Shown here: positions 1-64,000 of the stretch, in pieces
Layout of the letters: each line of letters opens with the position of its first letter
How positions within the stretch are numbered: the first letter of the stretch is position 1
From: Salinibacter grassmerensis
GTDB taxonomy: Bacteria; Bacteroidota; Rhodothermia; Rhodothermales; Salinibacteraceae
Reading direction: 5' to 3'
DNA length: 64,000 nt
NCBI RefSeq assembly: GCF_947077765.1
Contig: NZ_CAMTTF010000003.1
Coordinates: forward strand, 310,001 to 374,000
Translations under genes and position numbers: made by a program
Notes under the pieces: model-generated
What the model saw: only the letters and a program-made list of their open reading frames with translations
The model's database searches: none
What the model was told of the DNA's origin: nothing

Positions 1-299
1 CCCACGCCCACCACCACGTCCTCCGGCGAGGTGGCAGGGACCTCGTTGTGGGCCTGCTCCTTTTTGAGGATGGCGCGCCGGAGCGGCTCGATGCCGGCGT
101 AGTGGGAATAGATCGACGCGTCGTCCTGGATGGCCTGGTGCGCCCGGGCCTTGATCGGCTCCGGCGTCGGCAGATCGCAGACGCCCTGCCCCAGGTTGAT
201 GCCGTCCACCGCGTTTACACGATGGGTCACAGAGCGAATGTCACTCTGCTGCAGGTCATTGGCGCGGGTGGCAAGAGACGGAGATGCGGCGAGATCCAT
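1..299 (-). CDS. PLP-dependent aminotransferase (class I/II), N-terminal part, cut by window edge
   Basis: Reading the minus strand from an ATG at 299 gives about 99 codons with no stop before the window edge, so the gene is truncated here. The translation contains GINLGQGVCDLPTPEPIK (about residues 33-50) and YSHYAGIEPLRRAI (about 65-78). These match the start of fold-type I aminotransferases, where a 'NLGQG.PD.PTP' segment is followed by 'Y....G...LR.AI' close to the active-site entrance. The PLP lysine lies outside the window. The exact substrate (aspartate, kynurenine, alanine or other) cannot be told from this part. The gene points away from guaD, so the 235 bases between them probably hold two divergent promoters. 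Confidence 0.8.
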   Translation of the reverse strand, partial: MDLAASPSLATRANDLQQSDIRSVTHRVNAVDGINLGQGVCDLPTPEPIKARAHQAIQDDASIYSHYAGIEPLRRAILKKEQAHNEVPATSPEDVVVGV

Positions 300-534
300 G
301 GCAGAAACGCCGAATTGAGTGCGCTGATGGACCCGCCAAGAAAGTGCTCCCTGGCGCGGTATGCAAGCGCCGGCGCGAAGCCACTGAACCAACGCTTTCC
401 CACGCCCAGGCCCCGTGCCTGCTCCGGAACCAAGCAACGTCACAGCCGAATGATGGGGGTGCTTTGGACGACCGACCCGGTTCCACACCTCTGTTTGACG
501 TCTTCGATTCCTCCTCATCTAGTCCGATTCCCCT

Positions 535-1008
535 ATGTCCTCCCCCACTTCATTCTTGCGTGAGGCGATCGAGATGGCGGTTCAGAATGTGACTACCGGA
601 CAGGGCGGTCCGTTCGCGGCCCTCGTCGTCCGGGACGGGGAGATCATCGGGCGGGGCACAAACGTGGTCACGACCCTCAACGACCCGACGGCCCACGCCG
701 AGGTCACGGCCATTCGGCGGGCCTGCGACGGGTTGGACGACTTTGAACTGACGGGCTGCACGCTGTACGCCACCTGCGAGCCCTGTCCGATGTGCCTGGG
801 CGCCGCGTACTGGGCACGGCTCGATCGCGTCTACTACGCCGCCACGCAGGACGATGCCGCCGAGGCCGGCTTTGACGACCACCACATCTACGAGGAGATG
901 GCAAAACAGCCCGCCAACCGACAGATTCCGATGGATCAGGCTCTTCCCGAGGAGGCCGAACGCCCCTTCGAGGCTTGGCTCAACTACGAGGACCGGGTCG
1001 CGTACTGA
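535..1008 (+). CDS. guaD: guanine deaminase (GuaD-type, cytidine deaminase fold)
   Basis: A 157-residue protein of the zinc-dependent CMP/dCMP deaminase superfamily. Zinc ligands and catalytic residues are visible: His54-Ala-Glu56 (HAEV) and Cys84-Pro-Met-Cys87 (PCPMC). The C-terminal half, with DAAEAGFDD, followed by a short IYEEM helix and the ending 'FEAWLNYEDRVAY', closely resembles the B. subtilis-type guanine deaminase. That arrangement differs from TadA. Expected reaction: guanine plus water to xanthine plus ammonia, a cytosolic purine salvage/catabolism step. Length is normal for the family (about 156). It stands alone, convergent with the YopX-domain gene 71 bases downstream. Confidence 0.9.
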   Translation: MSSPTSFLREAIEMAVQNVTTGQGGPFAALVVRDGEIIGRGTNVVTTLNDPTAHAEVTAIRRACDGLDDFELTGCTLYATCEPCPMCLGAAYWARLDRVYYAATQDDAAEAGFDDHHIYEEMAKQPANRQIPMDQALPEEAERPFEAWLNYEDRVAY

Positions 1009-1079
1009 CCCTCATTCGTCCAGACTCGACGTGCGCCCGGGGTTTCCATTTCCTTTTCGGGGCGCCCGCTGAACAAGCC

Positions 1080-1637
1080 CTACCGGAAGACATCGTCGTG
1101 AAACAACATGACGTGGTGGCAGCGCACGCAGTCGACCGCGATGGGGCCCTGCCGATCCTGGGGCGTGCTGCCCGTCTCAAACTCTGTCCCCCCACACATC
1201 GGACACTCCACCTCGCCGGCATGCCCCCGAAGGTGCTTCAGAAGCCGGCTCAGATCCGGATCGATCATGTTTGGGGTTTCGTGGAGATTGCCCGCAATGC
1301 GCCACGGCCCGCCCTGAATCTTGTCCTCGAAGAGCCCGACTGTGGTGCCGTTTTCCCGCAGGAGGAAGTAGCCTCCCGTTTCCGACTCCCAGCGCACCAT
1401 CGCGACCGCCCCCTCCCCGTTCTGCAAGATGTCGCCGTCGAAGATCTGTTTCCCGTCGGGATCGGTCAGTCCAATGTGCTGCATGAGGCTCGTGTCCGGG
1501 GACTCCCGGCAGTGGAGCCGAGTCTTGCGGTGGAGGGCCCAGTCCGAGGAATCCTCGATCTTGAGCGACCAGACGGCGCTGTCATTAACATAAACCATTT
1601 CGTCTCCGTCCCACACACGAAATTCTGGAGCTGGCAT
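1080..1637 (-). CDS. YopX-domain protein with C-terminal zinc-ribbon-like segment
   Basis: A 185-residue protein. The N-terminal part begins PAPEFRVWDGDEMVYV and contains HIGLTDPDGKQIFDGDIL (about residues 58-75). These are the two hallmarks of the YopX family (PF09643), usually phage or prophage proteins of unknown function. The C-terminal 60 residues carry two CxxC pairs (CPMC about residue 150, CVRC about 175), suggesting a bound zinc. The ATG at 1637 was chosen because YopX proteins start just before the FRxWD motif and a GAGGG lies a few bases upstream. The frame stays open further upstream, so a longer form is possible. No other phage genes are adjacent, so it looks like an orphan or domesticated copy. 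Confidence 0.75.
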   Translation of the reverse strand: MPAPEFRVWDGDEMVYVNDSAVWSLKIEDSSDWALHRKTRLHCRESPDTSLMQHIGLTDPDGKQIFDGDILQNGEGAVAMVRWESETGGYFLLRENGTTVGLFEDKIQGGPWRIAGNLHETPNMIDPDLSRLLKHLRGHAGEVECPMCGGTEFETGSTPQDRQGPIAVDCVRCHHVMLFHDDVFR

Positions 1638-2754
1638 ATACCCTCGGGCGATTCCTGAAGCGATTGATTGTTCGAACGATAGCGCCCTGACTCTCTGGGG
1701 CGGACGCCGGTCCGTCCCCCCTTGGACGAATACCCCCATCATGATTTGGATGAGTCGCGGACTTTTCAACTTGATCCGTGTGGGGATTGGACGTGTCGGC
1801 AGTATCGACGTTGGACTCTGCGATCCATGGATTTGGAGACCGCGCGTTCTTGCACACCTTCCTTCTGCCACGTGCCCCGCTTCCTGTTTTTCCTCGTTGC
1901 CCCCTTCTTCTCCTGAGCCCGCTGGCCGTACGGGCCCAGCCCCGCCGAGCGGACCTCGTCGCTGACAGTCGAGCAGATCATGCAGAGGAGACGATCTAGA
2001 ATCCCTTCTGGTCTGCCTCTCCACAGAACCACTCTTGGGCATTCGACGACCATCATTCCGAGTTCGGTTCGTTCTGCGAGTCGGACGTGCAGACGGTGGT
2101 CCCCGCCCACCAACGGAAGGGTCCCAAGCGACACCAACATGGTTCGAAGGACAGGCCCTGCGTGACCCAGCTGGCTACTTTCCGGCCTCCATGGACGACA
2201 AAGGGGTCTTCTTCCCGTCCCGCCCCCCAATGAGCAGGTCGTCCCCAAGCCACAACAGCCCAGGCTGCTCTTTGAGATCCACAAAGAAGACGGCGTCCTC
2301 AGGCCGCCTGAAATCCGTTGGACACAGCGAGTGTGGGGTGTGCCTTCGACCAGTCGACTTCTATGACTGGCTGGGCCAGTCTCCTTGCCTGACGGGCTTG
2401 AGTTGTGGGATCGGCACAGGATTGCGACACACCGATACGTACTGTATCATGCCGACGACACAATGCCGAAAGCGGCGCCTGCTTTTTCACACGCCCAGCG
2501 GACCAAAACCCGAGTTTACCCTCCCCGCACAGCACGCGCTCCTGTGCGCTTCGCTGCTGACCTTTGTCCATAGGCAAACCACCTGCCCAGCCTGCACAGT
2601 TTGCCGGTCCGTCTGCCCTCTCGGGTCCTCTCTTCCGAACGCGACCGAATTTCAGGAGCGCTCAAACCGGGCGGCCCTCATCAAGTCCTCGTCGCCCGGC
2701 GTGGCCCTTTGGCCACAGCCCCCCTCCCTTTCGTAAAACCGTTACCGGTCCAGG
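1638..2754. other. 1.1-kb gene-poor stretch with gene debris
   Basis: No intact gene could be supported here. The stretch holds a short duplicate of the S9 peptidase 5' end (listed separately at about 1838-1990). It also holds protein-like but broken frames on the minus strand, about 2165-2300 (includes DAVFFVDLKEQPGLLWLGDD) and about 2010-2160. Both are interrupted by stops and frame changes. No recognisable transposase signature or terminal inverted repeat was found. The simplest reading is decayed genes plus the promoter region of the arylsulfotransferase-like gene. Confidence 0.5.
1838..1990 (+). pseudogene. decayed 5' fragment of an S9 (prolyl oligopeptidase) paralogue
   Basis: The stretch around 1943-1985 is nearly identical to the stretch around 4631-4674 in the intact S9 peptidase gene. 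It covers the end of the signal peptide and the start of the mature protein (PAERTSSLTV, then QIMQ). Here CAGCCCCGCCGAG has one C more than the intact CAGCCCGCCGAG, which shifts the frame directly after the signal-peptide-like, leucine-rich segment. Similarity stops after the ATGCAG. This is seen directly in the sequence; that it arose by duplication and decay is inferred. Confidence 0.65.
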
Positions 2755-4110
2755 ATGCGATCATCTCACTTTGCGAAGATCTTCTTCGTCATCTCCGTAT
2801 CCTTCATCACATTCCTTCTCGGGTTCGCCACTCGTTGGCATGGGTGGTTCCCCAACGAGGTGCTGGAGGAGGCCTCGGACCAGGCCACGACCCTAGGCAA
2901 GTACTGGTCGGAAACGCCTACTCCCCTCGCCGATCGCGTGTACGATCGCTCTGGAGCCCGAACTGTAGATTCGAGTCGAGTTCAGCCCGGACTCACGGTC
3001 ATCACGTCTACGTGGCAGACGAAAGACACGTGGTCGGCTGGCGTGAGGCTCATCGACCGCACGGGACAGGTAGTCCACCATTGGTCCATCGATAAGGGAG
3101 CACTCTTTCCCGACTCGCTCGACCTGCGCTGGACGTATCCTGAAGTTCGGGCTTTGCACGGCTCCCATGTCGCCCCAAACGGAGATCTCTTCGTCAATCT
3201 CTCTCGTGTCGGCACCGTGCGATTGGACGCTTGCGGGCGCGTGCAATGGCGCCTGGCAGAAGGAAACCACCACTCGATTACACGGGCGCACGACGGTACG
3301 TTCTGGATTCCAGGAACGAGCCGGCAGCCCCGTCAGACAAGCGCGGCCTACCCCGGCGGATACCCGGGACTTGAGGAATCGGTGTGGATCGAAGAGCTGC
3401 TACATGTGGGGGAAAACGGAGACTTGCTGCAAACCATCAATGTGCTCGACGTTCTTTATGCGAACGACCTGGAGCGGTACGCGGTCAAGACCAACCAGCC
3501 GGAGGCCGGTACGGACGGACCTGGCACCGAAGATCTCGCGCATCTCAACGACGTGGAGCCGCTCTCTCCCAGGATGGCCGATGAGTATCCACTCTTCGAT
3601 GCCGGCGACCTCTTGGTTTCGCTTCGGGAACCGCATCTCGTCTTTGTTCTCGACCCCGACACGGAGGAGGTAAAGTGGCATGCCTCGGCCCCCTTTATTC
3701 AACAGCACGATCCCGACTTCATCGGAGACGGCTGGATTGGCGTCTTCGACAACAACGAAGACTTTACGGAACGGGGGACGATGCTTGGGGGAAGCCGAAT
3801 CGTGGCTTTACAGCCGCACACAGGCTCGACGGAGATCCGATTCCCAACGTCCTCCTCGGATCCTTTCTACACGGATGTCCGAGGCAAATTTCAAAGCCTG
3901 CAGAACGGCAACATGCTACTAACTGAGGCGCAGGCGGGACGGGTCGTGGAGGTGGACTCGGAGGGACAAACGGTCTGGGAGTGGGTTCATCCGCCGTACG
4001 ACGCGGACCGGGTACCCGTGGTCACAAAGGCCACCCGACTCAATTTCACGCGGCAGCAGGTTAACGAATGGTCTTGTGCCTCGGTGGATGCACCCACCAC
4101 TACGCCTTAA
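2755..4110 (+). CDS. arylsulfotransferase (ASST)-like membrane-anchored protein
   Basis: A 451-residue protein with an N-terminal hydrophobic segment (about residues 5-25, FAKIFFVISVSFITFLLGF) that should anchor or export it. The remainder resembles the ASST/Arylsulfotran_2 beta-propeller family: 'GLTVITS', 'VRLIDRTGQVVHHW', 'ALHGSHVAPNGDLFVNL', 'HHSITRAHDGTFWI' (His in a repeated 'H' blade motif), 'HLNDVEPL', 'DLLVSLREPHLVFVLDPDTEEVKW' and 'QSLQNGNMLLTEAQAGRVVEVD'. Classical ASST transfers sulfate from phenolic donors; many relatives have no proven activity. The substrate is unknown. The ATG at 2755 precedes the hydrophobic segment closely. The neighbours are an S9 peptidase downstream and a debris region upstream. 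Confidence 0.75.
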   Translation: MRSSHFAKIFFVISVSFITFLLGFATRWHGWFPNEVLEEASDQATTLGKYWSETPTPLADRVYDRSGARTVDSSRVQPGLTVITSTWQTKDTWSAGVRLIDRTGQVVHHWSIDKGALFPDSLDLRWTYPEVRALHGSHVAPNGDLFVNLSRVGTVRLDACGRVQWRLAEGNHHSITRAHDGTFWIPGTSRQPRQTSAAYPGGYPGLEESVWIEELLHVGENGDLLQTINVLDVLYANDLERYAVKTNQPEAGTDGPGTEDLAHLNDVEPLSPRMADEYPLFDAGDLLVSLREPHLVFVLDPDTEEVKWHASAPFIQQHDPDFIGDGWIGVFDNNEDFTERGTMLGGSRIVALQPHTGSTEIRFPTSSSDPFYTDVRGKFQSLQNGNMLLTEAQAGRVVEVDSEGQTVWEWVHPPYDADRVPVVTKATRLNFTRQQVNEWSCASVDAPTTTP

Positions 4111-4519
4111 TGGGAACGTATCTCTGCGGAGGCTCTCCATGCATTCGTGTCGGCGAAAACAATGTCCGCGCTTTTTCTGGAACGGTGCGTACCATGGAGG
4201 TTCGTACTCTCCAAAACAAATACAGCGTCGGGGATGCAGCACCGCGACGCATACATGTGTAGAGAGAGCCGATATGCCCCTCAGCAATCGCGAGGCGATG
4301 GATGGACCGTTTTTCGATCTGCTCCCTCACTGTGTCAGCGTTGGAGTCCACGGTACCGCAGAGAGAAGACGGCAGTGCGCTGACTGTGAGTGGTCTGGAT
4401 TGGAGCGCGCATCCCCCTGTGTAAGGCCCCTTCGGGCATAGCTAAGCACACACAAAACGGAATTTGCAATAACAGCACTAAACGGAACACCCTCATCGAC
4501 ATTGTTTCCGCCATTCGTT
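4111..4519. other. intergenic region, no gene seen
   Basis: About 400 bases between the ASST-like gene and the S9 peptidase. No frame on either strand has plausible protein-like composition. It presumably carries the promoter of the peptidase gene; no specific motif could be assigned. Confidence 0.4.
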
Positions 4520-6985
4520 ATGCTGCGGGATGGCATCATCGATTCAAAACGTATCTCCATCGTGATCCGCTTTTCTTCTCTTCTCTTCGTTCTCTCGATC
4601 CTCCTTCTCCCCCTGCGCTCAGCGCTGGCACAGCCCGCCGAGCGGACCTCGTCGTTGACGGTCAAGCAGATCATGCAGGAGCCCGAGACGTGGATCGGCG
4701 ACTGGCCAACCAATGCCCGCTGGCACGAACACGGCCAGGCCCTCTACTTCGATTGGAACCCGGGCGGCGATTTCCCCAGTGACTCGCTCTACAAAGTGTC
4801 GCGCGGCGGCGGCGCTCCTCAAAAGGTGTCTCCGGCGGAGCGACGGTCGAATCCCCCGACGTTTGACGGCTGGCACCACGGCGAGCACGTCTACACCGAC
4901 GACTTTTCCCGAAAGGTGTACACCGCCGACGGCGACCTGTATCTCTACGACCGAACCAGCGACGAGCAGACCCGCCTGACCGACACCCCGGCCCGCGAAG
5001 GCGATCCGCGGTTCGGCCGAGACGGGGAGCGGGTTCTGTTCGAACGGGACGACAATCTGTTTGCCGTCCACCTCAGCACCGGTCAGGTTCGGCAGTTGAC
5101 CGACGTGCAATCCGGACGCGAGCCTCGAGAGAGCGAGCCCACGCCCCGCGCAGAGTTCCTTGAGGAGCAACAGCTGGAGCTCTTCGAGACACTCCGGCAG
5201 CGGAATGAAGAGAACGAACGGGCCGAGCAGATGCGGGAGCGGGATCGCAGGGCCGACGACCCGCCCCCTACCTTCCACACCGGGGAGGCCGAGGTGAGTG
5301 ACATTCGCATTGACCCAACCGAGCGGTTCGTGACCATCGCGCAGCAGTCTCAGCCGGATGCCGCCGACCCCACGCAGGTCATCGATTACGTCACCGAATC
5401 GGGCCGCGCCGACGTCCAGCGCGCCCGGCCCAAGGTTGGCATTCCGCCCGGCGATTTCGCGCTACATGTACAGGACCTGGACCGGGACACCACGATTGAG
5501 GTCAATCTGCACCAGCTTCCCGGCGCCTACGACGTGCCGGAGTACCGGCAGGGGCAGGGCGTGGAGCTTGATTCCAGCGAGGCCAAGCGGGCCCTCTACA
5601 GCTACGGCCCCTACTGGAGCGGGGACGGGGAGCACGGCGTCCTCGTGGTGCGGGCGGACAACAACAAGGACCGGTGGATCGCCCGCCTCGACCCCGAAAC
5701 AGGCGGCCTCACGGTGCTCGATCGCCAGCACGACGCGGCCTGGATTGGAGGACCCGGCATCAGTGCATACGGCGGGCCCGGCAATGTCGGATGGATGCCC
5801 GACGGGGAGGACTTCTACTTCCAGAGCGAGGCCACCGGCTACAGCCACCTCTACACCGTCGACGTGGAAACCGGGGAGACGACCCAACTCACGAGCGGCG
5901 ACTTCGAGGTGCTCGACGCTCAGCTGTCGCAGGACGGCTCGACGTGGACCCTCACCACCAATCGGCACTCGCCGCACCAGCAGCACGTGGAGCGGATGCC
6001 TGCCGATGGCGGCGAGATCACGCGCCTCACCCGGATGGCGGGGACCCACGACGCCGCCCTGAGTCCGGACGGGGAGCGCCTCGCCACGCTCTATTCCACC
6101 ACGAACCAGCCCGCCGACCTCTACCTCAAGGACGCCACACCGGACGCGGAACAGGGCCGCATCACCGAGTCCCCCACCGACGAGTGGGCGGCGTACGATT
6201 GGCGCATGCCGGAACTCACGCGCTTCGAGGCATCGGACGGCGTGGAGGTGCCCGCCCATGTCTTCCGGCCCGACAATCCGAACGGCGCGGCCGTCTTCTT
6301 CGTCCACGGCGCCGGCTACCTGCAAAATGTGATCAAGGACTTCCCGCCGTACTTCCGCGAGTACATGTTCCACAACATGCTCACGGACCTCGGCTACACG
6401 GTAGTCGACGTGGACTACCGCGGCTCGGCGGGCTACGGGCGCGACTGGCGCACGGCCGTCTACCGCCACATGGGCGGACGCGACCTGCAGGACTATGTGG
6501 ACGCCGCCGAGTGGGTGGGCGAGACCTACGACATTCCCGCCGACCGTCGGTTCATCTACGGCGGCTCATACGGGGGCTTCATGACCTTGATGGCCCTCTT
6601 CACCGAACCGGACCACTTCGGCGGCGGGGCGGCGCTCCGCTCGGTCACCGACTGGGCCCACTACAACGACGTCTACACGTCCAACATCCTCAACACCCCG
6701 CAGACCGACTCTCTTGCCTACGCCCGCTCCTCTCCCATCTACCACGCGGAGGGGCTGGAGGACCCGCTTCTCATGCCCCATGGCCTGGTCGATACAAACG
6801 TGCAGCCGCAGGACATCTTTCGGCTTACCCAGCGCCTCATCGAGCTCGGCAAGGAGAACTGGGAGTTGGCGATGTATCCGGTGGAGGGACACGGATTCGA
6901 AGAACCGTCGAGTTGGACGGACGAATACCGGCGCATCTTCGAGCTCATCCAGACGAGCGTGGGGCCGGCGCGGACTCAAAACTAA
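4520..6985 (+). CDS. S9 family peptidase (prolyl oligopeptidase/DPP4-like), exported
   Basis: An 821-residue enzyme counted from the ATG at 4520; a TTG at 4502 and a GTG nearer the signal peptide are alternatives. The N-terminus has a signal peptide ending ...LRSALAQ. The middle is a WD40-like/DPP4 beta-propeller region ('DLYLYDRTSDEQTRLTDTPAREGDP', 'GYSHLYTVDVETGE'). The C-terminal alpha/beta hydrolase domain shows the triad: Ser683 in GGSYGGF, Asp758 in GLVDTNVQPQD and His791 in EGHGF. 'DVDYRGSAGYG' precedes the nucleophile, as is usual for S9 enzymes. Likely role: periplasmic or extracellular cleavage of peptides. A broken duplicate of its 5' end lies at 1.9 kb. Confidence 0.92.
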   Translation: MLRDGIIDSKRISIVIRFSSLLFVLSILLLPLRSALAQPAERTSSLTVKQIMQEPETWIGDWPTNARWHEHGQALYFDWNPGGDFPSDSLYKVSRGGGAPQKVSPAERRSNPPTFDGWHHGEHVYTDDFSRKVYTADGDLYLYDRTSDEQTRLTDTPAREGDPRFGRDGERVLFERDDNLFAVHLSTGQVRQLTDVQSGREPRESEPTPRAEFLEEQQLELFETLRQRNEENERAEQMRERDRRADDPPPTFHTGEAEVSDIRIDPTERFVTIAQQSQPDAADPTQVIDYVTESGRADVQRARPKVGIPPGDFALHVQDLDRDTTIEVNLHQLPGAYDVPEYRQGQGVELDSSEAKRALYSYGPYWSGDGEHGVLVVRADNNKDRWIARLDPETGGLTVLDRQHDAAWIGGPGISAYGGPGNVGWMPDGEDFYFQSEATGYSHLYTVDVETGETTQLTSGDFEVLDAQLSQDGSTWTLTTNRHSPHQQHVERMPADGGEITRLTRMAGTHDAALSPDGERLATLYSTTNQPADLYLKDATPDAEQGRITESPTDEWAAYDWRMPELTRFEASDGVEVPAHVFRPDNPNGAAVFFVHGAGYLQNVIKDFPPYFREYMFHNMLTDLGYTVVDVDYRGSAGYGRDWRTAVYRHMGGRDLQDYVDAAEWVGETYDIPADRRFIYGGSYGGFMTLMALFTEPDHFGGGAALRSVTDWAHYNDVYTSNILNTPQTDSLAYARSSPIYHAEGLEDPLLMPHGLVDTNVQPQDIFRLTQRLIELGKENWELAMYPVEGHGFEEPSSWTDEYRRIFELIQTSVGPARTQN

Positions 6986-7123
6986 GAGGCATTACGAATT
7001 ACCTTCCTAAGGCATTAAAGAACGGTGGTACCAATCCTGCCAAAAGAAGCGGCGAAACAACTTTATCTTCAGGAAAGATAAATACTGATATATCCGCTTA
7101 ATTTCAGAGTCATCTTTTATAGC

Positions 7124-8704
7124 ATGAAGTTTCAATCGCGATGCGCTTTCCGTTTCCCTTCAGCATCAGCCTGTCCCATTCGAATCGTCGTATTGACTAT
7201 CCTTCTAGCTTTCTTCTTCGGCGGGTGTGACAGTACCGGGACCAACGACGTGAGCGACGGGAACGATTCTGGAAATGAGATCCCCGACCCCGTTAAGGGC
7301 TTTGCAAGCCAGGCAGCCCCTATCGTCGTGGACGGGAAGGGCAGAGACTGGTCCGACCTTACTGCCCGTTACGATGACACCGATGACGGAAATGGAGCTA
7401 TCGGGATTCAAAAGTTATGGGTGGCCCACACCGATCAGCATTTGTTTTTGCGATTGATGTTCAATCGGCAGATTGACTTGCTGGAAAAGAACAACCTTAC
7501 ACTACACCTAGATACGGATAACAATCCAAACACGGGAGCTTCTTCTTTGGGGTTAGGAGCGGAGCTTGAATGGACCTTTGGCCAGCGAATCGGTCGCCTC
7601 CGTGGACAAGAAATCAGCCACGACGATATTGGCATTTCGTCTCTCCCTACCGTTCGGTCCAACACGTTCGAAATCGCATTGGACCGCTCTGCCGAATCAG
7701 TATTTTCTGGAGACAGCCTCCGGGTTGGGCTATCGACCGATGGAGACCGTCTGCCCGACGAAGATGGCGGCCTCGGGTATGTGCTGTCCGACACGGACGC
7801 TGCCGCCAACGCGCCGTCCCTCGATGGTCCTCCCGCATCCGGTGTCCGGGTTCTTTCTTACAACGTGCTCGGTGGCTCAATCTTCAAATCAGACGTACAG
7901 CCTAATTACCGCCGCATTTTGGACGCGATTGACCCGGATATTCTTGGGCTCCAAGAGGTGCCCCAGTCAGCGAGTCAGACCGAACAAGTCGCCGAGAATG
8001 AACTTGGCATTCCGGCCGCGTGGGACTGGGCGAAGACTGATACTAATACAGATCTCGTGCTAGGAAGCAGCCATCCTATTCAAGACACGCACGTCATTCC
8101 TGGAACGGAGAGCACCACCAGCGGGGCCTTTCTCCTCGACATGGGAGATGCTTTCGGCGGTGAGCTCATTGTGGTGCTCATGCATCCGCCGTGCTGCAAT
8201 GAGGAGGGAGGCCCAGACGAGCTCTCCCGCGACGAGAAACGTCAACTGGTGGTTGACGGTGTGGCTGCTTTCCTACGCGATGTGAAGCAAGGCGATGGTC
8301 CATTCGGAGTCCAGTCAGAAACGCCCATCGCAGTCATCGGCGACATGAACTTCGTGGGTGATCCCCAACAGCCTCGCACCCTGCGCTCGGGTGAGATCGT
8401 GAACACTGATCGCTTTGGCCCTTCGGTGTCACCGGACTGGGACAGTTCGCCCCTCCTCGACACCAATCCGCAGCAGGTGGCCGCACCGTTCCACACGACG
8501 TGGACCCGCTCGGAGAGTTCTTTTTCGCCTGGGCGCCTGGACTACATTTACGTGACCGACAGCGTGCTGGATGCGGTTCATGAGTTCGTGCTCAACACTC
8601 GACGGCTCTCCGACGCTAGGCTTAGCGAAAACGGCCTCCAGCACGACGACACGGTCATGGCTTCCGATCACCTTCCTCTCGTGGTTGATCTCACCCTCCG
8701 ATAG
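7124..8704 (+). CDS. lipoprotein with endonuclease/exonuclease/phosphatase domain
   Basis: A 526-residue protein with a long signal peptide and a lipobox FFGGC (Cys35), so probably membrane-anchored. Residues about 60-240 form a sugar-binding-like or DOMON-like beta domain (starts PIVVDGKGRDWSDLTARYDD, then 'LTLHLDTDNNPNTG'). The C-terminal half is an endonuclease/exonuclease/phosphatase domain (PF03372): RVLSYNVLGG, DILGLQEVPQ (metal-binding Glu), AVIGDMNFVG (Asp/Asn), LDYIYVTD and ASDHLPLV (Asp-His pair). The catalytic residues are present, so activity on nucleic acids or phosphoesters outside the cytoplasm is expected. The substrate is unknown. The pairing with a ligand-binding-like N-domain is notable. 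Confidence 0.85.
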   Translation: MKFQSRCAFRFPSASACPIRIVVLTILLAFFFGGCDSTGTNDVSDGNDSGNEIPDPVKGFASQAAPIVVDGKGRDWSDLTARYDDTDDGNGAIGIQKLWVAHTDQHLFLRLMFNRQIDLLEKNNLTLHLDTDNNPNTGASSLGLGAELEWTFGQRIGRLRGQEISHDDIGISSLPTVRSNTFEIALDRSAESVFSGDSLRVGLSTDGDRLPDEDGGLGYVLSDTDAAANAPSLDGPPASGVRVLSYNVLGGSIFKSDVQPNYRRILDAIDPDILGLQEVPQSASQTEQVAENELGIPAAWDWAKTDTNTDLVLGSSHPIQDTHVIPGTESTTSGAFLLDMGDAFGGELIVVLMHPPCCNEEGGPDELSRDEKRQLVVDGVAAFLRDVKQGDGPFGVQSETPIAVIGDMNFVGDPQQPRTLRSGEIVNTDRFGPSVSPDWDSSPLLDTNPQQVAAPFHTTWTRSESSFSPGRLDYIYVTDSVLDAVHEFVLNTRRLSDARLSENGLQHDDTVMASDHLPLVVDLTLR

Positions 8705-8717
8705 CGCTGATCCAGCA

Positions 8718-9380
8718 TCAAAACTGCAGCGCGACGGCGGCACCTGTGGGGCCCGCCTGAACGGAGAGCTGCACGCCCGCATCAAGGAGCGACGAGAGAC
8801 GCCCCCGCGACGCCCAGAACGCGATGCCGTCGAGCACGAGCAGCCCAACGCCTTGCAGGATGAGGGATGCGCCAAAGCCGCGCCACCGGCCCACATTGTC
8901 GATCCCGTAATGGCTTGCCCCGAGCATCGTGGCTCCCACGGCGGAATAGCTCACGTTCAGACCGAGGTTGAGGAGGAGCACGTCGTGAAACTGCCGCTCC
9001 GCCGCGAGTAGGGGACCGGCCTCCGCCGGCGGTCCCCCGGACCCCAGAAGCCCGCCAGCAGCAATGCCGGCGTTCACGAGCCCCCACCCTGCCGACATCG
9101 CCCCAAAGTGCCACCGCGTCGACTGGGCCGAGCGGGACGACGCCCAGACAAGCGCCAGTCCCCCCAGTGCGTTGACGCCCCCCCACGCCCCAACCCGCCA
9201 CAGATGTGCGTCCTTCGCGTCCCCAAACTGCGCCGATTGAATCTGGGCCAGCGAGTCGCGGGTTGGGCCCCCGGACTGGCCCACTGCCTCTCTGGCAAGG
9301 GGCCCCAGGAGAAGCAGGGCAGCCAGCCCGGCAGCACGCACGAAGGGCGAGACGGACGAATTTGTGTCGACGGAAGCCAC
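8718..9380 (-). CDS. small uncharacterised membrane protein (DUF6992-like)
   Basis: A 220-residue protein from a GTG start. After a signal-like hydrophobic N-terminus (about residues 15-33) there are four more hydrophobic helices: WGGVNALGGLALVWA; the one around GWGLVNAGIAAGG; LLLNLGLNVSYSAVGATML; and GASLILQGVGLLVLDGIAFW. A conserved-looking 'ERQFHDVLLLNLGLN' precedes the third helix. It resembles short membrane proteins of unknown function common in Bacteroidota. It ends 13 bases from the convergent nuclease gene, and no terminator is obvious between them. Confidence 0.65.
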   Translation of the reverse strand: MASVDTNSSVSPFVRAAGLAALLLLGPLAREAVGQSGGPTRDSLAQIQSAQFGDAKDAHLWRVGAWGGVNALGGLALVWASSRSAQSTRWHFGAMSAGWGLVNAGIAAGGLLGSGGPPAEAGPLLAAERQFHDVLLLNLGLNVSYSAVGATMLGASHYGIDNVGRWRGFGASLILQGVGLLVLDGIAFWASRGRLSSLLDAGVQLSVQAGPTGAAVALQF

Positions 9381-9630
9381 GGCGGTGCAGGGAATTTATT
9401 GGAAGCAGGATCATGTCAACGGACTGTCTACACGGACCAAGGGTTCGTCGCCCCCGGACACGTTTCCCGAATCCAGCAATTCAAGGCCGATCTGCTCTTC
9501 CAAGAGGAGTCCTACGTCGTTAGGTGCTCGGTTGCGGAGCGACGGGATACCGGAACAGGGGAATTCTACCGTCGTTAGGCAGGGATCCGAAACGAGATGT
9601 CCGCAGAATGGCTCACGTACCCCTTTTCTT

Positions 9631-10002
9631 ATGCCCAAGACTGCTTCTCCGACATCGGACGCCTCTGCTCAGGACGCCCCAATCCAAATCAGCCCGAATG
9701 CGGCGCGCGAGATCCGGAAGATCATCAACAAGAAAAACATTCCGGACGGGTACGGGCTCCGCGTAGGCGTGAAGGGCGGAGGCTGTTCGGGCATGAGCTA
9801 CGTGCTTGGATTCGACAAGGAGCGTGAGAAGGACAAGGTGTTCAACCTCGACGGGATCACCGTCTACATGGACAAGCGGCATGGGCTTTACCTGATGGGA
9901 ACGACCATCAACTACCACGACGGGCTCGACGCGCGAGGCTTTACCTTTGAGAATCCCAACGCGACCGAGACATGTGGTTGCGGCGCTAGCTTTGCGGCCT
10001 AG
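9631..10002 (+). CDS. A-type iron-sulfur carrier (IscA/HesB/ErpA family)
   Basis: A 123-residue protein. The three conserved cysteines of A-type Fe-S carriers are present: Cys52 in GGGCSG, and Cys115 and Cys117 in TCGCGAS. The core 'ISPNAAREIRKII' and 'GLRVGVKGGGCSGMSYVLGF' is typical. It would accept or deliver [2Fe-2S] or [4Fe-4S] clusters during maturation of cytosolic Fe-S enzymes. The ATG at 9631 gives the usual family length plus a 15-residue tail at the N-terminus; the frame is open further upstream, but that part does not look like protein. No other isc/suf genes are adjacent. IscA and ErpA cannot be told apart here. Confidence 0.9.
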   Translation: MPKTASPTSDASAQDAPIQISPNAAREIRKIINKKNIPDGYGLRVGVKGGGCSGMSYVLGFDKEREKDKVFNLDGITVYMDKRHGLYLMGTTINYHDGLDARGFTFENPNATETCGCGASFAA

Positions 10003-10305
10003 CATTTTTGCCTTCCGCGCACTGAATCCTGTCAGTCGCCGTTTCTGGCGCCTCAGGCCTCTTCCTGCGACTCACTGGCGCGCCGACCGCTTCGTCAATC
10101 TTGTAACGCTCCTGCACTAGTTCGTCTCCCCATATGCAGGAGATGCGGGAAGGGGAACAGAGTGCGCAAATGCATGGTTACTACTTGCACAACGTGCTTC
10201 ACGCGTGGGGTCGTCTCTGAGGAAAGGACGAAACTTGTTTTCCTCATCGCGTCCCCGCCGTGTAGGGCGCCGACGCGGCGCTTTTGATCGTTCAACCCAT
10301 CTGGT
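10003..10305. promoter_or_regulatory. intergenic region upstream of clpC
   Basis: About 300 bases with no credible gene. A short inverted repeat GCAC-aac-GTGC lies at 10187-10197, about 110 bases before the clpC ATG, and could be part of a regulator site. No CtsR-type heptad repeat was recognised. Assignment as the clpC promoter region is inferred from position only. Confidence 0.35.
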
Positions 10306-12927
10306 ATGGAAGGCAACTTCTCGAATCGTGTCCGGGACGTCATTTCGTACAGCCGCGAGGAGGCGGTGCGGCTCGGGCATGATTACATCGGTACGGAGCA
10401 CCTCTTGCTTGGTCTCATCCGAGAGGGCGACGGGATTGCGGTCAAGATTCTCCGCAATCTCGGGTGTGACCTGTTGGAGCTCAAAGAGGCCGTGGAAGAT
10501 ACGGTCCGGAGCACCAGCAGCTCTACCTCGGTGGGGAACATCCCCCTCACCAAGCAGGCCGAGAAGGTGCTCAAGATCACATACCTGGAGGCGAAGCTCT
10601 ACAAGAGCGACGTCATTGGGACGGAGCACCTCCTCCTGAGCCTGCTCCGGGACGATGAAAACATTGCCGCGCAAATTCTCCAACAAGGTTTTTCAGTAAC
10701 GTACGACGCCGTGAGAAACGAGCTAGACTCCATTATTAGTGGCAAGGCTTCTTCCTCTTCCAGCGGCAGCGGTGGATCCGGCGGTCGCCTCTCTTCCGGC
10801 TACGGGCAGGAGAGCAGCGAGTCGGAGAACAGCAACACACCGGTTCTGGATAACTTTGGCCGGGACCTGACGGAGCTGGCGGAGGAGGACGAACTCGACC
10901 CGATCATCGGGCGCGAAGAAGAGATCAAACGCGTCGCCCAGATCCTGAGTCGGCGCAAAAAGAACAATCCGGTTCTCATCGGAGAGCCGGGCGTCGGAAA
11001 GACCGCCATCGCGGAGGGACTCGCCGCACGGATTGTGGACCGTAAGGTCAGCCGCGTGCTTTACGACAAGCGCATCGTCACGCTCGACCTTGCGTCCCTC
11101 GTGGCCGGTACCAAGTACCGTGGCCAGTTCGAGGAGCGGATGAAGGCCGTGATGAAGGAGTTGGAGGACAATGACGACATCATCCTCTTCATCGATGAGA
11201 TCCACACCATCGTCGGGGCCGGCGGCGCCTCTGGCAGCCTGGACGCGTCGAATATGTTCAAGCCTGCCCTTGCCCGCGGCGACCTTCAGTGCATCGGTGC
11301 GACGACGCTTGACGAGTACCGTCAGAACATTGAGGGCGATGGCGCACTCGACCGCCGCTTCCAGAAAATCATTGTCGATCCGTCGACGCCTGAGGAGACG
11401 GTCAACATCCTTTCGAACATCAAGTCCTACTACGAGGACCACCACAACGTCCGCTTCTCTGAGGAGGCGATCGACCTGGCGGTGCAGTTGAGCGACCGCT
11501 ACATCACCGACCGGTTCCTGCCGGACAAGGCGATCGACGTGATGGACGAGGCTGGCGCGCGGGTTCACCTCTCCAATATTGAGGTCCCCCCCCAGATTCT
11601 GGAGCTTGAGGAACAGATTGAGGACGTACAGGAGGAGAAGAACCAGGTCGTCAAGAGCCAGCGGTTTGAGGAGGCAGCCCGTCTCCGCGACAAGGAGAAG
11701 ACCCTCCAGGAGGAACTGGAGGAGGCCAAGCAGCAGTGGCACGAGCAGGCCGAAACCGAAATCCACGATGTCACCTCGGAGGAGATCGCTGAGGTAGTGG
11801 CCATGATGACGGGCATTCCGGTCGACAAGATTAGCGAGCCGGAGCAGCAGAAGCTCCTCAAGATGGAGGAGTCCCTCAAGGAGCACGTCGTGGGACAGGA
11901 CGAGGCCATCGAGAAGCTGTCGAAGGCCATCCGCCGCACCCGTGCTGGCCTGAAGGACCCCGAGAAGCCGATTGGTTCCTTCATCTTCCTAGGCCCCACC
12001 GGCGTTGGCAAGACCGAGCTGGCCAAGGTTCTCACCGAATACCTTTTCGACTCCCAGGAGTCGCTTATCCGAATTGACATGAGCGAGTACATGGAGAAGT
12101 TCTCCGTGAGCCGACTCGTGGGGGCCCCTCCAGGATACGTGGGCCACGAAGAGGGCGGCCAGCTTACCGAGAAGGTACGCCGGAAGCCGTACTCTGTGGT
12201 TCTGCTCGACGAGATTGAGAAGGCCCATCCGGATGTTTCCAACATCCTCCTCCAGGTGCTGGACGACGGCATCCTAACCGACGGCATGGGCCGGGAGGTC
12301 GACTTCCGCAATACGATCCTCATCATGACCTCCAACATTGGCACGCAGGACATCAAGTCCTTCGGCCAGGGGATCGGGTTTGACCAAACGGACGGAGAGG
12401 ACATGGATTACACGTCCATGAAGTCCACCGTCCAGGATGCCCTCAAGAATGTCTTCAACCCGGAGTTCCTGAACCGGCTGGACGACGTGATCGTCTTCAA
12501 CCCGCTCAACAAGGAGAACATCTTCGACATCATCGACATCATGTCGGAGGATCTCTTCGACCGGGCCGAGGAGCTTGGTCTTGACCTTGAGTTCGACGAG
12601 GCCGCCAAGGAATTCCTAACGGACCGCGGGTTCGACCAGAAGTACGGTGCGCGGCCGCTTCGCAGGGCTCTTCAGAAGTACGTGCAGGACCCGATGGCCG
12701 AAGACATCCTCCACGACGAGATCACGGAGGGCGACACTGTCCTCATCACGCACGATGGCGATTCGGAAGAGCTCTCCTTCGAGGTCGAGGAGGGCGAGGC
12801 CCCGACCGAGGAGACATCGGCAGACGCGGAAGAGGCCAGCGTCTCCACTGAAGAAGTTGCTGAGGGAGCACCCACCGACGAAAATGGATCCGGTGAGGAG
12901 TCTGCGACGGATTCCGATGAGGAGTGA
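10306..12927 (+). CDS. clpC: ATP-dependent Clp protease ATP-binding subunit ClpC
   Basis: An 873-residue class I Clp/Hsp100 unfoldase. Domain order: two Clp_N repeats (residues about 1-145), AAA+ D1 with Walker A GEPGVGKT (226-233) and '[14 protein letters not shown]', a UVR-type linker ('[20 protein letters not shown]', about 447-466), and AAA+ D2 with Walker A GPTGVGKT (563-570). These are followed by the ClpB_D2-small domain. The UVR linker separates ClpC from ClpB. It unfolds substrates for the ClpP peptidase, which is not in this window. A very acidic C-terminal tail of about 45 residues fits a halophilic proteome. A strong terminator follows the stop codon. Confidence 0.97.
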
Positions 12928-12952
12928 CCGCTCCACTACGAACCTACTTCTT

Positions 12953-12990
12953 CCCCTCCGTTCGGCAGCGCCGAGCGGAGGGGTTTTTGT
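12953..12990 (+). terminator. rho-independent terminator of clpC
   Basis: A 13-bp hairpin: CCCCTCCGTTCGG pairs with CCGAGCGGAGGGG around a 5-base loop (one G-T wobble), immediately followed by TTTTTG. It starts 25 bases after the clpC stop codon. Confidence 0.9.
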
Positions 12991-13068
12991 ATTGTAGGGG
13001 TTGTGGTCGGTCCTTGCGCCGCGCGGCGCCTCACAGGTTTGGTCCGGGCTGGGGAGAACACGCTGCGC

Positions 13069-13761
13069 TTATGCCCCCTCCCTCGTAGACCTCAGGCGGG
13101 CCGTGTGAAAGCGTCCCGTGGTATCTCGGCCGTTTTCTGCTACAGACACGGGGCGTGCGAACGGCGGGCCGTCAGTCACAAACGTATGGAAGGCCCCTTG
13201 CTCGCCGCAGGGATCTACCCCGTCGGGTAGGTCCTCAAGAAATGCGTCGTCGTAGGCCCGTCCCACGAAGGATGAGTCGAGCTGGGTGGTATCGACGGTG
13301 GTAACGACGGCCTGGTAGCCCCGCGCCGAAAAGTGCTGGGCCAACCACGTCGTGTCGCGCCCCCACAGCGGGAATAGAGCTGTGGCCCCGAACGACTCGA
13401 TCAGTTCTTCGCGGTAGGCGCGCACGTCATCGAGAAACAGATCCCCCGCGACGACGGTGGAGAATCCGGTTTCCAGAAGGGGCGTCAGGGCCGCTTCCAG
13501 ACGCGCCTCGTACACCTCATTCGGGGGCTGTGGCGGCACTCGCATGACGTGGAGCGGAAGATCGAGCGCATCGGCCTGCCGCTCCAGGAGAGACAGAGAG
13601 GTGCCGTGCATCGTGACGCGCTCCCTGTCCTCCGTCACCGTCGTGAGCAGGGCCCCCACGCGCCGGGGCGATTGACTGTGAAGCACGTCGAGCGCCAGCA
13701 TCGCATCCTTGCCTCCACTCCACATCAGCACGAGGCCATCCTGCGAACGGGGGAGCGCCAT
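13069..13761 (-). CDS. Dph6-like ATP pyrophosphatase (PP-loop, diphthine-ammonia ligase family)
   Basis: A 230-residue protein. The PP-loop motif is WSGGKDAMLAL (about residues 14-24), where the usual SGGKDS has Ala in place of Ser. The later stretch 'VVAGDLFLDDVRAYREELIESFGATALFPLWG' matches the MJ0570/Dph6 family ('GD...D..R.W.E....G....PLW'). Eukaryotic Dph6 amidates diphthine, but bacteria lack diphthamide, so the bacterial substrate is unknown. It probably adenylates a small-molecule or protein carboxylate. It is convergent with clpC and separated from it by the clpC terminator. Confidence 0.8.
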   Translation of the reverse strand: MALPRSQDGLVLMWSGGKDAMLALDVLHSQSPRRVGALLTTVTEDRERVTMHGTSLSLLERQADALDLPLHVMRVPPQPPNEVYEARLEAALTPLLETGFSTVVAGDLFLDDVRAYREELIESFGATALFPLWGRDTTWLAQHFSARGYQAVVTTVDTTQLDSSFVGRAYDDAFLEDLPDGVDPCGEQGAFHTFVTDGPPFARPVSVAENGRDTTGRFHTARLRSTREGA

Positions 13762-13803
13762 GGAGTTGAGAGCGTTTGGGGGGAGAACTACGCTGAGGAT
13801 CTG

Positions 13804-14712
13804 CTACGCGCCGGCACTGTCGTGGCCGTCGACCAGCGACCGACCGAAAGACTTCACGGCGCAGACCGGGCACGGCGCTCGGCGAAGCACCTTTTCCGCC
13901 ACACTGCCCATCAGCATGCGCTCCAGCCCCGTTCGGCCGTGGGTTGCAATGGCGATGAAGGCCGCACCGCGTTCCTCCGCCACGTCCAGGACTTCAGCGG
14001 CCGGGTGTCCCCCGCGCACGTCGAGCGTTACTTCGATTCCCTTCGTTCGGAGGGACTCGGCCTCCACGTCGAGCACCTCTTCGGCCCGGTCCGATAGGAC
14101 GCCGGGATCGGGCGGGGAGCCGTGCGCTCCGTAGGCATTGGGCAGGCCCGTCGCATCCACGACGTGGAGAAGTGTAAGGTCCATGCCGTACACTGGGGCA
14201 ATCTCTCGGGCGTGGGCCATCAGCCGAAACCGGTGCTCCGAAAAGTCGACCGGGACCAGCAGGGTGCCGCCCTCCATGTCTTGGGGGGCGACCGCCCCCC
14301 GTCCGACCGTCAGCACGGGACACGGCGCCTTTCGAACCGCCTCCTCCGCCACGCTGCCCAGGACGAGGCGCCGTAGGCCTCGACGGCCGTGCGTGCCCAT
14401 GACGACCAGGTCCACGTCGTACTGAACAACGTAGTTGAGAATGCCCCCGGCCGCGGTCGGATGGGTGACGGCCCGCTCTCGAAGGCGTGCGGCCGGCAGC
14501 GCCCCCCCTCCCGGCTCCACTCCATGCACACGTGCCTGGAGACTCGCCTCTTCGACCTCGATCACCTCATCAGGATCAACGTCGTGCTCCTCGACGGAGA
14601 TGACATGAAGGGCGGCATCGAAATGAGCAGCAAGGTGCTGGGCGTGACGATGGGCCTGCCCCGCACACTCAGACCCGTCGGTGGGAAATAAAATGCGGTC
14701 GACGCGCAACAT
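13804..14712 (-). CDS. universal stress protein, two Usp domains
   Basis: A 302-residue cytosolic protein made of two Usp domains. The first begins 'RILFPTDGSECAGQAHRHA' and ends with the ATP-binding loop GTHGRRGLRRLVLGSVAE. The second begins around 'GTLLVPVDFSEHRF' and ends with ATHGRTGLERMLMGSVAEK. Both loops fit G-x2-G-x9-G-S/T, so nucleotide binding is expected. The ATG at 14712 was preferred over the in-frame GTG at 14718. It lies 43 bases downstream of another double-Usp gene on the same strand, so the two are probably co-transcribed. Role: stress tolerance, exact function unknown. Confidence 0.9.
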   Translation of the reverse strand: MLRVDRILFPTDGSECAGQAHRHAQHLAAHFDAALHVISVEEHDVDPDEVIEVEEASLQARVHGVEPGGGALPAARLRERAVTHPTAAGGILNYVVQYDVDLVVMGTHGRRGLRRLVLGSVAEEAVRKAPCPVLTVGRGAVAPQDMEGGTLLVPVDFSEHRFRLMAHAREIAPVYGMDLTLLHVVDATGLPNAYGAHGSPPDPGVLSDRAEEVLDVEAESLRTKGIEVTLDVRGGHPAAEVLDVAEERGAAFIAIATHGRTGLERMLMGSVAEKVLRRAPCPVCAVKSFGRSLVDGHDSAGA

Positions 14713-14755
14713 GGCCACACAACAGAGTCCGTGAACAAGTCAGCGCGGGGCCGCG

Positions 14756-15706
14756 TCACGCGCTAGACTCAGACTTCTCTTCCGGCGTGGTGAAGGTCGT
14801 CCCAAAGGGCTTCATTGTCAGGACCGGGCAGTGCACGTATCGGACAACTTTCTCGGCCACGCTTCCAAGCAGAAAGCGATCGAGCCCGGTACGGCCGTGG
14901 GTCGACATGGCCACAAGATCAACCGACTCGGTGTCCACAAATTCAGCGATGTCCGGCGCCGCATTTCCCACAACCACGTGCGGTCGGATCGTCCGCTCCG
15001 GCCCGCCGGTGTCGGCGACGAAGGTCTCCAGGCGGTCCATCATCTTCTGCTCGATGTCCGGCTCCATGTCGTAAATGGACTGCACCCCACCCGTGTAGAA
15101 GGCAGGCTGAATGCGCTTGGCCACGACGTGCAGAACGTCGATCGAAGCGTCGTACAGGGCGGCCCACTCTTTTGCGGTGCGGAGGGTCTCGCGGGACGGA
15201 TCAGAAAAGTCGACGGGGACGAGAATCCGGTCAACAATTCGGGGGGAGGATTCTGACTGGCCGTCGGCATCGCCCCGAACGGACAGCACCGGCTGGTCGG
15301 ACCGGCGCACCACCTCCTCGGCCACACTGCCCAGCAGGATGCGGCTTGGCCCGCGTCGTCCATGTGTGCCCAGGGCGATAAGATCCACGTCCGCCTCCGT
15401 CGCGTAGTTGACGATCGCGGGCCCAGCGGACACGTCACGACGCACCACTTCTTTGATGGTCACCGCGTCGAGGGCGTCGGCCGAGACGGTACCCTCCTGC
15501 TTCACCGCGTCGCGAAATCGCGAAAAGCCGTCGCCCGGCGAACGGCCCTCGTCGGCGTCCGGATCGGGAGCCTCGTGCAGGACGTCGGCGTGCAGAACGT
15601 GGAGCGTGGCGCCCGTCCGTGCGGCTACGTCAAGGGCATACCGGACGGCCCGATCGGATACCGACGAAAAGTCGCGGGCGACCAGTAGGTCGTCAATTGC
15701 GAGCAT
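14756..15706 (-). CDS. universal stress protein, two Usp domains
   Basis: A 316-residue protein with two Usp domains. Domain 1 starts 'AIDDLLVARDFSSVSDRAV' and carries the ATP loop GTHGRRGPSRILLGSVAEE. Domain 2 starts 'RILVPVDFSDPSRETL' and carries STHGRTGLDRFLLGSVAEK. The ATG at 15706 sits directly before the first domain; the frame is open upstream, but those residues do not resemble the family. It is the first gene of a tandem pair with the Usp gene downstream. Similar length and domain order suggest local duplication. Confidence 0.9.
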   Translation of the reverse strand: MLAIDDLLVARDFSSVSDRAVRYALDVAARTGATLHVLHADVLHEAPDPDADEGRSPGDGFSRFRDAVKQEGTVSADALDAVTIKEVVRRDVSAGPAIVNYATEADVDLIALGTHGRRGPSRILLGSVAEEVVRRSDQPVLSVRGDADGQSESSPRIVDRILVPVDFSDPSRETLRTAKEWAALYDASIDVLHVVAKRIQPAFYTGGVQSIYDMEPDIEQKMMDRLETFVADTGGPERTIRPHVVVGNAAPDIAEFVDTESVDLVAMSTHGRTGLDRFLLGSVAEKVVRYVHCPVLTMKPFGTTFTTPEEKSESSA

Positions 15707-15879
15707 GGGAAAGAGATGGGTTTGGGAAGTGAGACAAGGTGTCGGGGACATGCGCCCCGCGGTGTTGTGAGAAGAAATGTATCTTCTGCCACCGCCAATG
15801 TCTACACGAGTGGCCTTTCCCACCAGGCACGGCAATTTGGGAGACTACCGTGGGGCTGTTCCCCACGGCCCCATTACAC

Positions 15880-16518
15880 TCAGGAAGCCCCGGCCCGTAC
15901 AGTGGCCCGCACGACAGCGGCCTCCCCGTTGAGATGCGGGCCCTCGCGGAGCTTCGCGTCCACGGCCTTTACAGAAGCACGACGTTCGTCCGCAAAGGCC
16001 CGACGTACTTCTTCCACCGGCACCATCCGGTCTGCCCGGCTCGGTCCCATGCGGTCGTAGGTGCCCGTCAGGTGGGTGGGCCGGAACCATTCGGCAAAGA
16101 TCCATCCGCCGGGACGTACGATGTTTTTTAGCGAGTCGTACAGCCGTTGACGCTCATCGGGAAGCAACTGCAGAAACGTGACGACGGCCGCATCCCACTG
16201 CCGATCGGGCTGCCAAGTGCGCACGTCGGCCTGGACGATCTCGAACGACAGGGCGGGGGCGTCTGCCCACTCTCGGGCCGTGGCCAGTGCCGTCTCCGAA
16301 AAGTCGACGGCGGTCACGTGATGCCCGTGCTTCTGGGCGAGCCAGGCCATCGTGCGCCCCTCCCCTGCCCCCAGCTCCACAACCTCGCTTCCGGTGGGCA
16401 GGCGGTGGACTTCTTCTTGCACGAAGGCATTCGGCTCCGCCCCGAAGAGGTGTCGTTCTCGTTCGTAGCGGACGTCCCAGAAGTCAGGCTGACTACTCGG
16501 GCGTGGCGAATCGGACAT
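15880..16518 (-). CDS. class I SAM-dependent methyltransferase (TehB-like)
   Basis: A 212-residue protein with a Rossmann-fold SAM site: VVELGAGEGRTMAWLA (motif I), 'HVTAVDFSETAL' (motif II Asp) and a later 'DAAVVTFLQLLP' plus 'VRPGGWIFAEWF'. The N-terminal 'FWDVRYERERHLFGAEPNAFV' resembles TehB/thiopurine-type methyltransferases. The substrate is unknown. The ATG at 16518 is used. An in-frame GTG at 16566 would overlap the stop codon of the upstream pepF as GTGA, so translational coupling with pepF is possible. Confidence 0.85.
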   Translation of the reverse strand: MSDSPRPSSQPDFWDVRYERERHLFGAEPNAFVQEEVHRLPTGSEVVELGAGEGRTMAWLAQKHGHHVTAVDFSETALATAREWADAPALSFEIVQADVRTWQPDRQWDAAVVTFLQLLPDERQRLYDSLKNIVRPGGWIFAEWFRPTHLTGTYDRMGPSRADRMVPVEEVRRAFADERRASVKAVDAKLREGPHLNGEAAVVRATVRAGAS

Positions 16519-16562
16519 GGGAGGAAGCGCTCCAGTGCCAGGCAGATGACTCAGGGGGACGT

Positions 16563-18374
16563 TCACGCCTGTCCGTTCCCGCGGGCCGAGCCGAGCGCCG
16601 TCTGGTCCGCAAGCTCTTCCGCCTCCTCAATGAGGGCCTCGACGTGTGAGAGGCCGCTGGCCCAGAAGTCTTCGTCTTCCAGGTCCACGCCCATCTGTCC
16701 CACCAGCTCGTGCGGCCAGTCGGACCCGCCCGCCCGGAGGAGATCCAGGTAGCGGTCGGCGAAGCCCCCATCGGCCGACTCGTAGCGGGCGTACAGGGCC
16801 AGCACCAGTAGCTCGCCGAACGCGTAGGCGTACACGTAGCCCGGCGTGTGCAGGAAGTGAGGGACGTAGCTCCACCAATATTGGTAGTGTTCACCGAGGG
16901 TCACACTTCCCTCGAACATAGCCCGCTGCGTCTCCATCCAGTGCTCCCCGAACTGATCCGCCTGAAGCTCTCCGTGATCGCGTCGGGCAGTGTGGATGCG
17001 GTGCTCGAACCGATTCATGGCCACCTGCCGAAAGACCGTCGCGAGCGTGTCGTCAATCTTGGCAACGAGCAGGGCAAGTCGATTCGCTGGATCCTCCTCG
17101 CTGCGCATCAGGCGCTGAAAGACGAGCATCTCGCCGAAGACGGACGCCATCTCGGCGGTCGTGAGGGGGGTGCCATGATGAAAAATGGACTGTTCGCGTG
17201 CCAGGGACTGGTGCACCCCGTGGCCCAGCTCGTGGGCGAGGGTCTGCACGTCGCGGGGCTTGCCTGTGTAGTTGAGCAGCACGTAGGGGTGCGCACTCGG
17301 CACCGTCCCGTGACTGAAGGCGCCGCTGCGCTTGCCCGGGACGAGCGCGGCATCGATCCAGTCCCCCTCGAAGAACTGGCGGGCCGCCTGTGCCATTTCG
17401 GGGTGGAAGTCGCCATAGGCGTCCAGAACGAGGGCCCGCGCGTCGCTCCACTCATAGGTCGAGTCCGCTTCGCGGATGGGCGCGTAGCGGTCGTAGTCGT
17501 AAAGCTCTTCGACGCCCAAGAGTTGCTTTTTGAGGCGGTAGAACCGTGCCACGAGGTCGTATCGTCCAGTGACGGCCTCGATGAGCGTGTCGACCGTCTC
17601 GTCATCCACCTCGTTCGCACGGTTTCGCTGTTCGAGCCAGTGGTCGTAGTCGCGGAGTCGATCGGTGGAGGCCTTGTCCGCCAGGAGCGTGTTGAAGACG
17701 TACGTGAGGGTACGGAGGTGTTCTTTCAGTCCGTCCGTGAAGGCATGGGCCGCCTCCCGCCGGACCGCCCGGTTGGGCTCGTAGAGTTTCGATAGGGTCT
17801 GTTCCTGGGTAAGCGACTCGCCGTCGAGCTCGAACCGCGCCGCGCCGAGGGTTTCGTCGAAGAAGCGGGTCCAGGCGTTCTTGCCAGTAATGCTCTTTTC
17901 CGAGAGCACCTTTTCCTCGGCCTCACTCAGCACATGCTCCTTGCGCTGATATTCGGTCTCGAGGTAGTGGCGATAATCGTCGAGGGCCTCGTGGGCGAGG
18001 AGCTCCTCCACGCGCTCTGCGTCAAGGGCCACCCATTCGGTGTCGAAGAAGACGAGACGCTGCTGGATGCGGTCCACGGTCTCCTGCACCGACTGCCGGA
18101 GCGCCCCCCGGTCGGCGTCGTTGGTGTCGGCGGTCCAGTACAGGTGTGCGTAGGCATGTGCCCGGCCGAGCCGATCTTGGAGGGAGCCGAGTGTGTCCAG
18201 GGCGTCGGCCAGTGCTTCGGGTTCCAGCTCCCCAATCCGTCCTCGGTACTCCTCGGCGAAATTCGTCGCGTCGGTCTCTAGCGACGCAAGATCCTTTTCT
18301 AAGGCATCAGGATCATCGTACAGGTCATCAAGGGCCCACCGAACATCGTCGGCCGCAGTCTCCGGCGTTTTCAT
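16563..18374 (-). CDS. pepF: M3 family oligoendopeptidase F
   Basis: A 603-residue cytosolic zinc metallopeptidase of the M3B/PepF group. The HEXXH site is His381-Glu382-Leu-Gly-His385 in 'TLAHELGHGVHQSLA', and 'TPLTTAEMASVFGEML' supplies the third metal-ligand Glu region, as in PepF. The N-terminal M3_N-like helices cover about residues 110-190. It cleaves short peptides of roughly 7-17 residues and recycles protein fragments. Length is typical (about 600). The ATG at 18374 is chosen; the upstream frame is not protein-like. The methyltransferase gene follows directly downstream. Confidence 0.93.
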   Translation of the reverse strand: MKTPETAADDVRWALDDLYDDPDALEKDLASLETDATNFAEEYRGRIGELEPEALADALDTLGSLQDRLGRAHAYAHLYWTADTNDADRGALRQSVQETVDRIQQRLVFFDTEWVALDAERVEELLAHEALDDYRHYLETEYQRKEHVLSEAEEKVLSEKSITGKNAWTRFFDETLGAARFELDGESLTQEQTLSKLYEPNRAVRREAAHAFTDGLKEHLRTLTYVFNTLLADKASTDRLRDYDHWLEQRNRANEVDDETVDTLIEAVTGRYDLVARFYRLKKQLLGVEELYDYDRYAPIREADSTYEWSDARALVLDAYGDFHPEMAQAARQFFEGDWIDAALVPGKRSGAFSHGTVPSAHPYVLLNYTGKPRDVQTLAHELGHGVHQSLAREQSIFHHGTPLTTAEMASVFGEMLVFQRLMRSEEDPANRLALLVAKIDDTLATVFRQVAMNRFEHRIHTARRDHGELQADQFGEHWMETQRAMFEGSVTLGEHYQYWWSYVPHFLHTPGYVYAYAFGELLVLALYARYESADGGFADRYLDLLRAGGSDWPHELVGQMGVDLEDEDFWASGLSHVEALIEEAEELADQTALGSARGNGQA

Positions 18375-18546
18375 AGGAGTACGTAGGTTGATTGAGCAAG
18401 AAAATGGGGCCCGCCCTGGTCGAATCGCCCGCCTCGGGTCCACTCGGATGGTATTGACCGATTGTTCACCCCCTTCCGTGTATCACGGTCCTTACGTCGT
18501 GGTACAGATAGGACGAGCTATTTGTACCATTGACGAATAACGCGCA

Positions 18547-18906
18547 GTGTCTGATTCTCCCTTCCGTTCCCTCTCCAGCGACGCCAACTGGGCCGAGGCC
18601 CAATCCGCGTCCGAAGACCAGCCGGTGCTCGTGTTCAAGCACAGTTCGGCCTGTCCGGTGAGCGCCAAGGCGGAGAAGCAACTACAGTCCCTGGCCGAAG
18701 AGGGCTCTCTGCACGTTTACAAGCTCGTCGTGCAGGAGAGCCGCGCCCTGTCCGACGAGATTGAGGAAGCCCTGGACATCCGACACGAAACGCCGCAGGC
18801 TATTGTCCTCGACGACGGGACCCCGGTGTTTGACGCTTCCCACTTCGACGTCACGGCCGATGCCGTCCGGGAGGCCGTCCAGTCTGCGCCTTCTTCGACC
18901 AATTGA
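18547..18906 (+). CDS. YtxJ/BrxC-type monothiol bacilliredoxin
   Basis: A 119-residue protein from a GTG start. The thioredoxin-like fold shows 'VLVFKHSSACPVSAKAE' (about residues 27-43), the single-cysteine site typical of the YtxJ/BrxC bacillithiol family. 'HETPQAIVLDDGTPVF' supplies the cis-Pro loop. In Bacillus such proteins remove bacillithiol from oxidised protein thiols. Its presence suggests this organism uses bacillithiol, as many Bacteroidota do; this is inference. The stop codon is 8 bases before the ATG of the TlpA-like gene, so the two likely form an operon. Confidence 0.85.
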   Translation: MSDSPFRSLSSDANWAEAQSASEDQPVLVFKHSSACPVSAKAEKQLQSLAEEGSLHVYKLVVQESRALSDEIEEALDIRHETPQAIVLDDGTPVFDASHFDVTADAVREAVQSAPSSTN

Positions 18907-18914
18907 CCCTCCTC

Positions 18915-19487
18915 ATGCATCGCTTTCTGACGCTCGCCTGCACCGCCGGGCTGCTCGCCCTGCTCATCGCATGTGGGGGAGACGACACAGCCCAGACCAG
19001 CGATCAGGCCGCACCATCCGCGTCCGAGTCGAGCCGCCCCATTCCCGGCAAGGTGCGGGACGTGGGGCCTGAGCCGGTCCCCACTCTCACGATGGAAACG
19101 CTCGACGGGGCCTCAATCGACCTCGCTGCCCGGAACGGTGAGCTCCTCCTCGTCAACTTTTGGGCCACCTGGTGCGCCCCGTGCCGTGAGGAAATTCCAG
19201 ACCTTAAGGGCCTGCACACGGACCTTGAGAACCTTACGGTCATCGGGGTGGCGTTGGACCGCAAGGGCCGTGAGGTCGTGGAGCCATTTGCCCAGAAGCT
19301 CGACATCAACTACCCGATCGTCGTAGACGAAGCAGGCACCGTCGAGGCGGAGTTCGGGCCTATTCCCGGTCTTCCCACAACGATTCTCGTGACCCCGGAT
19401 GGACAGATCACGAAGCGGGTCGTCGGCATTTTCCCCACCGAGGAGATGCGCCCGACGCTCAAGAAGATGCTGTCCGACGAGGCGTGA
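18915..19487 (+). CDS. TlpA-family thiol-disulfide oxidoreductase, lipoprotein
   Basis: A 190-residue protein. The N-terminus is a lipoprotein signal peptide with lipobox LIAC (Cys20), followed by a Ser/Asp-rich linker. The thioredoxin domain has 'NFWATWCAPC' (Cys87 and Cys90) and the cis-Pro loop 'IPGLPTTILV'. It should act in the periplasm as a reductant, for example for cytochrome c maturation or general disulfide handling. The ATG at 18915 was chosen over an upstream in-frame TTG at 18903 because it starts right before the signal peptide. It is probably co-transcribed with the YtxJ-like gene. Confidence 0.92.
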   Translation: MHRFLTLACTAGLLALLIACGGDDTAQTSDQAAPSASESSRPIPGKVRDVGPEPVPTLTMETLDGASIDLAARNGELLLVNFWATWCAPCREEIPDLKGLHTDLENLTVIGVALDRKGREVVEPFAQKLDINYPIVVDEAGTVEAEFGPIPGLPTTILVTPDGQITKRVVGIFPTEEMRPTLKKMLSDEA

Positions 19488-19496
19488 GGGGCGACG

Positions 19497-19922
19497 TTAT
19501 TCGTCCTCCTCCTCCTCTTCCACGCGCTCTCGCCTCATCAGGAAGTCTTCGAGGCTGCCCACGACGACTCGCGTCTCTTCATCGACCTCCACGTCTTCGA
19601 CGTCCCCAGCCCGGATCAGCTTCTTGATCTTCTTCCGGTCGATCTGCTTGAGGATCCGTCGCGCCTCTGTTCGGCTCACGACGTCCTCCCGATAATCGGC
19701 GGCAAAGTCCTCGAGGAAGTCGAGGGTTTCGTCCGTGAGGTCAATCATCCGAATCTCCTCGTTGGAGTCGGAGAGGGACCAGTACAGGTCCGCGTCAATC
19801 AGGTGACGATCAGTCCAGCGGACCAGGGTCTGCTTCGAGAGCTGAAGGTGCTCAGAGAGCTCGTCGAGCGGCATCGTCTTCGGCTGCCGCGACGTCGCGG
19901 GTCGGTCAGGCACAATATGCAT
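19497..19922 (-). CDS. HTH-domain protein with acidic C-terminus, function unknown
   Basis: A 141-residue protein. Residues about 17-40 ('MPLDELSEHLQLSKQTLVRWTDRHLI') look like a MerR/excisionase-type helix-turn-helix. A middle part includes 'EARRILKQIDRKKIKKLIRAGDVEDVEV', followed by a run of Glu and Asp at the end. It might be a small DNA-binding protein. A downstream ATG at 19874 would start exactly at the HTH and is an alternative. It is convergent with tlpA, with only 9 bases between the stops. No family name can be given. Confidence 0.6.
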   Translation of the reverse strand: MHIVPDRPATSRQPKTMPLDELSEHLQLSKQTLVRWTDRHLIDADLYWSLSDSNEEIRMIDLTDETLDFLEDFAADYREDVVSRTEARRILKQIDRKKIKKLIRAGDVEDVEVDEETRVVVGSLEDFLMRRERVEEEEEDE

Positions 19923-20035
19923 CCGGTGGCATTAGGGAAAAAGGGTGACGTACATTAGACAGAGAATGTCCCTTTTTGTTTCTACGTGTTCATCCCACCC
20001 ATCTTCTACCTCGCCCGGAATTGACGCTCTCGACG

Positions 20036-20692
20036 ATGCCCTCCTCCCGCTCCAAAGAGGACTGGACCGCCCTCCTTGACCCTCTCCTCTCAGACTCGGT
20101 GCAGTCCGCCAACGAACGGCTCATGCAGACCGAAGAAATCCGGCAGTGGCTCCGCCAGGCTTCGACGGAGGCGGCCGAGGGAATGAGTCAGCGCCCCGAC
20201 ATGCGCGGTGAGATGCGCGGGTACGGGCAGCTGAAGGCGGCCTTTGAGGAGCGCTTTCCGAGCCTCCTCAATGCCGTCGAGGAGCTGACGGGGGGATGCG
20301 GGACGATCGACCTCGACTGGACGCCCATGAATCCCACCATGAGTCGCGTTGAGGTGGACTTCCACCGCGAGCTTGCCGTCGACGTATTCACGCGACTGGC
20401 GGCGCCGTCCCCTGAAGCCGCACAGGCGGCCCTGCACACCGTGGAGGAGGCCCTTCCAGACGGAACACCGTTTCCGAACCGGCCCAACACGGTCACCGGT
20501 CTGGTCGGCCACGACGGCTCGTGCCTGGGGGTCCGGGTGCGGGAGCACCTGGGCAACGAGCAGGGCAGCCGGTACCGCACCGTCACGCTCCTACCGGAGG
20601 CCCAGAACGATGTCGAGAACCTATCCACGGAGGAGGCTGCGTCCCGCCTTCTTCAACTGCTAGCCCCCGATGATTCGCCCTCGGCTGTCTGA
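20036..20692 (+). CDS. hypothetical protein
   Basis: A 218-residue soluble, acidic protein that I do not recognise. It has no signal peptide or membrane segment. Visible parts: a helical N-terminal half ('LLDPLLSDSVQSANERLMQTEEIRQWL') and a more strand-like C-terminal half ('HDGSCLGVRVREHLGNEQGSRYRTVTLLPE'). Codon use matches the neighbours. The ATG at 20036 begins the protein-like composition. Its 3' end overlaps the convergent gene at 20653-21126 by 40 bases. Confidence 0.6.
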   Translation: MPSSRSKEDWTALLDPLLSDSVQSANERLMQTEEIRQWLRQASTEAAEGMSQRPDMRGEMRGYGQLKAAFEERFPSLLNAVEELTGGCGTIDLDWTPMNPTMSRVEVDFHRELAVDVFTRLAAPSPEAAQAALHTVEEALPDGTPFPNRPNTVTGLVGHDGSCLGVRVREHLGNEQGSRYRTVTLLPEAQNDVENLSTEEAASRLLQLLAPDDSPSAV

Positions 20693-21126
20693 CGGGACGG
20701 AGCACCGGTGACGCAGTCCACCTCCCCGACGCCCCGAACCTGCCATTTCTGTTCGTTCTCCCCATCCGCAAACCAAAAGCGTGCCCCGGGCTGCACAAAC
20801 TCGCTCAGGAAGCGCACGAACGTTTCGGGAGAGACGTTGGCGGGCACCTCATCGCTGACCAGCGTGAGCTCGTCACCGCGGATCTGAAAATAACCGAGGG
20901 CAAACGGAAGGGGGCCGTCGGTCTTGGTGCTCAACTCCTCCTGATACACCTGGCTCTCCGCCCGCAGCGACTGGACGAGCTCGACGGTCAGCCAGTCTTT
21001 TTCCCGCCCGCCGATGAGGCCGTGGTGCCGCCGCTCAAACAGCTTCCGCACGAGGCCCTCCAGCGCCTCGTGCTTTTCGGGACGAACGACAGCATCTTCG
21101 ACGCGACAGCGATAGCGGTCGGGCAT
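20653..21126 (-). CDS. hypothetical protein
   Basis: A 157-residue soluble protein without a recognised family. It includes 'VELVQSLRAESQVYQEELSTKTDGPLPFALGYFQIRGDELTLVSDEVP' and 'VRFLSEFVQPGARFWFADGENEQKWQVRGVGEV'. Strand-rich composition without hydrophobic helices suggests a small cytosolic beta or alpha+beta domain. It is convergent with the hypothetical gene at 20036-20692 (40-base 3' overlap), and its start faces the YdjM-like gene. Confidence 0.6.
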   Translation of the reverse strand: MPDRYRCRVEDAVVRPEKHEALEGLVRKLFERRHHGLIGGREKDWLTVELVQSLRAESQVYQEELSTKTDGPLPFALGYFQIRGDELTLVSDEVPANVSPETFVRFLSEFVQPGARFWFADGENEQKWQVRGVGEVDCVTGAPSRQTAEGESSGASS

Positions 21127-21242
21127 GGCAGCCTCGTAACGGGTGTACAGACATTACGGCAAAGCCTGGCTCAACGGGGGAAGGGCGCCGTACAGGAGGC
21201 CCCTTGTCACGTTCCTCTTCAACACCGAATACTTCCCACCCT

Positions 21243-22277
21243 ATGGATTCCGTGACACAGATTACACTGGGCGCCGCGGTGGGCGAGGCGACGGCGGGCC
21301 GCGAGGCCGACCTCAAAGCGCCGCTGTGGGGCGCGGCCTTCGGCCTCCTGCCCGATCTCGACGTGCTAGCCAACCCGTTTCTGACAGAAATTCAGGCGCT
21401 CACCATGCACCGGAGTGTCACGCACTCCCTGGTGTTTATTGCCCTGGTAAGTGTGTGTGCGGCATACGGGCTTCGGCGCTTTCATCGGGACGTTCCGGTC
21501 TCCACGGGGCAGTGGGGGGCCCTGGTCGCGCTCACGCTCGGTACACACGTGGGACTCGACTGCCTCACAACGTATGGCACGCAGGTCTTCTGGCCCTTCA
21601 GCAACTACCCTGTCATCTACGGGGCTGTCTTTGTCATCGACCCACTGTATACCCTGCCGCTGGCGGCAGGGCTGCTCGTGTCTCTCCGGTGGAACGCCAC
21701 AGTGCCGGCGCGGCGCTGGGCGAACTACGTGGGCCTTGCGCTGAGCTCCGCGTACCTTCTCTTCACCGTCGTCAACAAGGAACACGTCAAGCAGGTCTTT
21801 GAGGAGGCCCTCTCGGACACGGCTCCCCACTACGAACGCATCTTCACGTCCCCCACCCCTTTCAACAACCTCCTTTGGCAGGGCGTCGCGGAAACTAAGG
21901 ATGGATATTACGTCGGGGACTACTCGCTTCTCGACCCAGATCGCTCCGTCAATTTCCAGTACGTGCCTAAGCAACACGACCTCTTGGAAGATCAGTGGGA
22001 CACCCCCGTCGTGAGGGAGCTGCGCCGGTTCTCTCAGGGCTACTTCGTCGTCCGTCGGGACGGCGGGGGCGCTCTGCGGATTCATGATCTTCGGTTCGGG
22101 CGCAACGACGTCGGCCTCACCGACGATGGCGAGTATCTGTTCACGTACAGGCTGCGGGCAGGACCGGACGGAACCATCATCGGCATCACGCGCCCCGAGC
22201 CGCCGTTCGAACTCAACGCCGCACTCCTTCGCCAATTCCTTGCCCGCATTCAGGGCCAGCCTGAGTCGCTCCCCTAA
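21243..22277 (+). CDS. YdjM-type membrane-bound metal-dependent hydrolase-like protein
   Basis: A 344-residue protein. The N-terminal part 'SVTQITLGAAVGEA' followed by 'LWGAAFGLLPDLDVLANPF' and 'MHRSVTHSLVF' matches the PF04307 (YdjM, 'LexA-binding') family, with conserved Asp and His residues that could bind metal. Four hydrophobic helices span about residues 58-190. The last 150 residues form a soluble domain ('GYYVGDYSLLDPDRSVNFQYVP'). The family's reaction is not established. The ATG at 21243 sits right before the conserved block. Confidence 0.8.
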   Translation: MDSVTQITLGAAVGEATAGREADLKAPLWGAAFGLLPDLDVLANPFLTEIQALTMHRSVTHSLVFIALVSVCAAYGLRRFHRDVPVSTGQWGALVALTLGTHVGLDCLTTYGTQVFWPFSNYPVIYGAVFVIDPLYTLPLAAGLLVSLRWNATVPARRWANYVGLALSSAYLLFTVVNKEHVKQVFEEALSDTAPHYERIFTSPTPFNNLLWQGVAETKDGYYVGDYSLLDPDRSVNFQYVPKQHDLLEDQWDTPVVRELRRFSQGYFVVRRDGGGALRIHDLRFGRNDVGLTDDGEYLFTYRLRAGPDGTIIGITRPEPPFELNAALLRQFLARIQGQPESLP

Positions 22278-22407
22278 GAGTCGGGGGCAATTTTCGGCAA
22301 TTAATGCCCATTCGGCGGGCACGGCCGTCTAAAAATTGATACTTCCCCTCTTGGCTCAGTACCTTCAGGGTGCTTTCCACTCCTATAAGCCGCGACTCTT
22401 CTCCGTC

Positions 22408-23259
22408 ATGAACGACCTTCTTTCCCGTTCTCAGGACTACCTAAACGCCGAGACGATACAGGTGCTCGGCTCCTACGTACTGAGCATTGTTGCCTTTGTC
22501 CTCATTCTCATCGTGGGGCGGTACGTGGCGACCTGGGTCCGCGATACGATCCGGGGAGGGCTCGACAAGCCGCAGGTCGACACGACCCTGACGAAGTTTG
22601 CCGGCAACTTTGCGTACTACGCCATCTTCCTGCTGGCCCTCTTCGCCGGCCTGGAGACCGTGGGGATCGAAACGGCGAGCTTCGTCGCCGTCCTGGCCGC
22701 CGCCAGTTTTGCGGTTGGCCTCGCCCTGCAGGGCACCCTCGCCAACTTCGCCGCGGGCATCATGCTGCTGATCTTTCGGCCCTTCAAGGTCGACGACTAC
22801 GTCGAAATTGCCGACGAGACCGGCTTCGTGCGCGACATCTCCCTCTTCTTTACGCGGCTCACCACCCGAGACAACCGTCTTATCATCGTTCCGAACGGCG
22901 ACATTTTCGGCTCCACCATCCGCAATATTTTTGCGCACGATATTGTCCGGGTGGACTGCAACGTCGGAACCGACTACCCGGCGGACATCGACGCCACCCG
23001 CGAGGTGCTGCTCGAGGCGGCCCGCAGCGTTGACGGTCGCGTGGCGGAAAAGGGCGAGCAGGCCGCACTCACGGGCCTTGGAGACTCGTCCATTGCCTGG
23101 CAGGTGCGCGTCTGGGCCGAGACCGACGACTATTTTCGCCTCCGGCAGGAGTTGACCCGCCAGGTGAAGTACAAGCTGGACGAGGCGGACATCGGCATTC
23201 CGTATCCGCAGATGGACGTGCACCTCGACGAACTCAACGGCAACGGCGAGGCGGCGTAG
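22408..23259 (+). CDS. small-conductance mechanosensitive channel (MscS family)
   Basis: A 283-residue inner-membrane channel. Three transmembrane helices occupy about residues 20-115. The third, pore-lining one has the Gly/Ala pattern 'VLAAASFAVGLALQGTLANFAAGIMLLIFRPF', which is characteristic of MscS TM3. The cytoplasmic vestibule follows with 'VDDYVEIADETGFV' and 'VPNGDIFGSTIRN'. It should release solutes on hypo-osmotic shock, which is relevant in a halophile. Length equals E. coli MscS (286). The ATG at 22408 is used; the open upstream frame is not needed. Confidence 0.93.
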   Translation: MNDLLSRSQDYLNAETIQVLGSYVLSIVAFVLILIVGRYVATWVRDTIRGGLDKPQVDTTLTKFAGNFAYYAIFLLALFAGLETVGIETASFVAVLAAASFAVGLALQGTLANFAAGIMLLIFRPFKVDDYVEIADETGFVRDISLFFTRLTTRDNRLIIVPNGDIFGSTIRNIFAHDIVRVDCNVGTDYPADIDATREVLLEAARSVDGRVAEKGEQAALTGLGDSSIAWQVRVWAETDDYFRLRQELTRQVKYKLDEADIGIPYPQMDVHLDELNGNGEAA

Positions 23260-23391
23260 CCCTCAGCGGGCGGGGCGGTGGTGGTGGTGTGTTCTTTCCG
23301 AAAAGCGACGTTGGAGAGGAACGTACGGGGGGACGCGCGCTTGCAGTGAGTGTCACTTGAGATCCCCAACCACCAACCCACACATCTCGTT

Positions 23392-23817
23392 ATGCCTACT
23401 CGTTCTGCGGACGCAACGTGGACCGGCAACCTGCCCGACGGCAGCGGCACCATGCGGCTCGAAAGTGGAGCCTATGAAGGTGCATACTCGTTCCGCTCCC
23501 GCTTCGAGGACGGAGACGGTTCCAATCCTGAAGAGCTGATTGCCGCCGCCCATTCGGGCTGCTACTCGATGGCCCTCTCCAACGTGTTGGCCGAGGCCGG
23601 GCATGAGCCCGAGTCGGTTAACACCACCGCGGACGTGACGCTTCAGATGGTCGAGGGGGACCCCACCATCACCGGGATCCACCTGACGACGGAAGCGTCC
23701 GTGCCGGGCCTCGACGCGGACACGTTTGAAGAACACGCTGCGGCGGCCAAGGACGGCTGCCCAGTCTCGAAGGCCCTCGCCGGTACGGAGATCACGCTCG
23801 ACGCGAGCCTAGCGTAG
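23392..23817 (+). CDS. OsmC-family peroxiredoxin
   Basis: A 141-residue OsmC/Ohr-fold protein. The two redox cysteines are in 'AAHSGCYSMALSNVL' (about Cys64) and 'AAKDGCPVSKAL' (about Cys123). The start 'TRSADATWTGNLPDGSGTM' resembles OsmC rather than Ohr. It reduces organic hydroperoxides using dihydrolipoyl or other thiol donors in the cytosol. Length is typical (about 140). A bidirectional hairpin terminator follows, shared with the convergent oxidoreductase gene. Confidence 0.92.
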   Translation: MPTRSADATWTGNLPDGSGTMRLESGAYEGAYSFRSRFEDGDGSNPEELIAAAHSGCYSMALSNVLAEAGHEPESVNTTADVTLQMVEGDPTITGIHLTTEASVPGLDADTFEEHAAAAKDGCPVSKALAGTEITLDASLA

Positions 23818-23852
23818 GCCTTGACGTATTCGGACGGTCTCGTCCCCGTTCC

Positions 23853-23890
23853 GCCCCGGGTCCTCAAAAGGACTCGGGGCGTTTGTGTGT
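23853..23890. terminator. hairpin terminator between osmC-like and oxidoreductase genes
   Basis: GCCCCGGGTCC pairs with GGACTCGGGGC around a TCAAAA loop (11 bp, one G-T wobble), followed on the plus strand by GTTTGTGTG. It lies between two convergent genes and may act on both strands. Confidence 0.75.
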
Positions 23891-23894
23891 CGGT

Positions 23895-24878
23895 CTACGA
23901 GACCACTTGAAGGACGATCTTTCCGGCGTTCTCGTTGTTTTCCATGCGCCGGTGGGCGTCGGCCACCTCGGTCCAGTCGTAGGTCGAATCGATCACTGGG
24001 CGGAGCGGGCCGTCCGCGAACTTGGGCACGACATCCCCCGCAAACGCACGGGTAAGCTGTACCTTGTAGTCGAGGCTTCGGTCGCGGAGCGTCGAGGTTA
24101 GGAGCTGAATGCGTTTGGCCATCAGGGCGCGCAGGCTTACCTCCGCCACGGTGCTGCCCCCCAGAGTCGCAAGTTGGACGATGCGGCCGTCCACCGACAG
24201 GGCCTCCACATTCTGGTGAAAGTACGGCGCGCCGATGAAGTCGAGCACGATGTCTACCCCCTCTCCCTCCGTGAGGTCGTCGACCCGGGCGGCGAAGTCC
24301 TCCGACTCGTAGTCGATGGTGGCTGCCGCTCCGAGATCGCGGCAGAGATCGTGCTTCGGGGCCGAGGCCGTGATGTAGGGGCGCGCACTGGCCTCCCGCG
24401 TGAGTTGAATGGCAGCGGTTCCCACGCCACTGGCGCCGGCATGGATAAGCGTGTCGTGCCCGCTTTGTAGCCCCCCAAGCCAATGGAGCGCCTGGTACGC
24501 CGTCAGAAACACCTCCGGGATTGCCGCCGCCTCCTGCATGGAGAGGCCCGGCGGGACGGCCATCAGCAGGTCTTTGTGCACAACCACCTGTTCGGCGTAC
24601 CCGCCCCCGGCCAGCAGGCTGAATACGCGATCTCCCTCGTGCCAGTCGGTCACACCAGACCCGGCCTCCTGAACGATCCCGGCCATCTCGAGCCCCATGA
24701 TGGAGGATGCCCCGTCGGGTGGGGAATAGTGGCCGCGGCGCTGGAACGTGTCGGCGCGGTTGAGAGCAGTGGCGTGCACCTGGACACGGACCTCGTCGGC
24801 CTTAGGGGTCGGGGTCGGCACCTCGCCGATGGTCATTGCGGACGGGTCGCCAGGCTCGGGGACGCGAACGGCTCGCAT
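23895..24878 (-). CDS. NAD(P)H:quinone oxidoreductase, zinc-independent MDR family (PIG3-like)
   Basis: A 327-residue medium-chain dehydrogenase/reductase. The N-terminal GroES-like domain starts 'MRAVRVPEPGDPSAMTIGEVPTP' and contains 'LNRADTFQRRGHYSPP' and 'GLEMAGIV'. The nucleotide site is 'LIHAGASGVGTAAIQLTRE' (about residues 143-161). 'EGVDIVLDFIGAPYFHQN' and 'LMAKRIQLLTSTLRDRS' match the quinone oxidoreductase/TP53I3 subgroup. No catalytic or structural zinc cysteines are seen. It should reduce quinones with NADPH. The ATG at 24878 matches the conserved start. Confidence 0.9.
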   Translation of the reverse strand: MRAVRVPEPGDPSAMTIGEVPTPTPKADEVRVQVHATALNRADTFQRRGHYSPPDGASSIMGLEMAGIVQEAGSGVTDWHEGDRVFSLLAGGGYAEQVVVHKDLLMAVPPGLSMQEAAAIPEVFLTAYQALHWLGGLQSGHDTLIHAGASGVGTAAIQLTREASARPYITASAPKHDLCRDLGAAATIDYESEDFAARVDDLTEGEGVDIVLDFIGAPYFHQNVEALSVDGRIVQLATLGGSTVAEVSLRALMAKRIQLLTSTLRDRSLDYKVQLTRAFAGDVVPKFADGPLRPVIDSTYDWTEVADAHRRMENNENAGKIVLQVVS

Positions 24879-25011
24879 AGGATGCACAGACAGATTGGTT
24901 GGCAAATAACTCGTCGGTGGCCTCTCTGTACTCTCGCACGTTCTCGAGCGTGGAGAGGTGCCCCACAGGATCGCATCGACCAGCGGGGCTGGCGGCCCAG
25001 TCGCTGAGCCC

Positions 25012-26250
25012 CTACGCCGACAACGTCCGACGCGCCTGTTCGAGGGCCGCGGACGCGAAGAGCTCTTTGTTGAGCGTGCGGTCCTCCACGAACTGGTGGC
25101 GTCGGGCGTGCCCTCCGGATGCGTCGGCGTACCCGACCCACACGGTGCCTACCGGCTTCTCGGGCGTGCCGCCCGTCGGCCCCGCGATGCCGGTCGTCGA
25201 CACGCCCACCGTGGTGCCTAGCGCCTCCCGAACCCCCTCGGCCATCTGGAGGGCCACTGCCTCGCTCACGGCACCGTGCTCGCGGATCGCTGCCTCCTCC
25301 ACTCCAAGGACCGTTTTCTTTGCGGAATTGGCGTAGGCGACCACGCTCCCCAGATAATAGTCGGACGACCCGGAGACGCCCGTCAGCCGGTGCCCGATGA
25401 GACCGCCCGTGGCACTCTCCGCACTGGCAATCGTGGCGTCACGCGTTCGCAGCGCATTCCCCAGGACCTCTTCCAGGGTAACGTCGCCGGTGCCAATGAT
25501 GTCGTTGCCGGCCCGCTCCCGCATTGCCGCTTCCACCGTGTCGAGACGCGCATCCGCCGTCGTTTGCTGAGCATCGGCCGACAGGCGCAGGCGCACACCG
25601 CTCGTGGAGGGCAGGTACGCCAGGGACACATCGTCCCCCAGCACGTCGGACAGATCGCCCAGCTTCTCCTGCAGGGCCGTCTCCCCGATCCCCGCCGTCA
25701 CGAGGGTCCGGTGACGCACCTCGCCCACGCCCGACTGCTGTTCGAGCCGCGGCTGGACCGAGGCCTCAAAGATAGCAGTCATCTCCTCCGGAATGCCAGG
25801 CAGCAGCACAATTAGTCGCCCGTCCGGGGCCTCATGCCACAGCCCCACGGCGGCCCCGACCGGATTGGCGAGCGTCTCAAAACTCTCCGGCCGCTGGGCG
25901 AGGGCCGGGGCCGACGGCGGCACGTCTCGATTCCGGCGGTCGTAATACTGGCGAACACGCTCCAGCACATCCGGGTCGGTCTGGAGCGGAGCGCCGAAAT
26001 AATCGGCGATGACCGTGCGCGTCAAGTCGTCATGGGTAGGGCCAAGCCCACCGGTGCAGATGACGAGACGGGCCTCCTCGTACGCCCGGTCCAGCTCTCG
26101 GAAGATGTCTTCCCGGGCGTCCCCGACGGTCACCGTCCGGGTCATGCGGACGCCGAGCCGACTAAGCTCCCCCCCCAGCCACGCGGCATTCGTATTGGTG
26201 GTCTGGCCAATCAACAGTTCATCGCCAATGGTCAGGAGCTGTGCCTTCAT
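25012..26250 (-). CDS. cinA: CinA: nicotinamide mononucleotide deamidase / competence-damage protein
   Basis: A 412-residue two-domain protein. The N-terminal MoCF-biosynthesis-like domain (COG1058) has 'LLTIGDELLIGQTTNTNAAW' and 'LVICTGGLGPTHDDLT'. The C-terminal PncC/CinA domain has 'IASAESATGGLIGHRLT' and 'GVSTTGIAGPTGGTPEKPVGTVWVG'. PncC hydrolyses the amide of NMN in pyridine-nucleotide recycling, and the N-terminal domain has ADP-ribose pyrophosphatase activity in some homologues. It lies in the run pgsA-pyrE-cinA, all on the minus strand. The pgsA-cinA association is common in bacteria. Confidence 0.95.
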   Translation of the reverse strand: MKAQLLTIGDELLIGQTTNTNAAWLGGELSRLGVRMTRTVTVGDAREDIFRELDRAYEEARLVICTGGLGPTHDDLTRTVIADYFGAPLQTDPDVLERVRQYYDRRNRDVPPSAPALAQRPESFETLANPVGAAVGLWHEAPDGRLIVLLPGIPEEMTAIFEASVQPRLEQQSGVGEVRHRTLVTAGIGETALQEKLGDLSDVLGDDVSLAYLPSTSGVRLRLSADAQQTTADARLDTVEAAMRERAGNDIIGTGDVTLEEVLGNALRTRDATIASAESATGGLIGHRLTGVSGSSDYYLGSVVAYANSAKKTVLGVEEAAIREHGAVSEAVALQMAEGVREALGTTVGVSTTGIAGPTGGTPEKPVGTVWVGYADASGGHARRHQFVEDRTLNKELFASAALEQARRTLSA

Positions 26251-26364
26251 CGATACAGGGAAGAAGAACCCAGAGGAAATCGGAACGAGACGACTCCCGC
26301 GTCTTGACGGGGGCGGCTTCCAATGCGTGGAGTCGGCATGGGATTGTCTAGCGAGTAGGGTGGT

Positions 26365-27045
26365 TCAGCCCCCGTGTTCCTGGGACCAGGCGTCGGGATC
26401 GGCCCGCCAGTCGTTGAGCAACGCCTGTGCGTCTTCCGAGAGCGCATGCTGGCGATGCGCCACGTCCAGAAGCACGGGAAACGTCGTCAGCACGTGGCAG
26501 GGCACACCGGCCTCCCGGAACGCCGTGGCGGCGGCGTCCAGCCCATACGAAAAAATGGCCAGTACCGCCGGAACGGTGGCACCGGTCTCCCGAACGGCCG
26601 CCACCGCGTCCAACACGGATCGGCCCGTCGAGATGAGATCCTCCACCACGATAACCGTGTCGCCCGCTCCCGGCTGTGCTCCCTCAATGCGCCGTCCCTG
26701 CCCATGCCCCTTGGCCGAAGAGCGGATGTATGCCATTGGGGCATCGATCCGGTCGGCCAGCCACGCCGCGTGGGGGATGCCGGCCGTGGCCGTTCCGGCA
26801 ACGGTAGGCGACGTCCAGTCGTGATCCCGGACGATCTCGGTAAACCCGTTTGCGATGCGTTCGCGGACGGACGGATGCGCGAGGGTCTGCCGGTTGTCAC
26901 AGTAAATGGGCGCCGCGAGGCCCGAGGACCACGTGAACGGGTCGCGCGGGCGCAAGAAAACGGCCTCAATGTTCAAAAGGGTGTCCGCGAGGGCGCGGGC
27001 CCGATCGGCCGACGACGGGGCAAAAATCTCTTGGGGGGTGGGCAT
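26365..27045 (-). CDS. pyrE: orotate phosphoribosyltransferase
   Basis: A 226-residue type I phosphoribosyltransferase. The PRPP loop is 'DTVIVVEDLISTGRSVLDAV' (about residues 127-146). The substrate-side loop 'YIRSSAKGHGQGRRIEG' and 'FTWSSGLAAPIYCDNR' near the N-terminus are typical of PyrE. It converts orotate plus PRPP to OMP in pyrimidine synthesis. The ATG at 27045 precedes the conserved N-terminal helix; a longer start at 27060 adds only five residues. It is located 46 bases downstream of pgsA. Confidence 0.93.
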   Translation of the reverse strand: MPTPQEIFAPSSADRARALADTLLNIEAVFLRPRDPFTWSSGLAAPIYCDNRQTLAHPSVRERIANGFTEIVRDHDWTSPTVAGTATAGIPHAAWLADRIDAPMAYIRSSAKGHGQGRRIEGAQPGAGDTVIVVEDLISTGRSVLDAVAAVRETGATVPAVLAIFSYGLDAAATAFREAGVPCHVLTTFPVLLDVAHRQHALSEDAQALLNDWRADPDAWSQEHGG

Positions 27046-27091
27046 GACGGACGACAGCAATCAGTCAAGTTCACGAGTGGGGAGTGCGGGC

Positions 27092-27697
27092 CTACTCTAG
27101 GGTCCCCTTTTCCTCTACCGGCGCCACCACGTACAGCGCACCCGTGGCCAACGTAAAGCCGACGACGACCGCTAGGGCCAGCCCGGGCAGGCCGCTGTCG
27201 TAAAGCAACCACCGGGCCGCGTCGCGAAGCGGCGGGGAAAAGTGCGTTGCGGCCCGGAGGGTGAGCACCCCGAAGAGGAATGCGGCCTGCAGCATCGTCT
27301 TTCCTTTTGCCACACGATAGGTGTGCAGCGTCTGTCCGGACGCTTCGGCCCACGACCGAAGGACCGTCACGACGACGTCGCGGAGGGCAATGGCCACGAC
27401 GGCCCACCACGGGACGAGGTCGGGGGCCTCGAGTGCAAGGGCGATGAAGGTCCCGAGGATCAGAATTTTGTCCGCCAGGGGATCAAGGTACTGTCCGAGC
27501 CGCGACCGCACCCCGTACCGACGGGCCAGCACCCCATCGTAGTAGTCCGTCAGGGAGGCCAGGACGAAGAGCACGACCGCACTCATCTGTCCGGCCTTGC
27601 TCGGAATCGACAGGAGCAGGAGCAGCAACGGGGTCACCAGAATCCGACCGACCGTCAGCAGGTTGGGAATGTACCGGAGGGCTGCGGAGGTGTACAT
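27092..27697 (-). CDS. pgsA: CDP-diacylglycerol-glycerol-3-phosphate 3-phosphatidyltransferase (PgsA-like)
   Basis: A 201-residue integral membrane enzyme of the CDP-alcohol phosphatidyltransferase family. The catalytic motif D-x2-D-G-x2-A-R-x8-G-x3-D-x3-D is visible in 'DYYDGVLARRYG', then 'RLGQYLDPLADK'. The start 'YIPNLLTVGRILVTPLLLLLL' is typical of PgsA. There are about five hydrophobic helices. It makes phosphatidylglycerol phosphate, the committed step to acidic phospholipids. The ATG at 27697 fits the family; the open frame upstream is not membrane-like. It leads the pgsA-pyrE-cinA run and is divergent from dnaK. Confidence 0.9.
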   Translation of the reverse strand: MYTSAALRYIPNLLTVGRILVTPLLLLLLSIPSKAGQMSAVVLFVLASLTDYYDGVLARRYGVRSRLGQYLDPLADKILILGTFIALALEAPDLVPWWAVVAIALRDVVVTVLRSWAEASGQTLHTYRVAKGKTMLQAAFLFGVLTLRAATHFSPPLRDAARWLLYDSGLPGLALAVVVGFTLATGALYVVAPVEEKGTLE

Positions 27698-28060
27698 GGC
27701 AACTAGACAATAAGCACGAGCCGCTGGAATATCTCCGGCTTTCGGCGATATTGGTGAAAATTTGCACGGAAGCGAAGGGCCCGCGGTTGCAGGATCAAGG
27801 ATCATGCCTTCGGGCCTGCAAACTTTTCAGTGTGTAGGGGCCCCAGTGCCACACTTGACGCCCCACCAGTAAGGATCGACCGGCCCTGCTCTGCCACCCT
27901 GTCATTCTGACGGACTATTTCGGGGACTTTGCGGGCCGGCATCGTTCTTGAGAACAAGCTACCGTGGCGATGTAGAGGCAGGGACGCCGGAAAGCAGTCG
28001 TCCCTCGATCCCGACACGCCTTCGACTTTCGAACTGATCCGAACCAACGCACACACACTC
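27698..28060. promoter_or_regulatory. divergent promoter region between pgsA and dnaK
   Basis: A 363-base region without a supported gene. A small inverted repeat GTCA-ttc-TGAC is at 27901-27911, about 150 bases before the dnaK ATG. No CIRCE element (TTAGCACTC-N9-GAGTGCTAA) was found, so HrcA-type control of dnaK is not supported by this sequence. Both genes presumably start transcription here. Confidence 0.4.
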
Positions 28061-30064
28061 ATGGGTAAAGTCATTGGAATCGACCTTGGCACGACGAACT
28101 CGGTCGTGGCGGTGATGGAGGGGGACGACCCCGAAGTCATCGAAAACGCGGAAGGATCGCGCACCACGCCGTCCGTCGTGGCCTACAAAGATGATGGCGA
28201 GCGCCTCGTGGGTGCCCCCGCGAAGCGCCAGGCCATCACGAATCCGGAAAACACCGTGTCCTCGATCAAGCGGTTCATGGGCCGCTTCTACGACGAGGTT
28301 GAGGACGAGATCGAAGAGGTCCCGTACGAGGTCGTCCGCGGCGAGAACGACACGGCGCGCGTCCAGATTGGCGACCGGAAGTACACCCCTCAGGAGATTT
28401 CGGCCGTGGTGCTGCAGAAGCTGAAGCAGACGGCCGAGGAGTACCTGGGCCAGGAGGTCACCGACGCGGTGATCACCGTGCCGGCGTACTTCAACGACGC
28501 ACAGCGGAAGGCCACACAGGAGGCCGGCGAGATTGCAGGCCTGAACGTGCAGCGCATCATCAACGAGCCCACGGCGGCCTCCCTCGCCTACGGCCTCGAC
28601 GACGAGAGCGATCAAGTGGTCGCCGTGTACGACCTCGGCGGCGGTACCTTTGACGTCTCCATCCTGGAGCTCGGGGACGGGGTCTTTGAGGTAAACGCCA
28701 CGTATGGGGACACGCACCTCGGGGGCGACAACTTCGACAAGCGCCTCATCGACCACATTGCCGACGAGTTCGAGCAGGACACCGGCATCGACCTTCGGGA
28801 CGACCCGATGGCCCTGCAGCGGCTGAAGGAGGCCGCCGAGGAGGCCAAGATTGAGCTGTCGAGCGCCAAGACGACGACGATCAACCTGCCGTTCATTACG
28901 GCCACGGACGAGGGTCCGCAGCACCTCAACATGGACCTCAACCGGGCCACCTTCGAGAACCTGATAGGGGACCTGGTCGAGAAGACGGTGCCGCAGATGG
29001 AAAAGGCCCTCAACGACGCGGGGCACTCCAAAAGCGACGTCGATGAGGTCATCCTGGTTGGCGGCTCCACCCGCGTGCCGCTCGTTCAGGAGACCGTCGA
29101 GGAGTTCTTCGACAAGAAGGCCAACAAGTCCGTGAACCCGGACGAAGTGGTGTCCCTCGGCGCCGCCGTTCAGGGCGGCGTGCTCAGTGGCGACGTCGAC
29201 GACGTGCTGCTGCTGGACGTGACGCCGCTCAACCTCGGCATCGAGACGCTTGGCGGTGTGATGACGACGCTGATCGAGGCCAACACCACGATCCCGACGA
29301 AGGAGAGCGAGGTGTTCTCCACGGCCGCCGACAACCAGACCTCCGTAGAGGTGCATGTCCTGCAGGGCGATCGCGAGATGGCCAAGGACAACCGCACGCT
29401 CGGCCGCTTCCACCTGGACGGCATTCCGCCGGCCCCGCGTGGCACGCCGCAGATTGAGGTCACGTTGGACATCAACGCGGACGGCATCCTGAACGTGTCC
29501 GCCGAGGACAAGGACACCGGCAAGGAGCAGTCCATCCGTGTGGAGGCGAACAGCGGCCTCTCGGACGAGGAGATCGAGAAGATGAAGGAAGAGGCCGAGC
29601 AGCACGCCGAGGAGGACGAGCGCCGGAAGGAGCGCGCCGACACGATCAACGAGGCGAACTCTATGGCTTACTCCGTGGAGCAGGGCCTCGAGGAGTACGG
29701 CGACAAGATTCCGGAGGACAAGCGGGCGAACCTCCAGGATGCCCTCGACACACTGAACGAGGAGCTTGAGACGGCCAGCGCCGACGAAGACATCACCGCG
29801 CTGGAGGACGCCCTCGAAGACCTCAACGCGGCGTGGTCCGCCGCCGGCGAAGAGATTCGCGAGGCCCAGCAGCAACAGGCCCAGCAGGGCGCGGCGGCCG
29901 GTGCTGGCGCCGGCGCGGCGGGCGCTGGTGCAGCGGCTGGTGCCGAAGGTCCCGCTGGCGGCCCCGCTGGCGGAGCGGCCCCCGGCAACGGCGCCACGGA
30001 CACCGACGACGAGGATGTCCAAGACGCCGACTACGAGGTCGTCGACGAAGGCGACGACGAGTAA
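28061..30064 (+). CDS. dnaK: chaperone DnaK (Hsp70)
   Basis: A 667-residue Hsp70. The nucleotide-binding domain shows '[17 protein letters not shown]' at the start, '[14 protein letters not shown]' and '[16 protein letters not shown]'. The substrate-binding domain follows the linker '[19 protein letters not shown]'. The C-terminal lid ends in a glycine/alanine-rich segment and an acidic tail '[13 protein letters not shown]'. It works with DnaJ and GrpE, which are not in this window, so this is a stand-alone dnaK locus. The Gly/Ala-rich linker before the tail is longer than in E. coli DnaK. A strong terminator lies about 100 bases downstream. Confidence 0.98.
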
Positions 30065-30161
30065 ACGCTGACTGTTCGGACGCGGAGTGGGGATCGATCC
30101 CCCACCCGCGACCCTCTACATCGCCTCACGGGCGTCCCGAACCGACGCCCCACGGCTTCCC

Positions 30162-30199
30162 AACGCCCCGATCGGGATGACCCGGTCGGGGCGTTTTTT
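30162..30199. terminator. rho-independent terminator between dnaK and tatD
   Basis: A 15-bp hairpin: AACGCCCCGATCGGG pairs with CCCGGTCGGGGCGTT around an ATGA loop (one T-G wobble), followed by TTTT on the plus strand. The leading AA pairs with the first Ts of the tract. On the minus strand the tract after the stem is weaker, so dnaK is the main user. Confidence 0.88.
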
Positions 30200-30231
30200 A
30201 TGCCCCGAGTAGTCTCTCCGGGCCACTGCCC

Positions 30232-31020
30232 TTATCCTGCGGCGTCCAACTCGTAAATCGCCCGGGCATTCTGGGTCGTGACCTCGGCGACCGTCTCCAG
30301 CGGGAGGTCCTTGATCTCGGCGAGCCGCTCCGCGACGTGGCGCACGTAGGCCGGCTCATTTCGATCGCCCCGATTTGGCTCCGGGGCCAGGTAGGGGCTG
30401 TCGGTCTCCACAACGATGTGCTCGAGCGGGACCTCCTTCACATACTGGTCCACGTCGCTGTTCGAGAAGGTCATGATGCCCCCTACTCCGACGTAGAAGC
30501 CCAGATTCCACGCCCGCTCGGCGATCCGGGGCGGGTCGACGTAGCAGTGAAGGATCCCACGCATTTTCTCCGGGACGTCGGCCTGTACGGACTCCTCTTC
30601 AAGAATGGCAAGAATGTCCTCCGCGGCGTCGCGGTTGTGGATGACGAGGGGCAGGTCGGCCTCGATGGCGAGGCGAATGTGCTTTCGGAAAAAGCGCTTC
30701 TGCCGGTCGTCAAACGACCGGTCCCAGTAATAGTCCAGGCCACTCTCCCCCACCGCCACCACGCTCGGGTGCGAGCACCATTCCACGACTGCCTCAAAGT
30801 CCTCCTCGGTGGCCTCCTGCGTTTCCGAGGGGTGCAGGGCCGCCATGGCATAGAGCCCGTCGTGCTCCTCACAAAGATCTACGGCCTGTTGAATGGAGGG
30901 GACGTCGATGGCCGGCATTACGATGACGTCGACCTCGGCCCCCCAGGCCCGACGCAAAACCATGTCCCGGTCGTCGTCGAACTGGTCGAGGTACAGGTGC
31001 GCGTGCGTGTCAACGATCAT
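30232..31020 (-). CDS. tatD: TatD-family metal-dependent deoxyribonuclease
   Basis: A 262-residue TIM-barrel hydrolase. Metal-binding motifs: 'VDTHAHLYLDQFDDD' at the start, 'VGESGLDYYW' (Glu), 'PLVIHNRDAAEDIL' (His), 'GILHCYVDPP' (His) and 'VVETDSPYLAPEPNRG' (Asp). Family members are 3'-5' exonucleases acting on damaged DNA, and some act as D-aminoacyl-tRNA deacylase. The ATG at 31020 directly precedes the family's conserved start. It is convergent with dnaK and divergent from the SpoIID-like gene. Confidence 0.93.
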   Translation of the reverse strand: MIVDTHAHLYLDQFDDDRDMVLRRAWGAEVDVIVMPAIDVPSIQQAVDLCEEHDGLYAMAALHPSETQEATEEDFEAVVEWCSHPSVVAVGESGLDYYWDRSFDDRQKRFFRKHIRLAIEADLPLVIHNRDAAEDILAILEEESVQADVPEKMRGILHCYVDPPRIAERAWNLGFYVGVGGIMTFSNSDVDQYVKEVPLEHIVVETDSPYLAPEPNRGDRNEPAYVRHVAERLAEIKDLPLETVAEVTTQNARAIYELDAAG

Positions 31021-31170
31021 AGACTGAGGGGACGACTGATGGCGAGGGAAGCGGACAAAACGGAGCGATAACGACCGGGAACGAAGTCCCCTTTTTGCAT
31101 CGTAGGAGGACCGGCAACTGTCGAGTTTGTGCCCTGCGTTAGAACATGAACTGAAGGCCTCACACTGTAA

Positions 31171-32487
31171 ATGCGTTGGTGTAAATTTCACCCGATCCTC
31201 TGCTCGGGCGCTCGGGGCCTTCTCGGGGGGATCTCCTTCCTGATCTTGGCGCTGCTCGTGACCGGGGTGCCCTCCCTGGCCTCGGCCCAGTCTTCATCCG
31301 ACAGCACAGACTGGGTACAGGTGCGCCTTCACCACGGGACGGATGTTGAATCTGTTCGCCTGACGCCGAAGCGCACCTCACTCTCGGTACTGCTTCCCAG
31401 CGGTGATCCCCCAATTCTCCGGCTGAAACGCGACGAGACCGTGACGCTCGGCCGCCGTCAGGGAGATGTGTATGCCCGCCGCGGGAACGCCAACCTGTAC
31501 GCCCGGTCGCTCCGCCTCGCGCCGTCCAGCGGGGGCAGCTGGATGCTCAGCCTGCCCTCCGAGTCGACGCGCACGTACACGGGACGCCTCACGCTTCGCC
31601 CCGCGGACTCCAGCACCGGCCTTCAGCTCGTCAACCGCGTGCCCCTACAGGACTACGTAGCAAGCGTTGTCGCCGCAGAGTACGGCCTCGACGACCGGTC
31701 GGGCACCCGGGCCATGGCAGTCGTGGCCCGGACCTACGCCCTCTTCTCCACCAAGCACTTCGACGGAGACTACGACCACGTCGACGGCACGGCCTCTCAG
31801 GTATACCGGGGAAAAGACGTGATCACCGAAGACGCCCGGCGGGCAGCCCGGGAGACGCAGGGCCAAATTTTGACCTACGACGGGGCCCCGATCCAGGCGG
31901 TCTACTTCTCGTCAAGCGGCGGCCACACGGCCAGCAACGAGGAGGTCTGGACGGACAGTCCCTCCCTTCCCTACCTTCGGGGCAAGGAGGACCCGTACGA
32001 CGAGGCCTCGCCCAAGCACCGCTGGACGACGCGCATCAACCGCCGGGCCCTCCTGCAGGCGCTCTCGCTGCACCACGGCACCTCCGTCGAGGGATTTCTG
32101 CTGGGCGACCGCACCCCGAACGGCCGGCTGGCAACCATCGAGGTGCTCTTCTCGGACGATGGCAGGACGGAAATGGAGGCGAGCACCTTCCGGTCGATCG
32201 TGAACGAGCGGGTCGACGGGGGCACGTTGAAAAGCACCTGGTTCGACGCCCGTCGGGACGGCCCGGACTACGTGTTGACCGGACGGGGCCACGGCCACGG
32301 CGTGGGCCTCAATCAGTGGGGCGCTCACGCAATGGCCGAGCAGGGCAGGAGCTACCGCGAGATTCTTTCATTTTACTACTCGGGCGTCCAGATTCAGCAA
32401 CTGGACGAGACGTCTCCCCTGCCCGCGGTGGCCCAGGACCCGCCCAGCCCGCCCGCCGACTCCACCGCCCCTCGGATCGGTTGGTGA
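31171..32487 (+). CDS. SpoIID/LytB domain protein, secreted peptidoglycan-associated
   Basis: A 438-residue protein with a signal peptide (hydrophobic about residues 17-38, ending SLASAQ). The SpoIID domain includes 'NRVPLQDYVASVVAAEYG', 'TRAMAVVARTYALFS', 'VYFSSSGGHTASNEEVW' and the terminal signature 'GRGHGHGVGLNQWGAHAMAEQG' with 'EILSFYYSGVQI'. SpoIID of Bacillus is a lytic transglycosylase; relatives in non-sporulating bacteria act on peptidoglycan during growth or division. The C-terminus is proline-rich. The gene starts 150 bases from the divergent tatD. Confidence 0.9.
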   Translation: MRWCKFHPILCSGARGLLGGISFLILALLVTGVPSLASAQSSSDSTDWVQVRLHHGTDVESVRLTPKRTSLSVLLPSGDPPILRLKRDETVTLGRRQGDVYARRGNANLYARSLRLAPSSGGSWMLSLPSESTRTYTGRLTLRPADSSTGLQLVNRVPLQDYVASVVAAEYGLDDRSGTRAMAVVARTYALFSTKHFDGDYDHVDGTASQVYRGKDVITEDARRAARETQGQILTYDGAPIQAVYFSSSGGHTASNEEVWTDSPSLPYLRGKEDPYDEASPKHRWTTRINRRALLQALSLHHGTSVEGFLLGDRTPNGRLATIEVLFSDDGRTEMEASTFRSIVNERVDGGTLKSTWFDARRDGPDYVLTGRGHGHGVGLNQWGAHAMAEQGRSYREILSFYYSGVQIQQLDETSPLPAVAQDPPSPPADSTAPRIGW

Positions 32488-32645
32488 CCTACATCCTCCG
32501 GAGTCTCCGACACGTTCTTCCTACCCACCGTAGGCCGGTACGTCTCTCTTCGTGCCAGCCCTGTGTCTCTCCACAGCTATCTGCCACACTCTGTTGAGGC
32601 CTTTTCTGCTTCGTTTGCTGCCTTGAATTGTACGTTTCCCCTGAC

Positions 32646-34712
32646 ATGCTGCACTCCTTGGTGCGGACCGTGATACCCCGTATTTTTGCGCTTGTGCTTC
32701 TCGTTGGGTGCCATCTCGGCTTACCCTCAGTCCACGCACAATCCCCGACGGACACGACCGTTGCCATGCAGGTGGAAATGGCGCCGGTGGAAATCACGGC
32801 CACTCCTTTCCGCATCGCAGGCGAAGCCCCTTCCTTTGCCGCCGCAACCCGGACCCGGACCGATCAAGACCTCAATGCCACGCCGTCGCTGTCCTTGGAA
32901 GAGATCTCCACGGGACTGCCGGGTCTGTCAGTCCAGAGCCGGACGCACTTTGCGCTTGGGGATCGCATTACGATCCGCGGGCTTGGATGGCGAGCCCAAT
33001 TCGGAGTGCGCGGGGTCCAGATGCTTCTGGATGGAATTCCCCTGACAACGGCGGACGGGCAATCAGTGGTGCATATTATCGATCCGTCATTCATTCGGTC
33101 ACTGGAGCTGATTCGGGGCCCTGCCTCCACATTTTGGGGCAACGCAAGCGGGGGCGTCCTCTCCCTCTCCACGCGCCCGTCTCGGGATGCCAGGCACACG
33201 GTGCGTCTCAAAGAGACCGTCGGGTCCTATGGTTTGTCGAAGACCGACCTGCAGGTAACTCCCGACCTTGGGGCACACCAGCTCAGCGTCTACTCGTCTT
33301 ATCTAACTCAGTCGGGATACCGCCAACACAGCGACACCCGACTACTCCGCTCTGGCTTCACCAGCAACTTTTCGCTGGGGAACGATCAAGGGGTTCGCGT
33401 GATCGGAGCTCTCCAGCACATGCCCCGCGCGGATTCGCCCGGCTCGCTCGCAAAAGAAGCGGCTCGGACATCGCCCGACCGAGCACGATCCACAATCGTG
33501 AATTTTGACGTCGGTAAGGATGTCCAGCAAGGACAACTCGGGGCGACCTATTACGACGATACCCGGGTCGGCACGGCAAACGCAACCGCGTACGGGCTCT
33601 TCCGCGACCTCCGCAACCCCATTCCCTTCAACGTCATCGACCTGAATCGCCGGGCCGGGGGTGCGCGACTTACGCTCGAAGGCGAAACCCCTGCGGTGGA
33701 ATGGGGAGTCGGTGTCTCGGGCAAACTGCAGCACGACGATCGAAAAGAATATACCAGTGACGGCGGGGCTCCAGACAGTCTCCTCATCGACCAGCTCGAG
33801 ACCGTCAATAACGGAGCCCTCTTCGGTCGCCTCTCCATCCCCTTTGGCCGTTTCCAGATCGACGCCGGCCTCCGCTACGACCGTCTTCAGTTCGAGGCTG
33901 ATGATCGGCTTGGGGGCGACGACGGGACCCAAACTTTTCGCACCCTGAGCCCTTCGCTCGGGCTCTCGTACGACCTCGGGCGATCACGCCTGTTTGCAAA
34001 CCTGAGCACGGGCCTGGAGGCTCCCACCACGACCGAACTGAGCAATCGTCCGGACGGCGAGGGAGGCTTCAGTGACCTGGACGCCGAGTCCGTAGTGGGC
34101 GTAGAGAGCGGCGTCACGGGCACGTGGCTGGCGCAGTCTCTCTCGTACGATCTGGCCCTCTTTTACCAGGACGTGGACGACGTGCTCGTCCCCTTCGAGC
34201 TGCCGGACGAGACGACGGCCTACCGCAATCAGGGTGCCGCCCGCCACCGCGGGGCCGAAATCGCGGTCCGCTGGCAACCCACTGGACCACTCTCTGTTCG
34301 GGCGAGTCACTCGTTCGTAGACGCCGAATTTACGGAGGGCACCGTGGAGGAGGGCACATCCACCACTGATCTCGATGGCAATGACCTCCCCGGTGTACCT
34401 TCTCACCGGTTCTCTGCAACCCTTCAGGCACGCACCTCGCTCACTCACGCCTCCCTGTCCATTCTAAGCGTAAGTAAGCAGTACGGCGATACCCAGAATA
34501 CCGCGACGAGCGACGGGTATACGACCGTGGACTTACGGCTGAGCCATCCTGGTTTCGACGTGGCGGGCGGGGCTTCCTTTACGCCCTTCCTCGTCCTGAA
34601 TAACGCTTTCGATGTCCGCTACAACGACATCGTGGTGAACGCCTTCGGGGGACGGTTCTACGAGCCCGCCGCCGGCCGACATTGGCGCGCTGGCGCCTCC
34701 TTGCAATTCTGA
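32646..34712 (+). CDS. TonB-dependent outer membrane receptor
   Basis: A 688-residue outer-membrane protein. The signal peptide ends around SVHAQ. The plug domain has 'LSLEEISTGLPGLSVQSR', 'ITIRGLGWRAQFGVRGVQMLLDGIPL' and 'SLELIRGPASTFWGNASGGVL'. The beta-barrel continues to the C-terminal 'WRAGASLQF', ending in Phe as barrel proteins do. It imports siderophores, cobalamin or other large ligands using TonB energy; the ligand cannot be read from the sequence. A cobalamin riboswitch was looked for upstream and not found. The ATG at 32646 was preferred over a TTG at 32628. Confidence 0.93.
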   Translation: MLHSLVRTVIPRIFALVLLVGCHLGLPSVHAQSPTDTTVAMQVEMAPVEITATPFRIAGEAPSFAAATRTRTDQDLNATPSLSLEEISTGLPGLSVQSRTHFALGDRITIRGLGWRAQFGVRGVQMLLDGIPLTTADGQSVVHIIDPSFIRSLELIRGPASTFWGNASGGVLSLSTRPSRDARHTVRLKETVGSYGLSKTDLQVTPDLGAHQLSVYSSYLTQSGYRQHSDTRLLRSGFTSNFSLGNDQGVRVIGALQHMPRADSPGSLAKEAARTSPDRARSTIVNFDVGKDVQQGQLGATYYDDTRVGTANATAYGLFRDLRNPIPFNVIDLNRRAGGARLTLEGETPAVEWGVGVSGKLQHDDRKEYTSDGGAPDSLLIDQLETVNNGALFGRLSIPFGRFQIDAGLRYDRLQFEADDRLGGDDGTQTFRTLSPSLGLSYDLGRSRLFANLSTGLEAPTTTELSNRPDGEGGFSDLDAESVVGVESGVTGTWLAQSLSYDLALFYQDVDDVLVPFELPDETTAYRNQGAARHRGAEIAVRWQPTGPLSVRASHSFVDAEFTEGTVEEGTSTTDLDGNDLPGVPSHRFSATLQARTSLTHASLSILSVSKQYGDTQNTATSDGYTTVDLRLSHPGFDVAGGASFTPFLVLNNAFDVRYNDIVVNAFGGRFYEPAAGRHWRAGASLQF

Positions 34713-34721
34713 GTGGGCCCG

Positions 34722-35699
34722 CTACCGCTGGACGGTGTGGTGAGGGTCTTCTGCCCTGCCCCGCCATCCCCGCGCCATGCGGGGTGTCGTGAACGCCACC
34801 GCGGCCTCCTCGGGCGTCACCACGATGCATCCGCCCGTGGCCCCCTCTCCGCCTGGAGAGGAGACCTGCTCGTGCATGCGGGACAAGGAGGTGCGCGCAG
34901 CCGCTTCGGCGGAGGCGCCTTCTCGGACGCGCTCCCGCACACTGCGGGCCAGCCCCACGGCCGCGATGGCCTCGCCCCAGCCCGTCGTGCTGACTGCCAT
35001 GTGGGCGTCCGCGTAGAAGCCGGCGCCCGGCAGTGGCGAGTCGCCCACCCGTCCCGGCGGCTTGAAGGGCGTCCCCCCGGTGGAGGTCGCCGCCGCGAGC
35101 GTGCCCGCGCCGTCCCGCATCACTGCCCCCACGGTATCGCCTCCGCTCGGGTCAACGCCCCCCGGACGGAACGACCGGCTCGGGTGACTGGCCTCGGCCC
35201 GTGCCCGGATCCGTTCGTGACGTCGTTGCTCGCGGGGGTGGACCAGCGTCTTGTTCGGGACAAGGTCCGTCCCCGTGGTTTCCGCAAACCGCTCCGCCCC
35301 CTCGCCCGCCAGCATCCGTACTCGCCCCTCCCCTCTTTCTAGCAGCCGCCGGGCTACCACGACCGGATGCTCCAGGTGCCGCGTGCCCATGACGGACCCA
35401 TAGTCCAGGGTCGCCCCGCTCATGATTCCGGCGTCCAGCTCCGCCTCCCCGTCCTGATTCAGCATCGCCCCGTAGCCGGCGTTGAACGCGCCGTGAGCCT
35501 CTAACGCTCGCGTCGCCGTCGTAACGCCCGCCAGGGCATTCGTCCCGCCCTGAAGTACAGAGGTTCCGGCCTCGAGTACAGCCCCAAGCCCCTCACGGTG
35601 CAGCTCAAGCGCAGCGTCCGGGATGTCCCACGCCCCCCCGTGCACGAGGAGCAACGGCCCCCGCGTCTCGATCTGCCGACTGTGGAGGGAGAGGGACAT
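34722..35699 (-). CDS. isoaspartyl peptidase / L-asparaginase (Ntn-hydrolase)
   Basis: A 325-residue member of the type 2 asparaginase family. The start is 'PLLLVHGGAWDIPDAALEL', then 'GAFNAGYGAMLNQDGEAELDAGIM'. The autoprocessing nucleophile Thr is in 'GGDTVGAVMRDGAG', and 'STGGTPFKPPGRVGDSPLPGAG' gives the Gly-rich substrate loop. It is made as an inactive precursor that cleaves itself at the Thr; the mature enzyme hydrolyses beta-aspartyl peptides and asparagine. The ATG at 35699 lies just downstream of the stop of the M23 gene, so co-transcription is likely. Confidence 0.92.
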   Translation of the reverse strand: MSLSLHSRQIETRGPLLLVHGGAWDIPDAALELHREGLGAVLEAGTSVLQGGTNALAGVTTATRALEAHGAFNAGYGAMLNQDGEAELDAGIMSGATLDYGSVMGTRHLEHPVVVARRLLERGEGRVRMLAGEGAERFAETTGTDLVPNKTLVHPREQRRHERIRARAEASHPSRSFRPGGVDPSGGDTVGAVMRDGAGTLAAATSTGGTPFKPPGRVGDSPLPGAGFYADAHMAVSTTGWGEAIAAVGLARSVRERVREGASAEAAARTSLSRMHEQVSSPGGEGATGGCIVVTPEEAAVAFTTPRMARGWRGRAEDPHHTVQR

Positions 35700-35724
35700 T
35701 CCACAAGTGCCCAATTCAGAGAGG

Positions 35725-37035
35725 CTACCGACTTGCCAGTTGGGGCCCTGCCGGAGCCGTGCGCTCCGTCCAGCGCGGTTCGGGGGCCGAGGGGACCCGG
35801 GCAAACACCGACGCCCCCTCCAGGCGCGGCAGCAGGGCCCGCACGGTCTCCCGAAACGCGTCCTGATATTGCAGAGGGACCGGCTGTGAGGGCGGCAGCT
35901 CTAGTGTGACCGGGTTGACGGGGGTGCCGTGTTTCCAGAGGCGGTAGTCAAGATGAGGGCCCGTGGACCGGCCGGTGCTTCCCACATAGCCGATGGTCTC
36001 GCCCTGTTGCACGCGATCGCCGGACGTCACGGAGATTTGCGAGAGGTGGAGATAGCCGGAGGTGTAGGTGCCGTTGTGGCGGATCTTGACGTAGTTGCCA
36101 TTGGGCCCCTTGTACCCGGCCCGTTGGACAACCCCGCCCCCGACCGATCGCACTGGGGTGCCACGTGGCGCAGCATAGTCAACCCCCCGGTGAGGACGAT
36201 ACTCCTTCAGAACGGGGTGGTACCGGCGGTTCGTATAACCCGAACTGATGCGGGAATACTGCAGGGGCGCCTTCAAGAGCTGGCGCCGGAGGCTCTGGCC
36301 CGCCCGGTTAAAATACTCAGCGTCGCCTGCGCCCGCCTCAAACCGAAAGGCGTAGTAGTCCTCGCCGCGGTGCCGCACGTGTGCCGCCACGATGTCTCCG
36401 GGCTGCACCGTATCACCCTCAACCGCACGGGCCTCGTACACGAGGCGGAACGAGTCGCCCGCCCGCAGCCGAAAAAAGTCAATCTGCCAGGCAAACACCT
36501 CCGACAGCCGCAGGGCGAGGAGCGGGTGTCCGTCGTTTCCCACGAGGGTTTCGTACAACGATCCCTCCACCGTACCCGAGACCGTAGCCCACTGACGGGT
36601 TACCGACCGGGTGGCAACGTAGGTCCGGTCCGGGTGCCGGAGGTCGAAGACGACGTACCGGAGTGCATCGATCTGGTACGCCAGGTATCGCGGCTGTTGA
36701 AGCCAGGGGTTCACGTAGACGCGATACCGGCGCCCGGCCCGGAGGTCTGTGACTTCGAACCCGGGTCGGGCCGCCTCCGCAAGGTTCAAGATCGTCTGAT
36801 AGTCCACCCCCTGCTCGTCCAGCACGTCCGAGAAGGTCTCCGCCCGGCCTACGCGTCCATCTTCGATCTGGTACCGTCCCGCCGGAAGGCCGTAGCGGTC
36901 CATCGAGGCCTCAAACGTAGCCGTTGGTTCATTCGTCGGGGTCGGCGCAGTCGCACCCGTCTGACAGGCAAGCCCCCCTCCAGCAACGATCAGAAGCAAG
37001 GCAAGCAGTCGCACGGGCTGGGGTGAACAGGACAT
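35725..37035 (-). CDS. M23-family peptidoglycan metallopeptidase, lipoprotein
   Basis: A 436-residue protein with a lipoprotein signal peptide (lipobox GLAC, Cys24). The N-terminal two thirds form an OapA/LysM-like beta region ('RAGDSFRLVYEARAVEGDTVQPGDIVAA'). The M23 domain follows: 'YRPHRGVDYAAPRGTPV' (HxxxD zinc ligands), 'SGYLHLSQI' and 'GSTGRSTGPHLDYRLWKHG'. The last motif reads HLD where most M23 enzymes have HLH, so the usual second His is Asp. Similar HLDYR forms occur in some homologues, so activity is possible but not assured. It likely cuts peptidoglycan cross-bridges in the periplasm. Confidence 0.9.
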   Translation of the reverse strand: MSCSPQPVRLLALLLIVAGGGLACQTGATAPTPTNEPTATFEASMDRYGLPAGRYQIEDGRVGRAETFSDVLDEQGVDYQTILNLAEAARPGFEVTDLRAGRRYRVYVNPWLQQPRYLAYQIDALRYVVFDLRHPDRTYVATRSVTRQWATVSGTVEGSLYETLVGNDGHPLLALRLSEVFAWQIDFFRLRAGDSFRLVYEARAVEGDTVQPGDIVAAHVRHRGEDYYAFRFEAGAGDAEYFNRAGQSLRRQLLKAPLQYSRISSGYTNRRYHPVLKEYRPHRGVDYAAPRGTPVRSVGGGVVQRAGYKGPNGNYVKIRHNGTYTSGYLHLSQISVTSGDRVQQGETIGYVGSTGRSTGPHLDYRLWKHGTPVNPVTLELPPSQPVPLQYQDAFRETVRALLPRLEGASVFARVPSAPEPRWTERTAPAGPQLASR

Positions 37036-37071
37036 GGGAGCCACCGGGGAGTGTGTAGACGTGCGAGGAGG

Positions 37072-37668
37072 TTACGACTGATCGGTGGACGCACCGTCGC
37101 CCCCACTGCCCCCGGGGCTCCACGTGTCTTCCTGGACGCCAACCTCTCGGTTGGCCCAGCGGGCCAGCACAAAGAGGAGATCGGACAGTCGGTTGAGGTA
37201 GACAATGACCTGCTCGTTGATGGGCGTCGAGGTTTTGGCCTCGACGCTGCGGCGCTCCGCACGGCGGCACACGGTCCGGGCGGAGTGGAGCGACGCCCCG
37301 GCCGGCGCCCCGCCCGGCAGGATAAAGCGCTTCAGATCCGGCAGGTCCGCCTCGAACCGATCGATCCGTTCCTCAAGCGCCTCGATATGGGTGTCCTCAA
37401 TGCGTTCCACAACCGGCTTGGCATCCATCGGCGTGGCCAGATCCGCCCCCACCACGAACAACTCCTCCTGCACGTCCCCCAGAACCGGATCGAGGGTGTC
37501 GTGTCCCGGCTCGCCCTCTAGGTGGGACCGGGCGACGCCGACAATCGAATTGGTCTCGTCGACCGTGCCGTACGCGTCAATGCGAGGATTTCCCTTGCCC
37601 ACCCGTTCTCCCCCGAAGAGAGACGTGGTTCCGTCGTCGCCAGTGCGCGTGTAGATTCGTTTGCTCAT
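37072..37668 (-). CDS. cob(I)alamin adenosyltransferase (PduO type)
   Basis: A 198-residue enzyme of the PduO family. Visible: 'RIYTRTGDDGTTSLFGGERVGKG' at the N-terminus (ATP-binding), 'DAYGTVDETNSIVGVARS' and 'FILPGGAPAGASLHSARTVCRRAERRSV' with the conserved Arg residues. It transfers the adenosyl group of ATP to cob(I)alamin to make coenzyme B12. The ATG at 37668 fits the family. The next gene upstream is a BtuD-like ATPase, which suggests a link to corrinoid uptake. Confidence 0.93.
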   Translation of the reverse strand: MSKRIYTRTGDDGTTSLFGGERVGKGNPRIDAYGTVDETNSIVGVARSHLEGEPGHDTLDPVLGDVQEELFVVGADLATPMDAKPVVERIEDTHIEALEERIDRFEADLPDLKRFILPGGAPAGASLHSARTVCRRAERRSVEAKTSTPINEQVIVYLNRLSDLLFVLARWANREVGVQEDTWSPGGSGGDGASTDQS

Positions 37669-37764
37669 CAAAGAAAATGCATCGGGAAACAGGGGACTAT
37701 AATTGAGCACAGCGTGGCACGGCTGACCTCCGTGTGCGTTTCCAGGGAGGCGACAGCCTGAATA

Positions 37765-38568
37765 CTAACCGGGGACGCGGCTCTCGTCAGACGACGACAC
37801 AGGGCCTAAGTAGTCGATCCGGAGCGTGCCGTCCGGATGCTGATCCAGAGCGACCCGCACCCCGAACACCGAGGCGATGCGCCCCGGCGTCAGGACCGAT
37901 TCTGGAGGCCCCTGGGCTCGCAACTCGCCGTCCGCGACCAGGAGCAGCCGATCCGCGTAGCGGGCCGCCAGTTCCAGGTCGTGTCCGACGGCGAGCACCG
38001 TCCGGCCGGCCTCCGTCTGGGTCCGCACCTGCTCCATGAAGGAGAACTGGTAGTGCACGTCTAAGTGCGCGGTCGGCTCGTCCAGCAGAAACAGGTCCGC
38101 CCCCTGCACAAGGGCCTGTGCCAGAAAGACACGCTGCATCTCACCTCCGCTCAGGGACAGGACCGACCGGTCCGCGAAGCCCCCCAACTCCACCCGGGCA
38201 AGGGCGTCTTGTACGCGCTCCCGGTCCGACTCCCGGTATGGCTGCAGCCAGCCTCGATGCGGGGCCCGACCGAGCAACACGAACTCCTCCACCGAAAAGT
38301 CGAAGGTGAGGGATCGGGCCTGGCGGACGAAGGCCTGCGCCTGTGCTTGCTCCTGAGCACTCATCGTGTCGATGGGCGCGCCCTGGAGCCGAATCTCTCC
38401 GTCAAACGGAATGTGCCCCCCAATTGCCCGCAGAAGGGTCGTTTTGCCCGCTCCGTTGGGCCCGAGAATGCCGACCCACTGCCCGGCCGCAACCTCGAAG
38501 GCCACGTCTCGCAGGATCGTGTGTCCGTCGAGCGTAACGGAAAGCTGATCGACCGAAAGCAGGGCCAC
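37765..38568 (-). CDS. ABC transporter ATP-binding protein, FecCD/BtuCD type
   Basis: A 267-residue ATPase from a GTG start. Walker A is 'ILGPNGAGKTTLL', the signature 'LSGGEMQRVFLAQAL', Walker B 'ADLFLLDEPTAHLD', and the His switch 'VGHDLELAARYADRLLL'. Similarity is to the BtuD/FecE/HmuV group that works with FecCD permeases for cobalamin, haem or siderophores. No permease or substrate-binding protein gene is beside it, so the partners must be elsewhere. Its place next to the cobalamin adenosyltransferase favours cobalamin (inference). Confidence 0.88.
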   Translation of the reverse strand: MALLSVDQLSVTLDGHTILRDVAFEVAAGQWVGILGPNGAGKTTLLRAIGGHIPFDGEIRLQGAPIDTMSAQEQAQAQAFVRQARSLTFDFSVEEFVLLGRAPHRGWLQPYRESDRERVQDALARVELGGFADRSVLSLSGGEMQRVFLAQALVQGADLFLLDEPTAHLDVHYQFSFMEQVRTQTEAGRTVLAVGHDLELAARYADRLLLVADGELRAQGPPESVLTPGRIASVFGVRVALDQHPDGTLRIDYLGPVSSSDESRVPG

Positions 38569-38608
38569 GCAATTGCCGGACGTCAGTACAGGAAGACCGC
38601 ATACTCAT

Positions 38609-39274
38609 CTAGAGGGGCGTCGCCACCAGCACCTCCGACGAGACGCCCCACGCCGTCACTAGGGTATGGGTTCGGACGGACCAGCGGGTTTCGTTCAGGA
38701 GCGGCCGCTGCCGAAGGGGCCGACACCCGCCGACCCACCCCGGACGGATCCGGTGAACGGTGTTCCACAGCCCGCTCACACACCAGGAAAACGGCGACTG
38801 CCCCCAAGTGAGCCCTGCAAGGCAGAGCCGACCGTTCGCACGCAGGAGGCGATGCGCCTCACCAAGAAGTGTCCGGGCGTCGTCTCGCGACAGGAGGTCC
38901 AGCAGGTAGGTCGCCACCACGCGATCGTACGCTCCATCCGGATCGTCGAACGTGAGGCCGCCGTCGGTTTCGTGGACGGCCGCACGATTTCCAAACGCCC
39001 CGAGGCGGGCCCGGGCGATCCGCACCATCGTCCCGCTGAGATCGTATCCCGCGTAGCGCGCCGCCGACGGACAGTGGTTTTGCAGGAGACGCTCGGCGAG
39101 TTTTCCGGTGCCGCATCCAACCTCGACCACCGACCGGGCGTCCGCAAAGCCCCCACCGGCCACGAGCGCGTCAAAGGCGGGCGCCTCGTAGAACGCCTGG
39201 GTGTCCTGCCATGCCCCAACCCGGTCGTAGACGGCCTCGACGTCCGAGCGCGAAAGCGTTCGGTGGGTAGTCAT
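38609..39274 (-). CDS. class I SAM-dependent methyltransferase
   Basis: A 221-residue protein. SAM motif I is 'VVEVGCGTGKLAERLL', motif II 'YAGYDLSGTMVRIARARLG', then 'DRVVATYLLDLLS' and 'LLRANGRLCLAGLTWG'. It fits the methyltransf_11/25 class, similar to UbiE-type small-molecule methyltransferases. The substrate is unknown. The ATG at 39274 is used. It lies between the ABC ATPase and def on the same strand. Confidence 0.85.
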   Translation of the reverse strand: MTTHRTLSRSDVEAVYDRVGAWQDTQAFYEAPAFDALVAGGGFADARSVVEVGCGTGKLAERLLQNHCPSAARYAGYDLSGTMVRIARARLGAFGNRAAVHETDGGLTFDDPDGAYDRVVATYLLDLLSRDDARTLLGEAHRLLRANGRLCLAGLTWGQSPFSWCVSGLWNTVHRIRPGWVGGCRPLRQRPLLNETRWSVRTHTLVTAWGVSSEVLVATPL

Positions 39275-39334
39275 ATCGCGGATCCACGATGGCCCGATCA
39301 AACGGACGCCCCTGCTCCCTCGGCGGGGTCCGTC

Positions 39335-39922
39335 TTACCGGGACGGAACGGTTTCATCGTCCTTCGTCACAAGCGGGTAGTCGGCCTCCACCTCCCCGTT
39401 GACCATCTCCCGCAGGGGACGGCGGAGCAGCCGCTTGCGGAAGCTGCTGAGATAGTCGGTAAAGAGGACGCCGTCAAGGTGATCGCGCTCGTGTTGCAGG
39501 ACCCGGGACAGCATGCCCCCAGCCTCCACTTCCTGCTCCTCGAACTGGCGATCCCGGTAGCGCATCCGGATCCGTTCAGGGCGGGCCACAGCCTCGCGCA
39601 CCTCCGGAATCGACAGGCAGCCTTCCTCCATTTCCGCGGCGTCGTCGCTCTCCTCGACGATCTCGGGGTTGATGAAGACCATCGGCTGGGGCGGGAGCGG
39701 CTCCCCCGCCTCCGCAATGTCATCGGCCATTGGGGTCAGGTCCACCACAAAGAGGCGCTCGGTACGTCCAACCTGGGGCGCCGCCAGCCCGATGCCGGCG
39801 GCGTTGTGCATCGTCTCGATCATGTTGTCGATGAGCTCCTGAAGCGCCTCCGTGTTCTCCTGCACGGGGTCGGTCTCTTCCCGAAGCGCCTCGTGGCCGT
39901 AGACGTATATCGGCAGTATCAT
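39335..39922 (-). CDS. def: peptide deformylase
   Basis: A 195-residue metallohydrolase. The three conserved motifs are present: GIGLAAPQVG (residues 43-52), EEGCLSIPEV (99-108, metal-ligand Cys102) and QHERDHLDGV (143-152, His144 and His148 with catalytic Glu145). It removes the formyl group from nascent N-terminal methionine. An insertion of about 10 residues ('ADDIAEAGEPLPPQP') lies between the first and second motifs. Confidence 0.96.
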   Translation of the reverse strand: MILPIYVYGHEALREETDPVQENTEALQELIDNMIETMHNAAGIGLAAPQVGRTERLFVVDLTPMADDIAEAGEPLPPQPMVFINPEIVEESDDAAEMEEGCLSIPEVREAVARPERIRMRYRDRQFEEQEVEAGGMLSRVLQHERDHLDGVLFTDYLSSFRKRLLRRPLREMVNGEVEADYPLVTKDDETVPSR

Positions 39923-40060
39923 AGGCGAAGGGGGTTGCCAAGAAACTGTGTATGTATTGGTGCAACGGGGGCATGCACGAGGAAGTGCCGGCGATATGCC
40001 TCTCCAAAGCAGAAATCCGGCAAACTCTTCAGGGCCCGCCCGGCTCCCGTTCGTTCCGTC

Positions 40061-40405
40061 CTACTCCCGCCCGTAGTCGTCCTCCAGCCGAACGATGTCG
40101 TCCTCCACGCAACGGCCCATCTGCGTCTCGATGAAGACGAGCGGCCCGTCGCCGTCATTCTCGATGCGGTGAACGTCGCCCTCATCGATAAAGCAGGTGT
40201 CTCCCTCCGACACCTCAATTTCCTCCTCGTTGCGCGTGAAGACGCCCGATCCCCGAACGACGACCCAGTGTTCTTTTCGGTGCTCGTGTTTTTGTAGGGA
40301 GAGCCGCTGGTTGGGATGCACAATGATGCGCTTCACACGATACCCCGGCTCGTTCAGGTATTCCTCCCAGCGGCCCCAGGGACGGTCGTCGGCGTCGAGA
40401 AACAT
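40061..40405 (-). CDS. cupin-domain protein, mannose-6-phosphate isomerase type II-like
   Basis: A 114-residue single-domain cupin. It begins 'DDRPWGRWEEYLNEPGYRVKRIIVHPNQRLSLQKHEHRKEHWVVVRGSGVF' in nature of motif order: 'RPWG', 'QKHEHRKEHW' (metal-binding His residues) and 'EGDTCFIDEGDVHRIEN' (second cupin motif). It resembles the isomerase domain of bifunctional mannose-1-phosphate guanylyltransferase/PMI but stands alone. It probably isomerises mannose-6-phosphate, or may only bind a sugar. The ATG at 40405 is preferred to a TTG at 40438. Confidence 0.85.
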   Translation of the reverse strand: MFLDADDRPWGRWEEYLNEPGYRVKRIIVHPNQRLSLQKHEHRKEHWVVVRGSGVFTRNEEEIEVSEGDTCFIDEGDVHRIENDGDGPLVFIETQMGRCVEDDIVRLEDDYGRE

Positions 40406-40483
40406 GAAGGGATCGTCGATTGGTGAGCGAAAAAACAAAGAAGAGGAGTCAGCACCGCGCTCTGCGCGGCGGTTGGCGTCGGT

Positions 40484-42430
40484 CTAGGCCGGGGCTTCCA
40501 CGGGGGCCTCAGCCGTGTCCACGGGCGTGCCGACCAGTTTCAGCAGGCCATACAGGAGCCCCGCGCCCACCAGGAGCCCGACCCACCACGGCATGCCGAA
40601 GCCGACGGGCAGTGTGCCGACCAAGATGGCCACGGTGCCGACGCTGAGCGCGTACGGCAGTTGCGTGCGCACGTGCTCCACGTGGTCACAGCCGCTGGCC
40701 ATCGATGAGAGGATCGTCGTGTCCGAAATCGGCGAACAGTGATCTCCCCATACCGATCCGGCCAGGACACACGACACCGCCGAATACAGGATGTGGTAGT
40801 GCGCCGGGGCGTCCATTCCATTCTGTGCGAGGACCGCCCACACCAGCGGGACCACCAGCGGCATGAGGATGCCCATGGTGCCCCAGCTCGATCCGGTCGC
40901 GAAGGCCGTCGCGGCCGCAAGCACGAAGATCAGTGCCGGCACCGCCCCGGGGGGAAGCCACTCACCAAGGACCGACACGAGATAGTCGGCCGTGTGCAGC
41001 ACTTCCGTGATGTTGGACAGGGCCCAGGCAAGCACGAGGATGATCATCGCAAACAACATGGACTTGAGCCCCTCGTACCAGGCCTCCACCGTCTGCTCCA
41101 GATCGAGGATGCCCTGTCCGATGGAGAGCGCCGCCGCAACCAGGACCCCGAGTATCGACCCCCACATCAGAGCGGTGTATGAGTTCGCCTCCCCGATAAT
41201 GTCCCGCAGAGGCGCATCCACCCCAGCGGCCTGGACGCCCGTGGCGTACAGCCCACCGAGCACCCCTCCCACCAGCACCAGAATCGGGATGACCGCGTTG
41301 ACGGCCCGGTACGGCGTCCCGTCCGGGGGCTGCAGCTCTTCTCCTTCCGAGGCCGCCTCGTCGACCTTCGCTTCCTTGCCCAGCACCTCGCCCGTCTCGC
41401 GGGCCCGCTTCTCCGCGTGGTACATTGGCCCGAAGTCGAGGCCCGTGTAGGCCACGAGGAAGACGAAGAACAGCGCGAGGAGCGGATAAAAGTTATAGGG
41501 GAGCGAGCTCAGGAATACCGAGTAGGCCCCTTGGGCAAACCCGTCGATGTTCTGGATGGCGGTGCCCAAAAGGCCCACCTGGTACCCGATCCACGTGGTG
41601 ACGAACGCGAGGGTCGCCATGGGGGCCGCGGTCGAGTCCACGACATAGGCCAGCTTCTCGCGGGAAATGCGAAGCCGGTCGGTCACCGGGCGCATGGTGT
41701 TGCCCACGATCAGGGTGTTGGCGTAGTCGTCGAAGAAAATACTCACACCCAGCACCCCAGTCACGACCTGCCCCCGCTTCGAGTTGCTGGCCCACCCTGT
41801 CAGTCGCTCTACAATCCCGAGCGTGCCCCCGTTCTTGGAAATGATGCCCACCATGCCCCCAATCATGAGGGAAAACAGGATGATGGACACGTGGCTGGAG
41901 CTGGACATCGCGTTCAGCACGTAGACCTGAAAGCTGTCCAGCAGGCCCTTGAACGCGCCCCAGGGCGTAAAGCCGATGGCGGTGACCGCGCCCACCCAGA
42001 CCCCAAAGAACAACGCCGGGACCACGCGCCGGTACAGCAGCGCCATCCCGATTGCCAGGAGGGGCGGCAGGATAGAGAGCCAGCCCGGGATGGTTCTGGT
42101 CGTGGTTGAGCGCAGCACCGCATCGTTGGCCACGACCTCGACGGGAGCACTCCCGCTCGACGAGACCGAGACCCCGTCCGCGGTCCACGCCCCCCTGGCC
42201 GCGTCGTACGAAAGCGCGAACGTGGCCCCTGCCACCCGCAGCGTCGGCGACCCCGGGGCGGCCAGCGAGGAGTCCCCGGGCACCGACACCGAAAACTCGA
42301 TCCCGCTCAGGACCGGGTCCGGGACGTCAATCTCGCCGTCTTGGGCGGCGGCCGGCGTCGTGCTCCCCCAGAGACACAACAAACCCGCAAGCAGAAGAAA
42401 GGTACGGGGAAACGAAGCGAGATGAGCCAT
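40484..42430 (-). CDS. nhaC: Na+/H+ antiporter, NhaC family, with exported N-terminal domain
   Basis: A 648-residue membrane protein. A signal peptide (ending TPAAAQ) is followed by an extracytoplasmic beta domain of about 80 residues. About a dozen hydrophobic helices follow from residue about 115, with the NhaC-type segments 'SIILFSLMIGGMVGIISKNGG', 'GVSIFFDDYANTLIVGNTMRPVTD' and 'ATGSSWGTMGILMPLVVPL'. NhaC antiporters usually have 460-490 residues, so the exported N-domain is extra. It exchanges Na+ for H+ and so serves salt and pH balance in a halophile. Confidence 0.9.
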   Translation of the reverse strand: MAHLASFPRTFLLLAGLLCLWGSTTPAAAQDGEIDVPDPVLSGIEFSVSVPGDSSLAAPGSPTLRVAGATFALSYDAARGAWTADGVSVSSSGSAPVEVVANDAVLRSTTTRTIPGWLSILPPLLAIGMALLYRRVVPALFFGVWVGAVTAIGFTPWGAFKGLLDSFQVYVLNAMSSSSHVSIILFSLMIGGMVGIISKNGGTLGIVERLTGWASNSKRGQVVTGVLGVSIFFDDYANTLIVGNTMRPVTDRLRISREKLAYVVDSTAAPMATLAFVTTWIGYQVGLLGTAIQNIDGFAQGAYSVFLSSLPYNFYPLLALFFVFLVAYTGLDFGPMYHAEKRARETGEVLGKEAKVDEAASEGEELQPPDGTPYRAVNAVIPILVLVGGVLGGLYATGVQAAGVDAPLRDIIGEANSYTALMWGSILGVLVAAALSIGQGILDLEQTVEAWYEGLKSMLFAMIILVLAWALSNITEVLHTADYLVSVLGEWLPPGAVPALIFVLAAATAFATGSSWGTMGILMPLVVPLVWAVLAQNGMDAPAHYHILYSAVSCVLAGSVWGDHCSPISDTTILSSMASGCDHVEHVRTQLPYALSVGTVAILVGTLPVGFGMPWWVGLLVGAGLLYGLLKLVGTPVDTAEAPVEAPA

Positions 42431-42447
42431 CGGTCAGCGTCCCTCGG

Positions 42448-43077
42448 TCACGATCGCGTTCCAAAGATCCGGTCCCCCGCGTCCCCTAAGCCGGGGCGAA
42501 TGAAGGCATTGTCGTCCAACTCGCGGTCCAGCACCGCCGTCACGACGGGCACGTCCGGGTGCTCCTCGCGGAGCTTCCTCACGCCCTCGGGCGCCGCCAC
42601 CAGGCACGCGAAGGTGAAATCCTGCCCCCCTTCTTCCTTCAGGTGGTCGATGGCGAAGGACGCACTGCCCCCTGTGGCCAGCATCGGGTCCACCACAAAC
42701 ACATGGGCGCTCTCGATGCTCGACGGAATGTTGCTGTAGTAGTCGACAGGCCGGTAGGTCTCCTCGTCGCGCTGCATCCCGAGATGGCCCACCCGGGCCT
42801 CCGGCACGTACCGCACGAACCCGTCCACCATCCCAAGCCCGGCCCGCATGATGGGCACAACCATCACCTCCTCGGCAATCTCGTAGCCCGTCGTGGGCTC
42901 CATCGGCGTTTCGATGGTCGTCTCCTGCAGCTCGATGTCCCGCATCGCTTCGTAGGCCAGAATCGCCGCCGCGTCGGACACGGTCTTCCGGAACTGGCCG
43001 TGCGGCGTCTCGTCGCGGCGCAGGAGGGTTAGGTCACGCTTCAAGAGAGGGTGGTCGACAACGGTCAGGTTCTCCAT
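42448..43077 (-). CDS. upp: uracil phosphoribosyltransferase
   Basis: A 209-residue phosphoribosyltransferase. Visible: 'HPLLKRDLTLLRRDET', 'VVPIMRAGLGMVDGFVRYVPEARVGHLGMQRDEET' and the PRPP loop 'VFVVDPMLATGGSASFAIDHL'. The C-terminal 'FIRPGLGDAGDRIFGT' is typical. It makes UMP from uracil and PRPP (salvage). The ATG at 43077 matches the family start. It lies between the AGCS symporter and NhaC genes on the same strand. Confidence 0.96.
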   Translation of the reverse strand: MENLTVVDHPLLKRDLTLLRRDETPHGQFRKTVSDAAAILAYEAMRDIELQETTIETPMEPTTGYEIAEEVMVVPIMRAGLGMVDGFVRYVPEARVGHLGMQRDEETYRPVDYYSNIPSSIESAHVFVVDPMLATGGSASFAIDHLKEEGGQDFTFACLVAAPEGVRKLREEHPDVPVVTAVLDRELDDNAFIRPGLGDAGDRIFGTRS

Positions 43078-43155
43078 AAGGGATTGAGCATGGTGCAGAC
43101 AGCACGATCGACGTGGCGCAACAGGGAAAAGGCTGCGCCCCCGTCTCCTCACCCA

Positions 43156-44910
43156 TCACGTCTCCGACTCCTCCAGCCACGGCTTCCGAGCCCCATAGTC
43201 GTCGGTGATTTCTTTCACCTTGTCCGTCAGCAGGATCACGCCAATCAGGTTCGGCACAATCACAATCCCGAGGGCAATGTCCCCGATGGTCCAGATGGTC
43301 GTGAGGGCCGTGACCGCGCCGGTAAAGTTCATGAGCACGAAGACGACCTTGTACGGGAAGATCGCCCGCTCGCCGAGCAAGTAGTAGGCGCACCGGTCGC
43401 CGTAGTAGCTCCACGAAATAGAGGTCGAGATGGCAAAGAGCAGCACGCTCAGGATGACGACGTACCCGCCCCAGTCGCCAAGCGGGGAGAGGCCGCGCTC
43501 AAAGGCAAGGCGGGTGAGGGGGGCGCCGCTGCGCACCCCTTCTCCGTACAAGACCTCGTACTCGGTCCCGTCGTCGGCCACGGCCATATTTCTCGATGGA
43601 TAGAGCGTGCCCGTGAAGGGCTCCTGGAGGTCCTCCGCGTCGTCGCAGTCGCTTGCGCACGACGTGTAGAAGGAGCTCACCACGGCCTGGCGCCAGGCAA
43701 ACTGCGCGTCTTCGTCGGGGTTGGGCACCTGCTGCTCGCCGTTCTCAATTCGGATCTCCTCGGGCGTGTTGGAGCTGGGGAAGATGCCGCCCTCATTCTC
43801 CACCCGGTACTCCGCATTGCCGGAGTCAAAGTTGAACTCCGTGGGCACCTCAGCCCCCCAGGCCCCACTTACGAGAATGGCCAGGCAGGTGAGCGTGACG
43901 ACCGTGATCGTATCGATGAACGGCTCCAGAAGAGCCACCACGCCCTCTGAGGCGGGCTCGTCGGTTTTGGCGGCCGAGTGGGCGATGGGCGCCGAGCCCA
44001 TGCCGGCCTCGTTGGAAAAGAGGCCGCGCTGCACCCCGTAGGTAAACGTCAGTAAGAAGGCCCCAGCCCCAGTCCCCGCCACCCCCGCGGACGGATTGAA
44101 GGCGTTCGTGAAGACGCTTCCGAGCGTCGGAAGAATCTCCGTGTAGTTGAAGGCAAGGACGAGGAGCGCGCCGATGACGTATGCCGCGGCCATGACGGGC
44201 ACGAGGATGCCCGTGACGCGCCCAATCGCGGTCACGCCCCCAAGGATGACGAGGGCAATGATGGCGGCCAGCACGAGTCCCGAGAGCCACACCGCTACGC
44301 CAAACTCCGCGTTCATGACGTCGGCCACCGTGTTCGACTGCACCGCGTTTCCGGTGAGGAAGGAGGTGATCATCAGCATCACGGCAAAGAAAACCGCCAG
44401 GGGCTTCCAGTTCTCGCCCAGCCCCTTTTCGATGTAGTACATCGGCCCCCCGGCCACAGTCCCCTTCCAGGTCTGCTGCCAGGTGCCCTTCTCCGCCTCC
44501 GTCGGCTCCTCGACGTTGCGGTAGAACTGCGCGATGGTCACCTCGCTGTACTTGGTGGCCATTCCGAGGATGCCGGTGACCCACATCCACAACAGGGCCC
44601 CCGGGCCGCCTACGTGGATGGCAAGAGCCGCCCCGGCAATGTTTCCGATGCCGAGGGTGGCCGAGAGGGCCGTTGTGAGGGCTTGGAAGTGCGACACGTC
44701 GCCGGGATCATCCGGATCGTCGTACGTGCCGGAGGTAACGGCAATGCCGTGTGGAAACTGGCGGATCTGGACGAAGGCCAGCCGAAGGGTGAAGTAGATG
44801 CCTGCTCCCAGCAGTAGCAGCACCACCCAGGGGATGTATTGCCCACCCCCAATCGGGATGCCGTAGGTCCAAACCACATCGTAGAGGGTGTCGACAATCG
44901 TTTGCAGCAT
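43156..44910 (-). CDS. sodium:alanine symporter family (AGCS) protein with large extracytoplasmic insert
   Basis: A 584-residue carrier. AGCS signatures: 'FQALTTALSATLGIGNIAGAALAI', 'PGALLWMWVTGILGMATKYSE', 'TFTYGVQRGLFSNEAGMGSAPIAHSAAKTD' and 'LFAISTSISWSYYGDRCAYYL'. It imports alanine or glycine with Na+. The family usually has 440-500 residues. Here about 120 residues between the helices near positions 350 and 477 form an acidic, hydrophilic loop with a Cys pair 'SCASDC'. The ATG at 44910 starts the protein; the long open frame upstream is not protein-like. Confidence 0.93.
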   Translation of the reverse strand: MLQTIVDTLYDVVWTYGIPIGGGQYIPWVVLLLLGAGIYFTLRLAFVQIRQFPHGIAVTSGTYDDPDDPGDVSHFQALTTALSATLGIGNIAGAALAIHVGGPGALLWMWVTGILGMATKYSEVTIAQFYRNVEEPTEAEKGTWQQTWKGTVAGGPMYYIEKGLGENWKPLAVFFAVMLMITSFLTGNAVQSNTVADVMNAEFGVAVWLSGLVLAAIIALVILGGVTAIGRVTGILVPVMAAAYVIGALLVLAFNYTEILPTLGSVFTNAFNPSAGVAGTGAGAFLLTFTYGVQRGLFSNEAGMGSAPIAHSAAKTDEPASEGVVALLEPFIDTITVVTLTCLAILVSGAWGAEVPTEFNFDSGNAEYRVENEGGIFPSSNTPEEIRIENGEQQVPNPDEDAQFAWRQAVVSSFYTSCASDCDDAEDLQEPFTGTLYPSRNMAVADDGTEYEVLYGEGVRSGAPLTRLAFERGLSPLGDWGGYVVILSVLLFAISTSISWSYYGDRCAYYLLGERAIFPYKVVFVLMNFTGAVTALTTIWTIGDIALGIVIVPNLIGVILLTDKVKEITDDYGARKPWLEESET

Positions 44911-45890
44911 AAGGTCAGCGCAGTGACACGGCAGTAAGTACGCGAAAACATGCAGTCGTGCACCGGAGGCCCGTAGAGGGGTGGCTCCGAGACTCATACG
45001 CAGGACCCCACGATCATTGCCGGGGCCGACGATCCTCTTTTTTTGGAACGCCGTTGGAATATAGGAGGTGGGATGCGTCTGCGCAAACGCGCCCGGTTTT
45101 CCACGTCGGAAGGCGGAATACTGGCGATGGATGCCGGCGCTCTTCCTGCGTTCGATCGGCTTCGGTCCTCCCGCGGCACGGCGCGTCCGCCGCTTCACGG
45201 AGCGCTGCGGGGCCGGGTCAACGGGGATCGGAAGGCATCCAGAGTGCGCCGTCCCTGTCAGAACGGGAAGCGCGCACTGGCAGAGGACGAACGACACCTT
45301 ACGGTTGAGGCCGGAGACAAGTGGTTGCCCCATTCACACGCAGCCGCCCTCTTTGGGCGTCGGAGTGAGGTGGCATCGTATACTTCGGGAGCGGACGACG
45401 AGGCGGGGTCAATCGATTCCGGAAAATCCTGTAATCGATGACTGGAGGCAGGTCCGACGCCGGATTTTCGTCGGGCAGACATGTGTTTTGCCCGTTTGTG
45501 CGTCTAAACGTCAACATCGTCAACGAAGCCGCCCACATTGTCTCGAATTGACTTTTCGTGCCGGCCCACTAGGCTCCCCTTCCCCTGCTCCAAACTCAAA
45601 CTGCGCGTCCACGACGGCCTGGTGCGCAGGCCGACGTACCATTCACCGAGCGCCGGTGGGGAAGCGATCTCCCCCTCCACCGCATGTGCCCGTCTCACTA
45701 CGGACGGCAGAGCCGACCGCAATGACCGCCTCCGCACACCGCTGCGTACAGGAAGACATCGGGGAGGGAATCCACGAATCTCCGGCTCTCGGGGTCGCGA
45801 AAAGATATGTGGCACTGGTGGTTTGGGCCGCCCGGCGGCCCGTCTTCGCTTTTTCCGTATGCATACGTCCTTCTCCTACATCACTCCCCT
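44911..45890. other. 980-base intergenic region, no gene seen
   Basis: This lies between the divergent AGCS symporter and galT genes. Several open frames exist on both strands, but none has plausible protein composition, start context or family similarity. No tRNA, tmRNA or RNase P signature was recognised. It probably contains two divergent promoters and possibly an unseen small RNA or decayed gene. Confidence 0.4.
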
Positions 45891-46931
45891 ATGGCCCCCA
45901 CCTACACCCCGGAAACACGCCAGGACCGCATCACCAATCAGTGGGTCGCATTCGCACCCTCTCGAAGCGACCGCCCCAGACGGACGACAGCGAAGTCGAC
46001 CTCGTCGCCCCCAACGGAGGACCCACCCGTGGAGGGATGCCCATTCTGCCCGGGACACGAGGCGATGCTGCCCTCGGTGATCTGGGAAAAGCCTCAGGAG
46101 GCGTCTCCCGGGTGGGCCACACGGGTGGTTCCCAACAAGTACGCCGCCCTCGATCCACACCAGAATGGCTCCCCCGACGCGAACGGACTCTACCGCACCC
46201 GCGCCAGCCGGGGGCGGCAAGAGGTGATCATCGACACCCCTCGCCACCATCGCCCCCTGGCCCGAACATCCGTGGCCCAGGTCGACGCCGTCCTCGCGAC
46301 GTATCTGCAGCGCTATCACGCGATCCGTACGTCCGATGACGAGCTGATTCCGGCTCTCTTTCGCAACCATGGCGCACGTGCTGGGGCCTCGATCCCACAC
46401 CCCCACAGCCAACTGATTGCCCCGAACTTCCGCCCGCCCCGGATTGAGCGCGAGGAGCGGGCGGCCCGGGCCCGATACGAAGAACTGGGCGAGTGCCCGT
46501 ACTGCGTCATGATTGAAAGCGAGCTCGAGGCGGAGGACCGACTCGTGTGGACGAACGATGCCTTTGTCGTCTTCGTCCCGTTTGCCGCCGAGGTCCCGTA
46601 CGAGATGTGGATTCTTCCCCGCACCCACGAACCCGAGTTTGGGCGTCTCACGGCCGAGGACCGCACTGCTCTCGCCCGGGCCTTGCGGACTGTCCTGCGG
46701 CGGCTGCACCAGTGCCTGGACGATCCGGACTACAATTTTTTCGTGCGAACGGCGCTCGACTACAACTCCGACCACTCGCACCTGCACTGGAGCCTTCGGA
46801 TTCGGCCCCGCACCACGGTACAAGCCGGCTACGAGGTGGGCACCGGGCAGCGCATCAACCCCTCCATTCCTGAACGGGATGCGGCCGTGCTTCGCCGCCC
46901 CAGTCGGGACCTGGACGGAGGCTCAGCGTGA
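45891..46931 (+). CDS. galT: galactose-1-phosphate uridylyltransferase (GalT-like)
   Basis: A 346-residue HIT-superfamily enzyme. The start 'RQDRITNQWVAFAPSRSDRP' and 'CPFCPGHE' (zinc Cys pair) are typical of GalT. The nucleophile site is 'GASIPHPHSQLIAP' (HxHxQ). A second CxxC, 'CPYCVMIE', and 'YEMWILPRTHEPEFG' follow. It exchanges UMP between UDP-glucose and galactose-1-phosphate in the Leloir pathway. No galK or galE is adjacent. The ATG at 45891 lies directly before the conserved start. Confidence 0.92.
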   Translation: MAPTYTPETRQDRITNQWVAFAPSRSDRPRRTTAKSTSSPPTEDPPVEGCPFCPGHEAMLPSVIWEKPQEASPGWATRVVPNKYAALDPHQNGSPDANGLYRTRASRGRQEVIIDTPRHHRPLARTSVAQVDAVLATYLQRYHAIRTSDDELIPALFRNHGARAGASIPHPHSQLIAPNFRPPRIEREERAARARYEELGECPYCVMIESELEAEDRLVWTNDAFVVFVPFAAEVPYEMWILPRTHEPEFGRLTAEDRTALARALRTVLRRLHQCLDDPDYNFFVRTALDYNSDHSHLHWSLRIRPRTTVQAGYEVGTGQRINPSIPERDAAVLRRPSRDLDGGSA

Positions 46932-46943
46932 TGCCCCACTTCC

Positions 46944-46981
46944 AAACAAAAAGCCCCAGGGCTTGAACGGCCCTGAGGCTT
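46944..46981 (-). terminator. minus-strand rho-independent terminator
   Basis: On the minus strand, AAGCCTCAGGGC pairs with GCCCTGGGGCTT (one mismatch), followed by TTTTTGTTT. On the plus strand no T tract follows. It therefore ends a minus-strand transcript arriving from the 47-kb region, although the nearest clear minus-strand gene stops about 500 bases earlier. Confidence 0.7.
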
Positions 46982-47023
46982 CTCCTGGTGGGGGACAATC
47001 TGTCAGCGGGTATCACTTCGAAA

Positions 47024-47038
47024 AAACAATTATTGTTT
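47024..47038. promoter_or_regulatory. AT-rich palindrome AAACAATTATTGTTT
   Basis: A perfect 7+1+7 inverted repeat in an AT-rich island of about 40 bases, conspicuous in this GC-rich sequence. It could be a regulator-binding site or a remnant of inserted DNA; no adjacent gene clearly uses it. Confidence 0.4.
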
Positions 47039-47485
47039 CTAATTTTCCAAACGGTTCGGCGGGTATCGCCGGGAGCCATCCACAAAAGGCAAGAACGTTA
47101 CGGTTGCCCTGCTGTCGATCTTACTATTCAAGGGTTGTTTTCAGGCGCAGACTGGACGGGTCCGATTCATGCTCCATATGTCAACATCATCGACAGTCCC
47201 CCTATACCCTCACAATAACCGTTCCAGCCAGCAGAAGCCTTATCGTTGACACTTCGTAGCCGGCCCGGTACTGCACCGTCCCTTCGGCAGCAATGTTGTT
47301 CGCACCGGATTTGACAAAGATGATGAGGCTGAGCGCCCCTCGGGCAACGGGCCGTGCGTGAGACTTTATTCAGGCATATGGCCAGAAAAAGCTGGGACGA
47401 AGAAACCCCTACGAAAGTATCCGGCGGAGGGGGCGAGCCGATCATTCCCTCCGGCTCCTTCCCCCTCCGTCAGACACGTCGCCGA

Positions 47486-47845
47486 CTATCCAATCTGGTA
47501 GAACTTCTCGTTGGTAATCTGGCCATCGTCGTTCCAGGTGCGCACCGCCACCTGCTTCTGCTCCACGCGGCCCACCCCTTCAAGGGTCATCTCGTTGTGC
47601 CACTCGGAAAAGGTGACGCTATTCTCTTCGTCGGTGCCACGGGCCTTAATCTCCGCGGAATGGAACTGCTCCAACGAGCCGACGAACTGCTCCTCGTATT
47701 CTCGATTCTCTTCCTTGCCCACGCGACGATCGTCTCCCTCTTCCATGACGACGTCGTCGGCGTAAAATTTATCGAAGGCCTCCAGAATCTCGCCCTGGAG
47801 GATCATCTCATTCAGCTCTTGATCGAGGGCATTCAGGTCACTCAT
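47486..47845 (-). CDS. SnoaL-like / NTF2-fold protein
   Basis: A 119-residue protein. 'LNEMILQGEILEAFDKFYADDVVMEEGDD' and 'NEMTLEGVGRVEQKQVAVRTWNDDGQITNEKFYQIG' match the SnoaL-like/NTF2 fold, which forms a cone with a ligand pocket. Members are small-molecule isomerases, cyclases, or binding proteins of unknown role. The gene is just downstream of a MarR-family gene, and its promoter region carries two copies of a palindrome also found upstream of marR. MarR control of this gene is therefore likely (inference). Confidence 0.8.
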   Translation of the reverse strand: MSDLNALDQELNEMILQGEILEAFDKFYADDVVMEEGDDRRVGKEENREYEEQFVGSLEQFHSAEIKARGTDEENSVTFSEWHNEMTLEGVGRVEQKQVAVRTWNDDGQITNEKFYQIG

Positions 47846-47919
47846 GGTTGGGTCTGGGTTGAGTCTAAAGGATCATCGAATTGATCGCGTGGCCGAGCCG
47901 CCCATCATCGACCATCACC

Positions 47920-47944
47920 TGTTGCAACATTGTACGTTGCAACA
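47920..47944 (-). promoter_or_regulatory. tandem MarR-type operators upstream of the SnoaL-like gene
   Basis: TGTTGCAACA (47920-47929) is a perfect 10-bp palindrome. A second copy, CGTTGCAACA, is at 47935-47944, 15 bases centre to centre. They lie 75-100 bases before the SnoaL-like start codon, between that gene and the marR stop codon. A related palindrome precedes marR itself. Confidence 0.6.
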
Positions 47945-47959
47945 TGTTTCGACCGGGGG

Positions 47960-48439
47960 TTAGCCCTCGTCCTGAAATCCGGCATAGATGCCTTCGCAGA
48001 TCCTCGAGAGGTGCTGAAGATCCCGGTCTGCCACCCGCGCGCCGAACCATTGCTGCACCTCGCGGATTTCGGGATCCATTTGCTCTAGTAGTGCCAGTCC
48101 GTCGTCAGTCACGGTGTGGAGCGTCACCCGACGATCTTCGTCGCTCGTGGAGCGTCGGACTAATCCCCGCTCCACCAGTTTGTCGATGAGGCGGGTGACG
48201 TCCGGAGACGGGTCCAACATCCGCTCGATGATTTCGCACCGGGGATGGCCCTCCGGATGCGCTCCCCGAAGGATCCGGAGCACGTTGTGGTGACTGAACT
48301 GCAGGTCGTGCCGTTCACACACCCGCTCTACTCGTCGTCGCACCTCGGCCGCGGCCACGAAGAGGTTGAGCATCGCCTCCTGGGACGCGTTTTCGAACGG
48401 GGCAGCCTGTTTGATGTGGTCGCGAAGAATGTGTCCCAT
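47960..48439 (-). CDS. MarR-family transcriptional regulator
   Basis: A 159-residue winged-helix protein. The recognition region 'FSHHNVLRILRGAHPEGHPRCEIIERMLDPSPDVTRLIDKLVERGLVRRSTSDEDRRVTLHTVTDDG' shows the DxRxxx wing typical of MarR ('SDEDRRVTLH'), read here as motif order rather than one exact consensus. No redox Cys pair is evident. Palindromes TGTT[G/A]CAACA lie upstream of this gene and upstream of the SnoaL-like gene, so it probably represses both, with release by an unknown ligand. Confidence 0.9.
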   Translation of the reverse strand: MGHILRDHIKQAAPFENASQEAMLNLFVAAAEVRRRVERVCERHDLQFSHHNVLRILRGAHPEGHPRCEIIERMLDPSPDVTRLIDKLVERGLVRRSTSDEDRRVTLHTVTDDGLALLEQMDPEIREVQQWFGARVADRDLQHLSRICEGIYAGFQDEG

Positions 48440-48470
48440 GCTTGGGGGGCTTAGATGATGGCGAAATTTC

Positions 48471-48484
48471 CGTGTTACAACACG
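48471..48484 (-). promoter_or_regulatory. MarR-type operator upstream of marR
   Basis: CGTGTTACAACACG at 48471-48484 has 6-base arms around AC and contains TGTTACAACA, which differs at one position from the TGTTGCAACA sites upstream of the SnoaL-like gene. It is 32-45 bases before the marR ATG, a good place for autorepression. Confidence 0.6.
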
Positions 48485-48551
48485 TAAATACTACAGCGGG
48501 TGTTTCTTAGGAGGCGCTGCAACTATTCGATTTCCCCATGTGCATTCGGGG

Positions 48552-48839
48552 TTACTCAACCACCTGCGGGACGAGAAAATGGTCGTTGTCGGCCTCCGGA
48601 GCCGGTTCCAGGGCCTGTCCCTGATCAATCCGCTCCTCAATCGCGTCGCTCCGAAAGACGTTGGTGGCGTCTAAGACGTGGGACATGGGCGGCACCCCGG
48701 AGGTGTCGAGCTCACCGAGTTTCTCCACGTACCCGAGGATTTCGCTCAGCTCGTCCGCCATTCGAGACTCTTCCTCCTCCGAGAAGTCGAGGCGGGCAAG
48801 CTGTGCAACGTGCCGAACGTCGTCGCGGGTTACAGACAT
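48552..48839 (-). CDS. gatC: Asp-tRNA(Asn)/Glu-tRNA(Gln) amidotransferase subunit GatC
   Basis: A 95-residue GatC. It starts 'SVTRDDVRHVAQLARLDFSEEEESRMADELSEIL' in the usual order of helices, then 'LDTSGVPPMSHVLDATNVFRSDAI' and ends 'HFLVPQVVE'. GatC stabilises the GatA-GatB complex that amidates mischarged Glu-tRNA(Gln) or Asp-tRNA(Asn). gatA and gatB are not in this window. Length is normal. Confidence 0.95.
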   Translation of the reverse strand: MSVTRDDVRHVAQLARLDFSEEEESRMADELSEILGYVEKLGELDTSGVPPMSHVLDATNVFRSDAIEERIDQGQALEPAPEADNDHFLVPQVVE

Positions 48840-48939
48840 TTGAACGCGTGAGCTTTGGCGGTTGGGAAGCGGACGGTCGAGTTGGAGTGCAGTCGAAACG
48901 GCGAGCGATCAGCCGGGTTTCTCCGTCGCCCTTTGTGCC

Positions 48940-49773
48940 TTAGTCCGAGGGGGTTGTGGCCCGGACCGTCCGGATCATTCGAATGAGGGTGGTGGCCGAC
49001 CGCAGGCCGTGCTTCGGGCGGGGCTCCAAGAACATTTCCAGACTAATCGGTCCCTGGAAGCCCTGCGCGGACAACTGCTCCAGCTGCTCGGTCCACCCTA
49101 CCGCTCCCTCCCCGAAGGGCGTGTCGACCCACCGCCCCCCCTCCACGCGCCCGTCACTGCACCGGACGAGCGTCACGAGCCCCGCAAGGGCCGTAAGTCC
49201 GGTGGCCGGATCCTCCCCCGCTCGTAGCGCCCCGACCGGGTTCCAGGCCGCCCGGACGTTGGGCGCTTCTACACGAGACAGCAGCTCGGCGAGGGCCTGT
49301 CCGGTGGGACAGGCGGTCTCGGGGCCGTTTCGCACTGCGACCAGGAAATCATACTCGGCGGCCTTCTCACCGGCCTGTTGCAGGGCATCCGCCATCGGCT
49401 CCAGGGAGGCGCCCGGCTCGGCGGCAAACGGGCTAATCGTGACTCGCGGACATCCCACCCGACGGCACAGCTCGAGGGTGTCCTCAAACTGCAGGAGATC
49501 ATTCATCCAGGCCGCCCGGTCGCTCACCGGCCCCTCAAACATGCTCGGCACCACGCTCGAAAGCAGGAGATCGGTGCCCTCCAGTTGCTCCCGAATCTGC
49601 TTCTCGTTGACGAACGGAATCCGATCGTCGGGCCCCCCTACGGTTCGCAGCTCCATGCCGTGCAGGCCCCAGAGTTGGGTGTAGTGGAGGGCCCGGTTCA
49701 GATCACTCGTGACAGTATCGGTCAGCCAGACGGGAACCATGGCGAGGGTGGGTTTCGGGCGAGAATCAAGCAT
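48940..49773 (-). CDS. sugar phosphate isomerase/epimerase-like TIM-barrel protein
   Basis: A 277-residue protein of the xylose-isomerase-like TIM-barrel family (AP_endonuc_2). Visible: 'YTQLWGLHGMELRTVGGPDDRIPF', 'GCPRVTISPFAAEPG', 'EYDFLVAVRNGPETACPTG', 'VRAAWNPVGALRAGEDP' and 'GFQGPISLEMFLEPRPKHG' (Glu near a strand end). Some usual metal-binding His residues are not obvious, and 'AVRN' stands where many have 'E.H'. The substrate is unknown and may be a non-metal variant. The ATG at 49773 is used. It follows the pilQ gene on the same strand. Confidence 0.75.
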   Translation of the reverse strand: MLDSRPKPTLAMVPVWLTDTVTSDLNRALHYTQLWGLHGMELRTVGGPDDRIPFVNEKQIREQLEGTDLLLSSVVPSMFEGPVSDRAAWMNDLLQFEDTLELCRRVGCPRVTISPFAAEPGASLEPMADALQQAGEKAAEYDFLVAVRNGPETACPTGQALAELLSRVEAPNVRAAWNPVGALRAGEDPATGLTALAGLVTLVRCSDGRVEGGRWVDTPFGEGAVGWTEQLEQLSAQGFQGPISLEMFLEPRPKHGLRSATTLIRMIRTVRATTPSD

Positions 49774-49849
49774 CCACCGTATCAACCGCCCAGGGGGGTG
49801 TTCCTGTCTCCCCGGGGGCCTACGCCCCACCACTCAGTCGCAAGGCAGG

Positions 49850-51253
49850 CTACTGGTCTTGCTGTGTCTCCGTGTTCGCGCCCGGAAACTCCGCGTCTTC
49901 GGCGTACTCCTGTCCCAGTTGGCGAAGGGCCTCCTGCGCAGTGCGGCGACGCTCGTCGATCAGGTCCTGCTTCTGGTCCCGGTCCGCGCGGGCCCGGAGC
50001 GGATCCACGACCTCGGCCCGGAGCACAATCAGAAGCTCCTGTTCTGTAACGTTGGTGGTCTCGGAGCCGAAGATGTACCGCAGCCCGAAGAACCAGCCCG
50101 GCAGGTCTTTGAGCACCGGGACGCCGCTCCGTCTGGTCGTCTTCTGTGTGGAGATGAGCCCCCCAATGACGGTGGCCTCGTTGTCGAGAAGAAGAACCTG
50201 CGTGCTGGCCTGATTGCGGTTGATGATCGGCCCGGAGCCCGACGGCTGACTGTTCGAGTCTTCTACGTCTACGTTCAGGTGAATGAAGTCCAGAACGGGC
50301 GCCCCCGACGAATCGGCCACGGGCTGACTGAGCAGCGTGGGGGTCACGTCGATGATGATGCCGGTCGAGAAGAACTCCGTAACGGTATTCCCCGCAAAGT
50401 CGGTAGTCTGGATCGGCACGTCCTGACCAATTTGAATCTCGCCCTGCTCTCCGCTCTGCACGGTCACCTGTGGGTTCGCGACGGTGCGTCCCACATTGTC
50501 CTGTTCCAGGAGATTGAGGAACCGCCGGAACTGCGAGAGGGAAATTTGATCGGGCGCCTGCAGGATGTTGTCGACGCTCTCGAACAGGTTGTCCGTCCGA
50601 ACGGCAAAGTTCTGCCCCTGGCCGCCCGCGCCTCCTGCTCCGCCACCTGTCCCCCCTGCTCCGCCACCCGCGCCCCCTGTTCCACCACCGGCCCCTCCCT
50701 GACCGCCCGCACCGCCTCCCTGCGTGGAGCCCAGAATCTCATCCCACCGGAGCCCCCGGTTGCGGACCTTTGTGAGGTTCAGGTTGAAGAGGATGGCGTT
50801 GATCCGGATCTCCCGGGTGCCAAGGGTGGCGAGCGGCCCCTCACCGGACTGCTGCGGGGTTCCCGAAGACATCGACGAGGTGTCCTGCCTTGCCTCCTGC
50901 ACCAAAAAGACGTTGTCGGTCTCACGGTAGCTCAGGCCGTTGGCCTCCAACGCCCGTTGAAACGCATCGAAGTAGTACATTCCCGATACCGAGACGCCAA
51001 TCGGTGTCGTTCGGTCCTCCGGGTCGACGACGCGCTTGCCCACCTCGCGCTCAAAAATCGGATTGATGATCTCGATAAACTGGTCCAGCGAGGTCTCCTG
51101 GCCGAAAGACACCAGCAACTCGGGAGAAATGTTGGTGCGGGTGTTGCGGCGCTCCGGTCGTTCCTGGGCCTCAGCCGGCAGGCCCAGCCCCCCTCCCCAC
51201 AGCACGACGAGGAGGACCGACAGAACACACCGGAGGCGAGAAGGGCGGATCAT
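49850..51253 (-). CDS. pilQ: type IV pilus secretin (PilQ/GspD-like) with Gly-rich insert
   Basis: A 467-residue secretin with a signal peptide (ends GLPAEAQ). The N-domain includes 'ISPELLVSFGQETSLDQFIEIINPIFE' and 'MYYFDAFQRALEANGLSYRETDNVFLV'. A Gly/Ala-rich segment of about 35 residues follows at about 173-208. The secretin core shows 'VANPQVTVQSGEQGEIQIGQDVPIQT', 'LSQPVADSSGAPVLDFIHLNVDVEDS' and 'LLDNEATVIGGLISTQ'. It should form the outer-membrane pore through which the pilus passes. It is short compared with PilQ of about 700 residues because the AMIN domains are absent. It is last in the pilus gene run. Confidence 0.88.
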   Translation of the reverse strand: MIRPSRLRCVLSVLLVVLWGGGLGLPAEAQERPERRNTRTNISPELLVSFGQETSLDQFIEIINPIFEREVGKRVVDPEDRTTPIGVSVSGMYYFDAFQRALEANGLSYRETDNVFLVQEARQDTSSMSSGTPQQSGEGPLATLGTREIRINAILFNLNLTKVRNRGLRWDEILGSTQGGGAGGQGGAGGGTGGAGGGAGGTGGGAGGAGGQGQNFAVRTDNLFESVDNILQAPDQISLSQFRRFLNLLEQDNVGRTVANPQVTVQSGEQGEIQIGQDVPIQTTDFAGNTVTEFFSTGIIIDVTPTLLSQPVADSSGAPVLDFIHLNVDVEDSNSQPSGSGPIINRNQASTQVLLLDNEATVIGGLISTQKTTRRSGVPVLKDLPGWFFGLRYIFGSETTNVTEQELLIVLRAEVVDPLRARADRDQKQDLIDERRRTAQEALRQLGQEYAEDAEFPGANTETQQDQ

Positions 51254-51371
51254 GAATGTGGAGCGTCGGCGGTGCGAGAGGTCAAAAGGGAGAGGTGTAC
51301 CCGGTACAAGGGTGTCAGGGGTATCGGGGAGTTGTGGATTGGACTATTGGAGAGGAGAGCAAGGACCGTTC

Positions 51372-52364
51372 CTACGGATTCGTGGAAGACGCGGCGTCCG
51401 CGTCGCGGACCCGGAGAGGACTCTCTGAGCCCAGCGTACGCTCTACGCGGTCCACGATGCCACCCCGGTTCAGCCGCGCGACCACCCGGCCCTCCGACGG
51501 GCTCACCTCTGCGATGCGCCCCAGGTACACCCGGTCGCCCTCCCCCACCCGCTGAAGCCCGTCTCCGGTCTGGAAGACGGCCTTCCCATCCACAATGGAA
51601 AGCAGCTGTGCGGACTCGACGTTCAGGCGATCGTACTGGTTGGGCGGCACCTCCTCGAAGACAAGGGGATAAAACGGATTGATCTCGGGCGCGGGGTTGG
51701 GCACCACCGAGGACGGAAGTGGGGGACTGGTATTGTTTTTCGCCACGGGCAGCCGTTCGATCTCTCCTCCCTCAGAGGGCGACTGCGGGGCGGGCAGGCC
51801 CGTGGCGGCCCCGTAGATGGCCTCCACGTCCATGTCGAACGAGACGAGAACGTTCATCGTCGTGCGTCCGCTCTCCTCGTCGGTCTCTCGTTCTTCGAGG
51901 TAGTTCAGGCTCAAGCCGCGGATGCGGTAAAACGGCCGGTTGTTTTCAATCGTCCAGACAAACTGGTAAAGACTCGTGAAGTAGGCCTTTCCCGTTGCCT
52001 CGAACGAGTGGACGCTGTACCCGTCGCGCTCTTCAGATCCGGCCGACACGACGTCGAACTGCTGAAATCCGGTCTCCGTGAGTTCGGTGAGGTAGGACAC
52101 GATATCCGGGGACGAGATGGTTGCGGGGACCACTTTGTACTGGGTTCGCCACCGGCGACGAACGGTCTTGAGACGCGATTCTGCGTTGGCCCGGTCGGCA
52201 CGGAGGGATCGAATTTCCTCCTGCCCCTGCTTCTTGGCCTCAATCTTTTGCTCCAGCGACGCAATCGTGTCTTGTTGACGAAAGTACGTGAGGTAGGTGC
52301 CCGCTCCACACACGAGAACCAAGCAGGTGAGGAGCAAAGTCTGATTCGAATCGGGCCAGAACAT
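51372..52364 (-). CDS. PilO/PilP-like pilus assembly protein (apparent fusion)
   Basis: A 330-residue inner-membrane protein. One transmembrane helix (about residues 9-27) is followed by a coiled coil ('LEQKIEAKKQGQEEIRSLRADRANAESRLKT') and a PilO-like ferredoxin-fold part with 'FEATGKAYFTSLYQFVWTIENNRPFYRI'. After a proline-rich linker (about residues 215-240), the C-terminal 90 residues ('AQLLSIVDGKAVFQTGDGLQRVGEGDRVYLGRI') resemble the PilP/GspC beta domain that contacts the secretin. PilO and PilP are normally separate proteins. It would link the inner-membrane platform to PilQ. Confidence 0.7.
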   Translation of the reverse strand: MFWPDSNQTLLLTCLVLVCGAGTYLTYFRQQDTIASLEQKIEAKKQGQEEIRSLRADRANAESRLKTVRRRWRTQYKVVPATISSPDIVSYLTELTETGFQQFDVVSAGSEERDGYSVHSFEATGKAYFTSLYQFVWTIENNRPFYRIRGLSLNYLEERETDEESGRTTMNVLVSFDMDVEAIYGAATGLPAPQSPSEGGEIERLPVAKNNTSPPLPSSVVPNPAPEINPFYPLVFEEVPPNQYDRLNVESAQLLSIVDGKAVFQTGDGLQRVGEGDRVYLGRIAEVSPSEGRVVARLNRGGIVDRVERTLGSESPLRVRDADAASSTNP

Positions 52365-52412
52365 GAGGCGTCCACGTGGGCGAAAAGAGAGTGCGATCTG
52401 CTGGAATTCCTG

Positions 52413-54624
52413 TCAGACGGAGCGTTCCGGGTCTGATGGGTCGGACGAGGTCGACGCGGAGGCTTCGGTGGAGGCAGCCCCGTCGCCCCCGCCCGCCATT
52501 TTGAGCAGCCACGCCCCCTCTGGAAGGGTGCCGTTCATGTCCTGCAGCATCGAGAGTGCATTCCGCACCGAGCCGAACCGCCCGATGCCGACCCGATACC
52601 GACCATTTTCCGGGCTTTGTTGAACCTGCACCGGATAGGACTCCTCGCTGAGTCGCTCCCGGAACCGCCGCGCCGTCTCTTCGGCCGCCGCACTTTCCAG
52701 CACCGAGGCCACGACCACCGTCCAGATCGATGACGACGCGTCGTCTGTATCACGGCGGGCCTGCAGATCACCATTCGAGTCGGCCTTCTGTGGGGCAGTG
52801 CTCGCACTCGTATCGGGGTCGGCCTGAGCCGTGGCGGGCGCCTCAGCCGTCGTGGACGAGTCCGGTGCGGGGGCGTCCGGACCCATCTCCACCGCTTCTT
52901 CTCCGGCGGCCAACTGCTCGCCCCGCTCCTCCCGCCAGTACTCGATTGCCTTCGGCTTAGTAGTGTCTAGAGGAATCGTAAGCTCGAAGTCGTACAGCGA
53001 CACGTCCCGCGTTTCCGTGAACGTGAGTCCCAGGATGCTCCCGTCCAGTTGCTGTGCCAGCTGGACCACCTTCGACCGATCGTTGGACCGGCCGCGAACT
53101 GTAACTTCTGTTCCGGACTGCGGGCTCCACTGATCGATGGTGAGGCCGCGGATGTCGTTCATCTGCCCCGTGACGGTCGCGAGCCCGCTGCTCCACTTGT
53201 TGCTGCCGCGGAGGAGTGTGCCGACGGTCTTGTTCGCCTCAACGTATTCGGTCGTCATGGCCTGCATGCTGTCAATCCGCCGCTGAAGCGCCTGCCGATC
53301 CACTTGATCCACCTTCTGTTTAAGATTCTGCAACTCCGTGCGCCGTTCGCTGATGGTGCTCGCATTCGCGAAGTACAGCCATACGAACCCGAGTGTCGCG
53401 ATGGCAAGGAGCGTCAGCAGCGCGGGAACCGGCCATCCCACCGGGAGCCGCAGGCGACTGGGGACGTACTCCTTCGCCAGCAGGTTGACCGGCTGGAAGT
53501 ACGGCGCAAACGCGGCGTCGTCGAGCAGACGAAGCGCCGCGCCGGTGGCCCCGACGTACGCCTCGGCGTCGGTGTCGTCCCCGCCGGGCAGGTGCGACCG
53601 GAGCACGTGAAGCTCCGCCGTGGAGAAATACGACTTGAATGCACTTGCGAGCACCTCCTCGTCCTCCTCCGCAACGAGCATCAGGTGTTGCACCTGCCCC
53701 ATTCCGTACTCGTCCTGCAGAAGAAGGACGCGGCTACAGATGGTCTCGGCGGAGTCCTCCGCCGTTAGCTCGGGGAGGTGCTCGGACTGGCGGAGCGTGT
53801 TGCCTTCAATGAAGAGGACGAGCGTGTCCTCGGTGCCCGAGCGGACAAAAATGGTCTTTTCGGGCGTGCCGGGCGGCAGCTGGAGCACCGAACGGGCAAG
53901 CCCGAGGTAGAGGGACACCTCGGCGTCCAGCAGGCGCGTCTGCGGGGAGCGGGACAGGGTCTGATCCTGCATGGACTCGAGGGTCGACAGGACCGGACCG
54001 CCCGGCCGGGCAATGAGGGCCAGGACACGCTGGTATCCATCGCCCGTGCGATGCATCGGCACGAAGCCGACGCGCTCCTCATCCGCCTCCCCCTCATACT
54101 GCTCGCCCAACATGTCCAGGAGCGTAGAGCGGGAGGCCGGAAGGGGAAGTCCGTGCTCGGTTTCGTCAGCCTCGTCCTCGTCGGTCTCGTCCGGCGGCAG
54201 GCGAAGCTCCACGTCATCGATCTGCGACGTGGAGCTGCAAAAGGCGATCTCGGGGTCTTCGTACCCTCGCTCGGCGCATTCGTCCAGCAGGTTGTCGAGC
54301 TCCACCTGAAAGTTCCACACCTCGCCTCCGTCGTCGCCCCCAAGGGCCTCGCCCCCCCCCATCAATGTCGTCAAATTCCGACCCCATGAACATGTCGTCG
54401 CCCCCACCCCCCTCGTCGCCGAATTGGATGGTGACGTCTTCGGACTCCTCTTCCACGTCGGGCGTCATGTCGCCGGGCTCTTCGAAGGGAAGGTCCCCCT
54501 CGCGGACGTCCGACGAGCCCGACGACCATCGGAACTGGACGGTCGTCTCTTCTTCCGTGCGTTCCAGGAGCACGGCATGAAGGGCGTCCGCCGACACCAT
54601 GATGCCAAGGGCGTGTGTGCTCAT
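52413..54624 (-). CDS. PilM/PilN-like pilus assembly protein with C-terminal SPOR domain, interrupted by a frameshift
   Basis: Two frames overlap: 'MSTHALGIMVSADALHAVLL' starts at 54624, and the rest reads in another frame down to 52413. They join if the run of nine G (minus strand, 54352-54360) is read as eight, giving one 736-residue protein. Residues about 1-380 are PilM-like (actin-like, degenerate), about 397-418 a transmembrane helix with a following coiled coil (PilN-like), and about 440-560 a PilN-type domain. Residues about 630-708 are a SPOR domain ('SIWTVVVASVLESAAAEETARRFRERL' and 'RYRVGIGRFGSVRNALSMLQ'). SPOR domains bind peptidoglycan. PilM and PilN are normally separate and lack SPOR. 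The frameshift may be a sequencing error or phase variation. Confidence 0.7.
54352..54360 (-). repeat. poly-G9 tract inside the PilM/PilN-like gene
   Basis: Nine consecutive C on the plus strand (G on the coding strand), exactly where the reading frame changes. With eight G (or eleven) the frames join; with nine the product is cut short at about 136 residues. Confidence 0.85.
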
Positions 54625-54695
54625 CGGCTCAGAACAATCAGCAACTCAGAGTAAAGAAGGGAGCCCCAAGGCCCCGCGGCCGAGGGACGGCGGTT

Positions 54696-55970
54696 CTAGA
54701 ACAGGCGACGGAGGCGCTTCTTGTTGTTCGCGTAGTCCATCGCGTGCTCGGGCTTGATTTTCTTCTTCCGCACGAGGCGGTAGAGATCCTGCTCCAGCGT
54801 GGTCTGTCCCTGTTTCCCGCCCTCCCACATCATCTGGTACACCTCGCCCACGTTGTCATTTTTGATTGCCGCGCGGGCGGACGAGCCCACCCACAGCACC
54901 TCTTTCGCCATCTGGCGGCCGCCGCCCATCTTGGGGAGCAGCTGCTGCGAAATCACGCACCGTAGCACATCGGCGAGGCGGTGCCGTACGCGCTGCTGCT
55001 CTTCGGGGGGCACCTCCGCCACGATGCGGTCGATGGTCTCCATGGCCGAGGAGGTGTGGAGCGTGGAGAAGACCTTGTGGCCCGAGTCGGTGATTTCGAG
55101 GGCCGCCTGAATCGTCTCCGGGTCGCGCATCTCCCCGATAACGACGATGTCGGGGTCCTGGCGCAGGGCCTGCGTAATGCCGGCCTTGAAGGTCTCCACG
55201 TCTTTGCCGACCTCGCGGTGTCGCACGATGCACTTCTTCGGCTTGTGCATGTACTCCACCGGCTGGGCGATCACGACGACGTGGCCCGGGAAGTCCTCAT
55301 TATTCGCGTCGATGATGGCGTCGAGCGTGGTGCTTTTCCCCGACCCCGTGACGCCCGTGATGAGGGTGAGCCCATCCCGGACGTGCCGAAACATCATGCC
55401 CTTCTGAATTTTCTCGTGGAAGTTCAGGTCCTCCAGCGCAAACACCTCGTCGGTGATGGCGCGCATGTTGAGGGCGGCGTGGTCGTAATCCGAGTACGCC
55501 GTGGCCCGGAACCGGCGGGGCCGTCCGTCCTCGCCCGTGACGCTCTGCAACCGGTACGAGAAGTCCGCCGCCCCCTCGTTCAAGAGCTGCTTGGTCTGCT
55601 TCTCGTTGAGGAGATTGAGGACCAGGACATCGGTCTCCAGCGGGTCGTACGTGCCGAACGCGTCTTCTCGTCGCTTCTCACCGTCGACCCGATACCACAC
55701 GTTGCCGTCGCAGGCCCGGCCCCCAAGGTCCATGTCGCTGGCGTCCAGTTCCAGCGTCCGTTCAACGAACTGGTTCACGTGGTCTCGGAGGGCCCGCTCT
55801 CGTTTCGGCGAGAGCTTGGCCGTTTGCTCCGCAAGATACCGGAGCCGCCGTTGCCCCCGATATCCGTCGGGAATGGACTCAATGATGCGGGCACAGGCCT
55901 CTGACGGGGCCTCGTCGGCCCGGCTGTCGGACTCGGCAGTCGCCGCGGGGGAAGGGGGGACGTTTTCCAT
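54696..55970 (-). CDS. pilT: type IV pilus retraction ATPase PilT
   Basis: A 424-residue hexameric ATPase. Walker A is 'GVTGSGKSTTLDAIID'. The Asp-box region is around 'VIAQPVEYMHKPKKCIVRHREVG', Walker B 'PDIVVIGEMRDPETI' and the His box 'GHKVFSTLHTSSAMETIDRIV'. The last residues 'YANNKKRLRRLF' follow the PilT-type C-terminus. It powers pilus retraction (twitching). It is longer than usual (about 345-370) because of an N-terminal extension of about 70 residues. The ATG at 55970 is chosen; a start at 56006 is possible. Confidence 0.92.
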   Translation of the reverse strand: MENVPPSPAATAESDSRADEAPSEACARIIESIPDGYRGQRRLRYLAEQTAKLSPKRERALRDHVNQFVERTLELDASDMDLGGRACDGNVWYRVDGEKRREDAFGTYDPLETDVLVLNLLNEKQTKQLLNEGAADFSYRLQSVTGEDGRPRRFRATAYSDYDHAALNMRAITDEVFALEDLNFHEKIQKGMMFRHVRDGLTLITGVTGSGKSTTLDAIIDANNEDFPGHVVVIAQPVEYMHKPKKCIVRHREVGKDVETFKAGITQALRQDPDIVVIGEMRDPETIQAALEITDSGHKVFSTLHTSSAMETIDRIVAEVPPEEQQRVRHRLADVLRCVISQQLLPKMGGGRQMAKEVLWVGSSARAAIKNDNVGEVYQMMWEGGKQGQTTLEQDLYRLVRKKKIKPEHAMDYANNKKRLRRLF

Positions 55971-56182
55971 GATCACGTAGCTCTCAGAGTGAATCTGTGG
56001 ACCCACACCCGATCGGATGGTGGGGATTTAAGTTACCACAAGATTCGCGCCGACGGTCCAAGGGGACGAGGGCCGGAAGGCATACGAGGAGGAAGCGGCC
56101 TGTGAGGACCTGTATACCCTCCGTGCCCCTGTCCTTTCGCTGAGGGACTACGATTACGAAATGAATCCTTCCCCCGAGAAGA

Positions 56183-57184
56183 CTACGTTGCGCCCGAGTT
56201 CGGGTCCGTCAGCGCGACCTCGAAAACCTGATCACTGAAATCCGGGACGTCACCATAGTCTTCAAGGTCGCGGAGACCATCTGGGGTCATTCGCCAACCG
56301 TTTCCACCGTACGTCTTTCGTCTTCTGCTCCAGTAGGAGTTATCGGGGTACCCGTTTTCCTTGATGTCCCATAACTGGGCCTCCGAGAAGACCCGCTGGT
56401 CCTCGAAGGACACCCGCCAGCCATCCGACGAGCCGATGGTCGTTTCCTCCACCATGCCGTACGGCGCCTCCCGCATCGTATTCAGCTTGTCCACGTCTTG
56501 CTTGAAGGACCGCTGGACGTGATCGTAGTCGCCGGGAAAGTCGACCGACTCGTCTCCTTCGTGGCTGCAGTTCTTGTCCACCGCCAGGATAAAGTTGAGC
56601 CGCGTGCCCGACTCGATGGTTTTCTCATAGCTCGACGAGGCATCGTTCCGATTGTTGCCCGGCGGAAATACCATTTCGGGGTCCGGCTGATTCTTCGGCT
56701 TGGTGCCTGGCTTCACCCGCTTCAGGTATACCGCCGAGCAGTAGCCGGCCATCGACTGCTCGAAGGTAACATTGAGCTGGCTGGGCGTCTCCACCGTCGG
56801 GGCCTTCATCGTGTTGTTTGCGTATCCCCCAAGCCGGTAGTCCACGGACGAATCCGCCACCGAGAAATGGCTGACCGACACGGCCGTATACGCCGAGGAA
56901 CTGATCTGTTTGAGCCACGCCTTGTACGTTCCGCCCTCATATTCTCCCTGGATCGTGTCAACCTCCGAGACGACCTGCCCAACTTCTTTATCCTCATCGT
57001 CAACCTTGTGGGCCTCCGATAATACCGAATTGTACCCGGACCGGGCAATCTGACGAGCAATCACTTTTCCTTGGCGGAACGACTGCCGCTCTCTCGTATC
57101 GGCGGAGGTTTGGTTACCCTGAAACGCAAGGATAGTCACGGCTCCTACGACCGATAAGCTAAGAAGTAGACTGAATTTCCCCAT
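56183..57184 (-). CDS. pilin-like protein of the pilus locus, large (unknown)
   Basis: A 333-residue protein with one N-terminal hydrophobic segment ('FSLLLSLSVVGAVTILAFQG', about residues 4-23), then a helical stretch and a long hydrophilic domain. A Cys at 'GYCSAVYLKRV' and another at 'DKNCSHEGDES' may pair. It has no GFxxxE prepilin cleavage site. By place and shape it may be a minor pilin or PilX/PilY-like tip protein, but no family can be named. It lies between pilT and two similar small genes. Confidence 0.65.
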   Translation of the reverse strand: MGKFSLLLSLSVVGAVTILAFQGNQTSADTRERQSFRQGKVIARQIARSGYNSVLSEAHKVDDEDKEVGQVVSEVDTIQGEYEGGTYKAWLKQISSSAYTAVSVSHFSVADSSVDYRLGGYANNTMKAPTVETPSQLNVTFEQSMAGYCSAVYLKRVKPGTKPKNQPDPEMVFPPGNNRNDASSSYEKTIESGTRLNFILAVDKNCSHEGDESVDFPGDYDHVQRSFKQDVDKLNTMREAPYGMVEETTIGSSDGWRVSFEDQRVFSEAQLWDIKENGYPDNSYWSRRRKTYGGNGWRMTPDGLRDLEDYGDVPDFSDQVFEVALTDPNSGAT

Positions 57185-57337
57185 GGCGAACAGGTGTTGT
57201 TTGTGACGAGGCTAGTTTGATTGCCCTACGGCCTGATCCAGGGCGTTCGGTCGACCGGTGCTTCGGATTCTCCCATTTTCTTCTCCGTTCTCGTGCGAGT
57301 GCAGCGGAAGGGGAGTGGGTTCGTGCGGGAGTACCGA

Positions 57338-58165
57338 TCACCAGGGGCGTCCTTTGCCCCCAGTACAGTTATTGGACCCTTTGCTCCCTCCGGATGCCAT
57401 GTACTTACATGCCGCCGCACACCCGAATGGCGTGCCCGTGGGATCCGTCAACTGCTTCCAGTTCCCCCCCGTGCAGCTCGTCGCATTCTTTGGAACGTTG
57501 ATCACACTGGAGTTCGACTGATCCCGGACGAGTAAAACCGACCCAACGTGGGTGGCCTGTGGAAAGGTCTGCGTATTCTGGAACGGGGATACGACGGAAA
57601 ACCGGACCCGGACACTGTGAACTTGGTCCGCATTCGCGTCCGGATTCGGGACAGGGTCAGCGTTCTTGTCAAGCAGATCAATCTGAAAGTACCCGAGGGC
57701 AGAGGGGCTCACGCCCTTCGCCCCAGACCACGAAGACCAGCTCCCCGTGCCCATTTCTTTTCTCCGCTTCTTCCGGGTCAGCCCGTACACAGGCTTGTCC
57801 GCCCCATCAATCATGCGCGTCCCCTCCTGACTCACCTCGTAGCGAGTCGCGATTCGATACTCTTTGTTGCTTGAAGTGGTGGAGTCGCGGTAGAAGGTGA
57901 ACTGAGTGGTGATGTCGGTGCCCCCACCGCCCTCGGTGTATACTGGGTTCTCAAACGGAGCGCGCTCTCCTTCCTCAAAGTTCTCCCCCATTCGCTCAAT
58001 GTCCCTCTCCAACCACGTCGCGAAGGTCTGCGTGAGCTCCCCCATCCGATTCCGCGACATTTCCGCCACACTGTTCTGCGTTGCCCGAGACTGGATGGAC
58101 AGGAGAATCAGGGTCGTCATGAGGGCGATGACCGTTGCCGTCAAGTTGTCGTAGAGAAACTGCAT
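57338..58165 (-). CDS. pilin-like protein of the pilus locus (PilW-like?)
   Basis: A 275-residue protein. The N-terminus is 'MQFLYDNLTATVIALMTTLILLSIQSRATQ', a single hydrophobic helix with a long amphipathic continuation ('MGELTQTFATWLERDIERMGENF'), which resembles PilW/GspJ-type minor pilins. It has no leader peptide and no canonical cleavage motif. The C-terminal domain has four cysteines ('NATSCTGGNW', 'FGCAAACKYM', 'SNNCTGGKG'). It ends near the upstream genes and has the same strand and spacing as its neighbours. Function is unknown. Confidence 0.65.
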   Translation of the reverse strand: MQFLYDNLTATVIALMTTLILLSIQSRATQNSVAEMSRNRMGELTQTFATWLERDIERMGENFEEGERAPFENPVYTEGGGGTDITTQFTFYRDSTTSSNKEYRIATRYEVSQEGTRMIDGADKPVYGLTRKKRRKEMGTGSWSSWSGAKGVSPSALGYFQIDLLDKNADPVPNPDANADQVHSVRVRFSVVSPFQNTQTFPQATHVGSVLLVRDQSNSSVINVPKNATSCTGGNWKQLTDPTGTPFGCAAACKYMASGGSKGSNNCTGGKGRPW

Positions 58166-58217
58166 GGCAAACGTCGGCTCTGTGAGCAGAGACGGATGTC
58201 GTACACCGAGGCCGCTC

Positions 58218-58730
58218 TTAGTAGTAGCTCAGCACCTCCGAAAATCGGATCGGCTCCGTCAGAAAGGGATCGTCCCCCGCGTCCTGGACGTAGACCACGA
58301 CTTCTTTCCGGAACGTGGGCCCCGGCACCTCCTGCATGCTCGCGTCTAGGTAGCGGACCTCGACCTCCACCGTGAAGCCCATGTCGAACTCTGGGGTCTC
58401 GAAGGTCTCGGTACTAGGCACCATTTCGTGGAAGTCCCCCACCGAATCACAAGGTTGATCGCCCCCAAAAGCCTGACAGTCCATTCCTCCCCCGAATGAG
58501 CTTCTGAATTTTGCAGGGTTGGTGATCCGATTCTTGGTTCCTCCCACGGTCGCCTCATCGAAGGCCCGAGCGCGAATTACCTCCATCGTCTGCATGCCTA
58601 CCCCGAGGGCCATCTGTTCCATCTCCGACCGGATCACCTGCCGCTGCTTCTGCAGCTCGGTCTTCATCTGGTTGAAGTTGAAAAACGTGGCCATCATGAG
58701 GGCCAAGAGGGCCAGAAGCGTCTGTTGCAC
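58218..58730 (-). CDS. pilin-like protein of the pilus locus, small
   Basis: A 170-residue protein from a GTG start. 'MQQTLLALLALMMATFFNFNQMKTELQKQ' is a hydrophobic helix at the very N-terminus without leader or GFxxxE. The rest is beta-rich ('FDMGFTVEVEVRYLDASMQEVPG') with a Cys pair ('MDCQAFGGDQPCDSV'). It resembles a minor (pseudo)pilin in layout, but the family cannot be fixed. It is first of three such genes after pilB. Confidence 0.65.
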   Translation of the reverse strand: MQQTLLALLALMMATFFNFNQMKTELQKQRQVIRSEMEQMALGVGMQTMEVIRARAFDEATVGGTKNRITNPAKFRSSFGGGMDCQAFGGDQPCDSVGDFHEMVPSTETFETPEFDMGFTVEVEVRYLDASMQEVPGPTFRKEVVVYVQDAGDDPFLTEPIRFSEVLSYY

Positions 58731-58832
58731 GACGACCGATTTGGATTATGAGAAGCCGAGTGTTTGTCTTGCTTTGCTCTCCGTTTCCGTTCCGCCCGCG
58801 CTGGCCCCCGCGGCTCGGGGCCAGACGAGTCC

Positions 58833-61136
58833 CTAGGTCGCCACCACCCGAATCATCTCCTCTACGGAGGTTTCGCCGTCCAGAATGGACTCGCGGGCGG
58901 ACGCCTGCAGCGACCGCATGCCGTCCTCCTGCTCCGCGTGCTCCCGGATTGAACTCTCATCGACGACCCCCTCCGCCTCAACGATCATGTGGCGGATGGG
59001 CTCGGTGAGGTACAGGGCCTCCGCAATGGCCCGCCGCCCGTCGTACCCCGTGCCGCCGCACTGGCTGCAGCCGCCCTTGTCGTCCGCGGCATAGAACGTC
59101 CCCGTGTTCACCTCGTCCTCCGAGAAGCCCAGTTGACGCAACTTCACGGCATCCGGGTTCGTGATCTCGCGCTTACAGTTCGGGCAGAGCGTGCGGATCA
59201 GCCGCTGGGCCACCACCAGGTTGATGGCGTAGGCGATGAGGAAGGGCTCGATGTCCATCTTGTAGAGGCGGCTCACGGCACTCGGCGCGTCGTTGGTGTG
59301 GAGCGTCGAGAACGTGAGGTGCCCCGTGTTGGCGAGCTTAATCGCGAGCTCGGCTGTCTCTTTATCCCGCATCTCTCCCACCATCACCGTGTCCGGGTCG
59401 TGGCGCAGGATGGAGCGAAGGGCGTCTTTGAGCCGCAGCTTGTCGCTCAGCTTAATCTGCCGCGCCCCTTCGATGATGTACTCGACCGGGTCCTCAATCG
59501 TGAGCACATTCTCCCCCGGCCCAATCACGCGGTGCAGCGCGGCCACCAGCGTGGTGCTCTTCCCGGACCCCGTCGGCCCCGTTAGGATTACCATGCCGTT
59601 GGGCTGTTGGATGGCGTGCTCGAACCGCTTGAGCGCCCGCGGCCCCAGGCCCAGCTTGTTGAGGTTCGTGATGACCTTGCGGTCGTCCAGAACACGGATG
59701 ACGACACTTTCTGAGTCGATGTCCTGGTTGGAACTGGCGATCGGCATGATGGACACCCGGTACCGGATGCGGGTGCCGTCCACGTCGCGCTGGATGAAGC
59801 CGTCCTGGGCAGCGTCGCTCTCGAAGCGATCGACGCTCATCGCGTTGTCCTTAATCACCGACAACAGGGCCTCCGGGTGGACGCGGTCCTCCGTGTGCCA
59901 ATGGTTGAGACGTCCGTCGACTCGGAAGTGGATTTCGACCTCCTTATCGGAGTTGGGGTAGATGTGGATGTCGGACGCCCCCTCCCGCACCGCCTCCACG
60001 AGGGTCGCCTCGAACAGGTTGATGAGGGTCGACCGATTGATCTCCTCCTCGAGTTTCTCTTCGTCGACGAGGTCTTCTTCCTCCTCGAAGTTCTGTCCGA
60101 GGTCGACGGTCGACTCCTCGTCGATCCGCTCCAGGTACTCGTTGTCCTTCGGAAAGGCCTCCGTCAGCAGTTCGTTGACGACCGATTTGGGAGCATACTG
60201 CAGCTCAAACCGGCTCAGGTCAAGCGACCGGGCCACCCGGTGCACCTCGGGGCGCATCGGGTCGTGGGTGATGAGGATGACCTTCCGCCGCCCTTCCGCA
60301 TGCTGCATGTGATGGGGCACGATCCCCAACTCAAAAAGCTGCTCCTGTTGGTCCTCGGTAAAGGCATCGACCGTCGAGCGGACGAAGTCAAGGTCCGGCT
60401 CTTGGGCCTCGACGTCCGCCACCGAGAACGCGTAGATGCGGGCCGCCCGCTCGTAGACGACGTCCTCGTCTACCCCATCCTGCTGGGCCAGGACCCGCCA
60501 GAGGGCGAGGTCCGGCGCTTCCTCCTCGCGGTGGGCCTGTGCCGCCTCCACCGCCCCTACGCTCACGACGCCCCGCCGCAGCAGCATCTCCACCACCCGG
60601 TCGTTCGTGCCGACCGAGGAGTTCGAAGCCATGCGGGAGGCCGCCTCGTCGATTAGCTCGGTATCAATCTCAGCCTCGAGCTCGTCGAGCGCCTCCTCGG
60701 GGCTTGGCAGATCAGGGCCGCCATTCGGGATCGGATCCTCTCCGGACAGGCCATCAGGGTCGGGCTCTGGGGGCAACGCGTCCTCTGCATCGGACGCCGC
60801 GTCGGTCCCTTCGAGAGGCGGAGAGCCGTCTCCGAGCGGCTCGGAGAAGGCGTCTCCAGACTCTGCGTCCGCGGAGGATTGATCGTCCGACGCTGCCGCC
60901 CGGTCGGCCTTTCGAGCTTCGAATGGCCGATTGTTCGGCGAGAACGGCGGCACCGCAAAGCGCGGAGAGTCCACCGGCCCCAGCGTCAGGACGTCCGGAC
61001 GAGCCTTTCCCATCAGAGAGGAGGAGGCGTCCGGATTCGTCCCTTCGTTCCCTCGACCCTTGGCACGAGATGAAGCCCCGTCCCCGCGCGTCTCCCCGAA
61101 GGAAGCACTCTGATCAATGTCTTTTGAGTCGCTCAC
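58833..61136 (-). CDS. pilB: type IV pilus extension ATPase PilB (GspE family)
   Basis: A 767-residue ATPase from a GTG start. The N-terminal half is acidic and low in order, followed by a GspE/PilB N-terminal (MshEN-like) domain ('RRGVVSVGAVEAAQAHREEEAPDLALWRVLAQQ'). The motor domain has Walker A 'GPTGSGKSTTLVAAL' (about 519-527), 'TIEDPVEYIIEGARQIKL', Walker B 'PDTVMVGEMRDKETAEL' and the His box 'HLTFSTLHTNDAPSAVSRL'. The zinc site is 'LCPNCKREI' and 'CSQCGGTGYDGRRAI'. It powers pilus extension. It is longer than typical PilB (about 560) because of the acidic N-terminus. Confidence 0.94.
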   Translation of the reverse strand: MSDSKDIDQSASFGETRGDGASSRAKGRGNEGTNPDASSSLMGKARPDVLTLGPVDSPRFAVPPFSPNNRPFEARKADRAAASDDQSSADAESGDAFSEPLGDGSPPLEGTDAASDAEDALPPEPDPDGLSGEDPIPNGGPDLPSPEEALDELEAEIDTELIDEAASRMASNSSVGTNDRVVEMLLRRGVVSVGAVEAAQAHREEEAPDLALWRVLAQQDGVDEDVVYERAARIYAFSVADVEAQEPDLDFVRSTVDAFTEDQQEQLFELGIVPHHMQHAEGRRKVILITHDPMRPEVHRVARSLDLSRFELQYAPKSVVNELLTEAFPKDNEYLERIDEESTVDLGQNFEEEEDLVDEEKLEEEINRSTLINLFEATLVEAVREGASDIHIYPNSDKEVEIHFRVDGRLNHWHTEDRVHPEALLSVIKDNAMSVDRFESDAAQDGFIQRDVDGTRIRYRVSIMPIASSNQDIDSESVVIRVLDDRKVITNLNKLGLGPRALKRFEHAIQQPNGMVILTGPTGSGKSTTLVAALHRVIGPGENVLTIEDPVEYIIEGARQIKLSDKLRLKDALRSILRHDPDTVMVGEMRDKETAELAIKLANTGHLTFSTLHTNDAPSAVSRLYKMDIEPFLIAYAINLVVAQRLIRTLCPNCKREITNPDAVKLRQLGFSEDEVNTGTFYAADDKGGCSQCGGTGYDGRRAIAEALYLTEPIRHMIVEAEGVVDESSIREHAEQEDGMRSLQASARESILDGETSVEEMIRVVAT

Positions 61137-61192
61137 GACGACAATCCAAAATCAAGAACGCAGCCAATTCAGGGTGCCTCGACCGTACTCCC

Positions 61193-62548
61193 CTACATGC
61201 CCATCATGTCGGCCTGCGACGGCTGGATAAAGGCCATCTCTGCCGAGAGAATGGTGAGGAACAGAACTCCGAGGGCGATGATGATCGAGACCCCCGTCTG
61301 GATGCTCTCCACCGCCGCGTCGAGGCTCAACTCGGTCTCCTGCTCGTAGTAGTCGGCCATCTGGCGGGCGCTCTCACGGACGCTGCCCGTCTCGGCCCCG
61401 CTCTTGAAGCGCGTGATGGCCATCGACGTAAACACCCCGCTGGCCTTGAGCGCCTGCACGAGGCTTGCCCCCTGCGCCGTCATCATCGGGATGGTGACGT
61501 TCCGGATGCGGTACTCCATGTACTTGTTGCCGCAGGCCTCGGCCGCGATCCGGATCACCCGTAGGTTGTCTCCGGCCCCCGAGTAGAGAATGGAAAAGAC
61601 CCGACAGAAAATCTCGATGTTGATCTTGTGGAGCAGCTTCCCGATGAGCGGAACCTTGATCATGTACTTGTGCAGGTAAAACTTCCCCTGCTCCGTACGA
61701 GCCCATGCCACGAACGCCAGGAGCGGCCCCACCGTCCCCAGTGAGACCCACACCCAGTATTGGTCTAACCAGGCCGCCATGTCGAGCGAGAAGCTCGTGA
61801 GCGGCGGCATCGTCACGTCCATGCCCTCGAACAGCCCCGCCGTGGCCGGCACGATGTACCAGATGTACCAGACCATCGCCCCGATCATGGCGACCGTGGT
61901 CACCGCCGGCATGATCATGGCGCTCCGCACCCGTGAACTAAATTCGTCTTTGCGCTCCAGGAAGCGGGCCGTGGCCTCGTAGATCTCAGCCATGTTCCCG
62001 CTCTTGGAGGCGATGCCCAGCATGTACGCCGTGAACTTGCCGAGCTTGTCACGGTGCTTGTTGAACGCCTTCTCGGCGTTCATCCCGCCCTTCAGGTCGG
62101 AGTTGAGGTCGCGGATCACCTGCTGGAGGCTCTTCGACGACACATCGTTCACCAGCATCTCCAGCACCTCGTCGAACGGCAGGTTCTCCCGGAGGAGATT
62201 TGCCGCCAGCCGCACGAACATGATGAGGTCGTCCTGCGGCGGCGAGAACTCGAAGTCGAACCACTTCTTCTGCACCTTCACGACCTCCAGCCCCATGTTT
62301 TCGAGGGCCTCCTCCACCTCTTCAGGCGAGAAGGCCTTCTGCTCCCCCGTCTTCACGTTGCCGTTCGGATGGCGCACCTTGTAGTAGAAGGTGCGGCGCT
62401 TCTTCAGGTCCGACGGCTTGAACCCGTGCTCGTCCGACAGGTCCTCCACCTTCTCGCGGGCCTTGCTCTTGGAGGAGGCCATAACGGTGCCCTGGACCGA
62501 CTGGCCGCCGGCCGCCACACCCTGAAACCGGTATTCGCGAGTAGCCAT
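61193..62548 (-). CDS. pilC: type IV pilus inner-membrane platform protein PilC (GspF family)
   Basis: A 451-residue protein with two GspF/T2SSF domains. Domain 1 covers about residues 128-250 ('FVRLAANLLRENLPFDEVLEML') and domain 2 about 330-450 ('FCRVFSILYSGAGDNLRVIRIAAEACGN'). Three hydrophobic helices are at about residues 212-235, 258-280 and 420-440. The N-terminus 'REYRFQGVAAGGQSVQGTVMASSK' matches PilC. It forms the platform that transmits ATPase rotation to the pilus base. It leads the pilus gene run on the minus strand. Confidence 0.93.
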   Translation of the reverse strand: MATREYRFQGVAAGGQSVQGTVMASSKSKAREKVEDLSDEHGFKPSDLKKRRTFYYKVRHPNGNVKTGEQKAFSPEEVEEALENMGLEVVKVQKKWFDFEFSPPQDDLIMFVRLAANLLRENLPFDEVLEMLVNDVSSKSLQQVIRDLNSDLKGGMNAEKAFNKHRDKLGKFTAYMLGIASKSGNMAEIYEATARFLERKDEFSSRVRSAMIMPAVTTVAMIGAMVWYIWYIVPATAGLFEGMDVTMPPLTSFSLDMAAWLDQYWVWVSLGTVGPLLAFVAWARTEQGKFYLHKYMIKVPLIGKLLHKINIEIFCRVFSILYSGAGDNLRVIRIAAEACGNKYMEYRIRNVTIPMMTAQGASLVQALKASGVFTSMAITRFKSGAETGSVRESARQMADYYEQETELSLDAAVESIQTGVSIIIALGVLFLTILSAEMAFIQPSQADMMGM

Positions 62549-62896
62549 CAGTTTGAAAGTGGAAATTTACTCAGTCGCGACGCATCGTTTTCAGGACAAC
62601 AATTGGCTCATGTAGTCTTTCATCTGTCATCCACAGGATTATACCCTACAGAGACCGTGCCGCGTTCCGTCCTCACAGACAAGTTGGGGGACTTCAGGTA
62701 CCACCTTTAGTTATCGGCGCTAGGAGGAAAATCTTCAGCGCGTCCGCCCATGTTCTCATCCGCGTGAAGATCTCCCCCCTTACACTCCCACAGGGAATTA
62801 CATCTTGTAACCCACTTCTTTGGGTTTTGCCAGACGCGTCGACCACACGGATGGCTCCGTGTGCTGACCAAAAAGATTCAAGAGCTGCGCCCTCTC
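62549..62896. other. intergenic region between O-antigen ligase-like gene and pilC
   Basis: A 348-base region without a credible gene. It is less GC-rich than the neighbouring pilus genes. It is expected to hold the pilus-operon promoter, but no specific motif could be assigned. Confidence 0.4.
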
Positions 62897-64000
62897 CTAC
62901 CGACTTCGACGCGCCTTCTCGATTACAGAAGAGTCGCGCACTCCAATGTACCCCTGTGTCCAGTATCGCGGAGAAAGAGTATTTCGTTCGACCGAGTTCA
63001 TAAAAGCTATGCGGCGCTCTGTCACCGTAGTTAAATCGCGAAGGCTACTCCCGACCACCAGTACGGCACTCACAAGGAGAGCACAGAAAATCGCGTGAGC
63101 ACGAAAAGAGCAGGCGTCATTAGAAAGGTTTCTTGAGAACTGGTATCGCCCCCACACCCATCCCCCTACTAGAGCAAGAAGCACTTGACTCAATGGGGCC
63201 AGTATGAGACCGCTTACCATCGAATGCGCCACTCCAGCCAATACAGCCGCCGCAAAACTCACCTGTATACAGCTCGATGTCTTCCCATTGCACTCAATGA
63301 TGCTCCTCTCTTGCAGTAGCCAAGACCAAATTCCCCAGATGGTGAGACTGGCCATGATGATGGTAGACGGGATGCCCCACTCTCCCAGCCACTGCATGAC
63401 CGCATTGTGCGGACTCGCCCCGGTCGCATAGTGATACGGAGGCCAGGCAAAGTGCATTGGTCCAGCTCCCAGAAAGGGGTGCGCCCAGGCCATTTCCAAG
63501 CATGTTCGCCAATATTGGAGACGTTGGGAATTATGACTCACATCAGTGAACCTATCAGCTACCGGAGGAACCGAATCGGCAGAAAACAAGAGGTAGTATA
63601 ACCCAAGCCCCAGAACCAGCCCCACTCCCTGAATAAGGATCCATTTTTTAGCCCCAGAACGGAAGAGAATGCCTACTCCTACCGCAGCAGTGGTCATTGC
63701 CAGAAGGGTTCCACGGACATCGGATGCGAAAATCAATGCCCACCACAGTATCACCAGCGCAAATATCGCCGCTTTGCTGAATCGCCATCGTCCGAAATAA
63801 CCTAACGCTCCACTCGCAAGGAGTGGAAGAGTCAGTGTCTGATACTGATTAAAGATGCGGACATTGGCGAAATTAGTTGGCCCGTCCGGCCAGGGATTAG
63901 CATTGGAGACGATCAGGTACTTAGCGTACCCGGCGGAGAAGTATACAGCGTACATCATCGCACTGACGACTACAGTACCCAGAATCATTTTCTCGGCTCG
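62897..64000 (-). CDS. O-antigen ligase/polymerase-like membrane protein, N-terminus cut by window edge
   Basis: At least 363 residues. The frame remains open through the window end, so an ATG at 63988 may be internal. About nine hydrophobic segments are visible. The Wzy_C/O-antigen ligase signature is 'RLQYWRTCLEMAWAHPFLGAGP', followed by 'ATGASPHNAVMQWLGEWGI' (the family's 'HN..l....e.Gi.g' region). It should polymerise or ligate surface polysaccharide at the inner membrane. Base composition is less GC-rich than the pilus genes, a weak hint of separate origin, as is common for polysaccharide loci. Confidence 0.85.
   Translation of the reverse strand, partial: RAEKMILGTVVVSAMMYAVYFSAGYAKYLIVSNANPWPDGPTNFANVRIFNQYQTLTLPLLASGALGYFGRWRFSKAAIFALVILWWALIFASDVRGTLLAMTTAAVGVGILFRSGAKKWILIQGVGLVLGLGLYYLLFSADSVPPVADRFTDVSHNSQRLQYWRTCLEMAWAHPFLGAGPMHFAWPPYHYATGASPHNAVMQWLGEWGIPSTIIMASLTIWGIWSWLLQERSIIECNGKTSSCIQVSFAAAVLAGVAHSMVSGLILAPLSQVLLALVGGWVWGRYQFSRNLSNDACSFRAHAIFCALLVSAVLVVGSSLRDLTTVTERRIAFMNSVERNTLSPRYWTQGYIGVRDSSVIEKARRSR

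Follow-up and report, generated by a model that had tools for sequence, protein, structure and literature searches.

A Salinibacter type IV pilus locus with apparently leaderless pilins and no detectable prepilin peptidase

Results

We identified a type IV pilus locus in Salinibacter grassmerensis whose pilins appear to start without a leader peptide, in a genome where we detected no prepilin peptidase (family A24); the locus probably represents a distinct class of type IV pilus in the FCB group, with pilins that are “born mature” and a PilD that is dispensable and usually absent. It also seems likely that the class is superphylum-wide, in that the major and minor pilins alike would be leaderless, with an MG(Q)QQ-type start, and would be inserted and polymerised without cleavage or N-methylation, losing at most the initiator methionine. 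In type IV filaments, removal of the leader and N-methylation, both carried out by the prepilin peptidase, are regarded as a defining step, and Glu5 is regarded as required for subunit docking. If the proposal is true, the polymerisation machine intrinsically requires neither leader cleavage and N-methylation nor Glu5, and these pilins offer a natural test of the roles of the leader and of Glu5. It would also account for annotation pipelines missing pili in these phyla, and would point to a large and so far uncharacterised set of surface filaments among relatives of Bacteroidota, which are known chiefly for gliding and the T9SS. We found no paper on leaderless pilins or on this pilin family, in a literature search that left out preprints and most subscription journals.

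The Pilus Locus and Its Gene Order

The window (the whole stretch of DNA that was analysed, 64,000 nucleotides) contains, in one minus-strand run, genes for a PilC-type inner-membrane platform (451 aa, 61193-62548; PF00482, T2SSF, E 5e-30), a PilB-type assembly ATPase (767 aa, 58833-61136; PF00437, T2SSE, E 2.6e-98; Walker A at 520, GEMRD at 587, and two CxxC), three pilin-like proteins, a PilT-type retraction ATPase (436 aa, 54696-56006; T2SSE, E 7.8e-35; Walker A at 218 and GEMRD at 291), a PilM-PilN fusion with a C-terminal SPOR domain (52413-54407; identified by profiles, an AF2 model, and a motif), a PilO-containing protein (330 aa, 51372-52364), and a secretin (467 aa, 49850-51253; PF00263, E 4.5e-33). 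The first-pass annotation had listed this run, and every gene lies where it had been put. None of PilB, PilC, and PilT reached an NCBIfam equivalog cut-off (PilT scored 309 bits with TIGR01420, for which the cut-off is 319).

The three pilin-like genes, for which we found no Pfam match, occupy the positions of PilV/GspI (58218-58730, minus strand, starting (V/M)QQTLLALLALMM), PilW/GspJ (57338-58165, minus strand, starting MQFLYDN), and PilX/GspK (56183-57184, minus strand, starting MGKFSLLLSLS), and in each case position and start are kept in relatives. The major pilin gene lies outside the window, on the minus strand at about 64616-65065, past the window edge by 0.6 kb, and for that reason is absent from the first-pass annotation; it encodes a protein of 149 aa (MGQQQLLLLVLSTVIVGLATVAGIQAF...). 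Between it and pilC, also on the minus strand, is a gene for a Wzy_C O-antigen-ligase-type protein (62897-64000 in the window; PF04932, E 9.4e-16), whose full ORF of 491 aa extends beyond the window to about 64372, and which is a candidate pilin glycan ligase.

Comparison of the locus with its relatives, which the first-pass annotation had proposed, showed that the gene order recurs: the synteny pilin-PilC-PilB-V-W-X-PilT-MN-O-secretin is found across several phyla (among the matches listed, Bacteroidota, KSB1, Cloacimonadota, Latescibacterota, Calditrichota, and Neomarinimicrobiota), which is far beyond chance. The PilC proteins show a monophyly-like similarity among the loci: PilC orthologues with scores of at least 338 bits were found in 85 loci, against about 70 bits for a co-resident canonical PilC.

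Apparently Leaderless Start and Predicted Fold of the Pilins

The major pilin of Salinibacter begins directly with MGQQQLLLLVLS..., and such a start is the rule in the family: 155 of 173 distinct major pilins start with MGQQQ, only one has a lysine or arginine within its first six residues, and aspartate and glutamate are absent from positions 4-10 in all but one (172/173). Residues M1, G2, Q5, L7, and G17 are invariant in 64 major pilin sequences. We ruled out an upstream start codon that would supply a leader, since in-frame stops lie a median of four codons upstream of the start; in addition, 166 of the 173 have no alternative start codon between that stop and the start, and a Shine-Dalgarno-like motif was found in 107 of them, against a background of 9%.

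The AF2 model, computed for the orthologue from S. altiplanensis (pLDDT 85.7), consists of a helix at residues 3-54 and a beta sheet, which is the type IV pilin fold as far as the prediction goes. When this model was aligned with VIA-align, pilins or pseudopilins made up 16 of the top 18 rows; the best was PilA4 (Z 8.8), whose mature residue 1 is matched by residue 2 of the model, and in the alignment with PilE model residues 3-4 fall on mature residue 1. Likewise, the major pilin profile searched against PDB gave Geobacter PilA, PilA5, and PilE as its best matches, in a register about three residues longer than mature pilins. Foldseek returned no significant match for the model, NCBIfam gave none for the protein, and its sequence matches in Pfam and PDB are weak, so the identification as a pilin depends on the fold, the register in the profile search, and synteny taken together. 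The three minor pilins likewise start with a methionine that leads directly into the transmembrane helix, with no leader. The protein in the PilW/GspJ position carries an acidic residue at position 6 of the chain in 32 of 44 relatives, and the one in the PilX/GspK position has glycine at residue 2 in 31 of 32. On none of the pilins did we find a class III leader and its Gly(-1)/Glu(+5) site, nor is there a common cleavage motif across the minor pilins.

These registers suggest that translation would start at a methionine one to three residues ahead of the position equivalent to residue 1 of ordinary mature pilins; there would thus be no leader to cut, and a prepilin peptidase/N-methyltransferase would be dispensable. 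The Sec route would insert the pilins in an N-in/C-out orientation, the hydrophobic helix serving as an anchor that stays uncleaved, and methionine aminopeptidase may remove the methionine from MG... chains. PilB and PilC would then polymerise the pilins and PilT retract them, with the secretin as the probable exit of the filament, while the PilM-PilN-SPOR protein would connect PilO and denuded peptidoglycan with the cytoplasmic ring. Filament formation, the true N-terminus of the pilin, and its function are what we infer here.

Absence of a Detectable Prepilin Peptidase

The Salinibacter genome (99.7% complete, a draft of 19 contigs) gave no match to A24 with PF01478 even at E≤10, and none with a home-made profile tuned to Bacteroidota; nor did the two profiles find A24 in any of the four genomes of the genus. 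Canonical N-methyl prepilins (PF07963) were also not found in the Salinibacter genome. Among the 88 genomes of the phylum that have a major pilin at E≤1e-4, a detectable A24 is missing from 78 (two profiles) and present in 10, and all 10 of these also have canonical N-methyl pilins; for example, in two genomes (G231 and G219) the N-methyl pilins adjoin A24 in a locus separate from the pilus cluster. In the pilin scan, which reached 50 genomes, A24 is present in 15 (among the matches listed), mostly outside Bacteroidota.

It is very improbable that a prepilin peptidase is present but was missed, in a gap of the 19-contig draft or through extreme divergence, and that the pilins are ordinary. The search controls were positive in 12 of 14 cases. 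In some genomes of the phylum that have N-methyl pilins, PF01478 found no A24 at E≤1e-3, indicating that the sensitivity of the A24 search is imperfect. Against this stand its absence, with both profiles, from the four genus genomes and from the 78 pilin-bearing genomes, and pilins that offer no leader or cleavage site in a genome with no N-methyl prepilin.

The pilins could instead be cut by an unrelated, non-A24 membrane peptidase that trims MG or MGQ (or MGQQQ), which we regard as rather improbable. The first five residues of the pilin are conserved beyond the needs of a mere anchor, and Gcp16 has been put forward as a non-homologous prepilin peptidase of the mitochondrial type II secretion system (T2SS) (PMC8134430). 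However, at most three to five residues could be removed, the Gly(-1)/Glu(+5) site is missing, the minor pilins share no cleavage motif, and no peptidase gene lies within the conserved cluster. The mitochondrial T2SS of some protists also lacks a GspO homologue, but its GspG retains the polar leader, the processing site, and Glu+5 (PMC8134430), whereas in the pilins described here the cleavage site itself is gone. Similarly, MSHA loci lack a prepilin peptidase, but the genomes that carry them always encode one elsewhere, unlike the genome studied here (PMC6668835).

Comparison With Type IVa Pili and Type II Secretion

The locus shares PilB, PilC, PilT, PilM, PilN, PilO, the secretin, V/W/X-type minor pilins, and the fold of the major subunit with type IVa pili (T4aP). 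It differs from them in having no PilD, no class III leader, and no Glu5 in the major pilin, and also in the fusion of PilM and PilN, the extra C-terminal domain of PilO, and a cluster order kept across phyla.

We consider it unlikely that the machine is a T2SS-like secretion system with a short pseudopilus and not a retractile pilus. The type II secretion protein GspL unites PilM-like and PilN-like domains, and the PilM-PilN fusion is laid out like it; the minor pilins are in I/J/K order, and PilB is slightly nearer to GspE (390 bits) than to PilB (369 bits) in NCBIfam, both under the cut-off. However, PilT is present with intact motifs in nearly every locus, while to our knowledge the T2SS has no PilT, and the INLLP motif and the PilO and PilN profile matches indicate T4aP; there is also no GspO, and no GspG with a cleavable leader. 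We dropped the T2SS as the identity of this locus: PilT is present, and neither A24 nor an N-methyl GspG was found. A further comparison is the ‘T2SS’ of Cytophaga hutchinsonii (CHU_3190s), also of the Bacteroidota, with PilM/N/O/P-like inner-membrane proteins, a secretin, an ATPase, and a platform; unlike the locus described here, its cluster has a Peptidase_A24 (CHU_3197) and a GspG-type major pseudopilin (PMC5553014). That Cytophaga system has been viewed as a secretion system derived from T4aP (PMC6668835), which gives some weight to the secretion reading.

The PilM-PilN Fusion, PilO, and Proposed Peptidoglycan Binding

The first-pass annotation had stressed the gene fusions, in particular a PilM/N-like protein ending in SPOR. 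This protein consists of an actin-like domain (residues ~28-300), an INLLP-like motif (~307; the ‘INLLP’ motif of PilN is thus retained within the fusion), a transmembrane helix (~326-345) with a coiled coil, a ferredoxin-like domain (422-479), and the SPOR domain (562-638). Its predicted structure matches the PilM-PilN complex (2ych, Z 16.8 over 260 residues; Foldseek also gave 5eou at E 2e-8 for the PilM domain), residues 403-480 of the model fit the periplasmic domain of XcpY (Z 11.0, rmsd 2.0), and the family profile matches PilN (3jc8_Na, E 1.9e-11). SPOR (PF05036, cut-off 21 bits) scored 23.2 bits in the genome scan and 19.6 bits in the protein scan, and higher in relatives, above the cut-off; the elements of its beta-alpha-beta-beta-alpha-beta fold are seen in the AF2 model at a pLDDT of about 60.

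The supposed PilO/P fusion held up in its PilO half, through PF04350 (matches in 12 of 29 family members, best E 1.1e-8) and the family profile (PilO, 3jc8_Oa, E 0.0014). Its C-terminal domain sits in the position of PilP/GspC-HR, and a sequence search with that domain in isolation gave no match to PilP; profile comparison thus supports PilN, PilO, and SPOR and leaves PilP without a match. A pilus machine that includes a PilMN-SPOR protein is supported, but the PilMN fusion and the PilO-containing protein are standard in relatives throughout the family, and neither is particular to this locus. The feature more unusual than these fusions is the combination of apparently leaderless pilins with no detectable prepilin peptidase.

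Whether the notable feature is instead a compact basal body tied to peptidoglycan by the SPOR domain of its alignment complex is evenly balanced in our judgement; this reading is compatible with pilins that are born mature, and we dropped only the SPOR fusion alone as the main finding. Many relatives have a PilMN without any such module (lengths 510-590 aa), so the module is an add-on and not core. On the other hand, the anchoring proposed earlier is strengthened by the occurrence of a periplasmic SPOR at the PilMN C-terminus in separate lineages (Salinibacter, L060, and the KSB1 member L175), and by three LysM domains that replace it at the same C-terminus in the Neomarinimicrobiota members L162 and L177 (E 1e-27 and 1e-23), whose PilO-type proteins have LysM as well. 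Such recurrence of SPOR or LysM on PilMN suggests that fastening the alignment complex to the wall of the cell is a general need.

Probable leaderless pilins

The major pilin was traced from a small ORF adjoining pilC in the related locus L063. Its Salinibacter orthologue (149 aa) lies just past the window, at ~64616-65065, on the minus strand like pilC and upstream of it; between the two is a Wzy_C O-antigen-ligase-type gene (62897-64000, minus strand, the ORF running on to ~64372; also in L050), a candidate pilin glycan ligase. The major pilin family has a near-constant start, MGQQQLLL(L/I)(V/I)LG. A hidden leader translated from an upstream start was ruled out: among 173 distinct major pilins, 168 begin with ATG; reading back from the start codon, an in-frame stop is reached after a median of 4 codons, and in 166 no alternative start intervenes. 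A Shine-Dalgarno-like motif stands ahead of 107 (62%, against a background of 9%). Away from the locus, the Salinibacter genome has a short second MGQQQ-like ORF of 65-71 aa (C3:612630-612791), probably a remnant or paralogue, and a divergent paralogue in another locus (L127:10520-10885) starts with MANKELLL, its charged residues setting it apart from all others.

The MGQQQ-start protein is likely a type IV pilin, as indicated by fold re-alignment, profile ranking and gene adjacency. The S. altiplanensis orthologue was modelled (pLDDT 85.7) as a helix spanning residues 3-54 with a beta sheet after it. Foldseek gave no significant match for this model; on re-alignment, 16 of the 18 top chains were type IV pilins or pseudopilins (PilA4, Z 8.8 over 113 residues), and residue 1 of mature pilins aligned with model residues 2-4. 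Pilins were also the top, if weak, hits of an alignment profile searched against PDB sequences, where the register ran some three residues longer than the mature chain. The gene adjoins pilC in dozens of genomes.

The three minor pilins likewise pass from Met straight into the membrane helix, with the starts (V/M)QQTLLALLALMM, MQFLYDNLTATVIALM, and MGKFSLLLSLSVVGAV. In relatives, the types at the PilV and PilX positions typically have 3-7 residues before the hydrophobic window; of the PilW-position proteins in 44 relatives, 32 carry an acidic sixth residue, equivalent to +5 (where Glu5 would stand) when Met is taken as -1, just before the cut. PilX-position minor pilins are very large in three loci (L053, L055, and L059; pilX-like ORFs of 572-850 aa, no Pfam domain), and are possible tip adhesins.

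Gene cluster and fusion proteins

The gene set proposed in the first-pass annotation was borne out, with all nine components found on the minus strand at 49850-62548: PilC, PilB, three pilin-like genes, PilT, PilMN-SPOR (664 aa), a PilO-type protein (330 aa), and a secretin. Both PilB and PilT retain their catalytic motifs. In several relatives the PilB N-terminus is extended by 600-700 aa ahead of the MshEN and ATPase domain (L090:7502-11017, L126:12026-15646).

In the model of PilMN-SPOR, the N-terminal half has an actin-like fold best matching PilM (2ych, Z 16.8; 5eou, Foldseek E 2e-8). The protein's periplasmic ferredoxin-like part resembles GspL periplasmic domains (XcpY, Z 11.0, 2.0 Å), and its family profile matched Myxococcus PilN (E 1.9e-11). 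PilN usually binds PilM through a short motif, INLLP; many family members retain it within the fused chain, which fits a genuine PilM-PilN fusion. One genome (G179) has a second copy of the system (L105), in which the PilM-PilN gene is broken into two frames. The family of the 330-aa protein matched PilO; its C-terminal domain, reading NPFYPL...GDxVYLGxL..., occupies the place of PilP or GspC-HR, and for this domain no match was obtained. The fusions are no peculiarity of this locus: all relatives share them, making them a family trait. SPOR is a terminal add-on, found at the PilMN end in Salinibacter, L060, and one KSB1 genome; three LysM domains stand there instead in two Neomarinimicrobiota, and TPRs in Cloacimonadota. 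Neomarinimicrobiota loci L162 and L177 carry LysM on the PilO-type protein as well.

Prepilin peptidase and distribution

No A24 prepilin peptidase was found in the Salinibacter genome with PF01478, even at E<=10 (12 of 14 control genomes were positive), nor any N-methyl prepilin (PF07963). A second A24 profile, made from enzymes of the same phylum and recovering its own targets at E down to 1e-70, had no match in any of four genus genomes. The major pilin occurs in 88 of 247 phylum genomes (E<=1e-4). Only 10 of these 88 have A24 by either profile, and all ten have canonical N-methyl pilins as well; in two of them, G231 and G219, these genes sit some 1 kb away from A24, separate from the leaderless-pilin cluster. 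This serves as an internal control: A24 accompanies ordinary prepilins, not the leaderless system.

A scan of public genomes gave at least 241 relatives of the major pilin, the best 80 being from Bacteroidota (Rhodothermia, Balneolia, Ignavibacteria, Kryptonia), KSB1, Cloacimonadota, Latescibacterota, Calditrichota, and Neomarinimicrobiota. The order pilin-PilC-PilB-V-W-X-PilT-MN-O-secretin recurs across these phyla, with some minor-pilin rearrangement. Among 50 genomes with the system, 35 have no A24 and 15 do, including all five Cloacimonadota tested. The class is coherent and distinct, since its PilC proteins score at least 338 bits among members versus ~70 bits to a canonical PilC in one of those genomes.

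Comparison with known systems and proposed mechanism

The system would work like a type IV pilus, yet lacks two defining features of the type IV pilus family. A superfamily survey counted the prepilin peptidase in the ancestral core; MSHA loci have none of their own and borrow one (PMC6668835), whereas no A24 was detected anywhere in the Salinibacter genome. The Cytophaga system, unlike Salinibacter, has its own A24, and GspG (PMC5553014). In a mitochondrial T2SS the cleavage site persists although GspO is missing (PMC8134430); Salinibacter-type pilins do not have that site. We found no report of a leaderless pilin class in the literature; preprints and many journals lay outside the search.

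From the components, N-termini, and fold, with no detectable enzyme or site, we infer the following working steps. The pilins would insert into the inner membrane as N-in/C-out anchors; Met ahead of Gly would be taken off by Met aminopeptidase, and N-methylation would not occur. With just 1-3 residues protruding before the usual position 1, PilC/PilB could lift the chain into the helix without any need for cutting. PilT would reverse polymerisation, and the fibre would exit through the secretin, with PilMN tethered to peptidoglycan by SPOR, as first proposed. The neighbouring Wzy_C-type ligase may decorate the pilin with glycan. Possible roles are adhesion, motility, or DNA uptake, the last alongside ComEC, which is found in the genome.
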